Origin: Sorangium aterium
GTDB lineage: Bacteria; Myxococcota_A; Polyangia; Polyangiales; Polyangiaceae
Assembly: GCF_028368935.1 (NCBI RefSeq)
Contig: NZ_JAQNDK010000001.1
Location: 1,550,001 to 1,614,000 of the forward strand
Direction: 5' to 3'
Length of the DNA stretch: 64,000 nt
In this document: in pieces, positions 1 through 64,000 of the stretch
How the letters are laid out: every line of letters starts with the position of its first letter
Numbering within the stretch: the first letter of the stretch is position 1
Position numbers and translations under genes: made by a program
The notes under the pieces: model-generated
Told to the model about the DNA's origin: nothing
The model's database searches: none
The model's input: only the letters and a program-made list of their open reading frames with translations

Positions 1-1051
1 CCTGGCCGACATCGCCGATGAAGAGGTCGCCCGTCCCCCGGTCGAAGGTGAAGGTATACGGGTTGCGCAGACCATAGTGCCAGACCCGCGAGGCCGTGCC
101 GTCGAGGGGATTGCCGGCCGCGGCGTACGGCTCCGCAGCATTCGGATCGAGGCGCAGGATCTTGCCGAACAGCGAGGCCGGATCCTGCGACCCGCCAGGC
201 TTGTCGCTGTTGCAGGACCCGCCCCCGTCGCCCGTGCCGACGTAGAGCATGCCGTCGGGCCCGAACACGATATGGCCGCCGTTGTGATTCACCGCGGACG
301 CGTCGAGCCGCAAGATCGTCTTCGCCGAGTTCGCGTCCGCCACGTAAGGATCGCTGGACCGCTTGTACTCGACCACCATGTCACGGTTCATGTTCGTGCC
401 CGTGGTCGCCGTCATCATGATGTAGAACTTGCCGCTCGTCGCGTAGTCGGGCGGGAACGCCATGCTGATGACCCCGCGCTCGTCGTCGAAGGTGCCGGAG
501 CTGAGCTGGATCTGACTGCTCACGTCGAGGAAGACCCCGCTGCGCAGCTGACCGCCGGAGAACACGCGGATCTGCCCGGTCTGCAGCACGAGATACCAGT
601 CGCTCGACCCCTTCGGCTGAGCGGCGTAAACCAGCTTGTCCACGCCGGTGACGACGGGAGCGAGCGCCAGCTTCCCGACGTCGGGCGCCGCGCTGGCATC
701 GCACTCCACCGGGTCGCCGCCGCCGGCGCCGGAGCCGCCCTGTCCGGCGGTGGTCCCGGACGACGACGTGGTGCTGCTGCCACCGCCGGAGCCGGAGCCG
801 GAACCAGAGCCGGAGGCGGCGTCGGAACCAGAGCTGGAGCCGGCGCCTGCGCCGGAGCTGGAGGCGGAGCCAGCGCCGGCCCCCGTCCCCGTCTGCGTAC
901 CGGAGGAGCCCTGGTTCCCTCCGCTCGTCGCGGAGTCGCCAGAGCTGGTCGCCCCGTCGTCGCTGCACGCACCGGCGCCCAGCGCGAGACACGCGCCGCC
1001 ACCCAGCGCGAAGGTCATCCACAAAGCCAAGGTTGAACGCTGTTTCGTCAT
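1..1051 (-). CDS. PQQ-dependent sugar dehydrogenase-like lipoprotein (3' end outside window)
   Basis: About 350 residues are visible and the C-terminus lies beyond base 1. The start is the ATG at 1049-1051. It is followed by a hydrophobic signal ending in a lipobox-like GAGAC (about residue 29), so the protein is probably a lipoprotein. A Ser/Gly/Thr-rich linker (residues 30-100) leads to a beta-propeller domain. The glucose/sorbosone dehydrogenase (soluble PQQ sugar dehydrogenase, HIP-like) family is shown by NHNGGHIVFGPDGMLYVGTG, by FGKILRLDPNA and by WHYGLRNPYTFTFD near the window edge. Family members oxidise sugars or related alcohols in the periplasm using PQQ, but several lack activity, so the substrate is unknown. 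The linker is encoded by repetitive GGAGCC-type codons. Confidence 0.82.
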   Translation of the reverse strand, partial: MTKQRSTLALWMTFALGGGACLALGAGACSDDGATSSGDSATSGGNQGSSGTQTGTGAGAGSASSSGAGAGSSSGSDAASGSGSGSGSGGGSSTTSSSGTTAGQGGSGAGGGDPVECDASAAPDVGKLALAPVVTGVDKLVYAAQPKGSSDWYLVLQTGQIRVFSGGQLRSGVFLDVSSQIQLSSGTFDDERGVISMAFPPDYATSGKFYIMMTATTGTNMNRDMVVEYKRSSDPYVADANSAKTILRLDASAVNHNGGHIVFGPDGMLYVGTGDGGGSCNSDKPGGSQDPASLFGKILRLDPNAAEPYAAAGNPLDGTASRVWHYGLRNPYTFTFDRGTGDLFIGDVGQ

Positions 1052-1921
1052 GGGACGCATTCTATACATGACAAGCGCCGTGGCGCACTCATGAACTACT
1101 GCCGGACGAAAGAACAGGACATCGGAGCCCGGGTGAGCAGGTGACGGATCATGCCTGCAGAACGTCAACACCCGCTCGCCTGGCCGGCCGACGGCGTGCG
1201 TTTGCTCGATGCGAGCTCGGCGACGCCGGCCGGGCTCCTCTCTCCATGGCCTGTGGGCTCAAGGGCCTTCGACAGGCCTGCTCGCCCGGTCGCCACCGCA
1301 ATGGGGCAATGGGAGAACAGCGCCACTCGACCGGCGTCGAGCAGCATTGCCCACATTTTGATCAGCCGTTCAGATGAAATGCACCTGGCGCACGCCTTTG
1401 ATGCGCTGCTCACTCGCTGAGGTGAATATTTGAAACAGAGCGGTACGTGCGAGTCCCCGAGGTCCGCTCGGGGCCGGGGCTATATTCCCGTCCAGGACCC
1501 TTCTGATCATCGCCTGCGACGGATCATCGCTCGCCACACCCTCGCCACCGGAGCTCGCTGGCCGGCGCGCAGCGTCACCAGCAAGCCAGCCGCGCCGCGC
1601 CATAGCGCTACGGCGCCTGGCTCGGCGCGCCGGACGAGCCCCGGCGGAGAGACGTGCTCTGTTTCACGCGCGCGCCGCAAACGATGCCGGCCGACTCGGC
1701 ATCATCGATCGAGCTCGCCGCACGGCGCCACGTCGGAGAGGCGATCCGTGTCAATCGAGGCGCCGCGTCGAACGCCGGTATCTCCGGGCGCCGTCGCTCA
1801 CTCCGGCTCTCCGCTGTCATCGGTGCCAATCGGCTCACCCGGCTCGATGCCGGACGGCGTGGGGCATCCCGCGAGCGCCGCCGCTGCGACGACGCCCCCT
1901 CCTGCTCCCAGGGCGCTCCGC
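1052..1921. other. 870-base intergenic region, no supportable gene
   Basis: The stretch lies between the start of the sugar dehydrogenase gene and the end of the TPR/PEGA gene, both on the minus strand. Short open frames occur on both strands but lack ribosome sites and look like compositional noise. A small hairpin with a 7-base stem (CCCCGAG/CTCGGGG) sits at 1455-1473. On the minus strand a frame ending at 1798 contains a plausible lipobox (LAGC) but no good start codon close by. I see no RNA gene. Confidence 0.5.
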
Positions 1922-3115
1922 TCAGAGCGTGCCCGCGATCCAGACGCTCCCGAGGCCCAGACCGACGCGCGCGCTCCAGGGGGCGTCGGGCGTCGGCCCG
2001 CGGCCGCGCACGGACGCCGCCGCGGCATCAGGCGCAGACGGCGCGCTGATCCAGAGGATCGCCCCGCCCACGGCGAGGGCCGCCCCTGCGATGAACACCG
2101 CCGTCCCGATGTTGCCCTTCGCGACCGCGTCGTCGCGCAGATCGAGGCCCGTCTGATCGACGCAGCGGCCCGCCTCGTCGCAATGGCCGCCGTCGGTGGC
2201 CTTGTCGAACGTCGATTTCGCCATGAAGCCGAGCGCCGTGCCGACGCCGAGCCCGACCACGCCGAGCCCGACCCCCACGATGCCGAGCGGCTTGCGGACG
2301 CTCCCCCCCTCCGCCGAGGGCGGGTCGCTCGCCGGCGGATGGACCGGGGGCGGCGACGCGACCGCCGGCGTCGGCGCGCCGCTCGCTCCCGAGGCGTAGG
2401 CCGGCTCCGTGGCGCGCTCGAGCGCCGGCACCGTGACGCTCACCACGCCCGGCTTGTCGATCGTGACCTTCGCCTCCCAGGGCTCATGCCCAGGCGCGGC
2501 CGCGGCGATCCGATGCTCACCCGGGTCGAGCGGCACCGCCGTCCCCCAGAGCGCCCTGCCGACGGCGACCCCGTCCCGCGTGAGGCTCAGCCCCGCGATC
2601 GCCGCCGCCGGCGGGACCACGATCTGCAGGCGGGAGAGCCGCGGCTCGAGCGCGGCGGCCCGGGCGCGCGCCACCCGCTCGCGCTCCGTCTGCCCGGCCG
2701 AGAGCGAGGCGGCCGCGACGTCGCGGAAGCCGATCCACGCCGTCGCGATCTTGCCGGTGCGCTCGTAGCAGTCGGAGAGGTTGAAGAGGGTGCCGATGCC
2801 CGGGTCGATCGCATGGCTCTCGGCGAACTTCGGACAGGCCTCGGCGAGCTTCCCCGCGGCCATCAGCGCGCGGCCCTCGTCGAACAGCGCGACCGCGGCG
2901 GCGCGCTCCTCCCGGGTCGGCTCGGCGGCGCGCGCGGCCGGCGCGAGCGAGGCGAGCGCAGCGAGCGCCGACAGGAGCGCTGCCGCTCGACGGCGACCGG
3001 CCCCGGCCAGCGGCGCGCGGGAGAGCACCGCAGGTCGGCCGGACTCCGGACAGAGGCTCGAGAGACGACGATGGCAAAGCAAGACGGCACCTCTCCTGGG
3101 CTCACGGGATGTCAT
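1922..3115 (-). CDS. secreted TPR/PEGA-type protein paired with a Ser/Thr kinase
   Basis: 397 residues, function unknown. The translation has a signal-like hydrophobic stretch at about residues 44-66. A helical TPR-like region follows ([19 protein letters not shown], then [15 protein letters not shown]). Next is a beta-rich PEGA-like segment ([16 protein letters not shown]), a Pro-rich linker, and two hydrophobic helices near residues 285-308 and 345-366. The ATG overlaps the stop of the upstream kinase gene in an ATGA, so the two are probably co-transcribed and translationally coupled. The 40 residues before the signal are Arg-rich, so a later internal start is possible. This architecture (one TPR pair, PEGA, C-terminal membrane helices) recurs beside myxobacterial kinases; a role as kinase partner or cell-surface sensor is inference. 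Confidence 0.75.
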
Positions 3116-4683
3116 CGCGGATCGGAAAAGAGGTCTTGCGGCGCAGTCGACGTGGGGCGGGTCGGCGGCGGCGTCCGCCCCGACGGCCGCGCGCCCTTCG
3201 ACGATGCCACCGGTCGCGGCGCCGCAGACCCGCTCTCGGTCGGCCGCGCGGTCGCGAGATCGGACACGGGCGCTTCAGGCGGCGGCGCAGGGCCGCCGTC
3301 GAGGAGCTCGGCCGCCTTGCCCGCAGCGAGATCTGCCGCGGGCACCGCCGCGTCGCGCGAGGGTGCCTCCGGCGCCAGGGGCGCCTCCGGCGCCAGGGGC
3401 GCCTCCGGCGCCAGCGAGGACGCCGACGCGGCATGCGGCGCCCCACCCGACGCGGGGGCGCGGAGCGCGAACCACACGAGCCACGCGAGCCCCGCGGCGC
3501 CCACGAGCGCCGCCGCGAGGGCCGCCGCGATCCCGAGGGCGCGCGCCCCGCCGCCCTGGCGCGACGAGGCGCGCGTGCCGCCCCAGGAGCGATCCGTGGC
3601 CGCGCCGTCCGAGAGGAGCGCCGTGGGCGCGCCATCCCACGCGGAGCCGGCCGCCACGCCCTTCCCATCCGAGTCGCTGGACGACGGCGTCGCGGGCCCG
3701 GGCGACGTGGAGGTCGAGCGCCGGGGCGGCCCGGGCGCGCGGCCCGCCTCGGCGCTCGCGTCGAGGCGGATCTGCAGCACGCGCGCGGCGCGGTCAGCCA
3801 GGTGCTGCGCGTGCGGCGGCGCGAACCGGGCGAGCTCGGCAGCCAGCTCGGCGATGTTGCCGAAGCGATCGGCAGGGCTCTTCTGGAGGCAGCGCTGGAC
3901 CACCCAGCCGAGGCGCTCGGGCACGTCGGACCGCTGCGCGTCGAGCCGCGGCGGTCCCTCCAGGATGCAGTCGTAGATGGCCATCGCGGAGTCGCCCCGG
4001 AAGGGGACGGCGCCCGTGAGCAGCTGATAGAGCATGGCGCCCATCGACCAGACGTCGGCCCGCACGTCGACGCTCTTCGAGGAGACCATCTGCTCGGGCG
4101 CCATGTAGAACGGCGAGCCCAGCATCGCCGAGCTCTCGGTCATGTCGTGCGCCTTGGGCGCGGCCGCCTCCGCCGCGAGGGCCATCTTGGAGATGCCGAA
4201 GTCGATGACCTTGATGAGCGGGCTGCCGTCGGCCCGCTGGGTCAGGAACAGGTTGGCCGGCTTCAGGTCCCGATGGATGATGCCGAGCGCGTGCGCCTCC
4301 GCGAGCGCGTCGCACGCTTGGAGCAGGTAGTCGCAGGCGAGCGCGACCGGGAGCGGCCCGCGGTCGCGCAGGACGGCCTTCAGATCGGTCCCCTCGAGGT
4401 ACTCCATGACGAGGTAAGGCTCGCCGCGCGCGAGCGTGCCGACGTCGTACACGCGCGTCACGTGCTCGCTGCGGATGCGCGCCGCGACCTGCCCCTCGCG
4501 CAGGAAGCGGGCGACGAGGTCCGCGCGCTCGCGGGCCTCGGGCCGCAGGAACTTGATGGCCACCCGCTCGCCGAGCAGGAGATGGCGGGCGGCGACGACA
4601 ACGCCCATCCCGCCTTCACCGAGGACGCGCTCGACCTCGTATTTCTCCGCGAGGACGTCCCCCACGCTCACCGGTACGACCAT
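3112..4683 (-). CDS. membrane Ser/Thr protein kinase (Pkn family)
   Basis: 523 residues. Residues about 14-275 form a complete Hanks-type kinase: glycine loop GEGGMG, lysine in VAIKFL, catalytic [13 protein letters not shown] and the P+1 segment [11 protein letters not shown] Ser/Pro-rich linker is followed by one transmembrane helix (about residues 375-400) and an Ala/Pro-rich periplasmic tail without a recognisable sensor. The tail contains APEAPL repeats encoded by three near-identical 18-base units at about 3363-3413. The start ATG at 4681-4683 is preceded by GAGGG at good spacing. The stop overlaps the start of the TPR/PEGA gene by 4 bases. Kinase activity is well supported; substrates are unknown. 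Confidence 0.95.
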
Positions 4684-4860
4684 GCACGCCCTCGCTCTGC
4701 CCCTCCGCTAGTATCAAACCAGCGCGTGCGCGACAACGCGAGCTTTCCCGGAAATCGGCGAGGAGCAAGGGAAGCCGCCGCGCCGCCATTATCCACCCGA
4801 GGTCGCGCGTGTCGCGCGCGCATCGCGGGTTCGCCAGCGGCGCGCTCTGCTTGTATATGC

Positions 4861-5481
4861 ATGACGCAATTTCACCATGAGCACCGGTTCACCATGATCA
4901 CCGAGCCGACCGATCCGTTCGTCCTCGCGCGCGAGCTCCTCGAGCAGCGGCAAACCACCGAACCGACCGACGCGACCGCCATGACGCTGGCCACGGCGGA
5001 CGCGTCCGGGCGCCCCTCGGCGCGGATGGTGCTGCTGAAAGGCATCGACGATCGCGGGTTCGTGTTCTTCACCAACTACGAGAGCCGCAAGTCGATGGAT
5101 CTCGCGGCGAACCCGTTCGCCGCGCTGTGCATCCACTGGGCGAAGGCCGCCGAGCAGATCCGCGTCGAGGGGCGCATCGAGCGGGTCAGCGACGCGGAGT
5201 CGGACGCCTACTTCGAGACCCGCGCGCGGGGCAGCCAGATCGGCGCGTGGGCGTCCCGGCAGAGCGCGCCGCTGCCCTCGCGCGAGGCGCTCCTCGATCG
5301 GGTGCGCGAGATCGAGCTCCGCTTCGAGGGCCGGCCGGTGCCTCGGCCGGAGTTCTGGGGCGGCTACCGGGTGGTGCCGGAGCGCGTCGAGTTCTGGTAC
5401 GGCCAGGAGAACCGCCTGCACGATCGCGTGGTCTACGTCCGCCACGGCGACGGCTGGCGCGTCGAGCGGCTCTTCCCCTGA
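4861..5481 (+). CDS. pdxH: pyridoxamine/pyridoxine 5'-phosphate oxidase
   Basis: 206 residues. The enzyme oxidises PNP or PMP to pyridoxal 5'-phosphate with FMN and oxygen in the cytoplasm, in vitamin B6 synthesis and salvage. The family is clear from the FMN-binding [23 protein letters not shown] region, from [11 protein letters not shown], and from the C-terminal signature [18 protein letters not shown] ending in RLHDR. Length fits the family. I use the ATG at 4861; an in-frame ATG at 4894 (MITEPTDPF) is equally plausible because neither has a strong ribosome site. It faces the HNH gene convergently. No operon partner is seen. Confidence 0.95.
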
Positions 5482-5581
5482 GCGCGGCGCCGCGAGGAGG
5501 GAGCCCTCGCGGCCGCGCGTCCGGATCCCGACGGGGCCTCCTGCGCGGGGGCCATGCCTGCACCGCCACGGCGGAGCGACG

Positions 5582-5956
5582 CTATGTCCCGGCGCCGCGG
5601 AGGCGGCTCGCCTTGCGCTCCTTGAGCCGCTCGATCACCGCGACGAGCCTCGGGTCGTCGCGGCGCCGGACGTCGAGCCGCATGCCCTTCAGCGCGTTGC
5701 ACCGGCCGCACGCGAGCGCCAGGTTGTCGAGCGCGTCCGTCCCGCCGTGCGCGCGCGGGACGATGTGCTCGATCGTCGCGCGCTGGATCGGCTCGCCGTC
5801 GAGGCCGACGACCACGTGCGACAGGCAATGGATGCACTTGCCCGCCCACGCCGCCTGACCCCGGATCTCTGTGCGCTCGAACGTCGCGTCGGTCGCCACG
5901 ATATCGAGGATGAGCCGCCGCCGCGCCGCCTTCACGGCGCTCGATCGTAGTCCCAC
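5582..5956 (-). CDS. HNH endonuclease family protein
   Basis: About 124 residues. The C-terminal two thirds hold a zinc-structured HNH fold: CIHC, then [11 protein letters not shown] with the paired histidines, an Asn in [10 protein letters not shown], and CGRC as the second zinc knuckle. Such stand-alone HNH proteins of the McrA/type-5 kind cut DNA; cellular roles range from restriction to repair and are not predictable here. Start choice is uncertain: GTG at 5956 or GTG at 5935, both without a strong ribosome site. It diverges from the YjbQ gene across 150 bases. Confidence 0.85.
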
Positions 5957-6106
5957 GGCGCGGCGCCCGCACGCGGTTCGCGAAAGGCCTGGAGGTGGGC
6001 TATGGAGCCCGGGAGCCGGCGCGCGCCCGCGGCGGCAGGCGGCCGGGGCGCGATCGTCGATCACGCGCGCTCCGTCACGCTCCGTGACCCGCGCGGGGGA
6101 GAAGCC

Positions 6107-6520
6107 ATGAAGTCGAAGACCGATTATTTCTACTTCGAGACGAAGGCCAGGCGCGAGCTCATCAACGTCACCGAGCGCGTCGCGGCCGTCGTCGCCGCCA
6201 GCGGCATCCTTGAAGGCATGGTCCTCGTGAGCGCCATGCACATCACCGCCGGCGTGTTCGTGAACGACCACGAGCCAGGCCTCTGGGAGGACATCTGGGC
6301 GTGGCTCCAGCAGCTCGCCCCCGAGGGGCCCGACTACAAGCACCACAGGACCGGCGAGGACAACGGCGACGCCCACCTCAAATCGATCCTCGTGCACCAC
6401 CAGGTGATCGTGCCCATCACCGCGGGGAAGCTCGATCTCGGGCCCTGGCAGCAGATCTTCTACGCGGAGTTCGACGGCGGCCGGCGCAAGCGCGTCGTCG
6501 TGAAGGCGATGGGGGAGTGA
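6107..6520 (+). CDS. yjbQ: YjbQ/UPF0047 family protein
   Basis: 137 residues, the usual length for the family. The conserved pattern is complete: [12 protein letters not shown], then [17 protein letters not shown], then [21 protein letters not shown]. coli YjbQ has weak thiamine-phosphate synthase activity, but the physiological function is not settled. The start ATG at 6107 has GGGGGAGAAGCC directly upstream, which is a convincing ribosome site. It ends 78 bases from the convergent globin gene. Confidence 0.92.
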
Positions 6521-6598
6521 CGCCGCCGGCCGACGCGCGGGCTCCGCGGGCGACAACGTCGAGGGGGCTCGCCTCCCCTGGCCGCCAGCGTGCGCAGC

Positions 6599-7057
6599 CT
6601 AGCCGCCCGCATGCGCGGCGGGCGGCGGCGCGTGGGGCCTCGCGGCGCCGTACTCCCTCGCGCCGCGCTGCATGAGCGAGGCGATCGCGCCGAGCGCGTC
6701 GGTCCAGGCCTTCTGGTGCGCCGGGGACCAGTCCGCGGCCGCGACCTCGGCCATCGCGGAGATCAACGCGTCGGCGACCCAGGGGTACATCGCGTCCGTG
6801 ACGCCGTAGTCGACGTGCTTCGCCCCCATCGCCATGAGCTTCTCCTCGAGCCACGACGCGTCCTCGAGCCGGTCGATGACCGCGGCGAGCGCCTCCGTGA
6901 GCATCTTCTCCTGCTGCTCCTGGCTATTGCGCCCGAAGAGCGGCTTCACCTGCGGATACCGAGAGAACAGGATCCCGTAGAAACGGTGCGTGAGGTTGGG
7001 CTCCCTCTCGATCACGAGCTCGAAGCTCTCCCGCAGCAAGCCAACGTTCAATCCCAT
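6599..7057 (-). CDS. single-domain globin (flavohaemoglobin-type globin without reductase)
   Basis: 152 residues, only the haem domain. It resembles the globin part of Hmp and Vitreoscilla haemoglobin: FYGILFSRYPQVKPLFGR carries the B-helix Tyr and the CD1 Phe, and GAKHVDYGV carries the likely proximal His, followed by YPWVADALISAM. No FAD or NAD domain follows, so nitric-oxide dioxygenation would need a separate reductase. The start at 7057 has GGAGG six bases upstream, an excellent site. It is transcribed divergently from the NorR-type gene, and an exact GG-N10-GC sigma-54 promoter lies about 90 bases upstream of its start. A role in NO detoxification or sensing is strongly suggested by this context. 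Confidence 0.9.
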   Translation of the reverse strand: MGLNVGLLRESFELVIEREPNLTHRFYGILFSRYPQVKPLFGRNSQEQQEKMLTEALAAVIDRLEDASWLEEKLMAMGAKHVDYGVTDAMYPWVADALISAMAEVAAADWSPAHQKAWTDALGAIASLMQRGAREYGAARPHAPPPAAHAGG

Positions 7058-7144
7058 GACAAACCTCCAGGCCGGGCGCTGCGCCCGTGCTAGCCGTCGT
7101 CGCCGGTCGATTCGCCCGTCGGCGCGCGCAGGCGGAATGCGCTC

Positions 7145-7159
7145 GCACGGGCCGTGCCA
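7145..7159 (-). promoter_or_regulatory. sigma-54 promoter for the globin gene
   Basis: Read on the minus strand the sequence is TGGCACGGCCCGTGC. It has the -24 element TGGCACG exactly, then GTGC in place of TTGC, with the invariant GG-N10-GC spacing. Transcription would begin near 7133 and give a leader of about 76 bases to the globin ATG. The divergent gene encodes a sigma-54 activator, which makes the match meaningful. Confidence 0.8.
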
Positions 7160-7209
7160 GGGGCGTTTCTCCGCGGATCGCGTCGATCCTCGCCGGATCG
7201 GCGCGACCT

Positions 7210-7253
7210 CGGCAGACGGCGCGGTTTCCCATGGGAAACCCGGCCGCCTGCCG
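7210..7253. promoter_or_regulatory. palindromic candidate enhancer site 1
   Basis: The centre is a perfect 18-base palindrome, GGTTTCCCATGGGAAACC, at 7223-7240. Outer arms CGGCAGACGG (7210-7219) and CCGCCTGCCG (7244-7253) extend the symmetry with one mismatch in ten. The centre lies about 98 bases upstream of the predicted globin transcription start, a normal distance for an enhancer-binding protein. It shares GTTTCC...GGAAAC with the second palindrome. Confidence 0.75.
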
Positions 7254-7325
7254 AGGGCGGCCGCTCCGGCGGCGCCCACCCGCGCGCCGGCCCGCCGCGC
7301 GCCTTGCTCCGCTGCACCTCACGGT

Positions 7326-7354
7326 GTTTCCTGCCGGAGTCTCCGACAGGAAAC
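7326..7354. promoter_or_regulatory. palindromic candidate enhancer site 2
   Basis: Two 14-base arms, GTTTCCTGCCGGAG and CTCCGACAGGAAAC, flank a single central base with one mismatch. The site lies about 207 bases upstream of the globin start and 33 bases before the GTG of the NorR-type gene, so it could serve both activation of the globin gene and self-control of the regulator. Confidence 0.72.
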
Positions 7355-7386
7355 CTCCGCCGCACCCGTCTCCTCGAGGAACCCGC

Positions 7387-8964
7387 GTGACCCTGCTCGA
7401 CGCCGTGCTCAGCCTGTCGGAAGCGCCCGCCCGCGACGAGGCGCTGCAGCGGATCCTGCGCGCGCTCGCGCGCGTGACGGCGGCGGACGCGCTCTCGGTG
7501 CTCACGGCGGCGGAGGACGGCTCGGTCGGCGTCGCCGCCCAGATCGGGCTGTCGCCGGCCGCCCTGGGGATGAGCTTCCGGCCCGCGGAGCACCCGCGGC
7601 TCCGCAGGGCGACGCAGGCGGCCGGGCCGATCCGGTTCCTCGACCCGAGCGAGCCTGATCCCTACAGCGGCTGGCTGCTCGGCAGTCACGGGGAGATCCA
7701 TCCGATCCACGCCTGCATGGCCGTGCCGCTGCACGTGCAGGGCCGCCTCGCCGGGCTGCTGACGCTGGACGCCTGCGATCCCCACGGCCTCCGCGGCCTG
7801 CACGACGAGGACGCGCGCGTGTTCGCGGGGCTCTGCGCCGGCGCGCTGCGGCTCGACGCCGGCGCCGGGCTGCTCGACGCCCGCCCGGAGGCGCGCCGCG
7901 CGCTCGGCCCGGATTCAAGGGGCCCGGCGCCGGCGAGCCGATCGGCCGGGATGCAGCGGATCGAGCGCGAGATCGCGGTGCTCGCCGCGCTGTCGGTGCC
8001 GGTGCTCGTCACGGGCGAGACGGGCGTGGGGAAGGAGCTCGTCGCCCGCGCGCTGCACGAGCGATCGCCCCGGGCGAGCCGGGCGCTCGTGATCGTCAAC
8101 TGCGCGGCGATCCCCGCGCAGCTGGTCGAATCGGAGCTCTTCGGCCACAGGAGAGGCGCGTTCACCGGCGCCACGGCCGCGCGCGCCGGCAGGTTCGAGG
8201 CGGCGCACGGCGGGACGATCTTCCTCGACGAGATCGGCGAGCTCCCGCTCTCGGCGCAGGCGCAGCTCCTGCGCGCGCTCCAGGAGGGGGAGATCCAGCC
8301 CGTGGGCGAGGACCGGGCGCGCCGCGTCGACGCGCGGGTCGTCGCGGCGACGAACCGCGATCTCCGGCGGGAGGTCGCCGAGGGGCGCTTTCGCGCCGAT
8401 CTGTTCCATCGCCTCTGGGTCTACCCGATCTGCGTGCCGCCCCTGCGCGAGCGGCGCGAGGACATCCCCGCCCTCTGCGAGCGCTTCGCCGCCGAGCTCG
8501 CGGCCGAGCTCGGCGCGGGGCGGGTGGACTTCACCGAGCCGGCGCTGAGCGCGCTCGCGCAGGGAGCGTGGCCGGGCAACGTCCGGGAGCTGAAGAACGC
8601 CGTGGAGCGCGCCGTGCTTCGCCGGACGATCACGGAGGGCAAGAGCGCAGCCGGCAGGGCGATCGTCGTGCGGCGCGAGGATGTCGACGCGATCGATGGC
8701 GACGCGCCGGAGCGCTCGCCCGCCCCGCGGATCGAGCTCCCCGGAGAGCGGCTGCGGCTCACGGACGCGCTACAGGGGCAGCCCGTGGAGCCGCTGGCAG
8801 AGGCGCTCGAGAGGGCCCGCCGCGAGGCGTTCGCCCGAGCGTTCCGGGCAGCAGGCGGCAACGCGGCGACGGCCGGGCGGCTGCTCGGGCTGAGCCGATC
8901 GTTCGCCTACAAGGAGGCGGTGCGCCTCGGGCTCATCCCTCCGGCCGGGCCGCGCAAGCGCTGA
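7387..8964 (+). CDS. norR: NorR/FhpR-type nitric-oxide-responsive sigma-54 activator
   Basis: 525 residues: GAF domain (about 5-165), AAA+ domain (about 190-425) and a C-terminal Fis-type helix-turn-helix (NAATAGRLLGLSRSFAYKEA). Walker A is GETGVGKE, Walker B is IFLDEIGE and the sigma-54 contact loop GAFTGA is intact. The GAF domain has SEPDPY, IHACMAVPL and LLTLDA, which line up with the iron-binding region of E. coli NorR: Asp91, His108, Cys110 and Asp128 match the ligands I recall as Asp99, His111, Cys113 and Asp131. A short insertion separates Asp91 from His108. The GTG start at 7387 has GAGGA upstream. In Pseudomonas a homologue (FhpR) controls flavohaemoglobin, which fits the divergent globin gene here. 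Confidence 0.9.
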   Translation: MTLLDAVLSLSEAPARDEALQRILRALARVTAADALSVLTAAEDGSVGVAAQIGLSPAALGMSFRPAEHPRLRRATQAAGPIRFLDPSEPDPYSGWLLGSHGEIHPIHACMAVPLHVQGRLAGLLTLDACDPHGLRGLHDEDARVFAGLCAGALRLDAGAGLLDARPEARRALGPDSRGPAPASRSAGMQRIEREIAVLAALSVPVLVTGETGVGKELVARALHERSPRASRALVIVNCAAIPAQLVESELFGHRRGAFTGATAARAGRFEAAHGGTIFLDEIGELPLSAQAQLLRALQEGEIQPVGEDRARRVDARVVAATNRDLRREVAEGRFRADLFHRLWVYPICVPPLRERREDIPALCERFAAELAAELGAGRVDFTEPALSALAQGAWPGNVRELKNAVERAVLRRTITEGKSAAGRAIVVRREDVDAIDGDAPERSPAPRIELPGERLRLTDALQGQPVEPLAEALERARREAFARAFRAAGGNAATAGRLLGLSRSFAYKEAVRLGLIPPAGPRKR

Positions 8965-9009
8965 GGAGCCCGAGCGAGACGCCGTCCTCTCGAAGGGCGG
9001 AGCGCAGCA

Positions 9010-9021
9010 CCTCCACGGAGG
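9010..9021. terminator. possible small hairpin between convergent genes
   Basis: CCTCCACGGAGG forms a 5-base stem with a 2-base loop in the 64-base gap between the NorR-type gene and thpR, which converge. Outer CGTCCTC/GAGGACG arms extend it. There is no T-run, so a terminator role is only suggested by position. Confidence 0.3.
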
Positions 9022-9028
9022 ACGACGC

Positions 9029-9616
9029 TCAGCGCGCCGGCTCGGGGGTGCCGATCCCCTCGAGCGGCACGCGCGCGAGCGCGGTGTAGCGCGCCCCCTT
9101 CGGGGTCAGCTCGCTCTGGTAGACGATGATCTCCTCGATCCGCGTCTCGCCGAAGTCGACGCTGCCGACCGCCTGAGCGCAGGCGTCGAGCGCCGGATCG
9201 CCGCGCGGATCGCGCGAGCGGGCGAGGGTGAGGTGCGGCTCGAACGGCCGGTCCTCCGGCACGTAGCCCGTCGACATCGAGAGCGTCTGCTCCAGGTCGC
9301 GGTGGATCGCGGTGAGGGCGCCGACCGCGCCGCCCACGCCGAGCCAAAGCACGCGGGGGCGGCGCCGCGTTCCGAACGCGCCGCCCTTCTCGATGCGCAA
9401 CGTGAGCGGCCTGTGGAATGCGGCGACGCTCCCGGCAGCAGCGATGACGAGCGGCAGGCGCTCCTCTCCGATCTCGCCCATGAAGGCGAGCGTGATATGC
9501 AGCCCAGCAGGCTCCACCCACTTGGCGGACGGAGCCCGTGGCGAGATCTCCCGCAGGAGATCTCCGACCTTGGCGAGGAGCTCGGCTCCCGGATCAACGG
9601 CGACGAAGACGCGCAC
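9029..9616 (-). CDS. thpR: RNA 2',3'-cyclic phosphodiesterase (2'-5' RNA ligase family)
   Basis: 195 residues. The two catalytic HxTx motifs of the 2H phosphoesterase superfamily are present: His40-ITL in PAGLHITLAFMGEIG and His128-LTL in PFEPHLTLAR. Length and the opening RVFVAVD match ThpR/LigT proteins, which open 2',3'-cyclic phosphates on RNA and can reversibly form 2'-5' links. It lies 27 bases downstream of the M2 peptidase gene on the same strand and may be read with it. Confidence 0.93.
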   Translation of the reverse strand: MRVFVAVDPGAELLAKVGDLLREISPRAPSAKWVEPAGLHITLAFMGEIGEERLPLVIAAAGSVAAFHRPLTLRIEKGGAFGTRRRPRVLWLGVGGAVGALTAIHRDLEQTLSMSTGYVPEDRPFEPHLTLARSRDPRGDPALDACAQAVGSVDFGETRIEEIIVYQSELTPKGARYTALARVPLEGIGTPEPAR

Positions 9617-9643
9617 AGCTCACCTACGCTCACCCACGCTCAA

Positions 9644-11641
9644 TTACCACCCACAGACTTCACCCTTGTTCTGCTCCTTGAGCCACCTCCGGAGGGGCTC
9701 GAAGTACTCCAGCATCGCGCCCGGATCGGCGGCGGTCTCCCCCGTCACCGCCTGCATCGCCTCCTGCCACGGGCGGCTCGCGCCGAGCGAGAGCATGGCG
9801 CGCAGCTTCTCGCCCGCCGCCGCGCTGCCGTAGATCGAGCACGTGTGCAGCGGCCCCGTGTGCCCGGCCGCTTTGCACAGCGCGCGGTGGAACTGGAACT
9901 GGTAGATGTGCGCGAGGAAGTAGCGCATGTACGAGACGCCGGCCGCGACGTGGAACTTCGCCCCCGGGTCGAAATCGGCCTCGCTGCGCTGCACCGGCGG
10001 CGCGACGCCCTGGTACTTCAGCCGCAGCGCCCACCACGCCGCGTTGTAGTCGGCCGGCTTCGTCCTGCCCGAGAAGACATCCCACCGCCACTGGTCGATG
10101 AGCTTGCCGAACGGGAGGAACGCGATCTTGTCGAGCGCCTTCTTGAAGAGGAAGTTGATGATCCCCTTCTCGTCCTGGGACACCCTGTCGAGCAGCCCCA
10201 GCGACCTCAGGTAGCTCGGCGTCACGGAGAGGGCCAGCGTGTCCCCGATCCCCTCGTGGAAGCCTTCGTTGGCGCCCGACTGAAAGAGGATCGGGAGCTT
10301 GTAGTACTGGTGGAAGTAATAGACGTGCCCGAGCTCGTGGTGGATCGTGATGAGATCCTCCTCGCTCGGCTCGATGCACATCTTGAGGCGGAGATCGTCC
10401 CGGTCGCCCACGTCCCAGGCGTTCGCGTGGCAGACGACCTCGCGGTCGGCCGGCTTCCTGAGCAGCGATCGCTCCCAGAAGGTCGCCGGCAGCGGGTCGA
10501 ACCCGAGCGAGGTGAAGAACCGCTCGCCGAGCGAGACCATCTTCTTCTCGTCGAGCTTCTTCGCCTTGATCTTGCGCGTCACGTCGAGCGAGGGCTGGCC
10601 CTTGTACGGCTCCATGAGCGCGTAGACGTTCGACCACTCCTGCGCCCACATGTTGCCGAGGAGGTGGGCCGGGATCGGGGCCTTCTCGCCGATCCTGTCC
10701 TTGCCGTAGATCGCGCGCAGCCTGGCGCGCACGTAGCAGTGCAGCTCGTCGTAGAGCGGCTTCACCTTGCCCCAGAGCCGCTCGGTCTCGGCCTCGAACG
10801 CGTCGGGGGGCATGTCGTAGCCGGCTCGCCAGAGCGCGCCGACGTCCGGGAGGCCGAGCTCCGCGGCCCCCTTGTTGCCGAGGGCGACGTAGCGCTCGAA
10901 CTTCGGCCGGAGCGGCGGGGCGATCGCGTGCCAGCCTGCCCACGCGTCGAGCAGCTCGTCCCAGTCACGGCTGGTCTTCAGGATGCTGGAGAGCTCGTCG
11001 AGCGCGAGGCACTTCGGCTCGGCCCCGGCGCCCGCGGGCGCCGCCCCGCGGGCTGCGGTCGCCGCCCGCCCTGGCCTGGCCTTCGGGCAGTGCTTGCCCT
11101 TGCCGTACAGGCTCGTCATCTCGACCGAGAGCGCGGCGAGCTCGGCGCGCGCCGCCGGATCGCTCGGAGCCGGAAGGGAGGTCGATATCTTGAGGAGCGC
11201 CAGCTGGCGGGAGACATCCGCGGGCAACGCGAGCCCGTCGAAGCGCGCCGCCGCCTTGATCGTGCGGCTCAGGTACTCCATGCTCGCCTCCTCGGCAGAG
11301 GCGGCGAGCGCGTCGGTGTCGTCCGTGAGGTAGGTCTGGTTGACCCAGGACGCGCGCGCGGACTGGATCCGCAGCCTGCGCAGCTCCCGGTCGACGGCGG
11401 CCACGAAGGCCTGCGCCTCGGCCGGGCCGGGCGGCGCCGCCCGCTGGGGGGCGGCCTCCGGCCGGGCCCCCACGGGCGCCGGGGTCGCGGGCGCCTCCTC
11501 ACCTTGGCGCGGCGGCGCTGGCGCCGTCGTCAGCGAAGCGGCGCCGCTGCACGCCGCGCCCAGCCCGAGCGCGACGAGCATCAGCGGACGCGCGATGGCC
11601 GTCCGGGCGAGGGCAAAGCGGACCACGGGCCCTTCATACAC
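9644..11641 (-). CDS. M2 family (angiotensin-converting-enzyme-like) peptidyl-dipeptidase lipoprotein
   Basis: 665 residues. The N-terminus carries a signal with lipobox LGAAC (about residue 31), so the enzyme is probably anchored in the envelope. The gluzincin zinc site is intact: His435-Glu436-x-x-His439 in HHELGHVYYF, followed by NEGFHEGIGD with the third ligand Glu. The length and the downstream sequence match bacterial ACE homologues, which remove C-terminal dipeptides. A Pro/Ala-rich segment follows the lipobox. The gene diverges from the phosphatase gene across 473 bases. The natural substrate is unknown. Confidence 0.92.
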   Translation of the reverse strand: MYEGPVVRFALARTAIARPLMLVALGLGAACSGAASLTTAPAPPRQGEEAPATPAPVGARPEAAPQRAAPPGPAEAQAFVAAVDRELRRLRIQSARASWVNQTYLTDDTDALAASAEEASMEYLSRTIKAAARFDGLALPADVSRQLALLKISTSLPAPSDPAARAELAALSVEMTSLYGKGKHCPKARPGRAATAARGAAPAGAGAEPKCLALDELSSILKTSRDWDELLDAWAGWHAIAPPLRPKFERYVALGNKGAAELGLPDVGALWRAGYDMPPDAFEAETERLWGKVKPLYDELHCYVRARLRAIYGKDRIGEKAPIPAHLLGNMWAQEWSNVYALMEPYKGQPSLDVTRKIKAKKLDEKKMVSLGERFFTSLGFDPLPATFWERSLLRKPADREVVCHANAWDVGDRDDLRLKMCIEPSEEDLITIHHELGHVYYFHQYYKLPILFQSGANEGFHEGIGDTLALSVTPSYLRSLGLLDRVSQDEKGIINFLFKKALDKIAFLPFGKLIDQWRWDVFSGRTKPADYNAAWWALRLKYQGVAPPVQRSEADFDPGAKFHVAAGVSYMRYFLAHIYQFQFHRALCKAAGHTGPLHTCSIYGSAAAGEKLRAMLSLGASRPWQEAMQAVTGETAADPGAMLEYFEPLRRWLKEQNKGEVCGW

Positions 11642-12114
11642 GCCGGACCGTGCCGAGGGAACCAGGAGCGACGTGCGATCGTCGGGGCGCGGCCCCGCCG
11701 CGCCGCCCCTCGGGATCCACCCGCCCCCCGGGATTCACCCGCACCGTCCGCGATTCACCCGCACCACCCGCCCGTCGCACGGCTCGGCGCGACCAGGACG
11801 AACCACCCCGCGGTGACGGCTGCCATGCGGCGGGGAACTGCCGTTACAATGCGCACCCACCATGAGGAAAGCCCTCGCGCCCAGGCCCACGATCTCGGCG
11901 GTCCTCGGCCTCGCCGCCACCGCCCGCCCGGCGCCCCGCTCGCCCGCAGGACGGGCGAGCGGCCGCCGCCCGACGGCCCGATGCAGCTGCTCCCGGTTGC
12001 CTCGCAGCGCGAGGCGGCGAAGCGCTGCGACGAGCTGCGACCTCGACGCGAGGTGCAGGCCGATGCCCCACCCCGAGGCGCAAGCCACGACCTTTTGCGC
12101 ACCGAGCGACGGCC
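11642..12114. other. divergent intergenic region with three direct repeats
   Basis: The region separates the M2 peptidase gene from the phosphatase gene. Three imperfect copies of CGGGATTCACCCGCACC start at 11711, 11729 and 11749, a period of 18-20 bases, which is about two helical turns and could be an operator. An open frame from 11862 to 12122 starts with a signal-like stretch but turns Arg-rich and overlaps the next gene, so I do not call it. Confidence 0.45.
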
Positions 12115-13155
12115 ATGAGTGAGCTCGAAAATTTCTCGTTCGTGATCCCCGGCGAGCTCGCCGGCATGGCCTACCCCCACGCGCCCCAGGCGGTCGAGGA
12201 GCTCGCGGAGCTCGGCTTCCGCAGCCTGGTGTCGCTCTCGCGCCGGGCGCCGCCGCCCGCGGCGGTGGGCCCGCTCATCCACCTGCATTGCCCGCTCGCC
12301 GACTTCACGCGCATCCCGAGCGTGGATCTCCTCCGCGCCGTGGCGTTCCTCGGCCGGGCGCCGCGGCCGATCGCCGTTCACGGGGAGGGCGGCGTCGGGC
12401 GCACCGGCGTCGTGCTGGCGTGCCGCCTCGTGTCGCTGGGCAGGTCGGCGGCCGAGGCCATCGCCGAGGTGCGGCGCGTGCGGCCGGGCTCCATCGACGA
12501 CCCCGAGCTCGAGGCGTCGGTCGCGGAGTTCGAGCTGTTCTACCGGAGCGCGCACGAGCAGATGACGCCGGCCCCCTTCAACTTCGCGCCCGCGTCGCCG
12601 CTCGACAGGATCGTCCACGGCGCGGAGCGGCCCGGCTTCGGGATGGCGCTCTGGTCGGCTTCCGGGATCCGCTCTTCGGTGGTCGCGCCGCCGAGCTCGA
12701 CCTCACAGCCGGATCCGAGCGACGCGCCCGTCGAGGCGTGGCTCGCCTTCATGGCGCGGCACGGTATGCGCGAGGTGCTCTGCCTGCTCGACGAGGGAGA
12801 GCTGGCGCTCCACCGGATCCCGCTCCTCGGCCGCTACCAGCGCGAGTTCCTCCGGGTGACGCACGTGCCGCTCGAGGGGGGCGCGCTCCCCTCGCCCGAC
12901 GCGCTGGAGCGCGCGCTCGACGCGCTCAGGCGCGCCGAGTCCAGCGGCGCGCCCGCCGTCGTGCACTGCGCGTCCGGCGCGGGCCGCGCGGGCGTCGTGC
13001 TCGCAGCGTGGCTGCGCGCCCGGCACGGCCTCTCCCCCGAGGCGGCGATCGGCGCGGTCCGGGATCACGCGCGGCACTTCGGCGCGCACCGCGACCCGCT
13101 GAAGGCAGGGCCGGCGGCGCGGGATCTCATCGCGGGCGTGCCGGCGCTCGCGTGA
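12115..13155 (+). CDS. tandem dual-specificity phosphatase-like protein, first domain inactive
   Basis: 346 residues containing two copies of a DSP/tyrosine-phosphatase-like fold. The second copy has an intact CX5R loop, HCASGAGRAG, with Cys285 and Arg291. The first copy has HGEGGVGRTG: the nucleophilic Cys is replaced by Gly90 while Arg96 and the GRTG context remain. The first domain is therefore predicted to be a pseudophosphatase that may bind phosphorylated ligands or stabilise the second. Each copy is about 140 residues with a linker near 140-200. The number of Hanks kinases in this window makes a phosphoprotein substrate plausible. The start ATG at 12115 lacks a strong ribosome site. 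Confidence 0.85.
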   Translation: MSELENFSFVIPGELAGMAYPHAPQAVEELAELGFRSLVSLSRRAPPPAAVGPLIHLHCPLADFTRIPSVDLLRAVAFLGRAPRPIAVHGEGGVGRTGVVLACRLVSLGRSAAEAIAEVRRVRPGSIDDPELEASVAEFELFYRSAHEQMTPAPFNFAPASPLDRIVHGAERPGFGMALWSASGIRSSVVAPPSSTSQPDPSDAPVEAWLAFMARHGMREVLCLLDEGELALHRIPLLGRYQREFLRVTHVPLEGGALPSPDALERALDALRRAESSGAPAVVHCASGAGRAGVVLAAWLRARHGLSPEAAIGAVRDHARHFGAHRDPLKAGPAARDLIAGVPALA

Positions 13156-13195
13156 GCGCGCCGCTCGCGTGAGCGCGCCGCTCGCGTGAGCGCGC
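13152..13195. repeat. 17-base tandem repeat across a stop codon
   Basis: GTGAGCGCGCCGCTCGC occurs twice in direct tandem (13152-13168, 13169-13185) and begins a third time. The first copy contains the stop codon of the tandem phosphatase gene. It lies between two convergent genes. Confidence 0.7.
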
Positions 13196-13238
13196 GGGCC
13201 GGCATCGGCGCCGTCCCGCGGCCGGGCGGCTTCGAGCG

Positions 13239-14081
13239 TCACCCGCCGGCGCTTGGTCCGGGCCTCGCGCGCCGGTGCTCGCGGTACATGCGCAGGGCGA
13301 ACGCGCCGGCCGGCTCGCCGCGGAGCCCTTCGACCAGCGCGCGGAGATCGGACGGCAGCTCGGAGGGCGGCGGGAGCGGCGACGGGTGGTGCTCGGGCGC
13401 GAGCAGCGGCGCGGCGAGCGCGGCGAACGTGAGATCGGCGGCCGAAAAACGGTCGCCGACGAGGAACGGGCGCCCATCGCGCAGGCGCTCGTTCACCGCG
13501 TCGAAGACCGCGCGGACCTTGCCGCGCGAGCGCTCGGCGGCGGCGGCGTCGATGCGCATGGCGCGCTTCATGACCGCCCGCGCGACCGGGTAGTAGGCGC
13601 GGAAGGTGCCGCGCCCGAACCACCAGGGCAGCGCCGCGCCGGCGCCCTCGAGCGAGCGGAACGACCCGCCCATCAAGGCGAACGCGCCGTCCGCGTCGGG
13701 CAGGAGGTGAAAGTACGCGACGCGGCGGGTCGCGGGGCCGAGGTCGACGTCGAAGCGCTCCTCGAGCGCCTCGACCTCGGCGCGGCCCGCGTCGGGCTCG
13801 CGGGAACCCTGGAAGAAGAGCGCGCGCTCCGGCGGCACGAGCGTGTCGGCGTAGCGCAGGATGTCGGTCGAGTCGTGGAGCACGCCCGCCGGCGAGACGA
13901 GCACCGGGACGGAGCGGCGCCCGCCGGCCCGCAGCGCCGGGAGCGCGTGGGCGAGCGGGAGGTAGGCGTCCTCCCTGTACGGCGCGCCGGCGCGATCGAG
14001 CGCCCACCGCGCCTTCTCGCAGAAGTGGCTCCAGGGAATGGTGATGAGGCGGAGGGGCGCGCCCGCGCCAGGATCAGACAT
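13239..14081 (-). CDS. glutathione S-transferase family protein
   Basis: 280 residues. The N-terminal thioredoxin-like half is recognisable from PWSHFCEKARWALDRAG and from SVPVLVSPAGVLHDSTDIL, the cis-Pro loop and the glutathione-contacting Ser/Asp. The helical C-terminal half includes GDRFSAADLTFAALAAPLL, a standard GST C-terminal motif. The Cys in SHFC lies where omega and related classes keep a catalytic Cys. The start ATG at 14079-14081 has GGAG six bases upstream. Substrate unknown. Confidence 0.88.
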   Translation of the reverse strand: MSDPGAGAPLRLITIPWSHFCEKARWALDRAGAPYREDAYLPLAHALPALRAGGRRSVPVLVSPAGVLHDSTDILRYADTLVPPERALFFQGSREPDAGRAEVEALEERFDVDLGPATRRVAYFHLLPDADGAFALMGGSFRSLEGAGAALPWWFGRGTFRAYYPVARAVMKRAMRIDAAAAERSRGKVRAVFDAVNERLRDGRPFLVGDRFSAADLTFAALAAPLLAPEHHPSPLPPPSELPSDLRALVEGLRGEPAGAFALRMYREHRRARPGPSAGG

Positions 14082-14107
14082 CAGATCTCCAAGGGCTACC
14101 GCGGGGC

Positions 14108-14215
14108 GCATCTTCGTGCGCTGCGGGCTAAGCCGCGTCGTTCGGCTCGCTGCGGCGTACTTTCGTACGCCTCACTCGCCTGCCTAGCGGTTGAGCCCGC
14201 ATCACACGAATCTGC
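14108..14215. repeat. 108-base imperfect inverted repeat (hairpin element)
   Basis: Outer arms 14108-14136 and 14187-14215 are complementary at 23 of 29 positions. The innermost part is a perfect hairpin, GGCGTAC-TTTC-GTACGCC (14154-14171). The element lies in the 168-base gap between the GST start and the end of the GH13 gene. It could be a dispersed REP- or MITE-like element or a structured leader of the GST transcript. I see no coding capacity. Confidence 0.7.
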
Positions 14216-14249
14216 ACCCCGCCATGGGAACGACCGGGCGCGACGCGCC

Positions 14250-15719
14250 TCAGCGCCGGATCTCGAAGAGGTGGATGCCGTACGCGGGGAGCTCGACGCC
14301 GAGGCCGCGCGACAGATCGACGAGCTCGTCGCCGTCGCGCGGGTGCTCGTTGCCGGTCATGAGGTCGGCGAGCAGGACCTTGCGGCCGGCGATGCCGGCG
14401 ATGTCGAGCGGGATGCGGCACCCGCTGCGCGACGGGGCGAAGTTGATCACCGCCACGAGGGGCGCCGCGCTCCGCGGCGCGCCGGTGGCCGGGAGCGGCT
14501 CCCACCGGTACGCGACGAACGCGTCGGCGCCCGGACCGCGCGCGGTGAGCGTGGCGAAGCTCCCGGTGCGCAGGATGGGGCGGCGCACGGCCGCGAGCAG
14601 CCGCTCGTGGAAGGCGAGGCAGGCCTGATCGACCGGCTCCTCAGGGGCGCGGGCGAGGTGCAGCGAGGCGCGCACCGTCCGCCCCTCGAGCTGGCCGTGG
14701 TGGATGAACCGCATCCCGGGCACCGTCGCCGCGATGAACTCGGCGGCCCGGCGCCGATCCGGGGGGAGCACGGCCGCGATGCGCGGCTCGTCGTGGTGCT
14801 CGATGAAGCGGACGCTCCGCCGCTGGTAGTCGGGCGTCGCCGCGAGGTGGCCGCGGACCGACGACGCGGAGGCGTGGCTCAGCCGATCGTAAAGGCTCTT
14901 GTCGAAGGTGTAGTCGAACCCGAGCATCTGCAGGCGCCACTCGAGGTCCCAGAAGGCCTCGGCGATGAAGACGAAGCTCGGGTGGTCACGGCGGACGGCG
15001 TCGATGGCCTCGGCCCAGAACTCGCCGGTGGCCTCGGCCTTTCGCTCCGCCGGCGGGCGCTTGGACCACGTGCGCCGGAAGACGTCGTCGAGCACCAGCA
15101 TCGCCATGTCGCAGCGGACACCGTCGCAGCGCGACGCGACGCCGCGGAGCGCCTCGACGGACGCGGCGCGCGTCGCCGCGAGGCGGTAGTCGAGCTGGGC
15201 CGTGTCGGGCCACGGCGGGATGTAGGGATCGCGCCCGCTGAGCGGGGCGCCGTCGTCGCCGGCGATGAAGAGCTCGGGCTTCTCCGCCACCCAGTGGTGA
15301 TCGCGCGCGACGTGGTTGGGGACGAAGTCGAGGATGACCCCGATGCCGCGCGCCGCGAGGCGCCGGCGCAGATCCGCGAGGCCGGCGTCGCCGCCGAACG
15401 CGGGGCTCACCTCGTAGCGCGCGACCGCGAACGGGGAGCCCGCCACGTCGGCCTCGGTCCAGTCCGGCAGCACGCGGTCGTACTCGGCGCGCAGATCGGG
15501 ATCCGTGAGCGAGCGGCGCGGGCCCTCCTCGCCGAGCGTCCACACGCCCATCAGGTGCACGTAGTCGACCCCGAGCGCGGCGAGCCGGTCGAGCGCCGCG
15601 TCGGGCACGCTGGCGAGCGTCACCCTGGCCTTGGCGGCGCGCGAGAGCTCGTGGAGCCAGACGCGCACGAAGATCGCGTACAGCAGGGGGTGCTGGTGGG
15701 CAGGGACTAGGGAGCTCAT
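14250..15719 (-). CDS. GH13 (alpha-amylase family) glycoside hydrolase or transglycosidase
   Basis: 489 residues. The four conserved regions are visible: DFVPNHV, DGVRCDMA with the nucleophile Asp, FIAEAFWD with the acid/base Glu, and EHHDEPR with the HD pair. The C-terminal beta domain follows (VAYRW, LVAVINFAP, ending YGIHLFEI). The lack of a signal suggests a cytoplasmic enzyme acting on alpha-glucans, trehalose-type or sucrose-type sugars; the exact subfamily cannot be set by eye. The ATG at 15717-15719 (MSSLVPAHQHP) is chosen because upstream residues are non-conserved Pro-rich sequence, and AGGGA precedes it on the minus strand outside the preferred spacing. Confidence 0.87.
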   Translation of the reverse strand: MSSLVPAHQHPLLYAIFVRVWLHELSRAAKARVTLASVPDAALDRLAALGVDYVHLMGVWTLGEEGPRRSLTDPDLRAEYDRVLPDWTEADVAGSPFAVARYEVSPAFGGDAGLADLRRRLAARGIGVILDFVPNHVARDHHWVAEKPELFIAGDDGAPLSGRDPYIPPWPDTAQLDYRLAATRAASVEALRGVASRCDGVRCDMAMLVLDDVFRRTWSKRPPAERKAEATGEFWAEAIDAVRRDHPSFVFIAEAFWDLEWRLQMLGFDYTFDKSLYDRLSHASASSVRGHLAATPDYQRRSVRFIEHHDEPRIAAVLPPDRRRAAEFIAATVPGMRFIHHGQLEGRTVRASLHLARAPEEPVDQACLAFHERLLAAVRRPILRTGSFATLTARGPGADAFVAYRWEPLPATGAPRSAAPLVAVINFAPSRSGCRIPLDIAGIAGRKVLLADLMTGNEHPRDGDELVDLSRGLGVELPAYGIHLFEIRR

Positions 15720-15914
15720 CGATTGGATTGGCGACGGCGGGCCCGCGAGGGAGTCGCGGACAGCGGACGTCGGCGGAGGATTGTCTGCGGGCTCGGGTGG
15801 TCCCTGCAAGGGCGATCACGATGTGCTGCAGGCGCGGCCGGCCGAGGCCGCGCGCGAAACGTCCAGCACAGAGGCTGCCTCGCTCGATCCCGGGCGCTCG
15901 CGGCGCGGGCGCTG

Positions 15915-16838
15915 TCAGGCGCGGCGCGCGCGGCGCTCGCCGCGCCTTCGCGCGAGCGCGGCGGCCGCGCCGAGGGCGACGAGCGGCAGGGCGAGGGGCG
16001 TCGCGGCCTCGTCGGGCGAGAGCCGGCAGCCGCAGCCGCCCTGCTTGGGCTCCACCGGCGGCGGCGCCTCGGTGGGCGGCGCGTCGTCGATGGGCGCCTC
16101 CGCCTCGGCGGCGCCTTCCGCGGGCGCGCCCTCGGACGCCTCTTCCTTGGCGGGCTCGTCGCTCTTCTCGGCCTCGGCCTTGCCCGCCTTGTCGTCCTTC
16201 TTTTTCTTCTCGCCGCTGAAGACGATCGCGCGGCGATCGATGACGGGGTTGTCGCCCTGGAGGGTGATCTTCTGCTTCTGCCCCATCTGCACGCCGTCGC
16301 TCGCGCGCTTGATCACGAGCTCGTACTCGCCGGCCTCGAAGCCCCGATCGCGCCGGAGGACGAAGTCGAACTTGGTGATCGCGAAGATCTTGCCGCTGCC
16401 GTCGGAGAAGCCGACGTCCATGCTCTCGTTGATCGACTGCTGGTTCTGGAGCGGGATGCGGACGAGGATCGGCGTCTCGGGCGACTTGTCGGTGAGCGCT
16501 CGCTCGTAGTGCACCATCGGCGTGAACGAGAACAGCATCGGGATGTGCCCGAGGTGCGGCATCGCTCCGTAGTTCATCGTCATCTTGAGCTTCCATCGGC
16601 CGTCGTCCTCCTTGGGCGAGCGGTCGACGATGGTGACGGTGCCCGCCGCATGCGCCGCGCTCGCGGGCAGCCACGCCCCGATCAGCGCGAGCGCGGCGGC
16701 GACCACGCGCGCGGCGAGGAAGAGGCGGCGCGCCGCGCCGGGCTGGGTCGCGGCGGGGCGGGCGTGAGGACGCTCGGCGCGCGGACGCCGCGCGCCGAGC
16801 TGAGACAGGGGACCGGTTCGAGATCGGGCGGTTCGCAT
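15915..16838 (-). CDS. secreted protein with MYXO-CTERM-type sorting tail
   Basis: About 307 residues, no known domain in the body. A signal-like helix ends near AASAAHAAG after an unusually long Arg-rich N-terminus, so the true start may be further in. The mature part has a beta-rich region with MTMNYGAMPHLGHIPMLFSF and FEAGEYELVIKRAS. A Lys/Glu/Ala/Pro-rich linker follows. The C-terminus is a MYXO-CTERM-type signal: GGCGCRL, a hydrophobic helix LALPLVALGAAAALA, then an Arg cluster. Such tails are processed at the Cys and anchor proteins at the myxobacterial surface. The function of the body is unknown. Confidence 0.8.
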   Translation of the reverse strand: MRTARSRTGPLSQLGARRPRAERPHARPAATQPGAARRLFLAARVVAAALALIGAWLPASAAHAAGTVTIVDRSPKEDDGRWKLKMTMNYGAMPHLGHIPMLFSFTPMVHYERALTDKSPETPILVRIPLQNQQSINESMDVGFSDGSGKIFAITKFDFVLRRDRGFEAGEYELVIKRASDGVQMGQKQKITLQGDNPVIDRRAIVFSGEKKKKDDKAGKAEAEKSDEPAKEEASEGAPAEGAAEAEAPIDDAPPTEAPPPVEPKQGGCGCRLSPDEAATPLALPLVALGAAAALARRRGERRARRA

Positions 16839-16876
16839 ACGCGGCACGCTACCAGGGATTTCGCGGCAACGAGACG

Positions 16877-16926
16877 CGGACGAAGAGGGCCGGCGGCGCG
16901 GATGAAGAGGGCCGGCGGCGCGGACG
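16877..16926. repeat. 22-base tandem repeat
   Basis: CGGAYGAAGAGGGCCGGCGG recurs with a 22-base period: two full copies starting at 16877 and 16899 and a partial third from 16921. It fills the gap between two minus-strand genes. Confidence 0.65.
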
Positions 16927-16976
16927 AGAAGATCACCGCCAGCGTGGACGAGACGGCGACCGCCAGCGCGCGGGGC

Positions 16977-17579
16977 TCAGTCCGGGAACCAGAGCAGCGC
17001 GTCGGAGGTGGGCTTGTAACAGGCCTGGCGGCCCGCCTCCTCGTTGTCGGTGCAGCTCGCGTTCTCGAGGCAGTCGATGATCTCGTAACGGCCGGTGGCG
17101 TTGTAGATGGTGGTGAACATCGCGCGCTGGGCCCCCTCGAGCTTGCTGAACGCGCTCTTGCACGCGGGGACGGGCACCCTCTCGCAGCGGGCCATGCGCG
17201 CGCAGCGGGACTCGATGACCTGCGCCGCCGTGGGCTCGTCCGGGTTGAGCTTGACGGCCACCTCGTCGTTGCACTCCAGGATGATCTGGCTCCGGTCCGG
17301 CGAGCTCTCGGTGGCGGCCTCCATGCGGCGCGAGAAGCAGCTCGTCATCGCGCGGAGGTACGTGGGCGACGCGGTCGGGTAGGCGGCCTTGCACGCGTTG
17401 AGGTGCTCCCAGGATGCGCCGGCGCGCTGGAGCTTGGCGAGCGCGGCGCACCACTCGGCCTGGGCTGCGATGACACCGTCGCGATCGGGGAAGCTGGTGG
17501 GCCGCTCAGAGCAAGCGTTCAGCTCGAGCATCGACGCAGCCACCGCGATCGGCAGGGCCAAGGATCGAAGGGCGGGCAT
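16977..17579 (-). CDS. Cys-rich putative lipoprotein, unknown function
   Basis: 200 residues. The signal ends with a lipobox-like LNAC (about residue 23). The mature part contains about nine more cysteines spaced in pairs (for example EWC...NAC, SCF...LEC, RCARMARC, ACYK), suggesting disulphides in a periplasmic or outer-membrane protein. I recognise no family. It lies 58 bases downstream of the first giant lipoprotein gene on the same strand and may be part of its transcript. Confidence 0.72.
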   Translation of the reverse strand: MPALRSLALPIAVAASMLELNACSERPTSFPDRDGVIAAQAEWCAALAKLQRAGASWEHLNACKAAYPTASPTYLRAMTSCFSRRMEAATESSPDRSQIILECNDEVAVKLNPDEPTAAQVIESRCARMARCERVPVPACKSAFSKLEGAQRAMFTTIYNATGRYEIIDCLENASCTDNEEAGRQACYKPTSDALLWFPD

Positions 17580-17637
17580 GGGCGGACCCTAGCACGAGAG
17601 CCCCGCCGACGCGGAATCTCCGGATACCCACCGCCCG

Positions 17638-20600
17638 TCATGGCCGGTTTGGCAGAAGCTCGCAGCGGAGCCTCGCGCCCCCGCCGCCGCGGAGGGCGGC
17701 GGCGGCGGCGGCGCCGGGGCCGAAGACCACACCGAGGTCCAGCCCACCCCGGGCCGCGGCGCGGATCTCGATCGCCTCGACGCACAGGGCGCCGGGGCCG
17801 CCGGCGAGCAGCGCGGCGCCGGGGGCATCCCCGTCGAACAGCGGCGCCCCGCTCCTCGAGGCCACCCGCAGCGCGGCGGGCAGCTCGGCGATGAACCGGT
17901 GCGACGGTCGCGCGCCGCCGCAGCCGCCGGCGCCCATCTCCGCGAGCGACGCGAGGGTCCCGAGCGGCTCGAGCGGGCCGACCTCGCCACGGGCGACGTC
18001 GATCGGCCCTGCGACGACCTCCCCCGAAGCGACGGAGTAGCCGATGAGGGCCACGCCAGGAACGTCGAGCCGGCGTCCCAGGGTGAGGCGGGCGCCCGCA
18101 AGCTCCGGGACACGCGCGAGCCCGAAGGCCGGGAAGGTGCCCTGCCGCACCGCGACGACGAAGCTGCGCCTTCCGGCGTCGAGGGCGAGCAGCTCGCCGC
18201 CCGGCAGCTCGACCGCGGCGGCGATCGTGCCGGCGTGGTCGAACGGCAGGAGCGCAGGCGGCTCGGCGCCCGCGCGGACGCGGAGGCCGCGCCGCCCCTG
18301 CGGCCCGCTCGCGTCGAACAGCAGCAGGAGATCCGCAGGCGCCCTGGCGCCGGGCGCGAGCAGCACGGGGACAGCATCGCCGGACACCACGCCGAGCGAG
18401 CCGTCGCGGAGCGACAGGCGGCGCGGCGCTTCGGCGCGCGCGAACGGAAGGAGCACGCTCGCGGTGAAGGTGCCGTCGCGGAGCGCGCCCAGGGGAGAGG
18501 ACGGGGCGGTCGACAGCGAGACGACCGGGAGCTCGCCGCCGGTCAGACGGGCCGTCGCGGGCTCGCCGCCTGCCGCGGGCATGCCCCGGGGAGCGCGGCG
18601 ATCGGGGAGGCGACCCGAGGGGCGCGGCGCCGGGGCGGCCGGCGGCGATGGGAAGGAGGACGGGTCGTCGTCGAGGCGGCAGGAAACGAGCGGCGGAGGG
18701 GAGGCGCGGAGCGCTGGGTTCGCCGCAGGAGCGAAGGGCGGCGCGCTGCGCGGCGAGGGCGGAGGGCCGCCCCAGCCGAGGCGGACGAGGCCGTGCTCAC
18801 CCATCGCGCAGCCGATCGGGGAGCACGCGAAGGGGGCGCCCTCGTCGAAGGGAGGCTCGATCTGGCGTGCGGGCGGGCCCTCGGCCGGGCGCCACGAGCG
18901 GCCGCCGTCGGTCGACTCGAAGAAGGCCGGCGGGTCGTCGCCGGTGGCGGCGAGCGCGAACCGCCCGCCGACGACGACGTTCTGGACGCCGGCCGGGAGG
19001 GGAAAGACGGTGACGCCGCCGCGCGCGTCGATGCGCAGGCCGGCGATGCGGCCGCCGCGGCGGCGCGAGAGCAGCGGCTCCGCTCGACGGGCGCGCGCGG
19101 GAGAGCCCGCCTCCGGCAGCGCATCGCGGGCGGGCGAGACGCCGTCGACCTCCTCGGGCAGGTGCAGCCAGCCGCGCACGGCGCCGTCGTCGTCCTCCCA
19201 GAAATCGGTGTCGATGAGGCGCGGCGATGCGGCATCGCCGGACCCCGGGAAGGCGCCGCCCACGAGCGCCGGCAAGGCGCCGCCCGCGAGCGCCGGGTCG
19301 CGATCGCGCACGCGGACCACGCGGACGCCTTCGGGTGGACCCACAGGACGACGTTCGCGCCCGCTCACGGGAGGGCCGGGGGGCGACCTCCGCGGCGCGC
19401 CGTCCTCCTCCTCGATCTCGGAGGTCCGGCGCCCTTCCTCTTCGTCCTCCTCGGAGGGCCGCGGCCCCCTCGGCGCCTCCAGCACGAGCGCGGTGACGGT
19501 CCCGCGCTCGCCGACGATCCAGCGGTAGAGGCGGTCGGCGTCCTCGCCCTCGATCCGGCGCTCGACCCAGCGGCCGCCGCCGACGCGAACGCACACGCGT
19601 GCAACGCCTTGCTCTGCGGGCTCGCGGCTCGCGGCGTCCTCTTGCGGCTCGTCCGGCGCCGGCCGCGCGGAGCGCCGGGGCCATGGCGTCTCGTCGTCCG
19701 TCGGGACGACGTCTCCCGGGCTCTCCGGAAAGTCGTGGAGCCCAGGGGGAACGCTGCCGCACCGGCCGATGAAGGCGAGGCGACCGCGGTCGTCGCCGAC
19801 GAACGCGCCCGGAGAGCTCGCGATCGGATCGGGGCCTCGGCTGCGGGGCGGGAACGTGGCCTCCAGCCGTGGCGCGGAGAGCGTCGTCTCGAGCCTGAGC
19901 ACCTGGGCGGCCTCGTGCGCGCACGCGAGCAAGACGTCGTCGCCCGACCGGAACGGCTGGCAGCGCGCATAACTCGGGTCGAGGCTCTCGATCTCCGCCT
20001 GCGCGAGGGGCTGGGCGGTCGCCGCCGCGAGCACCGCGAGGCCGCCGTCGCGAGCGACGAGCAGCCTGCCGCCAGGGAGGAGAGCGCCGGCGGCCGCGGC
20101 CAGCGCGACCCCCGACGGAGCGAGCGCGCGGGCCGAGGTGGTGCCGAGCGGCAGGTCCCGCGCAGGCGGGAGAGAGAGCGAGGCGCTCGGCCCGGACCGC
20201 GGCGGAGCGGGCACCGCGGGTACGAGGCCGGCGGCGCTCACGTGGAGCGTGGCGCCGCCCGACGGCCCGAGGAGCGCGACCGATCTGCCGCCGTCCTGCT
20301 CCTCGAGGAGCGACGTGGCGAGCCCGCGCGTCTCGAGCACGTCGATCCAGGTGGCGCCCCCGTCGAGGGTGACCGAGGCGCGGCCGACCAGGTCGAGGCG
20401 CGCCGCGCGGCGCGCGTCGACGGCCACCGCGTCGACGACGCCCGCGGCGCCGAAGCGGCGAACGGCGAGCGTGGAGGGATCGATCTCGAGGAGCCCCCGA
20501 TCGCTGCGCAGGAGGATCGTGTCGAGGTACGGCCGCGCGCCGCCGGGAGCGCCGACGTCGGCGATGGGCGCGAGCTCGCCGAGGAAGTCGGCGGCGCGGT

Positions 20601-20982
20601 AGACGCGGTCCTCGGACCACAGGAGGAACCCGCCCCCGAGGCGCGCCGGGATCGACCGGAACCCGCGGAGCAGCTCGGCCGCGGGGGCGTCGGCGAGCAC
20701 GACGCCTCCCTCAAGGCGCACGCGGCGCCCTTCGAAGAGCGCGGGCTCCGGGCGGGGCGCGGGCACCCGTTCGTCGGCCCCGGCGGCGTCGAGGAGGACG
20801 CCGATGTCCTCGGTGAGGACGTAGCGCGCGGGAGAGAGCGGCAGCGGGTCGGTGAGCGCGGCGGCCCGAGGCTGCGCGGGCCGCGGGGGGCGCTCCGGAG
20901 CGGCGCTGCACGCGACGGCGAGGGAGAGCGCGAGGAGCACGCCTGCGCGGGAGGGCATCGCGGCGGCGCTCACGCGACGCAT
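17638..20982 (-). CDS. giant Asp-box lipoprotein, paralogue 1
   Basis: 1114 residues with a signal and lipobox LAVAC (about residue 25). It is a paralogue of the next two giants. Shared landmarks in order: GGGFLLWSEDRVYRAADFLG; an Asp-box (BNR) TLDGGATW after DLVGRA; FIGRCG; CVRVGGGRWVERRI; a second Asp-box STDGGRSWRPA; and CSPIGCAM with RLGWG. The C-terminus has LCVEAIEI and closes in LRCELLPN. Asp-boxes and the repeated beta-strand pattern suggest a beta-propeller-like fold. This copy carries an Asp/Glu/Pro/Arg-rich disordered insertion in its middle. No enzyme motif is seen and the function is unknown. Confidence 0.85.
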   Translation of the reverse strand: MRRVSAAAMPSRAGVLLALSLAVACSAAPERPPRPAQPRAAALTDPLPLSPARYVLTEDIGVLLDAAGADERVPAPRPEPALFEGRRVRLEGGVVLADAPAAELLRGFRSIPARLGGGFLLWSEDRVYRAADFLGELAPIADVGAPGGARPYLDTILLRSDRGLLEIDPSTLAVRRFGAAGVVDAVAVDARRAARLDLVGRASVTLDGGATWIDVLETRGLATSLLEEQDGGRSVALLGPSGGATLHVSAAGLVPAVPAPPRSGPSASLSLPPARDLPLGTTSARALAPSGVALAAAAGALLPGGRLLVARDGGLAVLAAATAQPLAQAEIESLDPSYARCQPFRSGDDVLLACAHEAAQVLRLETTLSAPRLEATFPPRSRGPDPIASSPGAFVGDDRGRLAFIGRCGSVPPGLHDFPESPGDVVPTDDETPWPRRSARPAPDEPQEDAASREPAEQGVARVCVRVGGGRWVERRIEGEDADRLYRWIVGERGTVTALVLEAPRGPRPSEEDEEEGRRTSEIEEEDGAPRRSPPGPPVSGRERRPVGPPEGVRVVRVRDRDPALAGGALPALVGGAFPGSGDAASPRLIDTDFWEDDDGAVRGWLHLPEEVDGVSPARDALPEAGSPARARRAEPLLSRRRGGRIAGLRIDARGGVTVFPLPAGVQNVVVGGRFALAATGDDPPAFFESTDGGRSWRPAEGPPARQIEPPFDEGAPFACSPIGCAMGEHGLVRLGWGGPPPSPRSAPPFAPAANPALRASPPPLVSCRLDDDPSSFPSPPAAPAPRPSGRLPDRRAPRGMPAAGGEPATARLTGGELPVVSLSTAPSSPLGALRDGTFTASVLLPFARAEAPRRLSLRDGSLGVVSGDAVPVLLAPGARAPADLLLLFDASGPQGRRGLRVRAGAEPPALLPFDHAGTIAAAVELPGGELLALDAGRRSFVVAVRQGTFPAFGLARVPELAGARLTLGRRLDVPGVALIGYSVASGEVVAGPIDVARGEVGPLEPLGTLASLAEMGAGGCGGARPSHRFIAELPAALRVASRSGAPLFDGDAPGAALLAGGPGALCVEAIEIRAAARGGLDLGVVFGPGAAAAAALRGGGGARLRCELLPNRP

Positions 20983-21120
20983 TCTAGACCATCTGGAAAT
21001 CCACTGCAGGGTGCTCCTGGACGCGCAGACGGTGCGCCGCGAACGCTGCGCCCTCCGCGGCGCCCCGCGCGGTCCGGGGCCGTGCGCCGCGGCCGAGAGG
21101 ACCGAGAGCGCGCGCTCAGC

Positions 21121-24100
21121 TCAGCGCGCGCTCACGACCGCCTTGCACTGCACCGGCTGCCGGCTCTCCTGGCCGTACAGGACGAGCGCGAGCGTGCCGC
21201 CGCCGGCGCCCTGCGCCGGCTCGCTCCGCCGCGCCGCCGCGGGGCTCGGCCCGCCGCGCCCGCGCCGATCGACGAGCCCGCCGTGCGCGCCGAGCGGTGC
21301 CGCGGGTGATGGCCCCGCGAAGCGCGCGATGAGCTTCTTCACGACGCCGGGCGGCTCGTAGAATCCGAGGCCGCCCTCGTAGCGCTCGTCGCGCACGACG
21401 AGCTCCACGGCGTCGAGGCACGCGCGTTCGCGCGACCACCGGATCACCGCGACGCCGGCTGTCCCGGCCGCGGTGATCCCCGGCAGCGAGCCGGGCACGA
21501 GGCCGATCTCCGTGTCGAACGGCAGGACCACGCGCACCTCTCCGGCGCGCGGCGCGCAGGCGGGGTCGCTGCCCGCGCCGAGCGCGCCGAGCGGGGCGAG
21601 GGCTTCCTCGGGGCCCAGGGTGCCGAGCACGGGGTCGACCGGCGAGAGCACCGCGCCGCCGTCTCCCGCCACCGCCACGAAGACGGGCGCGCCCGCGCGC
21701 GCGCCTGCGCCGAAGGCGAAGCGCGCCTGCTGCGCCGCCGTCGCGCGCGCGGTGCGCTGCACGTGGAGCTCCCGGATCGCCGGAGGCGGCCCGCCGCCCC
21801 CAGGCCGCGAGAGAGGAGCCCCGCCGCGCGCGCCGCGGAAGTCGACCGAGCTCACCGCGAGGCCGTCGTGCCGAGGGCTCAGGAACACCGCGCGCTCGCC
21901 GAGATCGACGCCGATCGCAGGCTGGGGGGCGCAGCCGCCGACCGGCCGCGTGACGCGCGCGGCGTCCAGCAGGCCGGCGAGGCACGCCTCCGCCGGGCCG
22001 GCCGCGACCGGGGCCACGCGACCGTCGCGATCGATGACGAGCCCGACCTGCGCCTCGTACGGCCGGTACGCGAGCTGGAGCAGCCCGGCGCCCGCGAGGG
22101 GCACGGTGGCGCGGTGGATCTCGGCGCGCACGTCGAGCGGCGCGATCCACGCGAGCTCCGCGTCGGCAAAGGAGGGGCCCGGCAGGCCGCCACTGCCCGA
22201 CAGGCCAACGCTGCCCGACAGGCCAACGTTGAACGACGGCAGCCTCAGCATCCCGAGGGTGCCGAGCCGCAGCGTGCCCGCCATGCGCGACGGCGGCGCG
22301 GCGACGGCGCCGAACCCGGACGACTCCGGCACGCGCGCGGCGTCGAGCGGCCCCGCGAAGGTGCAGGCGAGCCGCGCGAGGGGCAGCGGCGCCGGAGGCC
22401 GCGCCGCCCTGTCGCGATCGGGCGGGGGCCGCGCAGCAGGGAGCGACTCCGCCAGGGCCGCGCCGGGCGGCGACGCGGCGCGGCCTCCGCCGCCGCGGGA
22501 GCGCGGGGCCGACGCCCACCCGAGCCGGAGGAGCGTGCCGAGGCTGCAGCCCACCGCCGAGCAGGCGTTGAGGCGCGCGGCCCCGCCGCCCGGCGGCGGC
22601 GCGACGGGCGCCCACCGCTGCCCTCGATCGATCGTCTCGAAGAGCCCGCCGTCCTCGGTCTCGGCGAGCGCGAAGGGGCCCGACGCCGCGATCGAGCGCG
22701 CGCGCGCCGGCACGGCGTGGCGGCGCAGCCGACCGGCGGGGTCGATCGTGATCGGCGCGGGATCGGCCGCGTAGCCGTGCACGGGGAGCCAGCCCTCGAT
22801 GGCGCCGTCCGCGCGCGCGGCGAGCGCGCGCGAGAGCAGCTCCGCCCGCTCGTCGCCGTACGGGGGCCAGAGGAGCGGCGGCTCGCCCCGCGCGAGCCGC
22901 ACGACGCGCAGCGCGCCGCGCACCTCGACGCGCTCGCCGTCCGGCAGGAACGTGCCGGGGCGCGCGATGAGGGCGACCGCGCCCCCGCTGCGGCGCGGGA
23001 TCCAGGCGAGGACGTCGCTCGCGTCCGCCGCGTCGAGGCGGTGCTCGACCCAGTCCCCCGGCCCGCGCCGCACGCAGAACACCGCGCTCTGTTGCGTCGC
23101 GTCGCCGCCGAGCGCCCCTTGAGAGAGCGCGCGGAGATCGATCCGCGGCCTCGGCGTCCCCTCGCAGGGCCCCACGTAACCGAGCGCCTCGCCGTCGACG
23201 CCGACGAAGCGATCGGTCTCCCGCGCCGGCTCGGGCAGGAGCTCGAACGAGCGCTCGACGCGGAGCGCGCGCGCGTCGCTGGAGAGGTCGACGACGCTCG
23301 CGCGCTCCGGGCCGGCGCAGACAGCGAGCAGCGCGTCGCTCGCGCGGAACGGCGCGCACTCGCCGCTGCCCGGCGGGAGCGGCGCGACGGACGAGGCGCG
23401 GCCGGTGGCGAGGTCGACGCGGCCGATGAGGCCATCCACGGCGAGCGCGGCCCCGCCGTCGGCGAGCGGCAGGCCCGAGGCGACGGCGTCCGCGAGCTGC
23501 TCGAACGGCCCGCGGCCGAGCCACCCGGGATCGACGCCGGCCGCCGGCGGCGCGCGCCGCGCGCGGGGCTCGCCGAGGCGACCGCTCGGCTCGACGGCGC
23601 GCTCGAGGCCGAAGGCCAGCGAGGCGACGATCTCCTCGCCGCGGACGTCGAGCGCGATCGCATCGCCGAGCTCCGACGTGACGTCGCGGTACGACGCGCC
23701 CGCGTCCAGCGTGAGGAGCGCGCGCCCGAAGACGGTCAGGACGAGCGCGCGGCGCTCGCTGGCCGCCGCGGCCGCGACGAGGGACGGCGAGCCGAGCGGC
23801 CGCAGCGCGCCGCTCGCGCCCTGGACGACGAAGCTCCCGGCCGCGGTGAGCAGCCCGATGCCGTCCAGCCATGGGAACGCGCTGGCGACGTCGCCCGGCA
23901 GGGTCGCGAGCTTGCGGAGCTCCCCGCCGAAGCTCTCGGCGGCGTAGATGTCGCCGCCGCTCCAGAACACGTAGCGCGCGGCGCCGACGGCGCGCGCGCC
24001 GGGCCGGGCCCACGCGGGGAACGCCGCGCCGCCGGCGAGCACCACGCGGTCCGCGCCCAGCGGCTCGAGCCGATCGAGGCCGTGAAGCTCGGCGCGCTGG

Positions 24101-24336
24101 CCGTTGACGATCGCCCTGTCGACCTGCCGGCCGTCGATGACCACGCGTTCGACCAGGCCGAGGTAGGGCTGCGCGACGTACCGGGCCGGGCCGAGCGCGA
24201 CGGTCGCGGGGGCGCGGGGAGGCGGTTCGAGCGCGGCGTGCGGCGCGGCCGCCGGCTCGGCCGCGCCGCACGCCGCGAGCGCGAGCGCGGCGAGGAGAGG
24301 GGCCACGACGTCCAGTCTCAGGCGGGCAGGATCCAT
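21121..24336 (-). CDS. giant Asp-box lipoprotein, paralogue 2
   Basis: 1071 residues, lipobox ALAAC (about residue 23). It has the same landmarks as its neighbours: ARYVFWSGGDIYAAESFGG, an Asp-box-like TLDAGASY after VFGRA, YVGPCEG, CVRRGPGDWVEHRLD, a second Asp-box TIDRGQRWAPV and CSAVGCSLGTLLRLGW. The C-terminal segment includes RWSRERACLDAVELVV and the end QPVQCKAV. A short run near residue 705 is encoded by repeated CTGCCCGACAGGCCAACG-type units. It is separated by 138 bases from paralogue 1 and 176 bases from the FHA regulator, all on the same strand. Function unknown; likely outer-membrane. Confidence 0.85.
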   Translation of the reverse strand: MDPARLRLDVVAPLLAALALAACGAAEPAAAPHAALEPPPRAPATVALGPARYVAQPYLGLVERVVIDGRQVDRAIVNGQRAELHGLDRLEPLGADRVVLAGGAAFPAWARPGARAVGAARYVFWSGGDIYAAESFGGELRKLATLPGDVASAFPWLDGIGLLTAAGSFVVQGASGALRPLGSPSLVAAAAASERRALVLTVFGRALLTLDAGASYRDVTSELGDAIALDVRGEEIVASLAFGLERAVEPSGRLGEPRARRAPPAAGVDPGWLGRGPFEQLADAVASGLPLADGGAALAVDGLIGRVDLATGRASSVAPLPPGSGECAPFRASDALLAVCAGPERASVVDLSSDARALRVERSFELLPEPARETDRFVGVDGEALGYVGPCEGTPRPRIDLRALSQGALGGDATQQSAVFCVRRGPGDWVEHRLDAADASDVLAWIPRRSGGAVALIARPGTFLPDGERVEVRGALRVVRLARGEPPLLWPPYGDERAELLSRALAARADGAIEGWLPVHGYAADPAPITIDPAGRLRRHAVPARARSIAASGPFALAETEDGGLFETIDRGQRWAPVAPPPGGGAARLNACSAVGCSLGTLLRLGWASAPRSRGGGGRAASPPGAALAESLPAARPPPDRDRAARPPAPLPLARLACTFAGPLDAARVPESSGFGAVAAPPSRMAGTLRLGTLGMLRLPSFNVGLSGSVGLSGSGGLPGPSFADAELAWIAPLDVRAEIHRATVPLAGAGLLQLAYRPYEAQVGLVIDRDGRVAPVAAGPAEACLAGLLDAARVTRPVGGCAPQPAIGVDLGERAVFLSPRHDGLAVSSVDFRGARGGAPLSRPGGGGPPPAIRELHVQRTARATAAQQARFAFGAGARAGAPVFVAVAGDGGAVLSPVDPVLGTLGPEEALAPLGALGAGSDPACAPRAGEVRVVLPFDTEIGLVPGSLPGITAAGTAGVAVIRWSRERACLDAVELVVRDERYEGGLGFYEPPGVVKKLIARFAGPSPAAPLGAHGGLVDRRGRGGPSPAAARRSEPAQGAGGGTLALVLYGQESRQPVQCKAVVSAR

Positions 24337-24512
24337 CCCGTGCGGTGCTCGGCGCGATCGAGGGCAGGCCGCTCAGCGCCTGCGCAGCAAGAGGCGGTGA
24401 GCGGGCATGAGCTGGAGCTGGCGGGTGAGCGGGCTTTCGGTGGTCATGCGGGGAGCGGGGGCGGCCTCGGCGGGCGCGAGCGCAGCCGCTCTGCGCGGCG
24501 CCGAGCGCGATG

Positions 24513-26006
24513 CTACCCGCGAAACGCGTCGGCCTTGAGGTTGTACCGCCTCATCCAGCGGTGCACCTGCACTCGATCTCTTCCCAGCACGCGCGCCACG
24601 GCGGCGACGTTCCCCTGGTGCCGCGCGAGCAGATCCCGAAGCACGCTCTCCTCCGGCGTGGTCCTCGGCGGCAGCGGCCCGCCCGGCGCGGACGCCCCGT
24701 CCTCCGCGGGCTCCTCGTCGTACTGCGGGTAGACGGTGGCGCGGGAATCCTCCCCGAGCTGGCTCGCGAGGGCAGCGCCCCGGGCCCCGTACGTCTTCAT
24801 CCGATCGCGGATGATGTCGCTGAGATCCTGGACGCCGAACTCGGCGCCGCGATCCGCGGCGGCCCAGCGCTTCAGGAGCGCCTCGAGCTCCCGCACATTG
24901 TAGGGGAAATCGTGGTGGAGCAGGGCCGTCATGGCGACCATGCTGGGCCGGATCTCGGACCGACCGTGGCGCGCCGCGAGCGCGGTGCAGAGCAAGAACA
25001 TGTCTTCCTTGCGTTCGCGGAGGGGGGGCAGGGTCACGCTGTGCTCGTTCAGACGACCGAACAGATCGGCGCGGAAGGCGCCCGTCTGCTGGAGCTTGTC
25101 GAGATCGCGGTGCGTGGCGGCGACGATCCGCACGTCGATCCGCTCGGACTGCGTCCCGCCGAGCGGCGTGAACTCCTTCGACTGGATCACCCGGAGGAGC
25201 TTCGCCTGGGCCTCCGCCGGCATGTCCCCGATCTCGTCGAGGAAGAGCGTGCCCTCGTGGGCCGCGCGGAGGATGCCGGCCCTGTCGCGGTCGGCGCCCG
25301 AGAACGCGCCGCGCCGGTGCCCGAAGAGCTCCCCCTCGACGAGGGCGGCGGGGATGGCGGCGCAGTTGACGGCCAGGAACGGGCCGCGCCGGCCGCTCCA
25401 GTCATGGAGCTGCTGGGCGAAGATCTCCTTTCCAGTCCCGCTCTCACCGCGAATCAGCACCGAGAGCTCGCTGCGCGCGATCTCGTACAGGCTGCGAGCG
25501 AGGCTCCGGGTCTGGTACCCGCCCACGATCCGCCCCATCGAGAAGCGCGGCGGCCCCTCCGGCAGCTCCTGCGCCTCGAGGGTCGCGCCGTCGATGCGGT
25601 AGCGGGCGTAGCTCTCGACGTCGCGCTCGACGAACTTGAAGATGGCGTCGCCGACCCGGACCTGGTCGAGGTGCGCGATGGGCACCTCCGTGACGAACTC
25701 GCCGTTGCAGAGCGTGCCGTTGCGGCCGCCGAGGTCGGTCAGCACCCAGACGCCGCCCCGCCGCTCGATCCGGGCATGATGGCGCGAAGCGCTCCGCGTC
25801 GGTACGGACACATCCGCGGTCGGATCGCGGCCGAGGACCGAGCCTTGCTCGAGCACGGGATACGCCGGCCGGAATTGCTCGTAATTGTCGGCGTAGAGCA
25901 ACACGAGCCCCGCCCCGGCGCTGTCCTGCCGAGAGAACGGAGCACGAATTTGCATTGTCGCTGTACTATCGACGTCCTTCGACCGCTGTGTCCCGTCGCC
26001 GTGCAT
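24513..26006 (-). CDS. FHA-domain sigma-54 activator
   Basis: About 497 residues: an N-terminal FHA domain (GSVLGRDPTADVSVPT, SRHHARIE, GGRNGTLCNGE), an AAA+ domain with Walker A GESGTGKE and Walker B LFLDEIGD, and a C-terminal Fis-type HTH (GNVAAVARVLGRDRVQVHRWM). The sigma-54 loop reads GAFSGA rather than GAFTGA, a conservative change. FHA domains bind phosphothreonine, so activity is probably controlled by a Hanks kinase; this is typical of myxobacteria. The start is uncertain: ATG at 26006, an upstream TTG at 26027, or ATG at 25955. It sits between giant-lipoprotein genes 2 and 3, which makes them candidate targets. Confidence 0.92.
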   Translation of the reverse strand: MHGDGTQRSKDVDSTATMQIRAPFSRQDSAGAGLVLLYADNYEQFRPAYPVLEQGSVLGRDPTADVSVPTRSASRHHARIERRGGVWVLTDLGGRNGTLCNGEFVTEVPIAHLDQVRVGDAIFKFVERDVESYARYRIDGATLEAQELPEGPPRFSMGRIVGGYQTRSLARSLYEIARSELSVLIRGESGTGKEIFAQQLHDWSGRRGPFLAVNCAAIPAALVEGELFGHRRGAFSGADRDRAGILRAAHEGTLFLDEIGDMPAEAQAKLLRVIQSKEFTPLGGTQSERIDVRIVAATHRDLDKLQQTGAFRADLFGRLNEHSVTLPPLRERKEDMFLLCTALAARHGRSEIRPSMVAMTALLHHDFPYNVRELEALLKRWAAADRGAEFGVQDLSDIIRDRMKTYGARGAALASQLGEDSRATVYPQYDEEPAEDGASAPGGPLPPRTTPEESVLRDLLARHQGNVAAVARVLGRDRVQVHRWMRRYNLKADAFRG

Positions 26007-26117
26007 TGCAAATGGTGATGGTACCAACCTATCCGTCCGCAGGGCGCATCATTCGTCCGATCCGATCGTGCTCGCGGAGGGGTCTTCGGACGAGCTGACC
26101 CACATCCACGCCGCGCC

Positions 26118-29100
26118 TCAGCCGTCCTCGGGCCGCGCGCCCACGGAGCACGCGAGGCGCTGGGTCGTTGCCTGCGCTCGCAGCACGCCTTGTCCGGCGC
26201 CGGCGCCGCGCCTCTCCTGCCCGCGCGGGGCCGCCCACCGCGCGACCAGCGCCGCGCCCTCCGCGCGCTCACCGCGCCGCCTCGAGTCGGAGGCCGCGAG
26301 GTGCAGCGCTTCGAGGCAGACGCGCTCGCGCCCCCAACGCACTTGCGCGAGGCCCTGGTTCCCGAGCGCGAGCGCGGGCAGCGCCCTCCCATCGAGGCGC
26401 AGGGAGCGCTCCGGATCGAGCGCAACGAGCGCGCGCCACGCGCCTTTCAGGGCGCGGCAGCGCGCGTCGCTGGCCGCGGTCAGCGTCGCCCAGGGCGCGA
26501 GCGCGACCACCTCGCCCACGGTCCCTCCCATGCGGTCCAGCACCGCCGCGCCCGCGATCTCGAGGGCCGAGCCGTCGAGCACCAGCACGCCGGCCTCGCC
26601 GTCGTCGCGCCACGCGAGGGTCATCGGCCGGCCCCGGAGCTCCTCGCGGTCGAGCGCCACGAGGCGTGCAGGCCGCCGGGGCTCCGGCGTGTGCTCCTCG
26701 ATGGCCACGCGGCGCCGGAGCTCGCCGAGCACGAGCGCGCGGCCCGGACCGAGCAGGAGACCCGGGGCCCGCCCCGGCGCGGTGTCCGCATAACCTCGGC
26801 GCGGCTCGAACGCCGGGAGCGCCTGCGCGCCCTGCGGGCCGAGCAGCAGCTCGCCCGCCTCGGTGAGGACGAGCAGCCCGACCTCGCCGCTCGCGGCGAG
26901 CAGCGGCATCGACGCGCTGCGCTTCCCGCGTTGCCCGCCGCTCAGCGCGAGCTCGGTCGCGTTCAGCCGCAGCGCCTCGCCGCGCAGATCGAACGGCGGG
27001 AGGTAGAGCACGCTGTGCGTCCGGACCGCCGCGACCTTCGGGCCCCCCTTTCCCGGCGCCGCGGCGCCCTTGCCCGACGCCGCGCCGTTGGGCGGCGCCT
27101 CCTCGGGCGCGGCCTCCTCGGCGGGCGGCGCCTCCTCGGCTGGCCGCGCGGCGCGCCCAGGCGCCGGCGCGTCGGCGACGAGCTCGAGCGTCTCGCCATA
27201 CGACGTCGGCACGGTCCATTGCTCCGAGCCAGCCTCGGGCGCTGCGCCCGGGCGCAGCGCCGGCAGCTCGATCGGCGCGCAGGAAAGCGACGGCAGCGCT
27301 GCCGGCGGCTCCTCGATCCGGCCGGCGCCGCCCACGCAAGCCGCCGCGTCCGCCCCGGCATCGCCCGCGCGGCTCGCCTGCGCCGCCCCGCAGCCGAGGC
27401 CCGGCGCGGCGGCGATGGCCGGCGACAGCTCGCCCGCGCCCCAGCCGAGCCGCACCACGCCGCTCAGCGCACACCCGAGCGCGGAGCACCCGCCCTGGAA
27501 CGACGGCGGCGGCACCGGCGAGCGCCCCGCGGCGCGCCACGTCCGGCCGTGATCGAGCGTCTCGTAGAGCTCCGCGCCGGCCGTGACGAGCACGCCGCGG
27601 TCGCCGGTCACCACCATCCCCGCTGGATCCGGCGGCAGGGCGTGCGGCGAGACCGTCCCGTCCTCCGCGATCGTGACGCCCAGGCTCGCCTGCCCGACGG
27701 GATCGGGCCACTCGACCGACGACAGCCACCCGTCGACCCCGCCGTCCTCGCGCGCGCGGAAGCGCCTGTCGACGAGCGCCCGTGTCCCGTCGCGCAGGGG
27801 CGGCGTCCAGTACCAGCCGGGGAGGTGCCCGCGGAGCTCCACGACCCGCGCGCCCCCCTCGTCGCGGCCCCGCGGCGCCCCGGCCGGCGCTGGCAGCCGC
27901 GCGTCTCGCTCGCCCCTCAGCAGCGCGATCGCGCTCCCGTCCCGGCGCGGCGCCCAGCCGACCAGCGTCTGTGACTCGCCGAGCTCGACCGCGTGCTCGA
28001 CCCAGTCGCCCGGGCCGCGCCGCACGCAGATCCTCGGGTGGATCACGACCTCGCCGTAGCGGCGATCTCGCTCCTCGTCGCTGGCGACCCGCGGCGACGC
28101 CGCGCAGCCGCCGACGTAGCCGAGCGCGCCGCCGTCGTCGGCCACGAAGAACCCTTCGTCGCTGAAGGAGCGCTCCATCCGCGGCGCCTCGCCGCGCTCG
28201 GAGCGCAGGACGTAGCTGCCGTAGCCGTCGTAATCGTCCCACACGCAGAGGAAGAGCGGCCCGTCCTCCGCGGGCACCGGCGCGCAGCCCAGCCCCTCCG
28301 GGAGCCAGCCGGAGAACCGCTCGCGCACCGCGCCCGTGCTCACGTCGATCCGCGCGGCGCCGCCCTCGAACACCCCGAGCGCGGTCCCGTCGGGCAAGAG
28401 CGCGCCCGCGGAGACGGCCGCCGCGAGCGGCGCGAGATCGTCGAGGACGGGGGCGTCGCGCGAGGCGGCCTGGGCGCCCGCGAAGTTCAGCTGGAACGAC
28501 CCGCTCGGCCAGCTCGAGCGGAGGTCGCCGTCGGGCCGACCGAGCGAGCCGTCCGGGAGGACGGCCACGCGCCCGAGCGCCGTGTCGAGCGCGAGCGCAT
28601 CCGGGGCGACGCTCAGGGCGCGCACGGCGAGCCCGAGCCGCTGGCCGGCATCGATCCACGTCCTGCCGCCGTCCGCCGTCGTCGCGGCGCGGCCGAAGAC
28701 GTCGAGGCGCGCCGCGCGCGAGGCGTCCAGCGCGGCCAGATCGTGGATGGCCGGCATGTCGAGCGCCCGGCCCCGATCCTCGCCCGGCAGGAGCTCCCGC
28801 GGCCCCTGCTCCAGGAAGACCACGACGCCTCGCAGGCCGTTGTGGGCGCCCCGCACCGCGCCGCCGCCGCCGAGCGCCACCTCCGCGAGCGGCCCCGTGA
28901 AGCCGCGCGAGCGGAACGCCCTGCGCCGGGTCCAGTGCAGGAAGCCCCCGCCGAGGTGGGGCGCGATCGCGAGCGATCCGACGACGGGGTCGCCGGACGC
29001 CCACAGCTCGGCCTCCCACGCCGCCGCGGCGATGCGCCCGTCTCCGCCGAGCTCGATCCGCGCGCCCTCCGTGACGACGCGAGCCGCGACGGCCGCGGCC

Positions 29101-29306
29101 GGTCCGTCGTGCGTCGCCCGGAACACGCCCTCGGAGAGCGCCTGGAAATAGCGCGCCCCCGCCGGGGCAGCGCTGGCGGCGCCGGTCGCGCCCGGCGCAC
29201 GCGCGGCCCGAGCAGCCCCCGCGCCGCTCGCCGGGCTCGGCTCGGGCGCACGCGCGCAGGCGGCCGCGAGGAGAGCCGAGATCAGACCGAGGGAGCGCAC
29301 CAGCAT
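26118..29306 (-). CDS. giant Asp-box lipoprotein, paralogue 3
   Basis: 1062 residues from the ATG at 29304-29306, whose signal ends in LLAAAC (about residue 17). Landmarks match paralogues 1 and 2: GGGFLHWTRRRAFRSRGFTG, the Asp-box-like TADGGRTW after VFGRA, YVGGCAA, CVRRGPGDWVEHAVE, a second Asp-box TLDHGRTWRAA and CSALGCALSGVVRLGWG. The C-terminal part has RWGRERVCLEALHL and closes with RLACSVG. An Ala/Glu/Pro-rich linker lies near residues 730-760. The gene heads the minus-strand run and diverges from mug. Function unknown. Confidence 0.85.
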   Translation of the reverse strand: MLVRSLGLISALLAAACARAPEPSPASGAGAARAARAPGATGAASAAPAGARYFQALSEGVFRATHDGPAAAVAARVVTEGARIELGGDGRIAAAAWEAELWASGDPVVGSLAIAPHLGGGFLHWTRRRAFRSRGFTGPLAEVALGGGGAVRGAHNGLRGVVVFLEQGPRELLPGEDRGRALDMPAIHDLAALDASRAARLDVFGRAATTADGGRTWIDAGQRLGLAVRALSVAPDALALDTALGRVAVLPDGSLGRPDGDLRSSWPSGSFQLNFAGAQAASRDAPVLDDLAPLAAAVSAGALLPDGTALGVFEGGAARIDVSTGAVRERFSGWLPEGLGCAPVPAEDGPLFLCVWDDYDGYGSYVLRSERGEAPRMERSFSDEGFFVADDGGALGYVGGCAASPRVASDEERDRRYGEVVIHPRICVRRGPGDWVEHAVELGESQTLVGWAPRRDGSAIALLRGERDARLPAPAGAPRGRDEGGARVVELRGHLPGWYWTPPLRDGTRALVDRRFRAREDGGVDGWLSSVEWPDPVGQASLGVTIAEDGTVSPHALPPDPAGMVVTGDRGVLVTAGAELYETLDHGRTWRAAGRSPVPPPSFQGGCSALGCALSGVVRLGWGAGELSPAIAAAPGLGCGAAQASRAGDAGADAAACVGGAGRIEEPPAALPSLSCAPIELPALRPGAAPEAGSEQWTVPTSYGETLELVADAPAPGRAARPAEEAPPAEEAAPEEAPPNGAASGKGAAAPGKGGPKVAAVRTHSVLYLPPFDLRGEALRLNATELALSGGQRGKRSASMPLLAASGEVGLLVLTEAGELLLGPQGAQALPAFEPRRGYADTAPGRAPGLLLGPGRALVLGELRRRVAIEEHTPEPRRPARLVALDREELRGRPMTLAWRDDGEAGVLVLDGSALEIAGAAVLDRMGGTVGEVVALAPWATLTAASDARCRALKGAWRALVALDPERSLRLDGRALPALALGNQGLAQVRWGRERVCLEALHLAASDSRRRGERAEGAALVARWAAPRGQERRGAGAGQGVLRAQATTQRLACSVGARPEDG

Positions 29307-29467
29307 CCGGGGAAAGCACGACGGTATCCGTTGTCGCGCCCCCGTCCAGGGTCGATCCACGTCCTCGCCCCCGGCGGCCGCGCCCATCGTCCCCGGCTCC
29401 CGCGCTCCTTCAGGCAGCGCCCGTCGTAAGCTGCAGCCGCGGCGCCCTGCGCCCGCCCGGAAAGCCT

Positions 29468-30046
29468 GTGCACTCCCCTCCCCGACCTCGACGACCCACC
29501 CGCGACGAGCTCCTCGCCGCCGCCGGCAAGACGGTGCCGGACGTCATCGCCCCGGACCTCGATGTCCTCTTCTGCGGCATCAACCCGGGCCTCTACACCG
29601 CCGCCGTCGGGCACAACTTCGCCCGCCCCGGCAACCGGTTCTGGCCGGCGCTGCACGCCGGCGGGTTCACCGATCGCGTGCTCTCCCCGTTCGAGGAGCG
29701 CGAGTTGCTGAAGCTCGGCGTTGGGATCACCAACGTGATCGAGCGCGCGACCGCGTCGGCGGACGAGCTGTCCGCCGAGGAGCTCGCCGCGGGCGGGCGG
29801 CGGCTCGAGGCCACGGTGCGACGCTACCGCCCTCGCTTCCTGGCCGTGCTCGGGATCGGCGCCTACCGAGGCGCGTTCGGCAGGCCTCGCGCCGTGCCCG
29901 GCCCCCAGACAGAGACGCTCGGCGCAACGCGGCTCTGGGTGCTGCCGAACCCCAGCGGGCTCAACGCAAGCTATCAGCCGGACAGGCTCGCGGCGATGTT
30001 CCGCGCCCTCCACGAGGCGGTCACGTCGACCGGGGCCTCGCCGTGA
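29468..30046 (+). CDS. mug: G:T/U mismatch-specific uracil/thymine DNA glycosylase
   Basis: 192 residues. The Mug family is clear from the active-site FCGINPGLYTAAVGHNFARP and the closing loop LPNPSGLNASY. The enzyme removes uracil, thymine or ethenocytosine from mismatches, which matters in a GC-rich genome exposed to cytosine deamination. Length is slightly above E. coli Mug because of an N-terminal extension. The GTG at 29468 is the best start; it has no strong ribosome site, and about 160 bases separate it from the divergent lipoprotein gene. Confidence 0.93.
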   Translation: MHSPPRPRRPTRDELLAAAGKTVPDVIAPDLDVLFCGINPGLYTAAVGHNFARPGNRFWPALHAGGFTDRVLSPFEERELLKLGVGITNVIERATASADELSAEELAAGGRRLEATVRRYRPRFLAVLGIGAYRGAFGRPRAVPGPQTETLGATRLWVLPNPSGLNASYQPDRLAAMFRALHEAVTSTGASP

Positions 30047-30206
30047 GCGGCGAACGCGCGCCGACGCCGATCCCCTGAAAGGCAGGGTCCAGCGTACCGT
30101 CGCCGCCCCACGCGACGTGCGTCGTGCCCCGACTCGGCTCCTCCGCTTCAGGCCAGCTCAGCGGCCGCGATGGCCGACAGACAGGCGGTCTCCCGGCGCG
30201 CGCTCA

Positions 30207-30288
30207 CGGCGTCGCTCGCCGGCGCGCCTACGCGGGCAGCGCGCTCGCGGCGTCGCTCGCCGGCGCGCCTACTCGGGCAGCGCGCTCG
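30207..30288. repeat. 41-base tandem duplication covering a gene's stop codon
   Basis: Two direct copies start at 30207 and 30248 and differ at about one base (TACGCGGG versus TACTCGGG). The second copy contains the stop codon and last codons of the adjacent minus-strand gene, so the duplication has copied the 3' end of that gene. Confidence 0.75.
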
Positions 30289-30775
30289 CCTCCTCCTGAG
30301 GCACCTTCGCGCGCGCCCTGCGGGCCTCTTCCCGGACGGCGGCGAGGCCGGGCGGCCCCTCGGACGATCGCCCGCCGCGGTTGCTCACCGCGGCGAGCCA
30401 CGCGAACGGCGAGTCCGGCGCGCTCTGCGCGACGAGGAGGACGGCGCGGGACGCGTAACGCGCACAGCCGTCCTCGCACACGGGCAGGACGAGGCGGAGC
30501 CCTCCGCCGCCACCTCGGCTCACGAGGGGCGCCACGCGGAGCTCCGCCGGAGGCGGCGACAGCACGGCCATGATCGTGCGCTCCATCAGCTCGACGAACG
30601 TCGCTCCAGACATCGCAGGCGGCTCGGAGGTCGGCGTCCCCGCGCGGTCCGCCGCGTCGAGCCGGCCTGGCGGGAGCGCGAAGAGCCCCGCTCCGTCGGC
30701 CGCCGCCGCTGGCGAAGTCGGCAGCGCGCCCACGAGCGCCCCCACGAACGAAGCCAGCTTGAGTCCGAATCGCAT
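30269..30775 (-). CDS. small secreted protein, unknown function
   Basis: 168 residues from the ATG at 30773-30775, which has GAGGGAG upstream at good spacing. A signal peptide (MRFGLKLASFVGALVGALP) is followed by a mature part that begins about AAADGAG. A conserved-looking core reads VLPVCEDGCARYASRAVLLV and then FAWLAAVSNRG, with one Cys pair that may form a disulphide. No family is recognised. The 3' end is embedded in a 41-base tandem duplication. Confidence 0.68.
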   Translation of the reverse strand: MRFGLKLASFVGALVGALPTSPAAAADGAGLFALPPGRLDAADRAGTPTSEPPAMSGATFVELMERTIMAVLSPPPAELRVAPLVSRGGGGGLRLVLPVCEDGCARYASRAVLLVAQSAPDSPFAWLAAVSNRGGRSSEGPPGLAAVREEARRARAKVPQEEASALPE

Positions 30776-31065
30776 ACGTGCTCCCTCTGCGGCACGTCCA
30801 GCAGGCCCCATGCCAGCCACGCGCGGCCGCCCGCCCCGTCGCGGCGCCCCATCCAGGACGGTCCGCTCCGCTCGCCGCGCGTGACGGATCGCCACAGCGT
30901 GGCGTGCGGAGGCCCGATCCCGCGCGGCCTTGTCGCCGCGCGCTGGAGACGCCGCGGCGAGCCGGAGAGGACTGCTTCGAGCGCGTCGAGCAGGAGAATG
31001 GCCCTCGCCGGCCGAGCGCCGCTTTCGCTTGCCAGAAGGTCCGGGCGCCGTTAACCGTCTTCGTC

Positions 31066-33609
31066 ATGCCCGACCGAAAGCCAGGGCTGAGCCCGCTTCA
31101 GGTGAAGTCCTCGGTCCCGCCGGGCGCTCCCCTCCCGTCCGCTCCTTCCGAGCCCGTGGCGAGCATTCTGCTCGTCGACGATCACCGCGCCAACCTCCTC
31201 GCCCTCGAGGCCGTGCTCGATCCGCTGCGCCAGCGGCTCGTCACCGCGCAATCCGGCGAGGAGGCGCTCGAGCACCTCAACCGCGAGGAGTTCGCGTTGA
31301 TCCTCATGGACGTGAAGATGCGCGGTATCGACGGCTTCGAGACGGCCGCCCGCGTGAGGGGGCTCGATCGGGCGAGGCACACGCCGATTATCTTCATCTC
31401 GGGGCTGCCGGAGGACGAGGACCGACGGTATCGCGGCTATCGCGAGGGCGCGGTCGATTATGTCGTCAAGCCGTTCAATCCCGACATCCTCCGCGCCAAG
31501 GTGGCGGTCTTCGTCGAGCTGCACCGGAGGGCCGAGCAGATCAAGCGGCAGGAGGCCGCGCTCCGCCAGCTGGAGCGCCAGGCGAGCGACGAGGTGTTCC
31601 GGCGCATCATGGACACCAGCATGATGGGCCTGCTCTTCAGCGACTACGAGGGGCGCGTCATCGAGGCGAACGACTGCTTCCTGTCGATGATCGGCTACAC
31701 CCGCGAGGACCTCAAGGCGGGGCTGCTCAGCTGGCAGGAGCTCTCCCCGCCGGAGTACGAGCACGTCCACCACGACGCGGTCAACGAGCTGAGCCTCCAC
31801 GGCGTCACGAAGCAGTTCGAGAAGGAGTACATCCGCAAGGACGGCAAGCGCGTCGCGGTCCTCGTCGGGTCCGCCCGCATCGAGACGCAGCGGCGCAACC
31901 TCACCTACGTGCTCGACATCAGCGAGCGCAAGCGCGCCGAGGCCAACGTCAGCCTCCTCGCCGGCGCGGGCGAGATCCTCTCGTCCTCGCTCGACTTCCG
32001 CGAGACGCTCGGGCAGCTCGCCCGGCTCGTCGTCCCGCTCCTCGCCGACTGGTGCGCCGTGGACATCCAGGGCCAGGACGGCGCGATCCAGCGCGTCGCC
32101 GTCCAGCACACCGACCCTCAGAAGGTGGAGCTCGTCCGCCAGATCGAGCAGATCTATCCTGTCGATCCCGCGGCGAGCCGCGGTGTGCCGAAGGTGCTCC
32201 GGACCGGCGAGGCCGAGTGGGCCTCCGAGATCCCGGACTTCCTGCTCGTCGAGAACGCGCGGGACGAGGAGCACCTCCGGATGGCGCGCGAGCTCGGCCT
32301 CCGGTCGTACCTGGTGGTGCCGCTGGCGGCGCGCGGCCGCGTCCTCGGCGCGATCACGCTCGCGCACGCCGAGTCGGGCCGGAATTACACCAAGGCCGAC
32401 GTGCAGTTCGCCGAGGAGCTCGCCCGGCGCGCCGCCCTCAGCGTCGACAACGCCCTCCTCTTCGAGCGCGAGGTCACCGTGCGCAAGGAGGTCGAGACGC
32501 TCGCGGAGGAGCTGAAGCACAGCGAGGCGCAGTTCCGGCTGCTCGCCGAGACCATGCCGCAGCTCGTGTGGACGAACCGCCCGGACGGCCACCACGAGTA
32601 CTTCAACCGGCGCTGGTACGACTACACGGGGCTCACCGCGGAGGACACCGGCGGCGAGGGCTGGAGCCGGATGATCCACCCCGAGGAGCACGAGCGGGCG
32701 ATCGAGGCCTTCCGGGAGGCGCTCCGCACGGGCGAGCCGTACGAGAGCCAGTGCCGGCTCCGGCGCGCGGACGGCGTGTACCGCTGGTTCATCGGCCGGG
32801 CGGTCGCCGCGCGCGACGGGTCGGGCCGCATCGTCCGCTGGTTCGGCACGTACACGGACATCGACGATCAGAAGCGCGCCGAGGAGGAGCGGCAGCGGCT
32901 CGTCCAGGCGCTGGAGCGCAGCAACAAGGAGCTCGATCAGTTCGCGTACGTCACGAGCCACGACCTCAAGGCGCCGCTCAGGGGCATCGCCAACCTCTCG
33001 CAGTGGATCGAGGAGGACCTCAACGACAAGATGACGGCGGAGAGCCGCAAGCAGCTCGATCTGCTGCGCGGACGCGTCCACCGGCTCGAGAACCTCATCG
33101 ACGGGATCCTGAGCTACTCGCGGGCGGGCCGCGCCCGCGAGAAGCCCGAGGCGATCGACGTCGGCAAGCTCCTCCGGGAGATCATCGAGCTGCTCGCGCC
33201 CCCGCCGGAGACGCGTGTCGAGATTGTCCCCGACATGCCCGTCCTCGTCACGGAGCGCGCTCCGCTCCAGCAGACGTTCCTGAACCTGATCGGCAACGCG
33301 CTGAAGCACGCCGGGGGCACCGATCCGGAGGTCCAGATCAGCGCGCGCGACGCCGGCCCGTTCTGGGAGTTCTCGGTCTCCGACAACGGGGCGGGCATCG
33401 CCCCCGAGTACCACGACCGCATCTGGGGCATCTTTCAGACGCTGAAGGCGCGCGACAAGGTCGAGGGCACCGGCATCGGCCTGTCGGTCGTGCAGAAGAT
33501 CGTCCTGAGCAAGGGCGGGCGCGCCTGGGTCGAGTCCGCCGTCGGCGCCGGCGCCACCTTCCGGTTCACCTGGCCCAAGATCGAGGCCAGAGAGCCTTCA
33601 TCCCCCTGA
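31066..33609 (+). CDS. soluble REC-PAS-GAF-PAS histidine kinase
   Basis: 847 residues and no transmembrane segment. Order: receiver (about 28-150; ILLVDDH, phospho-acceptor in ILMDVKMRG, Lys in VVKPFN), a PAS domain (about 185-310), a GAF domain (about 320-480), a second PAS/PAC (about 500-620; PQLVWTNRPDG), HisKA with His632 in SHDLKAPLRG, and HATPase with NLIGNALKHAG, DNGAGI and GTGIGLSV. An N-terminal receiver on a kinase suggests it is itself controlled by phosphotransfer. Phytochrome-like kinases share the FAYVTSHDLKAPLR box. I chose the ATG at 31066, although no strong ribosome site precedes it. The partner is unknown. Confidence 0.93.
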   Translation: MPDRKPGLSPLQVKSSVPPGAPLPSAPSEPVASILLVDDHRANLLALEAVLDPLRQRLVTAQSGEEALEHLNREEFALILMDVKMRGIDGFETAARVRGLDRARHTPIIFISGLPEDEDRRYRGYREGAVDYVVKPFNPDILRAKVAVFVELHRRAEQIKRQEAALRQLERQASDEVFRRIMDTSMMGLLFSDYEGRVIEANDCFLSMIGYTREDLKAGLLSWQELSPPEYEHVHHDAVNELSLHGVTKQFEKEYIRKDGKRVAVLVGSARIETQRRNLTYVLDISERKRAEANVSLLAGAGEILSSSLDFRETLGQLARLVVPLLADWCAVDIQGQDGAIQRVAVQHTDPQKVELVRQIEQIYPVDPAASRGVPKVLRTGEAEWASEIPDFLLVENARDEEHLRMARELGLRSYLVVPLAARGRVLGAITLAHAESGRNYTKADVQFAEELARRAALSVDNALLFEREVTVRKEVETLAEELKHSEAQFRLLAETMPQLVWTNRPDGHHEYFNRRWYDYTGLTAEDTGGEGWSRMIHPEEHERAIEAFREALRTGEPYESQCRLRRADGVYRWFIGRAVAARDGSGRIVRWFGTYTDIDDQKRAEEERQRLVQALERSNKELDQFAYVTSHDLKAPLRGIANLSQWIEEDLNDKMTAESRKQLDLLRGRVHRLENLIDGILSYSRAGRAREKPEAIDVGKLLREIIELLAPPPETRVEIVPDMPVLVTERAPLQQTFLNLIGNALKHAGGTDPEVQISARDAGPFWEFSVSDNGAGIAPEYHDRIWGIFQTLKARDKVEGTGIGLSVVQKIVLSKGGRAWVESAVGAGATFRFTWPKIEAREPSSP

Positions 33610-33705
33610 TGACCCCGCCTCGAGCGCTGGACAGGCACGGAGCTTGAACAACCTCCTCGGAACACAAGGCGGCTCATCACGGCCGACCTCGAAAGGAGGG
33701 TTCTC

Positions 33706-34278
33706 ATGCTGTCGATGTCCAACCTGCCCAGGCTCTGCCTTGGCGCGCTTGCGCTCTCGCTGTTCACCGCGTGCGCCGCGGCCCCACCCCCGGAGCAGGC
33801 TCACCCCGAGCCGAGGTTGCCCAACCCCGGCCCGGATGGAGTCTACAAGGTCGAATGGCCCGATCTCAGGGAGGGCGAGGATCGGTTCATCGGCCTCACC
33901 CTCGGGGCCGACATCGCCGACGTCTGCCGCCTGCCCAAGACGAGCTTCGCCTTCGACTCCGCCGAGCCGCTGCCGCAGGAGCACGTGGAGCTCCGGGCGC
34001 TCGTCGACTGCCTGCTCTCCTCGGGCCTCCAGGGCGCGAGGATAGAGCTCGTCGGCCGCGCCGATCCGCGCGGCACCCAGGCGTACAACCAGGATCTCTC
34101 GCTCCGCCGCGCCGCGCGGGTGAAGGAGATCCTCGTGAAGGAGGGCATCCCTGCGGATCGCATCACGACGCGCGCGACGGGCGACGCCCAGGCCGTCGGA
34201 GCTCAACCGATGTACTCCTATGGCTATGATCGCAGGGTCGACGTCGCGCTGATCGGCGTCGCCCACGCCCCCCGGTGA
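33706..34278 (+). CDS. OmpA-family peptidoglycan-binding lipoprotein
   Basis: 190 residues with a signal and lipobox LFTAC (about residue 23). The C-terminal OmpA-like domain shows FAFDSAEPL, IELVGRADPRGTQAYNQDLSLRRAARVKE and a final RRVDVAL, the pattern that binds meso-diaminopimelate in peptidoglycan. It resembles Pal and would link outer membrane to cell wall. The ribosome site GGAGGG lies six bases before the ATG. It follows the histidine kinase gene by 97 bases and could be co-transcribed. Confidence 0.9.
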   Translation: MLSMSNLPRLCLGALALSLFTACAAAPPPEQAHPEPRLPNPGPDGVYKVEWPDLREGEDRFIGLTLGADIADVCRLPKTSFAFDSAEPLPQEHVELRALVDCLLSSGLQGARIELVGRADPRGTQAYNQDLSLRRAARVKEILVKEGIPADRITTRATGDAQAVGAQPMYSYGYDRRVDVALIGVAHAPR

Positions 34279-34636
34279 CGCGCGCGCTCGCCCGCTCGGC
34301 GGACGCGGCTCGAAGCCCCTGCCGCAGCGGCGCAGCCGCTGGATCTCCCGCTCTCCGCGGGCCTGCTCTCCCCTCTCCTCCCCTCATCCCATTTCTTCCG
34401 TTGGCGACGGCGCCGCGCGCCACGGCCCTTGGTTCACGGGCGCTCGTCTCATGGCATGCGTTGCGCCCGAGGCGCGTCACGACAGCTGTGGCGTTTCGTC
34501 ACGCTCGCGCCACGGCGAGGATGCGCGGCCTCGGAGATAGGCGCTCTGGACGCGAGCTCTCGGTTGGTCCGGGCCCTGCAATGGTTTCCTGACACGAACC
34601 GGCGGATGTCGTGTCCGTCACGAGGAGACAAGAGCC
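34279..34636 (+). other. 358-base intergenic region, no gene seen
   Basis: Between the OmpA-like gene and the YtxH-like gene on the same strand. It has one cluster of similar TCGTCACG-type words near 34460-34510 but no convincing frame, promoter consensus or hairpin. It presumably holds the promoter of the downstream pair. Confidence 0.35.
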
Positions 34637-35143
34637 ATGACGAACCGAATGAGCAACGCGGTGGGGACTGCGAAGGGTGTGGTCGAGTCGGCGGCTTCCG
34701 GCGCGGGCGTCGCCGCGACGACGGCCAGGACGACGGCGTTCGACGTCGCGAAGGCGATCGCCGGCGTCGCCGCCACGGTCGGGGCGCTCGGCTTCGACGA
34801 CGTGCTCGGCTGGGTCGGGCTCGCGCGCAAGCGGAGCCCGCTCACGGCACTCGGCCTCTTCGGCGCCGGCCTCGCGGTGGGCGCGGGCGTGGCCCTGATG
34901 CTCTCGCCGACGTCGGGCGAGGCGCTGCGCCGCGAGCTCCTGACCCGCCTCGACGGCCTGAAGCGCCAGGCGACCCGCGGGGTCGAGCAGGCCGAGCGCA
35001 AGGTCCAGGACAAGGTCGGCAATGCGGTCGACGCGGTGAAGGGCGCGGTCACGCCGTCCGAGACGAGCTCTGCGAACTCGCATTACGGCATCGAGGGAGC
35101 TGGGCTGTCCCACGGCGGCGAGAGCGGCCATCACCTGAGCTGA
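34637..35143 (+). CDS. YtxH-like small membrane/stress protein
   Basis: 168 residues. A predicted helix-rich N-terminus is followed by one hydrophobic segment LGLFGAGLAVGAGVALMLSP and then a charged amphipathic C-terminal region (RRELLTRLDGLKRQATRG). This is the YtxH/gas-vesicle-like arrangement: a short membrane anchor followed by SGEALRRELL-type helix. Such proteins are often general-stress induced. The start ATG has GAGGAGACAAGAGCC upstream. Ten bases separate its stop from the next gene, so the two form an operon. Confidence 0.75.
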   Translation: MTNRMSNAVGTAKGVVESAASGAGVAATTARTTAFDVAKAIAGVAATVGALGFDDVLGWVGLARKRSPLTALGLFGAGLAVGAGVALMLSPTSGEALRRELLTRLDGLKRQATRGVEQAERKVQDKVGNAVDAVKGAVTPSETSSANSHYGIEGAGLSHGGESGHHLS

Positions 35144-35153
35144 GGCGCTTGCC

Positions 35154-35702
35154 GTGTGGCTCGAAGCCATCATCACGCGGGAGGATCTCGCCCAGCTCCT
35201 GGGCGAGTTCCTCCCTGTGAAGATCCACCTGGACGACGATGAGACGACCGATCGCTGGCTGTACCTGGGCAAGGCGACCCAGATTGCCCTGGCCGATGAC
35301 CTGGGCTTACGGGTCACCTGCCCTGCGGAGCTCCAGTGGTCCATCGCGGGCGTCAACCCCACCATCCGGCTCGACGAGCTCAGGGTGCTGATTTGCCCCG
35401 AGATCATCGAGAGGAACAAGGGGAACGTCCTTGCGTTCAACGTAGAGCTCGAGGAGGCGGACATCCGCGGCATCCCTTCGATCCTCGATCACACCGTCAT
35501 GAAGGCGGTCAACGCGGCGCTCGCGAACAAGCGGCCTGAGTGGAACTTCACGAAGACGCTCACGCACACCGTAGGTCTCCCCTCCAACCTCGATCCCATC
35601 GAGGGGCTGCACATCGGGGTCGCCTGGGGCAAGCGCCGCATCAGTCAGGACGCGCTCGTGCTCGTGGTCTCCTTCAAGCTCAATTTCGTTCGAGGCGATT
35701 GA
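35154..35702 (+). CDS. conserved-looking protein of unknown function
   Basis: 182 residues from a GTG at 35154 that has GAGGCG upstream and lies 10 bases after the YtxH-like gene. The sequence is well ordered and mixed alpha/beta (RWLYLGKATQIALADDLG, IRLDELRVLICPEII, VLAFNVELEEADIRG) with a C-terminal basic strand VLVVSFKLNFVRG. No signal, membrane helix or catalytic motif is seen. I do not recognise the family. The base composition is close to its neighbours, and the operon suggests a role beside the stress protein. Confidence 0.75.
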   Translation: MWLEAIITREDLAQLLGEFLPVKIHLDDDETTDRWLYLGKATQIALADDLGLRVTCPAELQWSIAGVNPTIRLDELRVLICPEIIERNKGNVLAFNVELEEADIRGIPSILDHTVMKAVNAALANKRPEWNFTKTLTHTVGLPSNLDPIEGLHIGVAWGKRRISQDALVLVVSFKLNFVRGD

Positions 35703-35867
35703 GCTCTTGAGCTCCGCCTCTCGATTCCCGACGAGCGCCCCGCCCCCCTCTCGGGTTGGCGGGGCGCGTTGCTCGAGCGTCCTTGTGTCCGGAAACACGC
35801 TCGCCCCTTACCTCCCGAGCCCGGAGGGGGCCGGGCATCCCGCCGAGCCCCCCACCATCGGTCGCCA

Positions 35868-36046
35868 ACGTGAACGTTTACGTGGTCGTGAACGTTTGCG
35901 TGGTCGTGGTCGTGAACGTTTACGTGGTCGTGAACGTGGTCGTGGTCGTGGTCGTGGTCGTCAACGATAGGCCGTGAACGACCACGACCACGACCACGAC
36001 CACGTAAACGACCACGACCACGTTCACGACGACGTAAACGTTCGGA
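35868..36046. terminator. giant simple-sequence hairpin between convergent genes
   Basis: The left arm (about 35867-35962) is built from GTGGTC, GTGAAC and GTTTAC words; the right arm (about 35979-36040) is built from their complements GACCAC, GTTCAC and GTAAAC. The two arms can pair over at least 60 bases around a 16-base loop containing CAACGATAGGCC. It sits between a plus-strand gene ending at 35702 and a minus-strand gene ending at 36081, so a bidirectional terminator or transcription barrier is the simplest reading. Confidence 0.75.
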
Positions 36047-36080
36047 TGTAGGAGGACGCGGCGCGAGGCTTGGTTAACGC

Positions 36081-37205
36081 TTATGCCGAGCCGACCTGAG
36101 GAGCCAGGTGAATCCTCCCGAGCCGCCCCCCCCGCCCGCGCGTGAGCGCGCCCGCGATGTCCGAGTGCTTCACGAGCCCGAGGTAGCTCTCTCCGTCGAA
36201 GACGGCGACCACCGGCGTGTTCTTCTCGATCATCTGCCGCCCCACCTCGTTGAGCGGCACGTCCGCCGCCACCCGGGGCAGGTCGCAGCGCATGATCCAC
36301 GCGATGAACGACCCTTCCTGGCCGGCGGCCAGCGCGCGCATGACATCCGTGCGCGTCACGATCCCGATCACGCGGTCCTCGTAGACGACCGGGAAGTCCG
36401 GCTCCTGGCTCGCGAGGATCCGCCGCGCGGCGTCGCCCACGAGCTCGCCAGGCCACAGCTGAACCGCCCTGCCCTCGCTCGGATGTTCTTCGGGCGGCGC
36501 CGCGGGCGCCATCACCGCCTGCGCCGCGCTCCACTCCCGCCGCGCCTCCACGAAGAGGAGCGCCGACACCGCGGCCACGATGAGCTGACCGCCGAACAGG
36601 CCCATGAAGAACAGCACCGCCGCTGCCGCTTGCCCGAGCGCCGCCGTCATCGACGTCGCGAGCCAGGCGCCGGTGAGCGGCGAGAGCGCCTCGCGCAGCG
36701 CGCGCCCCCCCTCGAGCGGCAGCGCCGGCAGCAGGCCGAGCAGCGCAATCCCCAGGTTCGCGCTGGCCACCCACACGATCGCGGCCTCGCGCGACGGAGC
36801 TTCGGCGGCCTGAAGAGCCGAGATCCACCCGAGCTCGCCCACCCCGCGCTGGGCCTCGACGGCCAGCGCGAAGAGCGCCGCGAGGGCCACGTTCGCCGCG
36901 AGGCCGAGCGCGCGGCCCTGCGCCCGCCCCCCAGAAGGACGCGACCGGAGGGCGATCGGGCCGAGCGGCGAGAGCTGGACCTCCCGCAGCCTCAGCCCGA
37001 GCAGCCTCGCCACGATCCCATGCACGAGCGCTTGCAGCGCCGCGCACCCGAGCAGCGCCGAGCCCAGCGCGCAGCCGAGGAGCGCGCCGCTCCACCCGTG
37101 CCGCGCCCCCCACTGGAGCGCCCCGATCGGGAGCAGCAGGCCGAACGCCGCGTGCGCAAACACATCAACACCGCCGAGCCGCGTGATCCTGATGACCGAC
37201 TTCAT
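36081..37205 (-). CDS. site-2 protease homologue with CBS pair, active site degenerate
   Basis: 374 residues. The six-helix membrane domain follows the S2P/M50 plan with GGVDVFAHAAFGLLLP, the first-motif helix LVHGIVARLLGLRLREVQLSPLG and the second motif LPALPLEGGRALRE. The zinc-binding HExxH is altered to HGIVA (residues 62-66): the catalytic Glu and second His are lost, and the PLDGG Asp is Glu. A C-terminal CBS pair (about residues 250-370; VVYEDRVIGIVTRTDV, VVAVFDGESYLGLVKHSD) may bind adenine nucleotides. The start ATG has AGGAG upstream. It is probably a non-proteolytic regulator; this is inference from the missing residues. Confidence 0.88.
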   Translation of the reverse strand: MKSVIRITRLGGVDVFAHAAFGLLLPIGALQWGARHGWSGALLGCALGSALLGCAALQALVHGIVARLLGLRLREVQLSPLGPIALRSRPSGGRAQGRALGLAANVALAALFALAVEAQRGVGELGWISALQAAEAPSREAAIVWVASANLGIALLGLLPALPLEGGRALREALSPLTGAWLATSMTAALGQAAAAVLFFMGLFGGQLIVAAVSALLFVEARREWSAAQAVMAPAAPPEEHPSEGRAVQLWPGELVGDAARRILASQEPDFPVVYEDRVIGIVTRTDVMRALAAGQEGSFIAWIMRCDLPRVAADVPLNEVGRQMIEKNTPVVAVFDGESYLGLVKHSDIAGALTRGRGGRLGRIHLAPQVGSA

Positions 37206-37638
37206 GGTGTCTTGCTCCTGGGGTTCCCGCGCAGGCACCTGCACATGGCGGGAGGCGCAGTTCCGACGTGCCACTGCCTCCTCCCCCGGGGCGTGGCGAA
37301 CACCTCGTCGCGCGATCGACGGCTCGGCTGACGGGCACTTGTCCCAGATCTTTCTGATTTTACTGCAAATCACATGCCGGTTTCCTGCGCCTCGCTTGCA
37401 AGGGAGCGGCGCGCGGAGCCACTCCTGGCGGTCAGAGCGGGCGCGACTGGCCTGAAGGGCTATTCCGCGGCGTTGGTGGTCATCATCGCGTCGTCATCGC
37501 GCCCACCGAGGCGGAGCGCCTGCGGCAGAGCCTGGACGGGCCTGCGGCGCACCCGAGGGCGCAGCAGATGCACCGGGCTCATCGCACCTCGCCTGAACGC
37601 CGCGGTGTGGCGTTCCGCGACATGGTGGGCGCATACCG
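37206..37638. other. 433-base intergenic region with one possible 40-residue peptide gene
   Basis: Between two minus-strand genes. A minus-strand frame from 37582 to 37460 encodes 40 residues starting MSPVHLLRPRVRRRPVQ and ending LRLGGRDDDAMMTTNAAE, with GAGGTGCG before the ATG. The GG followed by an acidic/Thr tail faintly recalls graspetide precursors of myxobacteria, but no ATP-grasp ligase is near, so coding status is doubtful. Confidence 0.3.
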
Positions 37639-38820
37639 TCACGGCGCCGCATCGGGCAGCCTGTCGCCCGCTCCAGCCCGACGTGTGCGGCCCGAGGCCG
37701 GAGCACGACCCTCCGCCGCTTCCATGACAGAGGAGGTCCGGGTCAAACGCTCCTGCGGCAGGTACGCACCACTCTCGAGCTCCTGGACCCAGCGGAGCAT
37801 CTCCTCGCGAAGCCAGCACCGCAGATCGAACAGCTGCCCAGGATCGCGCGCCGAGACGAGCAAACGCACCTCGATCGTGCGCTCTGTCACATTCGTGACT
37901 TGAACCGCCTTCACGCGCTTGTCCCAGAGCTCGCTGCTCGGGAGGATCGACTCGAAGTGCCGCCGCAGGGCGTCCACCGGGGTCCGGTAATCCACGTAGA
38001 GCTCGACGGTGCCCAGCTTCTCCGACCCGTGCTTCGTCCAGTTCTGAAACGACTGGTCCAGGAGCCTCGCCGTCGGGACGATGAGCCGCCGCTCGTCCCA
38101 GATCTTCACGACCACGTGGGTCAGCCGGATCTCCTCGATCGTCCCGAACTCGCCGTCCACCACGACCTTGTCGCCGAGGTCGATGGGGCGGGTGAACAGG
38201 ATGTGGAGGCCCGACAGGATCGCGCCGACCGGCTTCTGCGCCGCGAGGCCGAGCACGACGCCGGCGATGCCGGCCGACGCCAGCAGCGAGACGCCGACGT
38301 TCCTCACCGCCTCGAAGTTCATGAGCACGAGCGCGCCCGCCACGATCACGATGAGCACCCGCGCGACCCGCTCGAGCACGCGAGCCTGGGTGCGCAGCCC
38401 GCGGGACGACTCGCTCCCTTCCTTGAGATGACGCACGGCGCGCGCGTCCAGCACCTCCGTAAGGATCCCCACGATGCGCATCAGGAGCCACGCCACCCCG
38501 CCGATGAACAGCGCCGAGAGGAGCGACCGCAGATCGGTCACGAGGCCCTGGCCGATCCGCGTGAGCTTGGCGAGGCCGGCTGTCAGGACGACCCCGAGAC
38601 AAAGGGTCACGGGGCCGATTGCCGCGTCGAGTGTCTTTTCGTCCCACGGCGTCGCGGTCCGTCGCGCGACGACCGAACCGCCGCGTCGGAAGACGCCCGC
38701 GGCGATCCGAGCGAGCCCGAAGCCGACCGGAACGCTCGCCGCGACGATCACCCACGGCCACACTCCATCACCCGGGATCCCCAGCCGGGCGCCGAGCGAT
38801 TCAAAGTTCGAGTTCTGCAT
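37639..38820 (-). CDS. MscS-family mechanosensitive channel
   Basis: 393 residues. Several N-terminal membrane helices are followed by the pore helix GVSLLASAGIAGVVLGLAAQ and the MscS beta domain (FTRPIDLGDKVVVDGEFGTIEEI, then NWTKHGSEKLGTVELYVDY). The family relieves osmotic downshock by opening in the inner membrane. Longer than E. coli MscS (286) because of extra N-terminal helices and an Arg/Ala-rich C-tail. The ATG has GGAGTGGACGC upstream. Confidence 0.92.
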   Translation of the reverse strand: MQNSNFESLGARLGIPGDGVWPWVIVAASVPVGFGLARIAAGVFRRGGSVVARRTATPWDEKTLDAAIGPVTLCLGVVLTAGLAKLTRIGQGLVTDLRSLLSALFIGGVAWLLMRIVGILTEVLDARAVRHLKEGSESSRGLRTQARVLERVARVLIVIVAGALVLMNFEAVRNVGVSLLASAGIAGVVLGLAAQKPVGAILSGLHILFTRPIDLGDKVVVDGEFGTIEEIRLTHVVVKIWDERRLIVPTARLLDQSFQNWTKHGSEKLGTVELYVDYRTPVDALRRHFESILPSSELWDKRVKAVQVTNVTERTIEVRLLVSARDPGQLFDLRCWLREEMLRWVQELESGAYLPQERLTRTSSVMEAAEGRAPASGRTRRAGAGDRLPDAAP

Positions 38821-39227
38821 GCGTCCACTCCTTCACCAGCGCACCAGCGCCGCGCGCGCCTCCGTGATCTGGAGCCCCGGGGACACGGGCCTCCCCGCCG
38901 CGCTCTGGAGAGCGGCGGGGAGGGCTGTGACCGAGCGAGGCGCGGCGGGCTCATCCATCGTGTGTGCGGCGTCCCCACGGCACAGGGCGTGCCGCCGGAC
39001 CCTCCCCCGCGTGTCCAGCCGGATCTCCGTCGCTCGCCGAGCAGAGCTCGCGAGGACGGATGGAGGCGCGCGCGCCCCGCTGCGGCGATCCGCACCAGCG
39101 CCGCTCGACCCCGCTCGGTGCGTGCGACCGACCCGAGCGGCGCGGCATGCTGTGTGCACGCTGGATCTGCAGCGGAGCCGACGGGGCGTCGAGATCGGCT
39201 GAAGAAACGCGGCAAAAGGACTCGTTT
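38821..39227. other. 407-base intergenic region, no firm gene
   Basis: Divergent region between the MscS gene and the repeat-protein gene. A minus-strand frame of 41 residues (38958-38833) ends 12 bases before the MscS start but has no ribosome site. I see no strong palindrome. Confidence 0.35.
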
Positions 39228-39824
39228 ATGTCAGAGCGCAGAAGCCAGGTCGATGATTTCACTCGGCTCACCGAGGAGGATTTCACGCGGCTCACCGAGG
39301 AGACGGAGCGGCTCGCGAAGCACGTCGAGGACCTCCGGCACCGGATCGCCGCGACGACCGCGAAGCGCCGCGCGTCCTCCGGTACGCTCCCTGCGCAGAG
39401 CGCCGCCCCGTTCACGCCGCCGCACGGGTCCCCCTTGGAGCGGACGCACAACGCGACCCCGGAGCGGCCGTGCGACGCCGCCGCGGAGCGGCCTTATGAC
39501 GCCGCCCAAGAGCGGCCGTATGACGGGCTGCCGGAGCGGTCGTATGAGGCCGCCCAGGAGCGGACGCACGACGCGGCATCGGAGCGGCCGCCCCGCGGAG
39601 CGACGGAGAGGCCGCCCCCCCGTCACTCTCCCTTTCCCGAGCGCACCTCGTGCCTCGCGAACGTGTCGCGGTGGCTGCCGCCGCTCAGGACCGGGAGAGA
39701 CGCCATGGAATCGGGCGTCCATGAGAGGGTGGGAGAGGCAGGGCGTTACAGCATCATCACGCCGCGCAACAAGCCGAGCGATCTCCCGACGAGGCGCCGC
39801 TCGCCCAAGTCCGACGTGGCCTGA
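39228..39824 (+). CDS. repeat-containing hydrophilic protein, unknown function
   Basis: 198 residues from the ATG at 39228, which has AAAAGGA upstream. The N-terminus is a short coiled-coil-like helix (DFTRLTEETERLAKHVEDL). The middle has about seven copies of an eight-residue repeat of the form ERPYDAAQ (variants ERTHNATP, ERPCDAAA, ERSYEAAQ), encoded by diverged 24-base units at about 39436-39610. The C-terminus is basic. No family recognised; the repeat is likely disordered. Confidence 0.65.
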   Translation: MSERRSQVDDFTRLTEEDFTRLTEETERLAKHVEDLRHRIAATTAKRRASSGTLPAQSAAPFTPPHGSPLERTHNATPERPCDAAAERPYDAAQERPYDGLPERSYEAAQERTHDAASERPPRGATERPPPRHSPFPERTSCLANVSRWLPPLRTGRDAMESGVHERVGEAGRYSIITPRNKPSDLPTRRRSPKSDVA

Positions 39825-40369
39825 GGCGCCGACTCGGAGGGTAGCCGCGCCGGCGCGGGGGGCCCTTGCCCCGGTGTGCCGCCGCGGCTTCACGCGCGCG
39901 CTCGGCCCGATAGAACGCGGCGAACACGCGCGCCTTGCGTGCCGCACGCGTGGCCTGCACACGCACGCCCTGCGCTGCGCGTGGCGCGAAGCTTGCGCGG
40001 CTGAGCGCCTGCGGTGTAATACGAACACATGCTGCTGCGGTGGGAGCAGAAGCGCATGGCCGACGTGCCATGAAGCCTGAACCCGAGGGGATCCCGACGG
40101 CCCGCTCGTGGTCGGGCAGCGAGGGCCCCGTTCCTCGGCGGCGGGAAGCGTCGCGCGGCGCCCGAGCGCAGCGTCCATCGATGAGACCGCCGTCCAGGCG
40201 AGAGGGCCTGTCCTCCTGTGGTCCCCTCGCGCGGCGCCCTGGGATCACGCCGGGGCGCCTGGTTCGACGGCCTCCAGCGCTCCGGAGCCCCTCCGCGCCC
40301 GGGACGCGCGCTCATTTCCCTTTTTGACCGATCGGTCCTGTCCGCAGGCGGGACCAGGAGAACAGCGGC
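39825..40369 (+). other. 545-base intergenic region, promoter region of the hybrid kinase
   Basis: No convincing gene. It contains a perfect palindrome GACCGATCGGTC at 40326-40337, listed separately. Short frames in both directions lack ribosome sites. Confidence 0.4.
40326..40337. promoter_or_regulatory. 12-base palindrome upstream of the hybrid kinase
   Basis: GACCGATCGGTC is perfectly symmetric and lies 32 bases before the kinase ATG. The spacing and GACCG...CGGTC arms resemble sites of TetR-type repressors, though no such gene is in the window. Confidence 0.5.
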
Positions 40370-43300
40370 ATGGAGCAGCGAAGCGACCTCGACAAGGCGG
40401 CCCGCAAGGCGAGAGCCGGCAATGGCAAGAGCAAGAAGGCCGCGTCCGGGGACGGGCTGGACGGCGCCGCGCGCGCGGCGAAGGCCCGCCCGGCCGAGCG
40501 CCTCCGCGCCGCCGCGCCGCTCGAGAGCGACAGGCTCGATCGGCGGACGCTGCTGATGGCGCTGACCGGCCTGAAGAAGGGCGATTTCTCGGTGCGGCTG
40601 CCCGTCCACTGGCTCGGGCTCGACGGGAAGATCGCCGACACGTTCAACGATGTCGTCGAGCGAAACGAGAAGCTCGCCAAGGAGCTCGACCGCCTGAGCC
40701 GCGCGGTGGGCAAGGAGGGCAAGCTCTCGCAGCGCGCCTTCATCGGCGAGGTGAGCGGCGCATGGGCCGACGAGATCGAGTGCATCAACGCGCTGATCGG
40801 CGATCTCGTCCACCCCACCGCCGAGACGGCGCGCGTCATCGGCGCCGTGGCCAAGGGCGATCTCTCGCAGACGATGGCCCTCGAGGTGGACGGCAGGCCG
40901 CTCGACGGCGAGTTCCTGCGGACCGCCAAGACGGTCAACACGATGGTCGAGCAGCTCGGCTCCTTCGCCTCCGAGGTCATCCGCGTCGCCCGCGAGGTCG
41001 GCACCGAGGGCAAGCTCGGCGGGCAGGCCGACGTCCGCGGCGTCGCCGGCAGCTGGAAGGACCTCACCGACTCCGTCAACTCGATGGCCGGCAACCTCAC
41101 CTCCCAGGTGCGCAACATCGCCGCCGTCACCACCGCCGTCGCCACGGGCGATCTCTCGAAGAAGATCACCGTCGACGTGAAGGGCGAGATCCTGGAGCTC
41201 AAGGACACCATCAACACGATGGTCGATCAGCTCCGCTCCTTCGCCTCCGAGGTCACCCGCGTCGCCCGAGAGGTCGGCACCGAGGGCAAGCTCGGCGGGC
41301 AGGCCGACGTCCGCGGCGTCGCCGGCACCTGGAAGGACCTCACCGACTCCGTCAACTCGATGGCCGGCAACCTCACCTCCCAGGTGCGCAACATCGCCGC
41401 CGTCACCACCGCCGTCGCCAACGGCGATCTCTCGAAGAAGATCACCGTCGATGTAAAGGGCGAGATCCTCGAGCTCAAGAACACCATCAACACGATGGTC
41501 GACCAGCTCAACTCCTTCGCCTCCGAGGTCACCCGCGTCGCCCGCGAGGTCGGCACCGAGGGCAAGCTCGGCGGGCAGGCCGACGTCCGCGGCGTCGCCG
41601 GCACCTGGAAGGACCTCACCGACTCCGTCAACTCGATGGCGTCGAACCTCACGGCCCAGGTCCGCAACATCGCGACCGTCACCACCGCCGTCGCCAAGGG
41701 CGATCTCTCGAAGAAGATCACCGTCGACGTGAAGGGCGAGATCCTCGAGCTCAAGAACACCATCAACACGATGGTCGACCAGCTCAACTCCTTCGCCTCC
41801 GAGGTCACCCGCGTCGCCCGCGAGGTCGGCACCGAGGGCAAGCTCGGCGGGCAGGCCGACGTCCGCGGCGTCGCCGGCACCTGGAAGGACCTCACCGACT
41901 CCGTTAACTCGATGGCCGGCAACCTCACCTCCCAGGTGCGCAACATCGCCGCCGTCACCACCGCCGTCGCCAACGGCGATCTCTCCGAGAAGATCACCGT
42001 CGACGTGAAGGGCGAGATCCTGGAGCTCAAGAACACCATCAACACGATGGTCGATCAGCTCCGCTCCTTCGCCTCCGAGGTCACCCGCGTCGCCCGAGAG
42101 GTCGGCACCGAGGGCAAGCTCGGCGGGCAGGCCGACGTCCGCGGCGTCGCCGGCACCTGGAAGGATCTCACCGACAACGTGAACTCGATGGCCGGCAACC
42201 TGACGAACCAGGTGCGCGGCATCGCCAAGGTCGTGACCGCGGTCGCCAACGGCGATCTCAAGCGCAAGCTGGTCGTCGACGCCAAGGGGGAGATCGCCGC
42301 GCTCGCGGACACGATCAACGGCATGATCGAGACGCTCGCGACGTTCGCGGATCAGGTGACGACGGTGGCGCGCGAGGTCGGCGTCGAGGGCAAGCTCGGC
42401 GGGCAGGCGAGCGTGCCCGGCGCGGCCGGCACGTGGAAGGACCTCACCGACAACGTGAACCAGCTCGCGGCCAACCTCACCACGCAGGTGCGCGCGATCG
42501 CCGAGGTCGCCACCGCCGTGACCAAGGGCGATCTCACCCGGTCCATCAAGGTCGAGGCGCAGGGGGAGGTCGCCGCGCTGAAGGACAACATCAATGAAAT
42601 GATCCGGAACCTCAAGGACACGACGCTGAAGAACAGCGAGACGGACTGGCTCAAGAGCAACCTCGCCAAGTTCTCGCGCATGCTCCAGGGGCAGAAGGAT
42701 CTGCTCACCGTCGGCCGGAGGATCCTGTCCGAGCTCGCCACCGTCGTCACGGCGCAGCAGGGCGTCTTTTACATCATGGATGCCGCCCGCGAGGAGCCCG
42801 TCCTGAAGCTGCTCGCGAGCTACGCGTTCAAGGAGCGCAAGCACGTCGACAACCAGTTCAAGCTGGGCGAGGGGCTCGTCGGGCAGTGCGCGCTCGAGAA
42901 GGAGAAGATCCTCCTCGTCAACGCGCCCCCCGATTACATCACGATCACGAGCGGCCTCGGCGACGCGCCCCCGGTCAACATCATCGTGATGCCCGTGCTC
43001 TTCGAGGGGCAGGTGAAGGCCGTCATCGAGCTCGCGTCGCTCGAGCGCTTCAGCCCCACCCACCAGGCGTTCCTCGACCAGCTCACCGAGTCGATCGGCA
43101 TCGTGCTCAACACGATCGAGGCCAACATGCGCACCGAGGACCTGCTCAAGCAGTCCCAGTCGCTGGCCCGCGAGCTCCAGAGCCAGCAGGAGGAGCTCCA
43201 GGAGACCAACGCCGCGCTCGGCGAGAAGGCGCGGCTCCTGGCGGAGCAGAACGTGGAGGTCGAGCGGAAGAACCACGAGGTCGAGCAGGCCCGCCAGGCC

Positions 43301-45397
43301 CTCGAGGAGAAGGCGCGTCAGCTCGCCCTCACGTCCAAGTACAAGTCGGAGTTCATGGCCAACATGTCCCATGAGCTCAGGACCCCGCTGAACAGCCTCC
43401 TCATCCTGTCGGACCAGCTCTCCAGGAACAACGACCAGAACCTCACCGCGAGGCAGGTCGAGTACGCGAAGACGATCCACGCTTCAGGCACCGATCTCCT
43501 GGGGCTCATCAACGACATCCTGGATCTCACGAAGATCGAGTCGGGCACCGTCGTCGTCGACGTCGGGGAGATCAGCTTCACGGACCTCTCGGACTACGTG
43601 CGCCGCACGTTCCGGCACGTCGCCGAGGCCAAGAAGCTCGATTTCGAGCTCTCCTTCTCGTCGACGCTGCCGACGTCGATGTCCACCGACGCGAAGCGGC
43701 TGCAGCAGGTGATCAAGAACCTGCTCTCCAACGCCTTCAAGTTCACCGAGCGCGGCAAGGTGGTCCTGGAGGTGACAGTGGCCCGCAGCGGCTGGAGCCG
43801 TGAGAACGATGTGCTCAACCGGTCCGACGCTGTGATCGCCCTCTCCGTCCACGACACAGGGATCGGGATCGCGCCGGACAAACAGCAGATCGTCTTCGAG
43901 GCGTTCCAGCAGGCGGACGGCAGCACGAGCCGCAAGTACGGCGGCACCGGGCTCGGGCTCGCGATCAGCCGGGAGATCGCGGGGATGCTGGGCGGCGAGC
44001 TCACCCTGGTCAGCGCGCCGGGGCGCGGCAGCACGTTCACGCTCTACCTGCCGCGCACCTTCCGGCCCGTGCGGGCGGCGCGGCGGCAGCCGACACACGT
44101 CCTCGACGCGCCGCCGTCCGTCGATGATGCCGTCCACAGCAGCCGGCCGTCGGATCGCACGTCCGCGAGCGCGGACGTCCAGATCATCGACGACAGCGAG
44201 AGCGTCCGCCCTGGCGACCGCGCGATCCTGATCGTCGAGAACGACACGGTGTTCGCCCGCTTCCTCGTGGATGTCGCGCGGGAGCACGGCTTCAAGGCGG
44301 TCGTCGCGCTCCGCAGCGCGACCGCGCTCTCGCTGGTGCGAGAGCTCGAGCCCGCGGCGATCACGCTGGACATCAACATGCCCGACGTCGATGGGTGGCG
44401 CGTGCTCGACGGCCTGAAGCGCGACCTCTCGGCGCGGCACATCCCGGTCCAGGTGATCACGACAGAGACGGAGGAGGAGCGGAGCCGCGCGCGGCGGATG
44501 GGCGCGGTGGGCCTGCTCAACAAGCCGCTCAGCAGCAGGACGGCGCTCGACGAGGCGTTCGCGCGGCTCGCCGGGCTGATCGCCTCGCCGCGGCGCCGGC
44601 TGCTCGTCGCGGCCCCGGACGAGGCCTCCTTCGCCCGGCTGACCGAGCTGCTCGGGGACGAGGAGGTCACGGTCGCCGGCGCGACGACGGCCCAGGAGGC
44701 GCTCGACGCGCTCGATCGCGAGGCGTTCGACGCGATCGTGATCGATCTGCACCTTCCGGACATGTCCGGCCTCGAGCTCATCGAGCGCCTCGATCGCGCG
44801 GGGCGCTTCGCCGATCTCACGGCCATCGTGTACGCGCCGGCGGGCGTCGTCGGGGACGACGAGGCGCGCCTCTCCCGGCTGGCGCAGACGCTGCCCGTGA
44901 AGCCTGTCCAGTCGAGAGAGCGCCTGCTCGACGAGCTTACGCTCGCGCTGCACCGCCGGCTCTCGGACCTGCCGGAGCAGACGCGGCTCATCGTGGAGCA
45001 GCTCCACGAATCGGCAACCACGCTCTCCGGCAAATGTGCGCTGATCGTCGACGACGATTTCCGCAACATCTACGCGCTGAAGACCGTCCTCGAGAGCTAC
45101 GGGATGACCACCCTCACCGCCGACACGGGGAGGGCCGCCATCGAGCGCCTGGGGAGCACGAGCGGGATCGACGTCGTGCTCATGGACATCATGATGCCGG
45201 AGATGGACGGATACGACACGATCCGCGCGATCCGCAAACAGCCGGCATTCCAGACGCTACCGATCATCGCCGTCACGGCGAGGGCGATGAAAGGCGACCG
45301 GGAGAAGTGCCTGGAGGCGGGCGCGACCGACTACACCTCGAAGCCGGTCGACACGGAGCAGCTGCTGGCGCAGCTCCGCATCTGGCTGCATCGCTGA
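40370..45397 (+). CDS. HAMP-array hybrid histidine kinase (Nik1-like), three receivers
   Basis: 1675 residues, no transmembrane segment. Residues about 65-770 are a HAMP array of roughly eight units, each marked by GDLSKKI-type motifs (GDFSVRL first, GDLTRSI last) and a 92-residue period. A GAF domain (about 790-930), a coiled coil, HisKA (His1001 in [13 protein letters not shown]), HATPase ([26 protein letters not shown]) and three receivers follow. Receiver 1 has its Asp in [10 protein letters not shown] and receiver 3 in [10 protein letters not shown]; receiver 2 lacks the usual N-terminal acidic pair ([10 protein letters not shown]). The layout resembles fungal group III kinases such as Nik1, used in osmosensing. 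The MscS and OmpA-like genes nearby fit a stress theme, but the input signal is unknown. CAGGAG precedes the ATG. Confidence 0.95.
40950..42160 (+). repeat. 276-base near-identical tandem repeats encoding HAMP units
   Basis: The phrase ending GGCGGGCAGGCCGACGTCCG recurs at about 41018, 41294, 41570, 41846 and 42122, a strict 276-base period (92 codons). Neighbouring copies differ at few bases, including synonymous sites, so recent duplication or gene conversion is likely. Confidence 0.85.
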
Positions 45398-45507
45398 GCT
45401 CGCTTCACCTCGCGTCACCGCCGCTCCCACACAACGCCCCGAGATCACTCCCGAGCACGTCCGTCGGTTTCGTCTGCGCTGCAACGACGCCTCAGTGTGG
45501 CGCACCT

Positions 45508-45523
45508 GCGCAAGATCTTGCGC
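45508..45523. promoter_or_regulatory. 16-base perfect palindrome
   Basis: GCGCAAGATCTTGCGC lies in the 272-base gap between the hybrid kinase and the stress-protein gene. Flanking GTGTG and CACAC words add partial symmetry. It may be an operator for the downstream gene or the stem of a kinase terminator. Confidence 0.5.
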
Positions 45524-45669
45524 GGCACACGGGCCGTCGACAGCGCAAAATACCGAGCATTTTCCGCATTTTCTTTTGGCATACCGCCTGCTGTAGCAAC
45601 GCAGCGATGTGGGATTCCAGAATACAGGCAAGGCGCGCGAGAGGACGTTCGTCGGGAAAGGAGCTGTAG

Positions 45670-46191
45670 GTGAGGGCAAAGCTGGTGACCGGTCTCGTCA
45701 GGACCTGGTCGGACGCCGAGAGGTCGGTCGAGCGCGTGATGAGCTGCGGATACACGCGTGACGCCATCAGCCTTGTCATGAGCGATGGGGAACGCGACCA
45801 ACGCGCCGTGGGCGGAAACGCCGGCGCGGCGGCGGACGTCGGCGGGGCGGCGGGATCGGCCTCGGCCGCGCTCGCGGTGCTCGGCACGAGTGTGGCGTTC
45901 CCTGACCTGGGGCTCGTGGCGGCGGGGCCCATCGAGGCTGCGCTCGCCGGCGCCGGCGCCGGCGCGGGCGGCGCGGCCGGCGGGCTCGTCGATGCGCTCG
46001 TCGACGCCGGCATCCCCGAGCACCGGGCGAGCATCTACGACAGCGGCCTGCGACAAGGCGCGATCCTCGTGGGCGTAATGGCTTCCTCCGAGCGAGATGT
46101 AGAGATCTTGGAATTGATCCTCGAGTATGCCGGCGCCGAGGACGTCCGGAGCGAGAGCTCGCAGCGGCGTCCTTACGACAGCTTCATCTGA
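45670..46191 (+). CDS. DUF1269/general stress protein-like membrane protein
   Basis: 173 residues from a GTG at 45670 with AAAGGAGCTGTAG upstream. The N-terminus VTGLVRTWSDAERSVERVMS and GYTRDAISLVMS and the C-terminus GIPEHRASIYDSGLRQGAILVGV are the pattern of the YflT/DUF1269 stress family (short helix, strand, glycine-rich hydrophobic loop, GIPE). The glycine/alanine hydrophobic centre may insert in the membrane. It is likely stress-induced; regulation by the palindrome at 45508 is possible. Confidence 0.78.
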   Translation: MRAKLVTGLVRTWSDAERSVERVMSCGYTRDAISLVMSDGERDQRAVGGNAGAAADVGGAAGSASAALAVLGTSVAFPDLGLVAAGPIEAALAGAGAGAGGAAGGLVDALVDAGIPEHRASIYDSGLRQGAILVGVMASSERDVEILELILEYAGAEDVRSESSQRRPYDSFI

Positions 46192-46375
46192 GCGCTCGCT
46201 GGAAAGCGAAAGGCACGTGGCAACTTGCCTCGCTGAGGCGCGCTGCCGCTGACGCGCCCGTGCAGGGGTTCAGGAGCTCCCCGAGCGGATCGCCTGGCAC
46301 AGGCGATGCTCCAGACTCGGCGCGTGCCGTCGCGTGGCGAGCGGCGGATGGCCGGAGCACACGGCAGGAGACCGC

Positions 46376-48244
46376 ATGTCGAGCAACATGACCCAGGCGT
46401 TCGATCACACCTCAGGGGAATGCTTCGAGGTCGGCACGGTGGTGGGCGACAAGTATCAGCTCCTCCGCAAAGCGGGAGAGGGCGCGATGGGGTCTGTCTG
46501 GGTCGCCACGAACACGGCGCTCGAGGCCAATGTGGCCATCAAGGTGCTGCGGCCGGAGATGCGCTCTCCCGCGATCGCCGAGCGCCTGCTGCGTGAGGCG
46601 CGGGCCGCGGCGAAGCTCAGCCACCCCGGGATCGTGCGTGTCTTCGATCTCGGCAAGACCGCGGGCGGCACCCCGTACATCGTGATGGAGCTCCTGGAGG
46701 GCGAGGCCCTCCGGGACGTGCTCTGCCGCGAGCACCGGCTCGCTCCCGAGGTGGCGGTCTCCATCCTGCTGCCGGTCGCGAGCGCGATGCACGCGGCCCA
46801 CGAGCGGGGCATCGTTCACCGGGATCTCAAGCCGGACAACGTCATGCTCGCGAATCAGGGCGACGGGCGGATAAGGCCCAAGGTCGTCGATTTCGGGATC
46901 GCGAAGGTGACGTGGACCGAGCCCGAGTCCGGATCGACGGGCGCGGCCGTGATCGGGACTCCGCAGTACATGCCGCCGGAGCAGGCGCTGGGGCAGGGCC
47001 ACATCGATCATCGCGCGGACGTCTGGGCGCTCTGCACGATGCTGTACGAGGTGATCGCGGGCGAGACGCCGTATGCGGGGGAGCACGGGTTCGGGACGCT
47101 GCGCGCGATCATCCAGGATCCGGTGCGCTCGCTCGTCGAGCGGTGCGGCTCGGACCCGGCGCTGTGGTCGATCATCGAGCGCGGGCTGCGCAAGGATCCG
47201 GCGGATCGCTGGGGGAGCATGCGCGAGCTCGGCGGCGCGCTCGCGACGTGGCTCGTATCGAGGGGTGTCTCGGAGGACGTGAGCGGCGCGTCGCTGCGCG
47301 CGCAATGGCTGGAGGAGCGGGCCAGCCAGATCCCGTCGCCGTCGCCGCGACAGATGGCGGTGAGCTCGGCGCCGACGCTGCACTCGCGCCGCGCGGAGGA
47401 CTCCCTGGAGCTGCAGCTGCCCCTGACGGCCGCGCCTAGGGCGCCGGGGGCGGCGGAGCGCAAGGGGATCGAGGAGAGCGGAGAGCGCGCGTGGTCCGAG
47501 GCGACAGCGATGGTGAATCTGCCAGGGGCGGCGCCTCCGTCGCCGCGATCCTCGTGGCGGGAGCGCTTTCCGCTCCGCGCCGTCGCGGCGGCCGGGCTCG
47601 TGGCCCTGGCGGGAGCGGGGGTGTGGAGCGTCGCGCTGGGCACGACGGGTAGCGCGGTCGAGTCGACGCTGGCGCCGCCGGTCGAGCCCGTGGCGGTGAT
47701 CGCCGCTGCGCCGTCTCCGGCGCAGCCAGCGCTAGAGGCGATCTCCCGTTCGGCCGGCGTGGCGCCCGGGAGCGTGGCGCCGCCGGCCGGGCCCCCGGTA
47801 CAGCGCCCGGCGCGCGCTCTGAAGGCTACGGTCCCCGCGCCTGCGACGCCGGCCGCGGCAGCGCGGACTGCGACCGCCGCGCCGGCGGCGAGCGCGCCAG
47901 CCGCGACCGGGAAGCCGCCGGCGGCAGCGGTGGGCGCGCCGCCCGGGTCATCCGGGCCCAACACAGGCGCGGAGGCGCCTGCCCCGCCTGCACAGCCGGT
48001 GTCCGCCGGCTCGGCGCCGGTGCCGGGGAGCGCCGCCTGTCCGGCTGGCGGTGGCCGGGAAGGCGGGGAAGCGGCCTGCCCGCCGGCCGCCGAGGCGTCG
48101 GCGAGCGCCGCGGAGGTCTACGATGACGCCGGGGCGGCCGAGAAGGAGCCCGCCGTTCACCGTGCGGCGCCCACCGAGGAGGCGCCGCCGTCCGCGGATG
48201 CCGGCGCAGCGGAGGGCTCTTCGAGCGCTCCAGCGGCGCCGTAG
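46376..48244 (+). CDS. membrane Ser/Thr protein kinase
   Basis: 622 residues from the ATG at 46376, which has CAGGAGACCGC upstream. Kinase domain about 20-285: GEGAMG, VAIKVL, HRDLKPDN, DFGIAK, GTPQYMPPEQ. A linker, one transmembrane helix (about residue 405-425; LRAVAAAGLVALAGAGV) and a long Ala/Pro-rich tail with little structure follow. It is a standard Pkn kinase; all catalytic residues are present. It lies alone between the stress protein and the PLD gene. Confidence 0.95.
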   Translation: MSSNMTQAFDHTSGECFEVGTVVGDKYQLLRKAGEGAMGSVWVATNTALEANVAIKVLRPEMRSPAIAERLLREARAAAKLSHPGIVRVFDLGKTAGGTPYIVMELLEGEALRDVLCREHRLAPEVAVSILLPVASAMHAAHERGIVHRDLKPDNVMLANQGDGRIRPKVVDFGIAKVTWTEPESGSTGAAVIGTPQYMPPEQALGQGHIDHRADVWALCTMLYEVIAGETPYAGEHGFGTLRAIIQDPVRSLVERCGSDPALWSIIERGLRKDPADRWGSMRELGGALATWLVSRGVSEDVSGASLRAQWLEERASQIPSPSPRQMAVSSAPTLHSRRAEDSLELQLPLTAAPRAPGAAERKGIEESGERAWSEATAMVNLPGAAPPSPRSSWRERFPLRAVAAAGLVALAGAGVWSVALGTTGSAVESTLAPPVEPVAVIAAAPSPAQPALEAISRSAGVAPGSVAPPAGPPVQRPARALKATVPAPATPAAAARTATAAPAASAPAATGKPPAAAVGAPPGSSGPNTGAEAPAPPAQPVSAGSAPVPGSAACPAGGGREGGEAACPPAAEASASAAEVYDDAGAAEKEPAVHRAAPTEEAPPSADAGAAEGSSSAPAAP

Positions 48245-48278
48245 CGGCCCGATGCCGCCCCGGCGGGCGGGGCTGGAG

Positions 48279-49514
48279 CTAGACGCCGAGCGCCCGCAGG
48301 AACCCGCCGTCGCACTCGGCATCGGGGAGCGCGCCTCCCCGGCGCACGCCCGCATGGCGAGGCTCCAGCAGGTCGAGGCCGAAGCTCCACAGCGCGTTGC
48401 GCGCCTGCGCGAAGAGGCCCTGCCTGGGCAGGTTGTCGAGGCGCACGGCCTCGCTCCGCCCGAGGTCCTGCTCGAACAGGCGGGCCGTGTCCCTCACGAA
48501 GGCGGGTTGCTTCACGATGAGGTTCGCCTCGCTCACCCACCTCAGGCTCGTCGGGTTCACGTTGAAGGTCCCCACCGTCGCCCAGTCGTCGTCGATCACC
48601 GCGAGCTTCGCGTGGAGCATCGACGGGAGGAACTCGTGGATCTGGAGCCCGTTCTCCAGCCATGACGTGTACCGCGCGAGGCTCGCGTGGCGGATGGCCG
48701 GGAGGTCGGAGTCGCGCGGCACGATGATCTTCACGTCGATCCCGCGGCGGGCGGCGTCGATGAGCTCGCGCTCGAGCCCGCGGGGAGGGCAGAAATACGC
48801 GTTCTCGATCCACACCCGCCGCCGCGCCGCGCGCACCCGCGCGAGGTGGCGCTCGTAGATGACCGCGGGCGGCGTGGGCGCGTCGGTGATGAACTCCACG
48901 TCGTCGTAGACGCCGTCCGTCCAGTAATCGAAGGACCGCCCCGCGGCCTCGTCGGCGAGCATCCAGCGGCACTCGAACGCCCGCGCCATGTCGGTCACGC
49001 AGGGCCCCATCACCCGGCTACAGACCTCGTGCCAGCCGTCGCCGCCCTCGTCGCGCGGCAGCCACTCGTCGGCCCACGCAGCGCCGCCGACGTACCCGGC
49101 GCCGTCGATCACCACGATGCGCGCGTGCTCCCGCGGGAACAGGGCGCCCCCGCGGAGGACGGCGCCCAGCGGCCTGTAGGCGCGGGCGCGGATGCCGCGG
49201 GCCCTCATGTCCTCGAAGAACGCCGCCGGCGTCGTGTGGCTGCCGAGCGCGTCGTACAGGAGCCGGACATCCACGCCGCGCCGCGCGGCGTTCGCGAAGG
49301 CGTCGGCGAAGCGATGACCCATGAGATCGTTGCGGTAGATGTACGTGGAGATCCAGATCCGCTCCCGGGCACGCGCAATGTCATCGAGGAGCGACTCGAG
49401 CACCCATTTCATCCCCGGGAGGAGGCGCGTCGTGTGGAGAGCGCCCCCTGCCGCAGCGCGACCGGTGCTGGAGTCCGCCCTGGAGCCTGGAAATGTCGGC
49501 GCCGAGCAGGTCAT
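48279..49514 (-). CDS. phospholipase D/cardiolipin synthase family protein
   Basis: 411 residues with two HKD motifs. The second is intact: HAKLAVID at His301-Lys303-Asp308, followed by GTFNVNPTS. The first reads HARIVVID at His130-Arg132-Asp137, followed by GGAAWADEW; its Lys is Arg, which may weaken activity. The spacing and IWISTYIYRND, RGVDVKIIVPRDSD and YTSWLENGLQIHEF segments match bacterial cardiolipin synthases, but without their N-terminal membrane helices. Likely acts on phospholipids at the membrane. Confidence 0.88.
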   Translation of the reverse strand: MTCSAPTFPGSRADSSTGRAAAGGALHTTRLLPGMKWVLESLLDDIARARERIWISTYIYRNDLMGHRFADAFANAARRGVDVRLLYDALGSHTTPAAFFEDMRARGIRARAYRPLGAVLRGGALFPREHARIVVIDGAGYVGGAAWADEWLPRDEGGDGWHEVCSRVMGPCVTDMARAFECRWMLADEAAGRSFDYWTDGVYDDVEFITDAPTPPAVIYERHLARVRAARRRVWIENAYFCPPRGLERELIDAARRGIDVKIIVPRDSDLPAIRHASLARYTSWLENGLQIHEFLPSMLHAKLAVIDDDWATVGTFNVNPTSLRWVSEANLIVKQPAFVRDTARLFEQDLGRSEAVRLDNLPRQGLFAQARNALWSFGLDLLEPRHAGVRRGGALPDAECDGGFLRALGV

Positions 49515-49653
49515 GTCGAGTCCCGAACGCCGGGCGGTTGCAGCTCGATTGCCACAGCGGCCCGCGCGTCCTCACCACCGTGGCTCAAGCAGCCGGTGTG
49601 CCACGTCGCCAAGGCGCGAGCGCGCAGGGATGTCAGCAGGAGAAGGCTCACCA

Positions 49654-49670
49654 CGTGGCAAAGTGCCACG
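49654..49670. promoter_or_regulatory. inverted repeat in a divergent promoter region
   Basis: CGTGGCA-AAG-TGCCACG has 7-base perfect arms. A related half-site GTGCCACGTCGCC lies about 65 bases upstream. They sit between the PLD gene and the DUF421 pair, which diverge over 274 bases, and could be an operator. Confidence 0.45.
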
Positions 49671-49788
49671 CGCGTGGCGTCGGTGAGGCGACCGTCTCTC
49701 CGGCGCATCGGCTGTCCTCGCGGGCTTCGCAGGCGGGCCACGCGTGCGCGAGCGGGCCGCGGCACCAGTCTTGAACGGCGTGGGCGCG

Positions 49789-50349
49789 ATGATGCCCGCC
49801 GCCCGCGAGTTCGCCGCTCCTCGACCCGCCCGGACGCGCGCCAGGTCGCGCCGAGCGCCCTCCGAGCCCCAACCCAGACCGCCGCCCGCGCCGCCGCTGC
49901 GGCGCCGGCTCGCCCTGGATCCCCTGCACGCGATCGGCGCGTTCGCGCTCGCCTGCGTGGCCGCAAGCGCCTTGTTCATGCACGCGCGGGGGACGCGCGA
50001 GGCGACGGCGCAGGGGCTCACCCTGCGCGTCGCTCATCCCGAGAGGATGCGCTTCCGCGACATGGAGCGGGTCACGCTCGACGTGCAGAACACGGCGGGC
50101 GAGCCCTGCCGGGCGGCCGCGCTCACGCTCGACGAGGCGTACCTGGACAGCTTCGAGGAGCACCACGCCACGCCCGCAGAGGCGGCGTTCGGGCGCTTCG
50201 AGCTGGGCGACCTCGCGCCCGGCGAGCGACGCCGGATCGACATCGAGCTCCGCGGCGAGCGCAGCTGGCTCGCCTCGGGCAACGCGACCCTGTCGTGCGG
50301 CGGGGAGCGCGGCGTCAACGTGCCGCTCCGCACGTTCATCTTCCCCTGA
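49789..50349 (+). CDS. membrane-anchored protein of unknown function
   Basis: About 186 residues from ATG 49789 (a GTG at 49744 is an alternative). A basic Pro-rich N-terminus precedes one transmembrane helix (ALDPLHAIGAFALACVAASALFM), then a beta-sandwich-like domain (LTLRVAHPERM, VTLDVQNTAGEPCRAA, LGDLAPGERRRIDIELRG) with two Cys that may bridge. No known family by eye. Its stop lies seven bases before the DUF421 gene, so the two form an operon. Confidence 0.7.
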   Translation: MMPAAREFAAPRPARTRARSRRAPSEPQPRPPPAPPLRRRLALDPLHAIGAFALACVAASALFMHARGTREATAQGLTLRVAHPERMRFRDMERVTLDVQNTAGEPCRAAALTLDEAYLDSFEEHHATPAEAAFGRFELGDLAPGERRRIDIELRGERSWLASGNATLSCGGERGVNVPLRTFIFP

Positions 50350-50356
50350 GATCACC

Positions 50357-50842
50357 ATGGAGACCGTCGCGCGCGTCGCCTTCGTCTATGTGTTCCTCGC
50401 CGCCGCGTTCCGCGTGCTCGGCAAGCGCGAGCTCAGCTCGATGTCGCCCTTCGAGCTCGTCACGCTCATGCTGATCCCCGAGATCGTCTCTCAGGCCCTC
50501 GTCCGCGAGGCGTCGCTCGCGAACGCGCTCGCGGGCGTGTCCACCGTCCTCGTGCTCGTGTTCCTGACGTCCGTCCTGACGCACCTCTTCCCGAAGGCGT
50601 CCGAGGTCATCGACGGCTCGCCCACGGTGCTGGTCGCGAAGGGCCGTATCCTGGAAGCGGCGTGCAATCGCGAGCGGATCCAGCCGGAGGAGATCCTGTC
50701 CGAGATGCACAAGAGCGGGCTGGAGCGCCTCTCCCAGGTGCGATGGGCCATCCTGGAGGCGGACGGCGCCCTCACCATCGTCCCGGAGCAGGGCCACGGC
50801 CTGCCCGTCTCCCCGGCCAGGACGCGGGACGAAGGCGTGTGA
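50357..50842 (+). CDS. DUF421/YetF family membrane protein
   Basis: 161 residues. Three hydrophobic helices (VARVAFVYVFLAAAFRVLGK, FELVTLMLIPEIVSQAL, VSTVLVLVFLTSVLTHLF) are followed by the soluble DUF421 domain: VIDGSPTVLVAKGRI, PEEILSEMHKSGLERLSQVRWAILEADG. It is shorter than Bacillus YetF (about 220) but has the hallmark ending. The function is not established; spore-resistance relatives are known. It follows its partner by seven bases. Confidence 0.85.
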   Translation: METVARVAFVYVFLAAAFRVLGKRELSSMSPFELVTLMLIPEIVSQALVREASLANALAGVSTVLVLVFLTSVLTHLFPKASEVIDGSPTVLVAKGRILEAACNRERIQPEEILSEMHKSGLERLSQVRWAILEADGALTIVPEQGHGLPVSPARTRDEGV

Positions 50843-50849
50843 GCGCCGG

Positions 50850-52340
50850 TCAGGCCGGGCGGGAGGCGAGGCGGCGCGCGCCGCGGCGGGCGATCGCCGC
50901 CGCGAGGGCGAGGGCGCCGAGCGCCGTGCCCACGAGCGTGCCCTGCCCGCGGGTCCGCGAGGGGCGGTCGCCGTCGAGGACCGGGGTCGCCGCGCCGCAG
51001 AGCACATCGGCGTGGACGCTGACGCGGGCGCGCAGCCAGTTGTCGACCCGCTCCTGCGGCGCGGGGCTCAGGACGAGGTCCGTGTCGAGCGCGGCGCGCG
51101 GCAGGTTCGCCTCCAGGCGGGTCAGCCAGACGTCCTTCGGGTGCAGGCCGACCATCGCGATCGCGAGGTCGTCGAGCGCCCCGCACGCGAGCTCGCGCGC
51201 GTCGATCTGGCCGGAGGCGACCTCCCCGCAGCTCGGATCGGACAGCGGGACGCCGGCCGGGCACGGGTTCGCCACGGCGCGGCTCTCGGTCGCGATCTCG
51301 GCGAAGCGCACGGCGCACGCGGCGTCCTGGACCTCGCCGGTCTCGCCGTTGGCGAGCCCCTGCTGGGCGAACGCGGCGGCGATCGTGTCGACCGGGGTGG
51401 TCGAGCCGCTCGTTGTGTAGCGCACGCCGAACGGCGCCGCGGGGCTCGACACGGGCGAGAACAGCGAGCCCTGCTGCGCGTAGGGGGTGAGGAACGCGCG
51501 GCCGCCGTCGGCCGCCGCGATCGCCTTCTCGCGGAGCACGCCGTAGTTCGACTCCTGCGAGGCGAAGTCCCACGCGAGGAGGTCGATGGGGACGGCCGCG
51601 GCCGCGAACCCCTCGGGGGCGAGCCGCGCCTCGCTGATGGTGAAGAGGGTGATCGCGACGTTCGCGCCCGTCCCGGCGGCGACCATCCGGAGCGGGAGCG
51701 CGGGGTTCGCCCCCGGCGTGACGACCCGCACCGGCGTCATCTCCTTCACGTCCTTGCCGGGCTGAAGCCTGATGGCGATGAAGTCGAAGCCCTCCTCGAC
51801 ATAGGCATCGATGATCGGCTGCGTGGACTCGTCGACGTTGAAGCCGTTCGTCTCGAGCCACGTGTTCAACGCGCCGGGCGTGTCCGTCGCGAGCGTCACG
51901 GTCTCGTACGGACCGACGGTGCCGCGGTGGAGCACGGTGACCTGATCGCCGACGCCGAGCGAGTCGCCCGCCGCCTCCGCGGAGCCGAGGGTCGAGCCGC
52001 AGCCGCCGCCGCTCCGGGCGCAGGTGGAGCTCGGCGCGGTGATGCGCACCGACGTGGCCGCGTCGAGCGTCTCGAACCAGGCGTCCGAGCCTTCCTCGAG
52101 GATCGCCCCGCGCTTCACCGGGAGCACCCACCCGAACGCACTCGGATCGCCGGAGTACTGGATCTGATCCCAGAGCACCGACTGGACGGGCGACACGGAG
52201 AGCACCATCCGGTGCGCGTTGACGACCGTCGTCTCGGTCGGCGGAGCGAAGCACCCGCCGCAGGCGAGCGCCTCGCGCGGCGACAGGAGCGTCGCGGAAG
52301 GAACGGCGAGCGCAAGGAGCGCGAACAAGCGAAGTTTCAT
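50850..52340 (-). CDS. secreted DUF2330 family protein
   Basis: 496 residues. A signal peptide (LLSPREALAC) is followed by the DUF2330 core: CGGCFAPPTETTVVNAHRMV, WDQIQYSGDPSAFGWVLPV and EGFDFIAIRLQPG. A C-terminal hydrophobic helix and Arg cluster (TALGALALAAAIARRGARR) suggests surface anchoring in the style of myxobacterial sorting tails, although the CxC is not evident. The function is unknown. The ATG has GGAGGTAGCCG upstream, an excellent site. It converges with the DUF421 gene. Confidence 0.85.
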   Translation of the reverse strand: MKLRLFALLALAVPSATLLSPREALACGGCFAPPTETTVVNAHRMVLSVSPVQSVLWDQIQYSGDPSAFGWVLPVKRGAILEEGSDAWFETLDAATSVRITAPSSTCARSGGGCGSTLGSAEAAGDSLGVGDQVTVLHRGTVGPYETVTLATDTPGALNTWLETNGFNVDESTQPIIDAYVEEGFDFIAIRLQPGKDVKEMTPVRVVTPGANPALPLRMVAAGTGANVAITLFTISEARLAPEGFAAAAVPIDLLAWDFASQESNYGVLREKAIAAADGGRAFLTPYAQQGSLFSPVSSPAAPFGVRYTTSGSTTPVDTIAAAFAQQGLANGETGEVQDAACAVRFAEIATESRAVANPCPAGVPLSDPSCGEVASGQIDARELACGALDDLAIAMVGLHPKDVWLTRLEANLPRAALDTDLVLSPAPQERVDNWLRARVSVHADVLCGAATPVLDGDRPSRTRGQGTLVGTALGALALAAAIARRGARRLASRPA

Positions 52341-52446
52341 CGGCTACCTCCAGGGGCGCAGGTCAGCGCGGGCGGGCTCTCGGGAGCGCGCGGGCGGCGC
52401 GCGGCGCACCGCCGTCAGGCTATCCAAGCCCGCGCGCGGCGGGCAG

Positions 52447-52590
52447 CCCGCGCACGATTGGCGCGCCGCCTGCTGCCCGGCGAGCCGCCGTCGGCCCGCG
52501 CACGATCAGCGCGCCGCCTGCCGCCCGGCGAGCCGCCGTCGGCCCGCGCGCGATCGGCGCGCCGCCTGCCGCCCGGCGAGCCGCGGTCAG
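52447..52590. repeat. three 48-base tandem repeats reaching into trmFO
   Basis: Units at 52447-52494, 52495-52542 and 52543-52590 share a GCGCGCCGCCTGC(T/C)GCCCGG core and differ at a few bases. The last copy contains the trmFO stop codon at 52587-52589. Confidence 0.8.
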
Positions 52591-54020
52591 CCCGCGGCCC
52601 ACCACGCGTCGAGATCGCGGAGGGCACGCTCGGCCATCACCTCGTAGCGGGCGCGCTTGCGCAGCTTGCCGTGCGCTGGATCGAGCGGCGCGATGTGCGC
52701 CCAGGTGATGTTGGACGGCTGATACGTGGGCTGCTTCCGGCCGAGGTGCGTGAGGATGCCGCCGAGCGCCGTCGTGGGCGGCGGCGGCCGGAGCGGCTCG
52801 TTCCGCAGCTGCTGCGCGAGGAGGATCGCGCACACGAACCCGGCCGCGGCGCTCTCCACGTAGCCCTCGACGCCCGAGATCTGGCCGGCCAGGTGCACGC
52901 CCGGCATCGCGCGGAGCTCCATCGCGGGGCCGAGGAGCGCGGGAGCGTCGACGAAGGTGTTCCGGTGCACGGAGCCCATGCGGAGGAACTCGGCCTCCTC
53001 GAGGCCGGGCACCATCCGGAACACCCGCAGCTGCTCGGCGTACTTCATGCGCGTCTGGAAGCCGACCAGGTTGTACGCCGTCGCCGCCTCGTCCTCCGGG
53101 CGCAGCTGGAGCACCGCGTAGGGGCGCCGGCCGGTGCGCGGATCGGTGAGCCCCACCGGCTTCATCGGCCCGAACGCGAGCGTCTGCTCGCCGCGCGCCG
53201 CCATCACCTCGCAGGGCAGGCACCCCTCGAAGTAGCGCACCTCCTCGAAGGCGCGGGCCTCCACCTTGTCCGACGCGACGAGGGCCTGGACGAACGCCTT
53301 GTACTGCGCCTCGTCGAAGGGGCAGTTCACGTACGCCTCGTCGCCGGCCTCGGCGTCGTCGCGGCGCTCGGCCGCGTCCTCCGGCTGCGCGGCCCGATCC
53401 GGCTGCGCGGTTTGCTCCCGCTGCGCGGCCCGGTCGCCGCGGACGGCGCCCCCCTTGCCGTAGCGCGACTGCTTCCACACGCGCGACCAGTCGATCGAGT
53501 CGGCGCTGACGATCGGCGCGATCGCGTCGTAGTAGGCGAGGTGCTCGGCGCCGACGGCCGCGGCGAGGCTCGCCGCGAGGGCGTCGGAGGTGAGCGGCCC
53601 CGTCGCGAGGATCACGGGCCGCTCGGCGGGGATCTCGGTCACCTCCCGGTGCTCGACGGTGATCCGTGGGTGGGCCTCGATCTCACGCGTCATCGCCTCG
53701 GCGAACCGCTCGCGGTCGACCGCCAGCGCGCCGCCGGCCGGCACCGAGGTCTCGTCGGCGCACCGCAGGGCGAGCGAGCCCACGCGCCGGAGCTCCTCTT
53801 TGAGGAGCCCCACCGCGTTGCTCAGCGCGGCGCCGCGCAGCGAGTTCGAGCACACGAGCTCGGCCATCCGATCGCTCGTCTGCGCAGGCGTGCGCTTGTG
53901 AGGCTTCATCTCGACGAGGCGCACGCGCAGCCCGCGCTGCGCGAGCTGGTACGCCGTCTCGCAACCGGCCAGGCCGCCTCCGACGACGACGACGTCGTGC
54001 TGGCTCTCCGCTCCGTTCAT
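52587..54020 (-). CDS. trmFO: tRNA (uracil-54-C5)-methyltransferase, folate-dependent
   Basis: 477 residues. The protein uses methylenetetrahydrofolate and FAD to make ribothymidine at position 54 of tRNA. Diagnostic parts: FAD-binding [41 protein letters not shown] and [11 protein letters not shown] 36-residue Ala/Gln/Arg/Asp-rich insertion (about 53333-53443) interrupts the region after [11 protein letters not shown]; it is encoded by imperfect 18-base repeats (CTGCGCGGCC). I use the ATG at 54020; a GTG three codons upstream is an alternative. It follows topA by 34 bases. Confidence 0.95.
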
Positions 54021-54054
54021 ACAGCTCACCAGGTGGGGGGGTGTCGCGGGCTTC

Positions 54055-56643
54055 TTAGCTCGCCGTGCGGCGGGCGCGCACGGCCCGCTTTTCGGCGGCT
54101 CCCTGGGCCGCGCCAGCGCCCTGCGGCGCCGCCTCGGGCCGGCCGGCCGGCGTGGGCTCTGCCGGCGCGGGCCGGGCGGCCGGCGCCGGGGCGGCGCTCG
54201 CGACGACCGCCGCGGCGTCCGGGGGGGCGGCGCCGTCCGCGGCCCCGTCCTCCCCTTCCCCTTCGACGATCTCCTGCTTGAAGCCGCAGTCCTTCGTCGC
54301 GCAGACGAGCATCGCCTTCTTGCCGCCGGTGCGGGTGACGAACTTCGCGCCGCACTGCGGACACGGGACCGGCACCGGCTTCTGCCAGAGCTTGAACTCG
54401 CACTTCTGCTCGGCGTTCCAGTTGGAGCAGCCGTAGAAGGTGCGCCCGCCCTTCTTGCGCGGCCGGATCTCGATGAGATCGCCGCCGCAGCTCGGGCACG
54501 CGACGCCGAGCGGCACCGGGCGCGTGTTCTTGCAGGCCGGGTACCCGGTGCACGACAGGAAGTCGCCGAAGCGGCCCGTCTTGATGATCATCGGCTTCCC
54601 GCACTTGTCGCACGAGATGTCGGTCTCGCGGACGGCGGCGGTCCCCCGCGCGTCGGACAGGTCGCGCGTCGCCTTGCACTTCGGGTAGCGCTCGCAGCTC
54701 AAGAACCAGCCGTTCTTGCCCCACTTCTTGAGCATCATCGACCCGCACTCGTCGCAGACGATGTCGGTCTTCTCTGCCTCGGGCTTCCACGGCGCGAGCT
54801 TCTTCGACTTGTCGAGCTGCTCCCTGAACTTCTTGTAGAAGGTCTTGAGCAGCTGCTCGCGCTTCAGGCTGCCGGCGCCGACGGCGTCGAGCTCCTCCTC
54901 CATCTGCGCCGTGAAGTTCGGATCCATGATGTCGAGGTTCGACCGGACGAGGCCGTCGACCACGAACTTCCCGAGGAGCGTCGGCTGGAACGCGCCGCCG
55001 TCCCGCTTCTCGACGTACGCGCGCTGCTGCACCTTGCTGATGATCTCGGCGTACGTCGACGGGCGGCCGATGCCGCGCTTCTCCAGCTCGCGCACGAGCG
55101 AGCCCTCGTTGTAGCGGGGCGGCGGCTGCGTGAACTTCTGGTCGGTGATGACCCCCGGGGGCGACACGGAGAGCGCCTCGCCCTCCTTCATGTCGGGCAG
55201 GAGCGCCTCCGAGTCCTCCTCGGCCGAGGGCCCCGGCGCCGCGCGCTCCGCCTCGACGGCGGTCGCCTCGGGCGCCGGCGCGGCGGCGCCGCCGTCCGGG
55301 GCTGCGCCTGCGCTCTCCTCCTCGCCGGCGAACTCCTGCTGGCCCTCGGTCACCTGCAGCCAGCCGGCGAACTTGAGGATCCGCCCGGTGGCCCGGGCGA
55401 GGTAGCTCCGGTACGCGGGCGCCGCGACCGTCGGCGCGACGTCGATCTCGACCGTCGTGCGGTCGTACACCGCCGGGGTCATCTGCGAGGCGACGAAGCG
55501 GTTCCAGATGAGCTTGTACAGCTTGTACTGCTCGTCCTTGAGGTGCTTCTTGATCGAGTCCGGGTGGATCTCGACGCTCGTCGGCCGGATCGCCTCGTGC
55601 GCGTCCTGCGCGTTCTTCTTCGACTTGTAGACGTTCGGGCGCTCGGGGACGAACTCCTTGCCGTACCGCTTCGCGACCACGCCGCGCACCTCGGCGATCG
55701 CGTCGTCGCTGACGCGCGTCGAGTCGGTACGCATGTACGTGATGAGGCCGACCGGGCCGCCGTCGCGCTTGAGGTCGATGCCCTCGTAGAGCGCCTGCGC
55801 GATCTGCATCGTCCGCTTGGCGCCGAAGTGCAGGTAGTTCGTCGCGTCCTGCTGGAGCTTCGAGGTGGTGTACGGGGCGGGCGGGTTGCGCTTCTGCTCG
55901 CGCCGCACGACCTTCGCCACCCGGTAGCGGGCGGTCTCGAGATCGGCGCGCACCTTCCCGGCGACCTCGCCGTTCGTCACCTCGAGCTTCTTGCCGTCGG
56001 CGGAGGCGAGCTTCGCGACGAACGGGGCGCGCTGCGGCGGGCTCGCCGCGCCGAGGCCGACCGCGATGTTCCAGTACTCCTCCGGGACGAACGCCTCGAC
56101 CTCGCGCTCGCGGTCCACGATGAGCCGCAGCGCGACCGACTGCACCCGCCCCGCCGACAGGCCGAACGCGAGCTTCGACCAGACGAGCGCCGAGACGTCG
56201 TAGCCGACGATGCGGTCGAGCACGCGCCGCGCCCGCTGCGCGTCGTACAGGTTCTCGTCGAGCTTGCGGGGGTTGTGGACGCCGTGGTCGACCCCCTTCT
56301 TCGTGATCTCGTGGAACTCGACCCGCGCCACCTTCAGCTTCGGGTTCTTGATCTCCTCCGAGATGTGGAACGCGATCGCCTCCCCTTCGCGATCGGGGTC
56401 GGTCGCCAGGAGCACCTCGTCCGCCCTCTTCGCGGCGGACTTCAGCTCCTCCAGGACCTTCTCCTTGCCCTCGATGACCTCGTAGGTCTCGGCAAAATCG
56501 TTCTGCACGTCGACGGCGTTCTGCTTCTTGGGCAGGTCCTTGACGTGCCCCTTCGAGGCGAACACCTCGTACCCGTTGCCGAGATATTTCTTGATGGTCT
56601 TCGCCTTCGCCGGCGACTCCACGATGACGAGCGTCTTGGCCAT
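54055..56643 (-). CDS. topA: DNA topoisomerase I
   Basis: 862 residues. Type IA features: [23 protein letters not shown] and [13 protein letters not shown], catalytic Tyr303 in [13 protein letters not shown] and the [16 protein letters not shown] gate. Four C-terminal zinc ribbons (CDEC...C, CDKC...C, CPSC...C, CPQC...C) precede an Ala/Pro-rich basic tail. A 60-residue Ala/Glu/Pro insertion lies near residue 430-490. It relaxes negative supercoils. The ATG at 56643 has AGAAGGTGG upstream. The order dprA-topA-trmFO matches Bacillus and many other bacteria. Confidence 0.97.
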
Positions 56644-56770
56644 CACCACCTTCTGAGCAACGAGATCGGGCTTGTGAGGATTGAGGGGCGCCCTTCGGTG
56701 CGAGGGAGGCCCCCCCGCGAGGAGGCGGCCACCCGAAACCGCACTGGGCAGGGTGAGCCGGCGCGCCCCT

Positions 56771-57742
56771 TCAACGAAGAGCCCGCCGAAACAACCCGGC
56801 GGGCCCCTCTACTACTACGGCCTGGAGCGTCAACGTCAAGAGTGCCTCCACGGCGCGTCTGGGCGGAAGCCCCGTCCTCTCGCAGACCTCATCCACGTGC
56901 GCCGGCCGGGCGTCCAGGGCGTCGAGGACCGCGCGTTCGGCCGCGCTCATCGACGGAAATGGCCCGCTTTCCCCGGACAAAGCGCTCGCCGGCGCCCCGA
57001 AGGCGGCCTCCGGGAGCGGCAGCGTGCCGCCGCCGGGCGACCTGCTGCGCGCCGAGCGCCGCGCTCGCCGGCGGGGAGGCGGCGCCTGCCCGCCGAGGAC
57101 GTCGATGACGTCGGCCGCGCGCGTGACGGGGCGCGCGCCGGAGACGAGCTCCAGCGCGCAGCCCACGCCGCGCGGGCTCCACGGGGCGTGGGGGACGACG
57201 CAGAGGTGGCGGCCGAGGCGGCGGGCCGCCGCGGCGGCGGAGCGGGCGCCGCTCTCGACGCCCGCCTCGACGACGACGGTCGCGAGCGTGAGCGCAGCGA
57301 GGACCGCGTTGCGCTGGAGGAACAGCGCCGGCAGCGGCGGCGTGTCGTCGGGGACGCGCGCGAGCAGCGCGCCGCCCGCGGCGAGGACGCGCTCGAACAG
57401 CGCCGCGTGCTCCCGCGGGTACGGGCGCGCGTGGCCGCCGCCGCTGACGACGACCGTCGGCGCGCGCGCGTCGAGCGCGCCCTCGTGCGCGGCCGCGTCG
57501 ACGCCGCGCGCGCCGCCCGACCAGATCGAGAAGCCCGCCTCGCCGAGCGCCGCGGCGAGCGCGCGGGTGAACCGGAGCGCCTCGTCGCTCGCGGCGCGCG
57601 TCCCGACGATCGCGACGCCCGGGCACGCCGGGAGCGCGCCGCGCAGGTAGAGCGTCGGCGGCGCGGCCTCGGTCTCCGTCACGAGGGCCCAGAGCTGCGC
57701 GGGGTAGGATGGATCTGCGGGCTGGATCTCGATCGACGCCAT
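56771..57742 (-). CDS. dprA: DprA (Smf) single-strand DNA-binding, RecA-loading protein
   Basis: 323 residues. The Rossmann-like core shows LYLRGALPACPGVAIVGTRA, SGGARGVDAAAHEGAL and VVVEAGVESGARSAAAAARRLGR, in place of the usual GSGLA.GID and SGSLITA motifs. A C-terminal winged-helix (VLDALDARPAHVDEVCERTG) completes it. DprA protects incoming DNA and loads RecA, so the gene hints at natural transformation or recombination. It is 127 bases upstream of topA on the same strand. Confidence 0.92.
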   Translation of the reverse strand: MASIEIQPADPSYPAQLWALVTETEAAPPTLYLRGALPACPGVAIVGTRAASDEALRFTRALAAALGEAGFSIWSGGARGVDAAAHEGALDARAPTVVVSGGGHARPYPREHAALFERVLAAGGALLARVPDDTPPLPALFLQRNAVLAALTLATVVVEAGVESGARSAAAAARRLGRHLCVVPHAPWSPRGVGCALELVSGARPVTRAADVIDVLGGQAPPPRRRARRSARSRSPGGGTLPLPEAAFGAPASALSGESGPFPSMSAAERAVLDALDARPAHVDEVCERTGLPPRRAVEALLTLTLQAVVVEGPAGLFRRALR

Positions 57743-57824
57743 ACGCGGCGTGTCGACCGACGCCCGGGGCGAGTTGCGCGAAATGAAGAGCGCGCGGCCG
57801 CCCGCTCCCGGCGAGATCGCCGCG

Positions 57825-58568
57825 CTACCGGGGCGGCACGCGGGGCGGCGCGCTCGGCGGCGCCGTGTTGGGCGGGGTCGCGCCGGACGGCGCGGCGCCG
57901 GGCGGCGCGGCTGGACGCGCGCCCCGGAAGCCCTGGACGAGCACGACGCCCGCGCCGCGCCGCACCTGCGCGTGGAGCTCGACGACGAGCGGCGCGGCGG
58001 CGGGCGCGGAGAGGCACGCTCCCCGGCCGCCGATCACCGCGACCGGGCCGCGGTCCGCGTCCTGGGCGACGATCTCGAGCGCGGGCGGCGCGCCCTTCGT
58101 GACGAAGAGATCGACCTCGATCACGCCGAGCCCGCCCTGCGCGATGAACACCGCGCACTCCCCCGCCGGGATGCGCGCGGGGATCGCGCCGCTCTCCCCT
58201 TCCGCGATCGCGAGCGACACGACGTCGCCGAGGGGCGCCATGCCCCCCGCCTCCCCGCGCGCGGTGTTGGCGAGCGCGAGCGCCGTCACGCGCGGCACCG
58301 GCGCGCTCGCCGCGGGCCGCTGCTGCGCCGCGCGGCTCAGGAACAGGCGCGACGCCTCCGGGTCCGGCTCGGGCGCATCGCGCGGAGGCGGCGGGTTCCG
58401 CTGCGCGTCGGGCGCGGGCGAGGAGGCCGGCGGAGGCGGCGGGCTAGGGTGCAAGACCTCGGTGCGGCCTCCGCCGCAAGCCGACACGGCGAGCGCGAGC
58501 GACGCAGCGAGCAGGCGGCGCGCCGGCCCGAACGGATGCAGTTCGATGAGAGCGAGGGCGCGCCGCAC
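57825..58568 (-). CDS. putative lipoprotein, unknown function
   Basis: About 247 residues from a GTG at 58568. Signal and lipobox: LALAVSACGGG (about residue 28). A Pro-rich linker is followed by a domain with IPARIPAGECAVFIAQGGLGVIEVDLF and GPVAVIGGRGACLSAP, a beta-rich pattern, then a Pro/Ala tail. No family assigned. It diverges from the DHH gene across 79 bases, so the two promoters are close. Confidence 0.65.
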   Translation of the reverse strand: MRRALALIELHPFGPARRLLAASLALAVSACGGGRTEVLHPSPPPPPASSPAPDAQRNPPPPRDAPEPDPEASRLFLSRAAQQRPAASAPVPRVTALALANTARGEAGGMAPLGDVVSLAIAEGESGAIPARIPAGECAVFIAQGGLGVIEVDLFVTKGAPPALEIVAQDADRGPVAVIGGRGACLSAPAAAPLVVELHAQVRRGAGVVLVQGFRGARPAAPPGAAPSGATPPNTAPPSAPPRVPPR

Positions 58569-58647
58569 CGCGCGGAGCCTACCAGAACCGCCGCGCCGCG
58601 CTCGGTCTGCGAGCGGCCGGCCGTGGGTCGTGCTACCCACTCGCCCG

Positions 58648-59652
58648 ATGAAACCCAGGGACATCGTCGTCGCGACGCATGGTCACTGCTTCGACGGCAT
58701 GGCGAGCGCGGCGCTGTTCACCCGCCTGATGCAGGCGCTCCGCCCTGGCGAGCCGCTCGCGCTGCGGTACCGCTCCTGCGGGTACGGTCCGGGCATGACG
58801 ATGATCCCGCCTTCGTGGCTCGACGGCGACGAGAACGCGATCCTCGACTTCCGCTACACGCCGACGAAGAAGCTGACGTGGTACTTCGACCACCACGTCA
58901 CCGGGTTCGGCTCGGACGAGGAGCGCGACGCGGCGCTCGCCGGCGCGTCGCGCTCGAAGGTCGCGGGCGACGCGCCCCAGGTCTTCTACGACGCCGCCTA
59001 CGGCTCGTGCACGAAGCTCATCGCGGACGTCGCCCGCGATCACTTCGGCGTCGAGATGTCCGGCGCCGATGAGCTCATCCGGTGGGCCGACCTCATCGAC
59101 ACCGCGCGCTTCCCCTCGGCCGAGGCCGCCGTGAGCCGGGAGGAGCCGATCATGCAGCTCGCCTCCGTGGTGGAGCACCACGGGGACGGGCCGTTCCTCG
59201 CCGCCGTGGTGCCCCGGCTCGTCGAGCGGCCCGTGAGCGAGGTGGCGCGCGAGGCGGACATCCAGGAGCTCTGGCGTCCCCTCTCCGTCTCGCGGCAGAC
59301 GTTCGTCACGCGCATCGAGCGCGGCGCGCGGAAGCTCGGCCGCGTGGTGCTCGTCGATCTCTCCGACGCGCCGCTCGAGGCGGTCGGCAAGTTCATGACG
59401 TACGCGATGTACCCGGACTGCGTGTACTCGGTCACGCTCTCCCGGCAGAAGCAGCACTACAAGCTCTCGGTCGGCTATAACCCCTGGTGCGGCGTCCCCC
59501 GCGATCGCGACATCGCCCCGATCTGCCGCCGCTACGACGGGGGCGGGCACCCGGCGGTCGGCGCGGCGTCCTTCCCGCTCTCCGCGCTCGAGCGCGCGCG
59601 CGAGGCGGCCCGCGCCGTCGCCGAGGAGCTCGACAAGGAGCCCGAGCGGTGA
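58648..59652 (+). CDS. DHH family phosphoesterase
   Basis: 334 residues. Metal-site motifs: THGHCFDGMASAAL, FDHHVTG (DHH), a mid-domain SVVEHHGDG and the DHHA1-like RRYDGGGHPAVGAASFPL. Relatives include nanoRNases and cyclic-dinucleotide phosphodiesterases; the substrate cannot be fixed by eye. It overlaps the GDPD gene by 4 bases (GTGA), indicating translational coupling. Confidence 0.87.
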   Translation: MKPRDIVVATHGHCFDGMASAALFTRLMQALRPGEPLALRYRSCGYGPGMTMIPPSWLDGDENAILDFRYTPTKKLTWYFDHHVTGFGSDEERDAALAGASRSKVAGDAPQVFYDAAYGSCTKLIADVARDHFGVEMSGADELIRWADLIDTARFPSAEAAVSREEPIMQLASVVEHHGDGPFLAAVVPRLVERPVSEVAREADIQELWRPLSVSRQTFVTRIERGARKLGRVVLVDLSDAPLEAVGKFMTYAMYPDCVYSVTLSRQKQHYKLSVGYNPWCGVPRDRDIAPICRRYDGGGHPAVGAASFPLSALERAREAARAVAEELDKEPER

Positions 59653-60455
59653 CCTGGGCCGAGCAGCGCTTCCGCAGGAGCGCGCGCGAGACGGGGCGGG
59701 CAGCGTCATCACGCGCGCAGGCCGGGGCGGCGGCCACGCGTGCGCCGCTCCTCTTCGGGCACCGGGGCGTGCGCGGCGAGGGCGCCCCCGCGGAGAACAC
59801 CCTCGCCGCCTTCGAGGAAGCCGCGGCGCAGGGGGCCGACGGGATCGAGCTCGACGTGCGGGTGTGCCGCTCGGGCGAGCTCGTGGCGCTGCACGACCCG
59901 GACCTCGCGCGGGTGACCGAGGGCGCGGACCCGCGCGCCGCGGCGGCGCTCCCCTGGGACGAGCTCCGGCGGGTCGACCTCCGCGGCGAGCGGGTGCCGC
60001 TCCTGTCCGAGGTGCTCGCGTTCGCGCGCGGCCTTCGGCTCGCCGTGAACATCGAGATGAAGCGGGACGTGCCCGATCGCACCGCCGTCGTGCTCGCGAC
60101 CGCGCGGCTCGTGCGCGCCTGGGATCCCCGCCACGCCTTGCTCGTCTCCTCGTTCGATCCGGTCATGATCGCCTCCTTCGGCGCCCTGGTGCCGGCCGTC
60201 CCGCGCGCGCTCCTCGTGCACCGGAGCCGCTACCACGACGCGGCCGTGCGCCTCGCGCCGGCGCTCGGGGCGCTCGCCGCGCACATCGAGCGGACGATCG
60301 CGTCGCCCGAGCGCATCGCGCTCCTGAAGCGGCAGGGCCGCGTGATCAACGTGTGGACCGTGAACGACCCGCGGGAAGCGCAGGACCTCGCGGCGCTCGG
60401 CGTCGACGGGCTCATCACCGACACGCCACGCCGCATCCGCGACGCGCTCGAGTAG
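59649..60455 (+). CDS. glycerophosphodiester phosphodiesterase
   Basis: 268 residues. Conserved GDPD residues: LLFGHRGVRGEGAPENT-like stretch (HRG and ENT), GIELDVRVCRSGELVALHDPDL and a C-terminal VINVWTVNDPREAQDL. It cleaves glycerophosphodiesters to glycerol-3-phosphate. No signal is seen, so it is cytoplasmic. The GTG start overlaps the preceding stop. Confidence 0.92.
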   Translation: MTWAEQRFRRSARETGRAASSRAQAGAAATRAPLLFGHRGVRGEGAPAENTLAAFEEAAAQGADGIELDVRVCRSGELVALHDPDLARVTEGADPRAAAALPWDELRRVDLRGERVPLLSEVLAFARGLRLAVNIEMKRDVPDRTAVVLATARLVRAWDPRHALLVSSFDPVMIASFGALVPAVPRALLVHRSRYHDAAVRLAPALGALAAHIERTIASPERIALLKRQGRVINVWTVNDPREAQDLAALGVDGLITDTPRRIRDALE

Positions 60456-60481
60456 CCAGCGTCGTCCGGCGCGGCCGGGCG

Positions 60482-61951
60482 CTACCTTCGCTGCCAGGGG
60501 TCGATGATCTCGCGCGACCGGCGCGGGCTCCGGCGCGGGGCCGACGGAGCCCGCGGGGCCTTTCGCTCGGCGGACGCAGCCGGCTCCGCCGTGGCCGCGG
60601 GCAGCGCGGCGTCCGCGGCTGGCGCGACCTCGGCCGCGGGCAGGCGCACCACCACCGCGGTCGATGCGCGGACCACCTCCAGAGCCGGCGCAGGCGCAGC
60701 TGCGCTCACGCTCTCGGGCTCGATCGGCGCGATCACGTGGTAGGGCGCGGCGTCCTCCTCGCCGACGGGCCGCAGCGCCGTCACCGCGACCGTCCCGCTG
60801 ATCGCGGACAGCGCGCCGCACGCCACGAGCCAGCGGAGCGTCGCGCTCGCGTGAGGCCTGCGATCCGCGCGCACCTCACCGGCCGATGCCGCCGTCAGCG
60901 TGCCGTGCTGGGACGGCTCGGCCAGCGGGACGAGCGCGTCCTGCCGCGGGCCCTGGTCCCCGGACCGGGAGAGGGGGGCGAGCTCCCCTGGGGCCTCCAG
61001 CTCGCCGGTGCCGCCCGGTGACAGCCCGAGCAGCGTCCCCGTGCGCGACGTCACGGGCGCCGGCTGCGGCGCCGAGGGCACGGGCAGCGGGATGCTCGGA
61101 TCGCCCGCTGCGGCGACGAAGGCGTGCACCATCTCCTGCGCCGACTGGAACCGCTGGGCCCTGTCGCGCGAGAGCGCGCGAACGAAGAAGCCGTCGAGAT
61201 CGGCCGGCACGTCGGGCGCGAGGTGCGTCGCGAGCGGGATCGGCTCGACGAGGATCCGCGACAGCACCGCGCCGAGCACGTCGCCCTCGAACGGGAGCTT
61301 GCCCGTGACCGCGCGGAAGAGGATGACCCCGAGCGACCACAGGTCGCTGCGCGCGTCGAGGTTCCTGTCGCCGCGCGCCTGCTCCGGGCTCATGTAGAAC
61401 GGCGAGCCCAGGAGCTCGCCGGTCCTCGTCGTCTCGTCGGTGAGGAGCTTGCCGGTGAGCTGCTTGGCGATGCCGAAGTCGAGGACCTTGACGATCTCCT
61501 CGTCCTCGTCGACGCGCGAGAGGAACAGGTTGCCGGGCTTGAGATCGCGGTGGACGAGACCGGACTCGTGCGCGCGGCGCAGCGCCTTGCCGGTCTGGAT
61601 CGCGATGCGCGCCGCCTCGGCGAGGGAGACGCGGCGGACCCGCCTGAGGCGACGGCTGAGATCCTCGCCCCGGAGCAGCTCCATGACGAGGTACGGGACG
61701 GTCCCCCAGATCCCGTAGTCCTGCACGCTCACCACGTGCGGGCTGTCGAGGTTCGCCGCGGTCCGCGCCTCGCGGTAGAAGCGCGCGCGGAACTCCGGCG
61801 AGGCCGCGTGCTCCGGATCCATGAACTTGATCGCCGCCGGCGCCCCCAGCTGGAGGTGCCGGGCCAGCCACACCGAGCCCATCCCGCCCCGCGAGAGCGG
61901 CCCCTCCAGGCGGTATTTATCGCCGACGATCGTTCCCGGCTCGACGTCCAT
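60482..61951 (-). CDS. membrane Ser/Thr protein kinase
   Basis: 489 residues from the ATG at 61949-61951, with GGGAGGAG upstream. The kinase domain (about 12-280) is complete: SRGGMG, AAIKFM, HRDLKPGN, DFGIAK and GSPFYMSPEQAR. A linker and one transmembrane helix (WLVACGALSAISGTVAVTAL, about residue 375) precede an Ala-rich periplasmic tail. It converges with the GDPD gene. Substrate unknown. Confidence 0.95.
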   Translation of the reverse strand: MDVEPGTIVGDKYRLEGPLSRGGMGSVWLARHLQLGAPAAIKFMDPEHAASPEFRARFYREARTAANLDSPHVVSVQDYGIWGTVPYLVMELLRGEDLSRRLRRVRRVSLAEAARIAIQTGKALRRAHESGLVHRDLKPGNLFLSRVDEDEEIVKVLDFGIAKQLTGKLLTDETTRTGELLGSPFYMSPEQARGDRNLDARSDLWSLGVILFRAVTGKLPFEGDVLGAVLSRILVEPIPLATHLAPDVPADLDGFFVRALSRDRAQRFQSAQEMVHAFVAAAGDPSIPLPVPSAPQPAPVTSRTGTLLGLSPGGTGELEAPGELAPLSRSGDQGPRQDALVPLAEPSQHGTLTAASAGEVRADRRPHASATLRWLVACGALSAISGTVAVTALRPVGEEDAAPYHVIAPIEPESVSAAAPAPALEVVRASTAVVVRLPAAEVAPAADAALPAATAEPAASAERKAPRAPSAPRRSPRRSREIIDPWQRR

Positions 61952-62111
61952 CGCCGACTCCTCCCGCCACGGCGAGGTAGATGGCGTCTGTCTAGACGTT
62001 CGGGCGAGCGGCGTCCACGCCATCAGGCGAGCGCTGCCGTACGCCAGCGGCGCCACCCCAGATGGCCTTTGTCCTTTCAGGAGCCGCCTGAGCGCGCCTG
62101 CTCAGAGCACC

Positions 62112-62999
62112 TTAGTCCTGGCAGTCGACATGACGGCGGACGACGCCGCCCGGGACCGGCTGCGTGAACGCCCCCGAGATGATGGGCGGATTCCACTTCG
62201 CCTCCTTGTACTGAAAGATCACGTCGTCCTCGGTGTTGGGCACCCGCATGCGGATCGATCGGGGGATCTCGGCCAGGCAGGCGCCGCCGCTCGGCGGGAT
62301 AGGATCGTCGATCCCCTCCGGATCGACGCGCGGCGGCGCGGTGCGGATGGCCTCGTGATGGCTCAGCTCCACCTGATAGAGGTCTGTCCCGCGCTGCGCG
62401 ACCCGGACCTCGCGGACGCGCAGGCGCTGCTGGCTCCACGGCGCGAGAAAGTCGCGGGGGTGCGGCTCGAGGTGGATCTCCTCCACCGCGTCGCGGGAGC
62501 CCTGGATCAGCACACGGTAGAACCCGTCGCCGTCCCAGGCGATCGAGGCGCCGTGCGGCTCGTGAGCGAGCACCGGCGCCTCGCCGCGGAGCAGCGAGAC
62601 GAGGGCGTGCCCGGGGATGGGCACCTGGGTGAGCCGCGCCAGGTTGCACGTGCTCGCGGGCCCATGCAGGAACTGCTTCTCCCGGACATCCAGCATCTGG
62701 AACTGGGTGCCATTCGACGTGAGCGTGAAGAGCGTCGCGCCGAACGGGCTCACCACGTCGAAGCGCACCCGATCCGGATTGACCGCGAGGATGTACATGT
62801 CCCCGCGGAGCCGCCCCTGGCGCGAGAAATGGTCGACCTTGGCGGTGCCCTGGACGCCGTTCACGCAGGCATAGGAGGCCTTCATCCGGTCGAGCGCCGC
62901 GTCGGCGCTCGGGAACCGGGACGCGGGCGGATCCACGGAGGCACAGCCGGTCACGAGCACGGCGAGGGGCGCGGCCCACACGATCGCGCGATGGCGCAT
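62112..62999 (-). CDS. LolA/LolB-like or DUF4292-type outer-membrane lipoprotein
   Basis: 295 residues from the ATG at 62999 with lipobox LVTGC (about residue 18). The mature part begins with a Lol-like half-barrel pattern (VQGTAKVDHFSRQGRLRGD, MYILAVNPDRVRFDVV, FGATLFTLTSNGTQF). Such folds carry lipids or lipoproteins. The C-terminal half (ELSHHEAIRTAPPRV and two Cys) has no assignment. Proof would need structure prediction. The next three 27-base repeats lie just upstream. Confidence 0.7.
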   Translation of the reverse strand: MRHRAIVWAAPLAVLVTGCASVDPPASRFPSADAALDRMKASYACVNGVQGTAKVDHFSRQGRLRGDMYILAVNPDRVRFDVVSPFGATLFTLTSNGTQFQMLDVREKQFLHGPASTCNLARLTQVPIPGHALVSLLRGEAPVLAHEPHGASIAWDGDGFYRVLIQGSRDAVEEIHLEPHPRDFLAPWSQQRLRVREVRVAQRGTDLYQVELSHHEAIRTAPPRVDPEGIDDPIPPSGGACLAEIPRSIRMRVPNTEDDVIFQYKEAKWNPPIISGAFTQPVPGGVVRRHVDCQD

Positions 63000-63022
63000 G
63001 GGCGCGGACGCTGGCAAGGATC

Positions 63023-63103
63023 GCCGAGCCCGTCAACCGCGGAAGCGGCGCCGAGCCCGTCAACCGCGGAAGCGGCGCCGAGCCCATCCACCGCCGGAGC
63101 GGC
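63023..63103. repeat. three 27-base tandem repeats
   Basis: GCCGAGCCCGTCAACCGCGG-type units run 63023-63049, 63050-63076 and 63077-63103; the first two are identical and the third differs by three or four bases. They lie upstream of the LolA-like lipoprotein gene. Confidence 0.8.
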
Positions 63104-63223
63104 GCGAGGGGCGTGGCCGGGGAGGAGGGGTGTCGACGGGGGGCCGAGGGCCCAGGAGACGACGACGGAAGGGCCGCGCGTCCGGCCCGGAGCGAGCCCC
63201 CGGCCGGACGCGCGCGAGCAGGA

Positions 63224-64000
63224 TCAGGACGCCCGGAGCGCCTCGAGCAGATCGACGTCGGGGATCGCGACCGGGAGGCGGGCGCGGAGCACGGCGACGT
63301 CGTTGTCCTCGCAGAGGCGAGCCACCGCGAGCCCGTCGAAGAGGGAGATGGGCGCGGTCCCCACGATCGCGGCCTCCTCGCGCGCACCGGAGAGCATCTG
63401 ACCGGCGGTCAGGATCCAGCCGGCGGTGGCGGGGCCGTAGTGGTGGAGCGAGCCGCGCAGCTCGGTGACCCGCTCGCGGCCGACCTCGCGGCCGTCCCGC
63501 CGGATGACCAGCGCGAGCTTGATCTCGTCACCCGCCGTGCGGAGCGCGCCGGAGAAGTGGCTCTCGCCGCCCGGCGCCCCGGCGCGGCGCACCGCGCGCA
63601 GCTGGCCGATGCCGATGCGCTCGAGGGCGAGGACACAGATCTCGACGAAGGCATGGCCCGGGAGCTCGGAGAGCTTGCGCACGAAGGCGCGCCGCGCGGC
63701 ATCGCGGTAACGCTCCACCGCGGCGAGCGCCTCCTGCTCCAGCCGCGCGAGGTCGCCCGGCAGCAGCCAGTCCGTCAGCGCGATCCTGCCGCCGGCGAAG
63801 CGGAAGCGAGGCCGCTGCCCGGCGGCGGTGCGGCGCGCGTTGTCGGCGCGCACGGCGGCCGCGACCTGGGACTGCACGAGCTGCACGTCGCCGGCGAGGC
63901 GGCCGCGGCGCTGCGCCGTCTCCGCGATCTGCCGGAGCGAGACCGCGCCCGCGTTTCGATCGAAGGTCGAGAGGATGCCGGCGACCGCATCGGCGAGATC
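63224..64000 (-). CDS. HARE-HTH and Mrr-like nuclease-domain protein (5' end outside window)
   Basis: 258 residues are visible; the start lies beyond base 64000. The N-terminal visible part (DAVAGILSTFDRNAGAVSLRQ to FRFAGGRIALTDW) resembles the HARE-HTH domain found on restriction enzymes and chromatin proteins. The rest resembles the Mrr/REase fold (ELPGHAFVEICVLALERIG, then TELRGSLHHYGPATAGWILT, then ISLFDGLAVARL). The usual catalytic QxK is not evident (LALVIRR), so nuclease activity is uncertain. It could be a type IV restriction or DNA-repair protein. Confidence 0.72.
   Translation of the reverse strand, partial: DLADAVAGILSTFDRNAGAVSLRQIAETAQRRGRLAGDVQLVQSQVAAAVRADNARRTAAGQRPRFRFAGGRIALTDWLLPGDLARLEQEALAAVERYRDAARRAFVRKLSELPGHAFVEICVLALERIGIGQLRAVRRAGAPGGESHFSGALRTAGDEIKLALVIRRDGREVGRERVTELRGSLHHYGPATAGWILTAGQMLSGAREEAAIVGTAPISLFDGLAVARLCEDNDVAVLRARLPVAIPDVDLLEALRAS

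Follow-up and report, generated by a model that had tools for sequence, protein, structure and literature searches.

The 64-kb stretch of Sorangium DNA analysed here (the window; C1:1550001-1614000 of the 13.47-Mb genome G000) probably carries a dedicated two-gene switch, in which a NorR-type regulator acts through sigma-54 on a single-domain globin gene and nitric oxide (NO) is the most likely signal; we put the probability of this reading at about 70%. The evidence from sequence and comparison is the gene pair itself, the promoter and operators between the genes, their conserved spacing, the GAFTGA motif of the regulator and rpoN, and a sigma-54 switch dedicated to the globin is, as a prediction, well supported. 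The sequence-only reading that preceded this analysis had called the locus a nitric-oxide module. Its sigma-54 globin switch has held up, and we keep NO as an inferred signal because the operators and the recognition helix differ from those of canonical NorR, the regulator falls in a sister clade and Asp99 is missing in Sorangium.

The two genes diverge from a gap that runs from the globin start (7057) to the GTG of the regulator (7387) and measures 329 bp (7058-7386). The next gene beyond the globin (UPF0047, 6107-6520) is convergent, and the globin gene is apparently monocistronic. A search of 6000-9500 returned no sigma-70 promoter and no terminator. Farther along, at 9644-11641, the window encodes a full-length M2 peptidase of the angiotensin-converting-enzyme family (E 1.2e-222). 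Genes at the comparison loci described below were called with a crude GC3-based finder.

Table 1. Features of the globin-regulator locus (window positions).
Feature	Position	Strand	Basis
Single-domain globin gene, 152 aa	6599..7057	-	Pfam Globin 3e-13
Predicted -24/-12 sigma-54 promoter TGGCACGGCCCGTGC	7145..7159	-	GG-N10-GC spacing toward globin
O1, putative proximal enhancer GTTTCCCATGGGAAAC, perfect GTTTCC-N4-GGAAAC	7224..7239		motif match
O2a, 2 mismatches, overlaps O2b	7326..7341		motif match
O2b, 1 mismatch	7339..7354		motif match; counterpart, matched by order, in six of six relatives
O3, 2 mismatches, over the regulator's ribosome-binding region	7368..7383		motif match
NorR-type sigma-54 activator gene, 525 aa, GTG start	7387..8964	+	GAF, AAA+, HTH

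Within the gap, TGGCACGGCCCGTGC points toward the globin gene, and because its GC ends at 7145 the globin transcript would by convention start at 7133. When the gap was shuffled 20000 times (mononucleotide shuffles), the exact core TGGCACG-N5-TGC arose in a fraction of 0.0006 and the loose form YGGYAYN7GC in 0.09. The exact core matches the window only at this element, and at up to one mismatch it matches 10 times against 6.95 expected, that is, without enrichment. Since the core is not enriched at this tolerance and the loose form is common, it is conservation and not the single match that carries weight. A -24/-12 element with GG-N10-GC spacing is present in all seven readable gaps of the family described below; it is identical in four (the window, So ce26, So0157-2 and G143) and varies in So ceGT47 (TGGCACAGCTCGTGC), G472 (CGGCACAGCTCGTGC) and G109 (CGGCACGCCTCCTGC). 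In So ce26 another -24/-12 match lies farther out, at 214 bp from the start of the globin gene. The window's genome has one rpoN match, which is above the cut-off.

The palindromes in the gap share a single 16-bp motif, GTTTCC-N4-GGAAAC. O1 is centred 98.5 bp above the expected start and begins 79 bp above the end of the -12 GC. A 29-bp palindrome at 7326-7354, centred 207 bp above 7133, consists of the overlapping copies O2a and O2b, and O1 and O2b start 115 bp apart. These measurements agree with the sequence-only reading, which had described the globin and a NorR-type regulator diverging from 329 bases, a GG-N10-GC element toward the globin with an expected start at 7133, and palindromes about 98 and 207 bases upstream. 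It had missed the fourth copy, O3, a possible autorepression site of the regulator, which lies 29 bp from O2b in all five Sorangium gaps and has no counterpart in the G472 or G109 gaps. At up to two mismatches the window contains four copies of the motif, all in this gap. Shuffles of the window gave 0.76 copies per 64 kb, with 2 of 100 reaching four anywhere; shuffles of the gap alone gave a mean of 0.003 copies, and none of 2000 had three or more.

We propose that dimers of the regulator would occupy the GTTTCC-N4-GGAAAC sites O1-O3 between both genes, with the GAF domain keeping the AAA+ domain inactive until it is released by a signal, most probably NO at a mononuclear iron site. The ring formed on the clustered sites would then, through its GAFTGA loops, open the sigma-54 polymerase waiting at 7145-7159, so that globin is made, and O3 over the regulator start would limit the regulator's own synthesis. 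The globin would convert NO and bound O2 to nitrate and would be re-reduced by a separate reductase.

We searched 108 genomes for this family with a regulator threshold of E <= 1e-95 and 13 candidates scored per genome, and found a regulator match in 22. Eight of the 22 (G000, G482, G483, G484, G485, G143, G472 and G109) have the close form of the regulator, with at least 61% identity; the best matches in the other 14 are 44-49% identical. The G485 contig breaks inside the regulator gene, which leaves seven readable gaps: five from Sorangium, one from a Byssovorax MAG and one from a 16-Mb relative. The same-genus genomes compared include Sorangium cellulosum So ce26, So0157-2 and So ceGT47 (G484). 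All seven gaps have a globin on the other side and hold two to four motif copies at up to two mismatches; gap length ranges from 264 to 330 bp and the distance from promoter to start codon from 57 to 88 bp. Measured from the end of the -12 GC, O1 begins at 79 bp in the window, at 78 bp in So ce26, So0157-2, G472, G143 and G109, and at 90 bp in So ceGT47. The G109 gap has no perfect operator and has a further weaker copy nearer the promoter, starting 5 bp above the -24 element, so that taking its 78-bp copy as O1 was a choice on our part. Of all the evidence, this near-fixed spacing argues most strongly for promoter and operator acting jointly. The pair is also retained in G109 and G472 though the flanking predicted genes differ. 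The claim of a sigma-54 promoter with enhancers therefore stands for a conserved unit in seven of seven gaps, in a genome with one rpoN, and needs amending in one respect: the enhancers are not of the GT-N7-AC type used by NorR and FhpR.

The regulator combines a GAF domain (residues 16-151) with an AAA+ domain (Pfam Sigma54_activat, 185-348) in which GAFTGA is intact. Pfam made no HTH call, and the C-terminal HTH, with the helix SRSFAYKEA, was found by alignment. Against the NCBIfam NorR model NF003451 the regulator scores 486.5 bits over residues 3-516, a narrow 10 bits above the cut-off of 476. It is also the best match (45% identity) to a canonical NorR query in the window's genome. At least 15 sigma-54 activators there match at E <= 1e-70 (150 of 190 first-look candidates scored), and in the other 14 the aligned part of the query starts at residue 103 or beyond.

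The sensor site speaks against NO as the signal at one residue. The canonical iron-centre set is R75 D96 Y98 D99 H111 C113 D131, to which the regulator aligns R71 D91 Y93 S94 H108 C110 D128, with S94 at the position of E. coli D99. Six of the seven residues are thus kept in the Sorangium regulators, and the Asp99 position is Ser in all five that cover it. G472 and G109 retain all seven, and Asp99 is kept in 28 of the 30 NorR-type rows of our first alignment, the exceptions being the window and G143. D99A is among the substitutions listed as disrupting the NorR iron centre in the excerpt of a 2010 paper (PMC2941729). The Ser weakens the case for NO, and the signal may be another gas or the sensor may have been re-tuned. 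One could read the locus as the same sigma-54 switch with a GAF domain that, with Ser for Asp99, answers another cue (oxygen, redox or a small molecule), the globin then serving O2 supply or sensing; VHb-like single-domain globins are discussed also as O2 carriers. We regard this as unlikely, although it has more in its favour than the readings considered below: the other six iron-site residues are all kept, and the regulators of G109 and G472 have Asp99 with the same target and operators. From the latter we conclude that the ancestral input was probably NO. On this comparison NO sensing is likely to be ancestral and is not assured for Sorangium itself, whose regulators have a NorR iron site naturally altered at Asp99.

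The recognition helix sets the clade apart. All eight clade sequences with that part read RSF(A/T)YKE, and the canonical form (R/K/V)(S/G/A)N(L/F)(H/Y/Q/L) is found in 25 of 25 rows reaching the helix. In a 40-row tree, seven clade members lie on one branch (100/100). L064 joins them weakly (81/70), and this group has as its sister the 26 canonical NorRs, E. coli's among them (99/98); six other activators fall outside both (97/98). Midpoint rooting served only to draw the tree, in which three outgroup rows have long branches and four an unusual make-up. L048 and L060 were omitted as incomplete rows, L059 and L065 had no usable frame, and for L005 and L039 other translations of the same loci were used. 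What had been called a NorR-type regulator thus keeps that name by its NorR model score and its GAFTGA, and differs from the canonical type in its helix and its sister position. By these comparisons it probably works like NorR and is best filed as a NorR-type sister lineage and not as canonical, since it lacks the GT-N7-AC operator and, in Sorangium, one iron residue. More tentatively, this may be a NorR sister lineage that has specialised in a single-domain globin, with a new helix and an operator of its own and, in Sorangium, a sensor without Asp99. If so, it could share a cell with canonical NorR-norB and avoid cross-talk, and the Sorangium sensor site would have been rebuilt to read NO differently or to read another gas.

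The best-known relative, E. coli NorR with its target norVW, shares with the locus the GAF-AAA+-HTH architecture, GAFTGA, a divergent target, several palindromic sites and a TGGCAC -24/-12 element. It differs in its operator (GT-N7-AC against GTTTCC-N4-GGAAAC), its recognition helix (DVANLHRLA against SRSFAYKEA), Asp99 (Ser in the Sorangium regulators) and its target, a flavorubredoxin against a globin. The 115-bp step from the start of O1 to that of O2b likewise sets the locus apart from it. PMC1274295 (in excerpt) gives the NorR motif as GT-N7-AC, present as three tandem sites. As a positive control, the same reading of E. coli K-12 norR-norV found GT-N7-AC three times, together with TGGCACGCAATCTGC. 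Upstream of the window's regulator, no GT-N7-AC with flanking symmetry (5 of 7 pairs) occurs within 350 bp. FhpR and NorR systems are similar in that a NorR homologue and sigma-54 drive a globin-type NO dioxygenase (PMC3820574 and PMC1274295, both in excerpt), the flavohaemoglobin genes being P. aeruginosa fhp and V. cholerae hmp (excerpt of PMC3820574). They differ in that their target has a reductase domain, which the window's globin lacks, and in their operators. A single-domain or truncated globin is likewise the target of an NO-linked regulator in Campylobacter jejuni, where Cgb is under NssR (titles cited in PMC3820574), and in Legionella, where glbN is a predicted NsrR target (excerpt of PMC1274295); those regulators are of the CRP/FNR or Rrf2 type, in contrast to the sigma-54 activator here. 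Among the titles listed by searches of the open-licence literature, none dealt with the globin-regulator pair in Sorangium or myxobacteria, which is weak evidence of absence.

So0157-2 and So ceGT47 each encode a second, canonical NorR divergent from a predicted norB. By the filter used, these norR-norB gaps contain one and two GTTGT-N7-ACAAC sites, and neither holds the GTTTCC motif at up to three mismatches, which indicates that two NorR types with two operators coexist. It is very improbable that the locus is simply the canonical NorR/FhpR circuit of E. coli or Pseudomonas, new in its host alone. The passed NorR model, GAFTGA, the several sites and the sigma-54 promoter would fit such a circuit, but the operator is not GT-N7-AC, the helix of all eight clade sequences departs from that of all 25 canonical rows, the clade is sister to the canonical group instead of lying inside it, and the canonical pair is present beside it in these two strains. 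In at least two Sorangium strains, therefore, two NorR-type activators occur naturally together, each with an operator code of its own, which makes DNA specificity and insulation between paralogous sigma-54 activators directly testable. The window's genome has kept a norB homologue (88%; L146, G000:C3:789828-792131 with flanks), with no canonical NorR match in its 1.5-kb flanks; a GG-N10-GC site before this norB was read by eye. A further norB-like stretch (L148-L150, G000:C2:377922-379829) is split over several matches and may be a decayed gene or an assembly error. Elsewhere in the phylum, NorR-type genes adjoin predicted NorB and YtfE/RIC genes, names that come from reading the sequences.

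We then consider the distribution of the operator over whole genomes. At up to one mismatch the motif occurs at five places in the 13.47-Mb genome of the window, namely 7224-7239, 7339-7354 and three elsewhere, against one for a reversed-pattern control; O1 is the sole perfect copy. The three sites outside the gap (L034, L036 and L037) were treated as chance, given this control. The L034 site overlaps a predicted frame, read as the other strand of a kinase gene, that of L036 lies within a glyoxalase-like ORF by our reading of the sequence, and the gene context of L037 was not settled by the crude gene finder. Among six genomes searched, seven of the eight perfect operators lie in the globin-regulator gap and the eighth (G109, L168) lies in a predicted coding frame. 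Total places at up to one mismatch number 5 in G482, 8 in G483, 6 in G484, 20 in G472 and 8 in G109, against 3, 1, 1, 7 and 5 for the respective controls. Each of the six genomes has one-mismatch places outside the gap, so further targets of the regulator are possible in the relatives. Five such sites were inspected there (L168, L177, L180, L181 and L182): those of L180 and L182 lie just inside predicted frames and those of L177 and L181 between predicted genes. The least probable reading, that the regulator controls only itself or distant genes and that the globin promoter belongs to another activator or arose by chance, could draw on these outside places, on the loose -24/-12 form arising in about 9% of shuffled gaps and on the other sigma-54 activators of the genome, but it sits badly with a promoter-to-O1 spacing that is near-fixed in six of seven gaps, with the lack of a second perfect operator in the window's genome and with the co-occurrence of operator, regulator and globin.

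That co-occurrence was followed through globin loci. In a named collection we read the best 21 of 45 globin loci by identity (L101-L121) for operators, which were present at all five globins flanked by the regulator and at none of the 16 without it. The five positive loci are those of G143, G483, G482, G484 and G109, and hence repeat the footprint described above; only the 16 are new. An earlier draw found a globin at E <= 1e-20 in 20 of 144 genomes of the order, with a close regulator within 1.5 kb of it in 3 of the 20. Other Polyangiales globins adjoin or sit near sigma-54-activator-like genes (L072, L075, L076, L078 and L079; in L076 a kinase gene lies between, and the L078 and L079 globins are only 36-38% identical). 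We rejected the extension of sigma-54 control to all related globins, as GAFTGA is replaced in these neighbouring regulators (e.g. ...FGNVRNYPNPGM...), which makes them poor evidence for sigma-54; they probably act without it, judging from their translations and, for four of the five, from Pfam. Their coordinates are L072:6903-8327, L075:3518-4987, L076:2286-3701, L078:2567-4024 and L079:4308-5852. Matches resembling -24/-12 elements were also seen before the L026 globin (29 to 15 bp before its start) and before globins L106 and L109 of one MAG.

The globin itself aligns Y27, Q49, L53, H81 and Y91 with E. coli Hmp Y29, Q53, L57, H85 and Y95, which we take to be Tyr B10, Gln E7, Leu E11, His F8 and Tyr G5. 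The set that presumably marks FHb/VHb-like single-domain globins (Tyr B10, Gln E7, His F8 and Tyr G5) is all present; the Hmp residue that we take to be Glu H23 aligns with Gly and is not kept. Single-domain globins like it include Vitreoscilla haemoglobin (1vhb, 2e-11) and PDB 3s1i (1.9e-12), presumably the Hell's Gate globin, both distant in sequence. Pfam and the alignment to Hmp found no FAD/NAD reductase domain, and the protein scores 66.1 bits against the flavohaemoglobin cut-off of 432, from its globin part alone, which bears out the earlier description of a globin without a reductase. A separate electron donor is plausible because the reductase domain is absent, and since the regulator's main target appears to be a globin free of any reductase, the identity of that donor becomes a question of its own. 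None of the 10 genome matches listed passes the flavohaemoglobin cut-off; reductase-like matches occur elsewhere in the genome, one of them at G000:C1:1637298-1637993. The excerpt of a review (PMC3820574) credits single-domain oxyglobins with apparent NO dioxygenation activity in vitro.

Other globin genes were encountered along the way. A fusion of Ser/Thr protein kinase, globin and alpha/beta-hydrolase, possibly a gas-sensing kinase, is encoded at L082:3071-5623 (G000:C1:3341070-3343622), with further examples at L072:4120-6330, L076:3672-6011 and L073 (by Pfam for L082, L072 and L076, by tblastn alone for L073). At L072, L073 and L076 the kinase-globin fusion gene adjoins a relative of the window's globin. 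At L003/L153 (G000:C2:2156083-2157090) two globin-like matches fall in a single open frame of about 547 aa, with a kinase-like gene close behind, and at L074 (G096:C490) two tandem globin genes are followed by a DUF4388-ParA/MinD-like protein.
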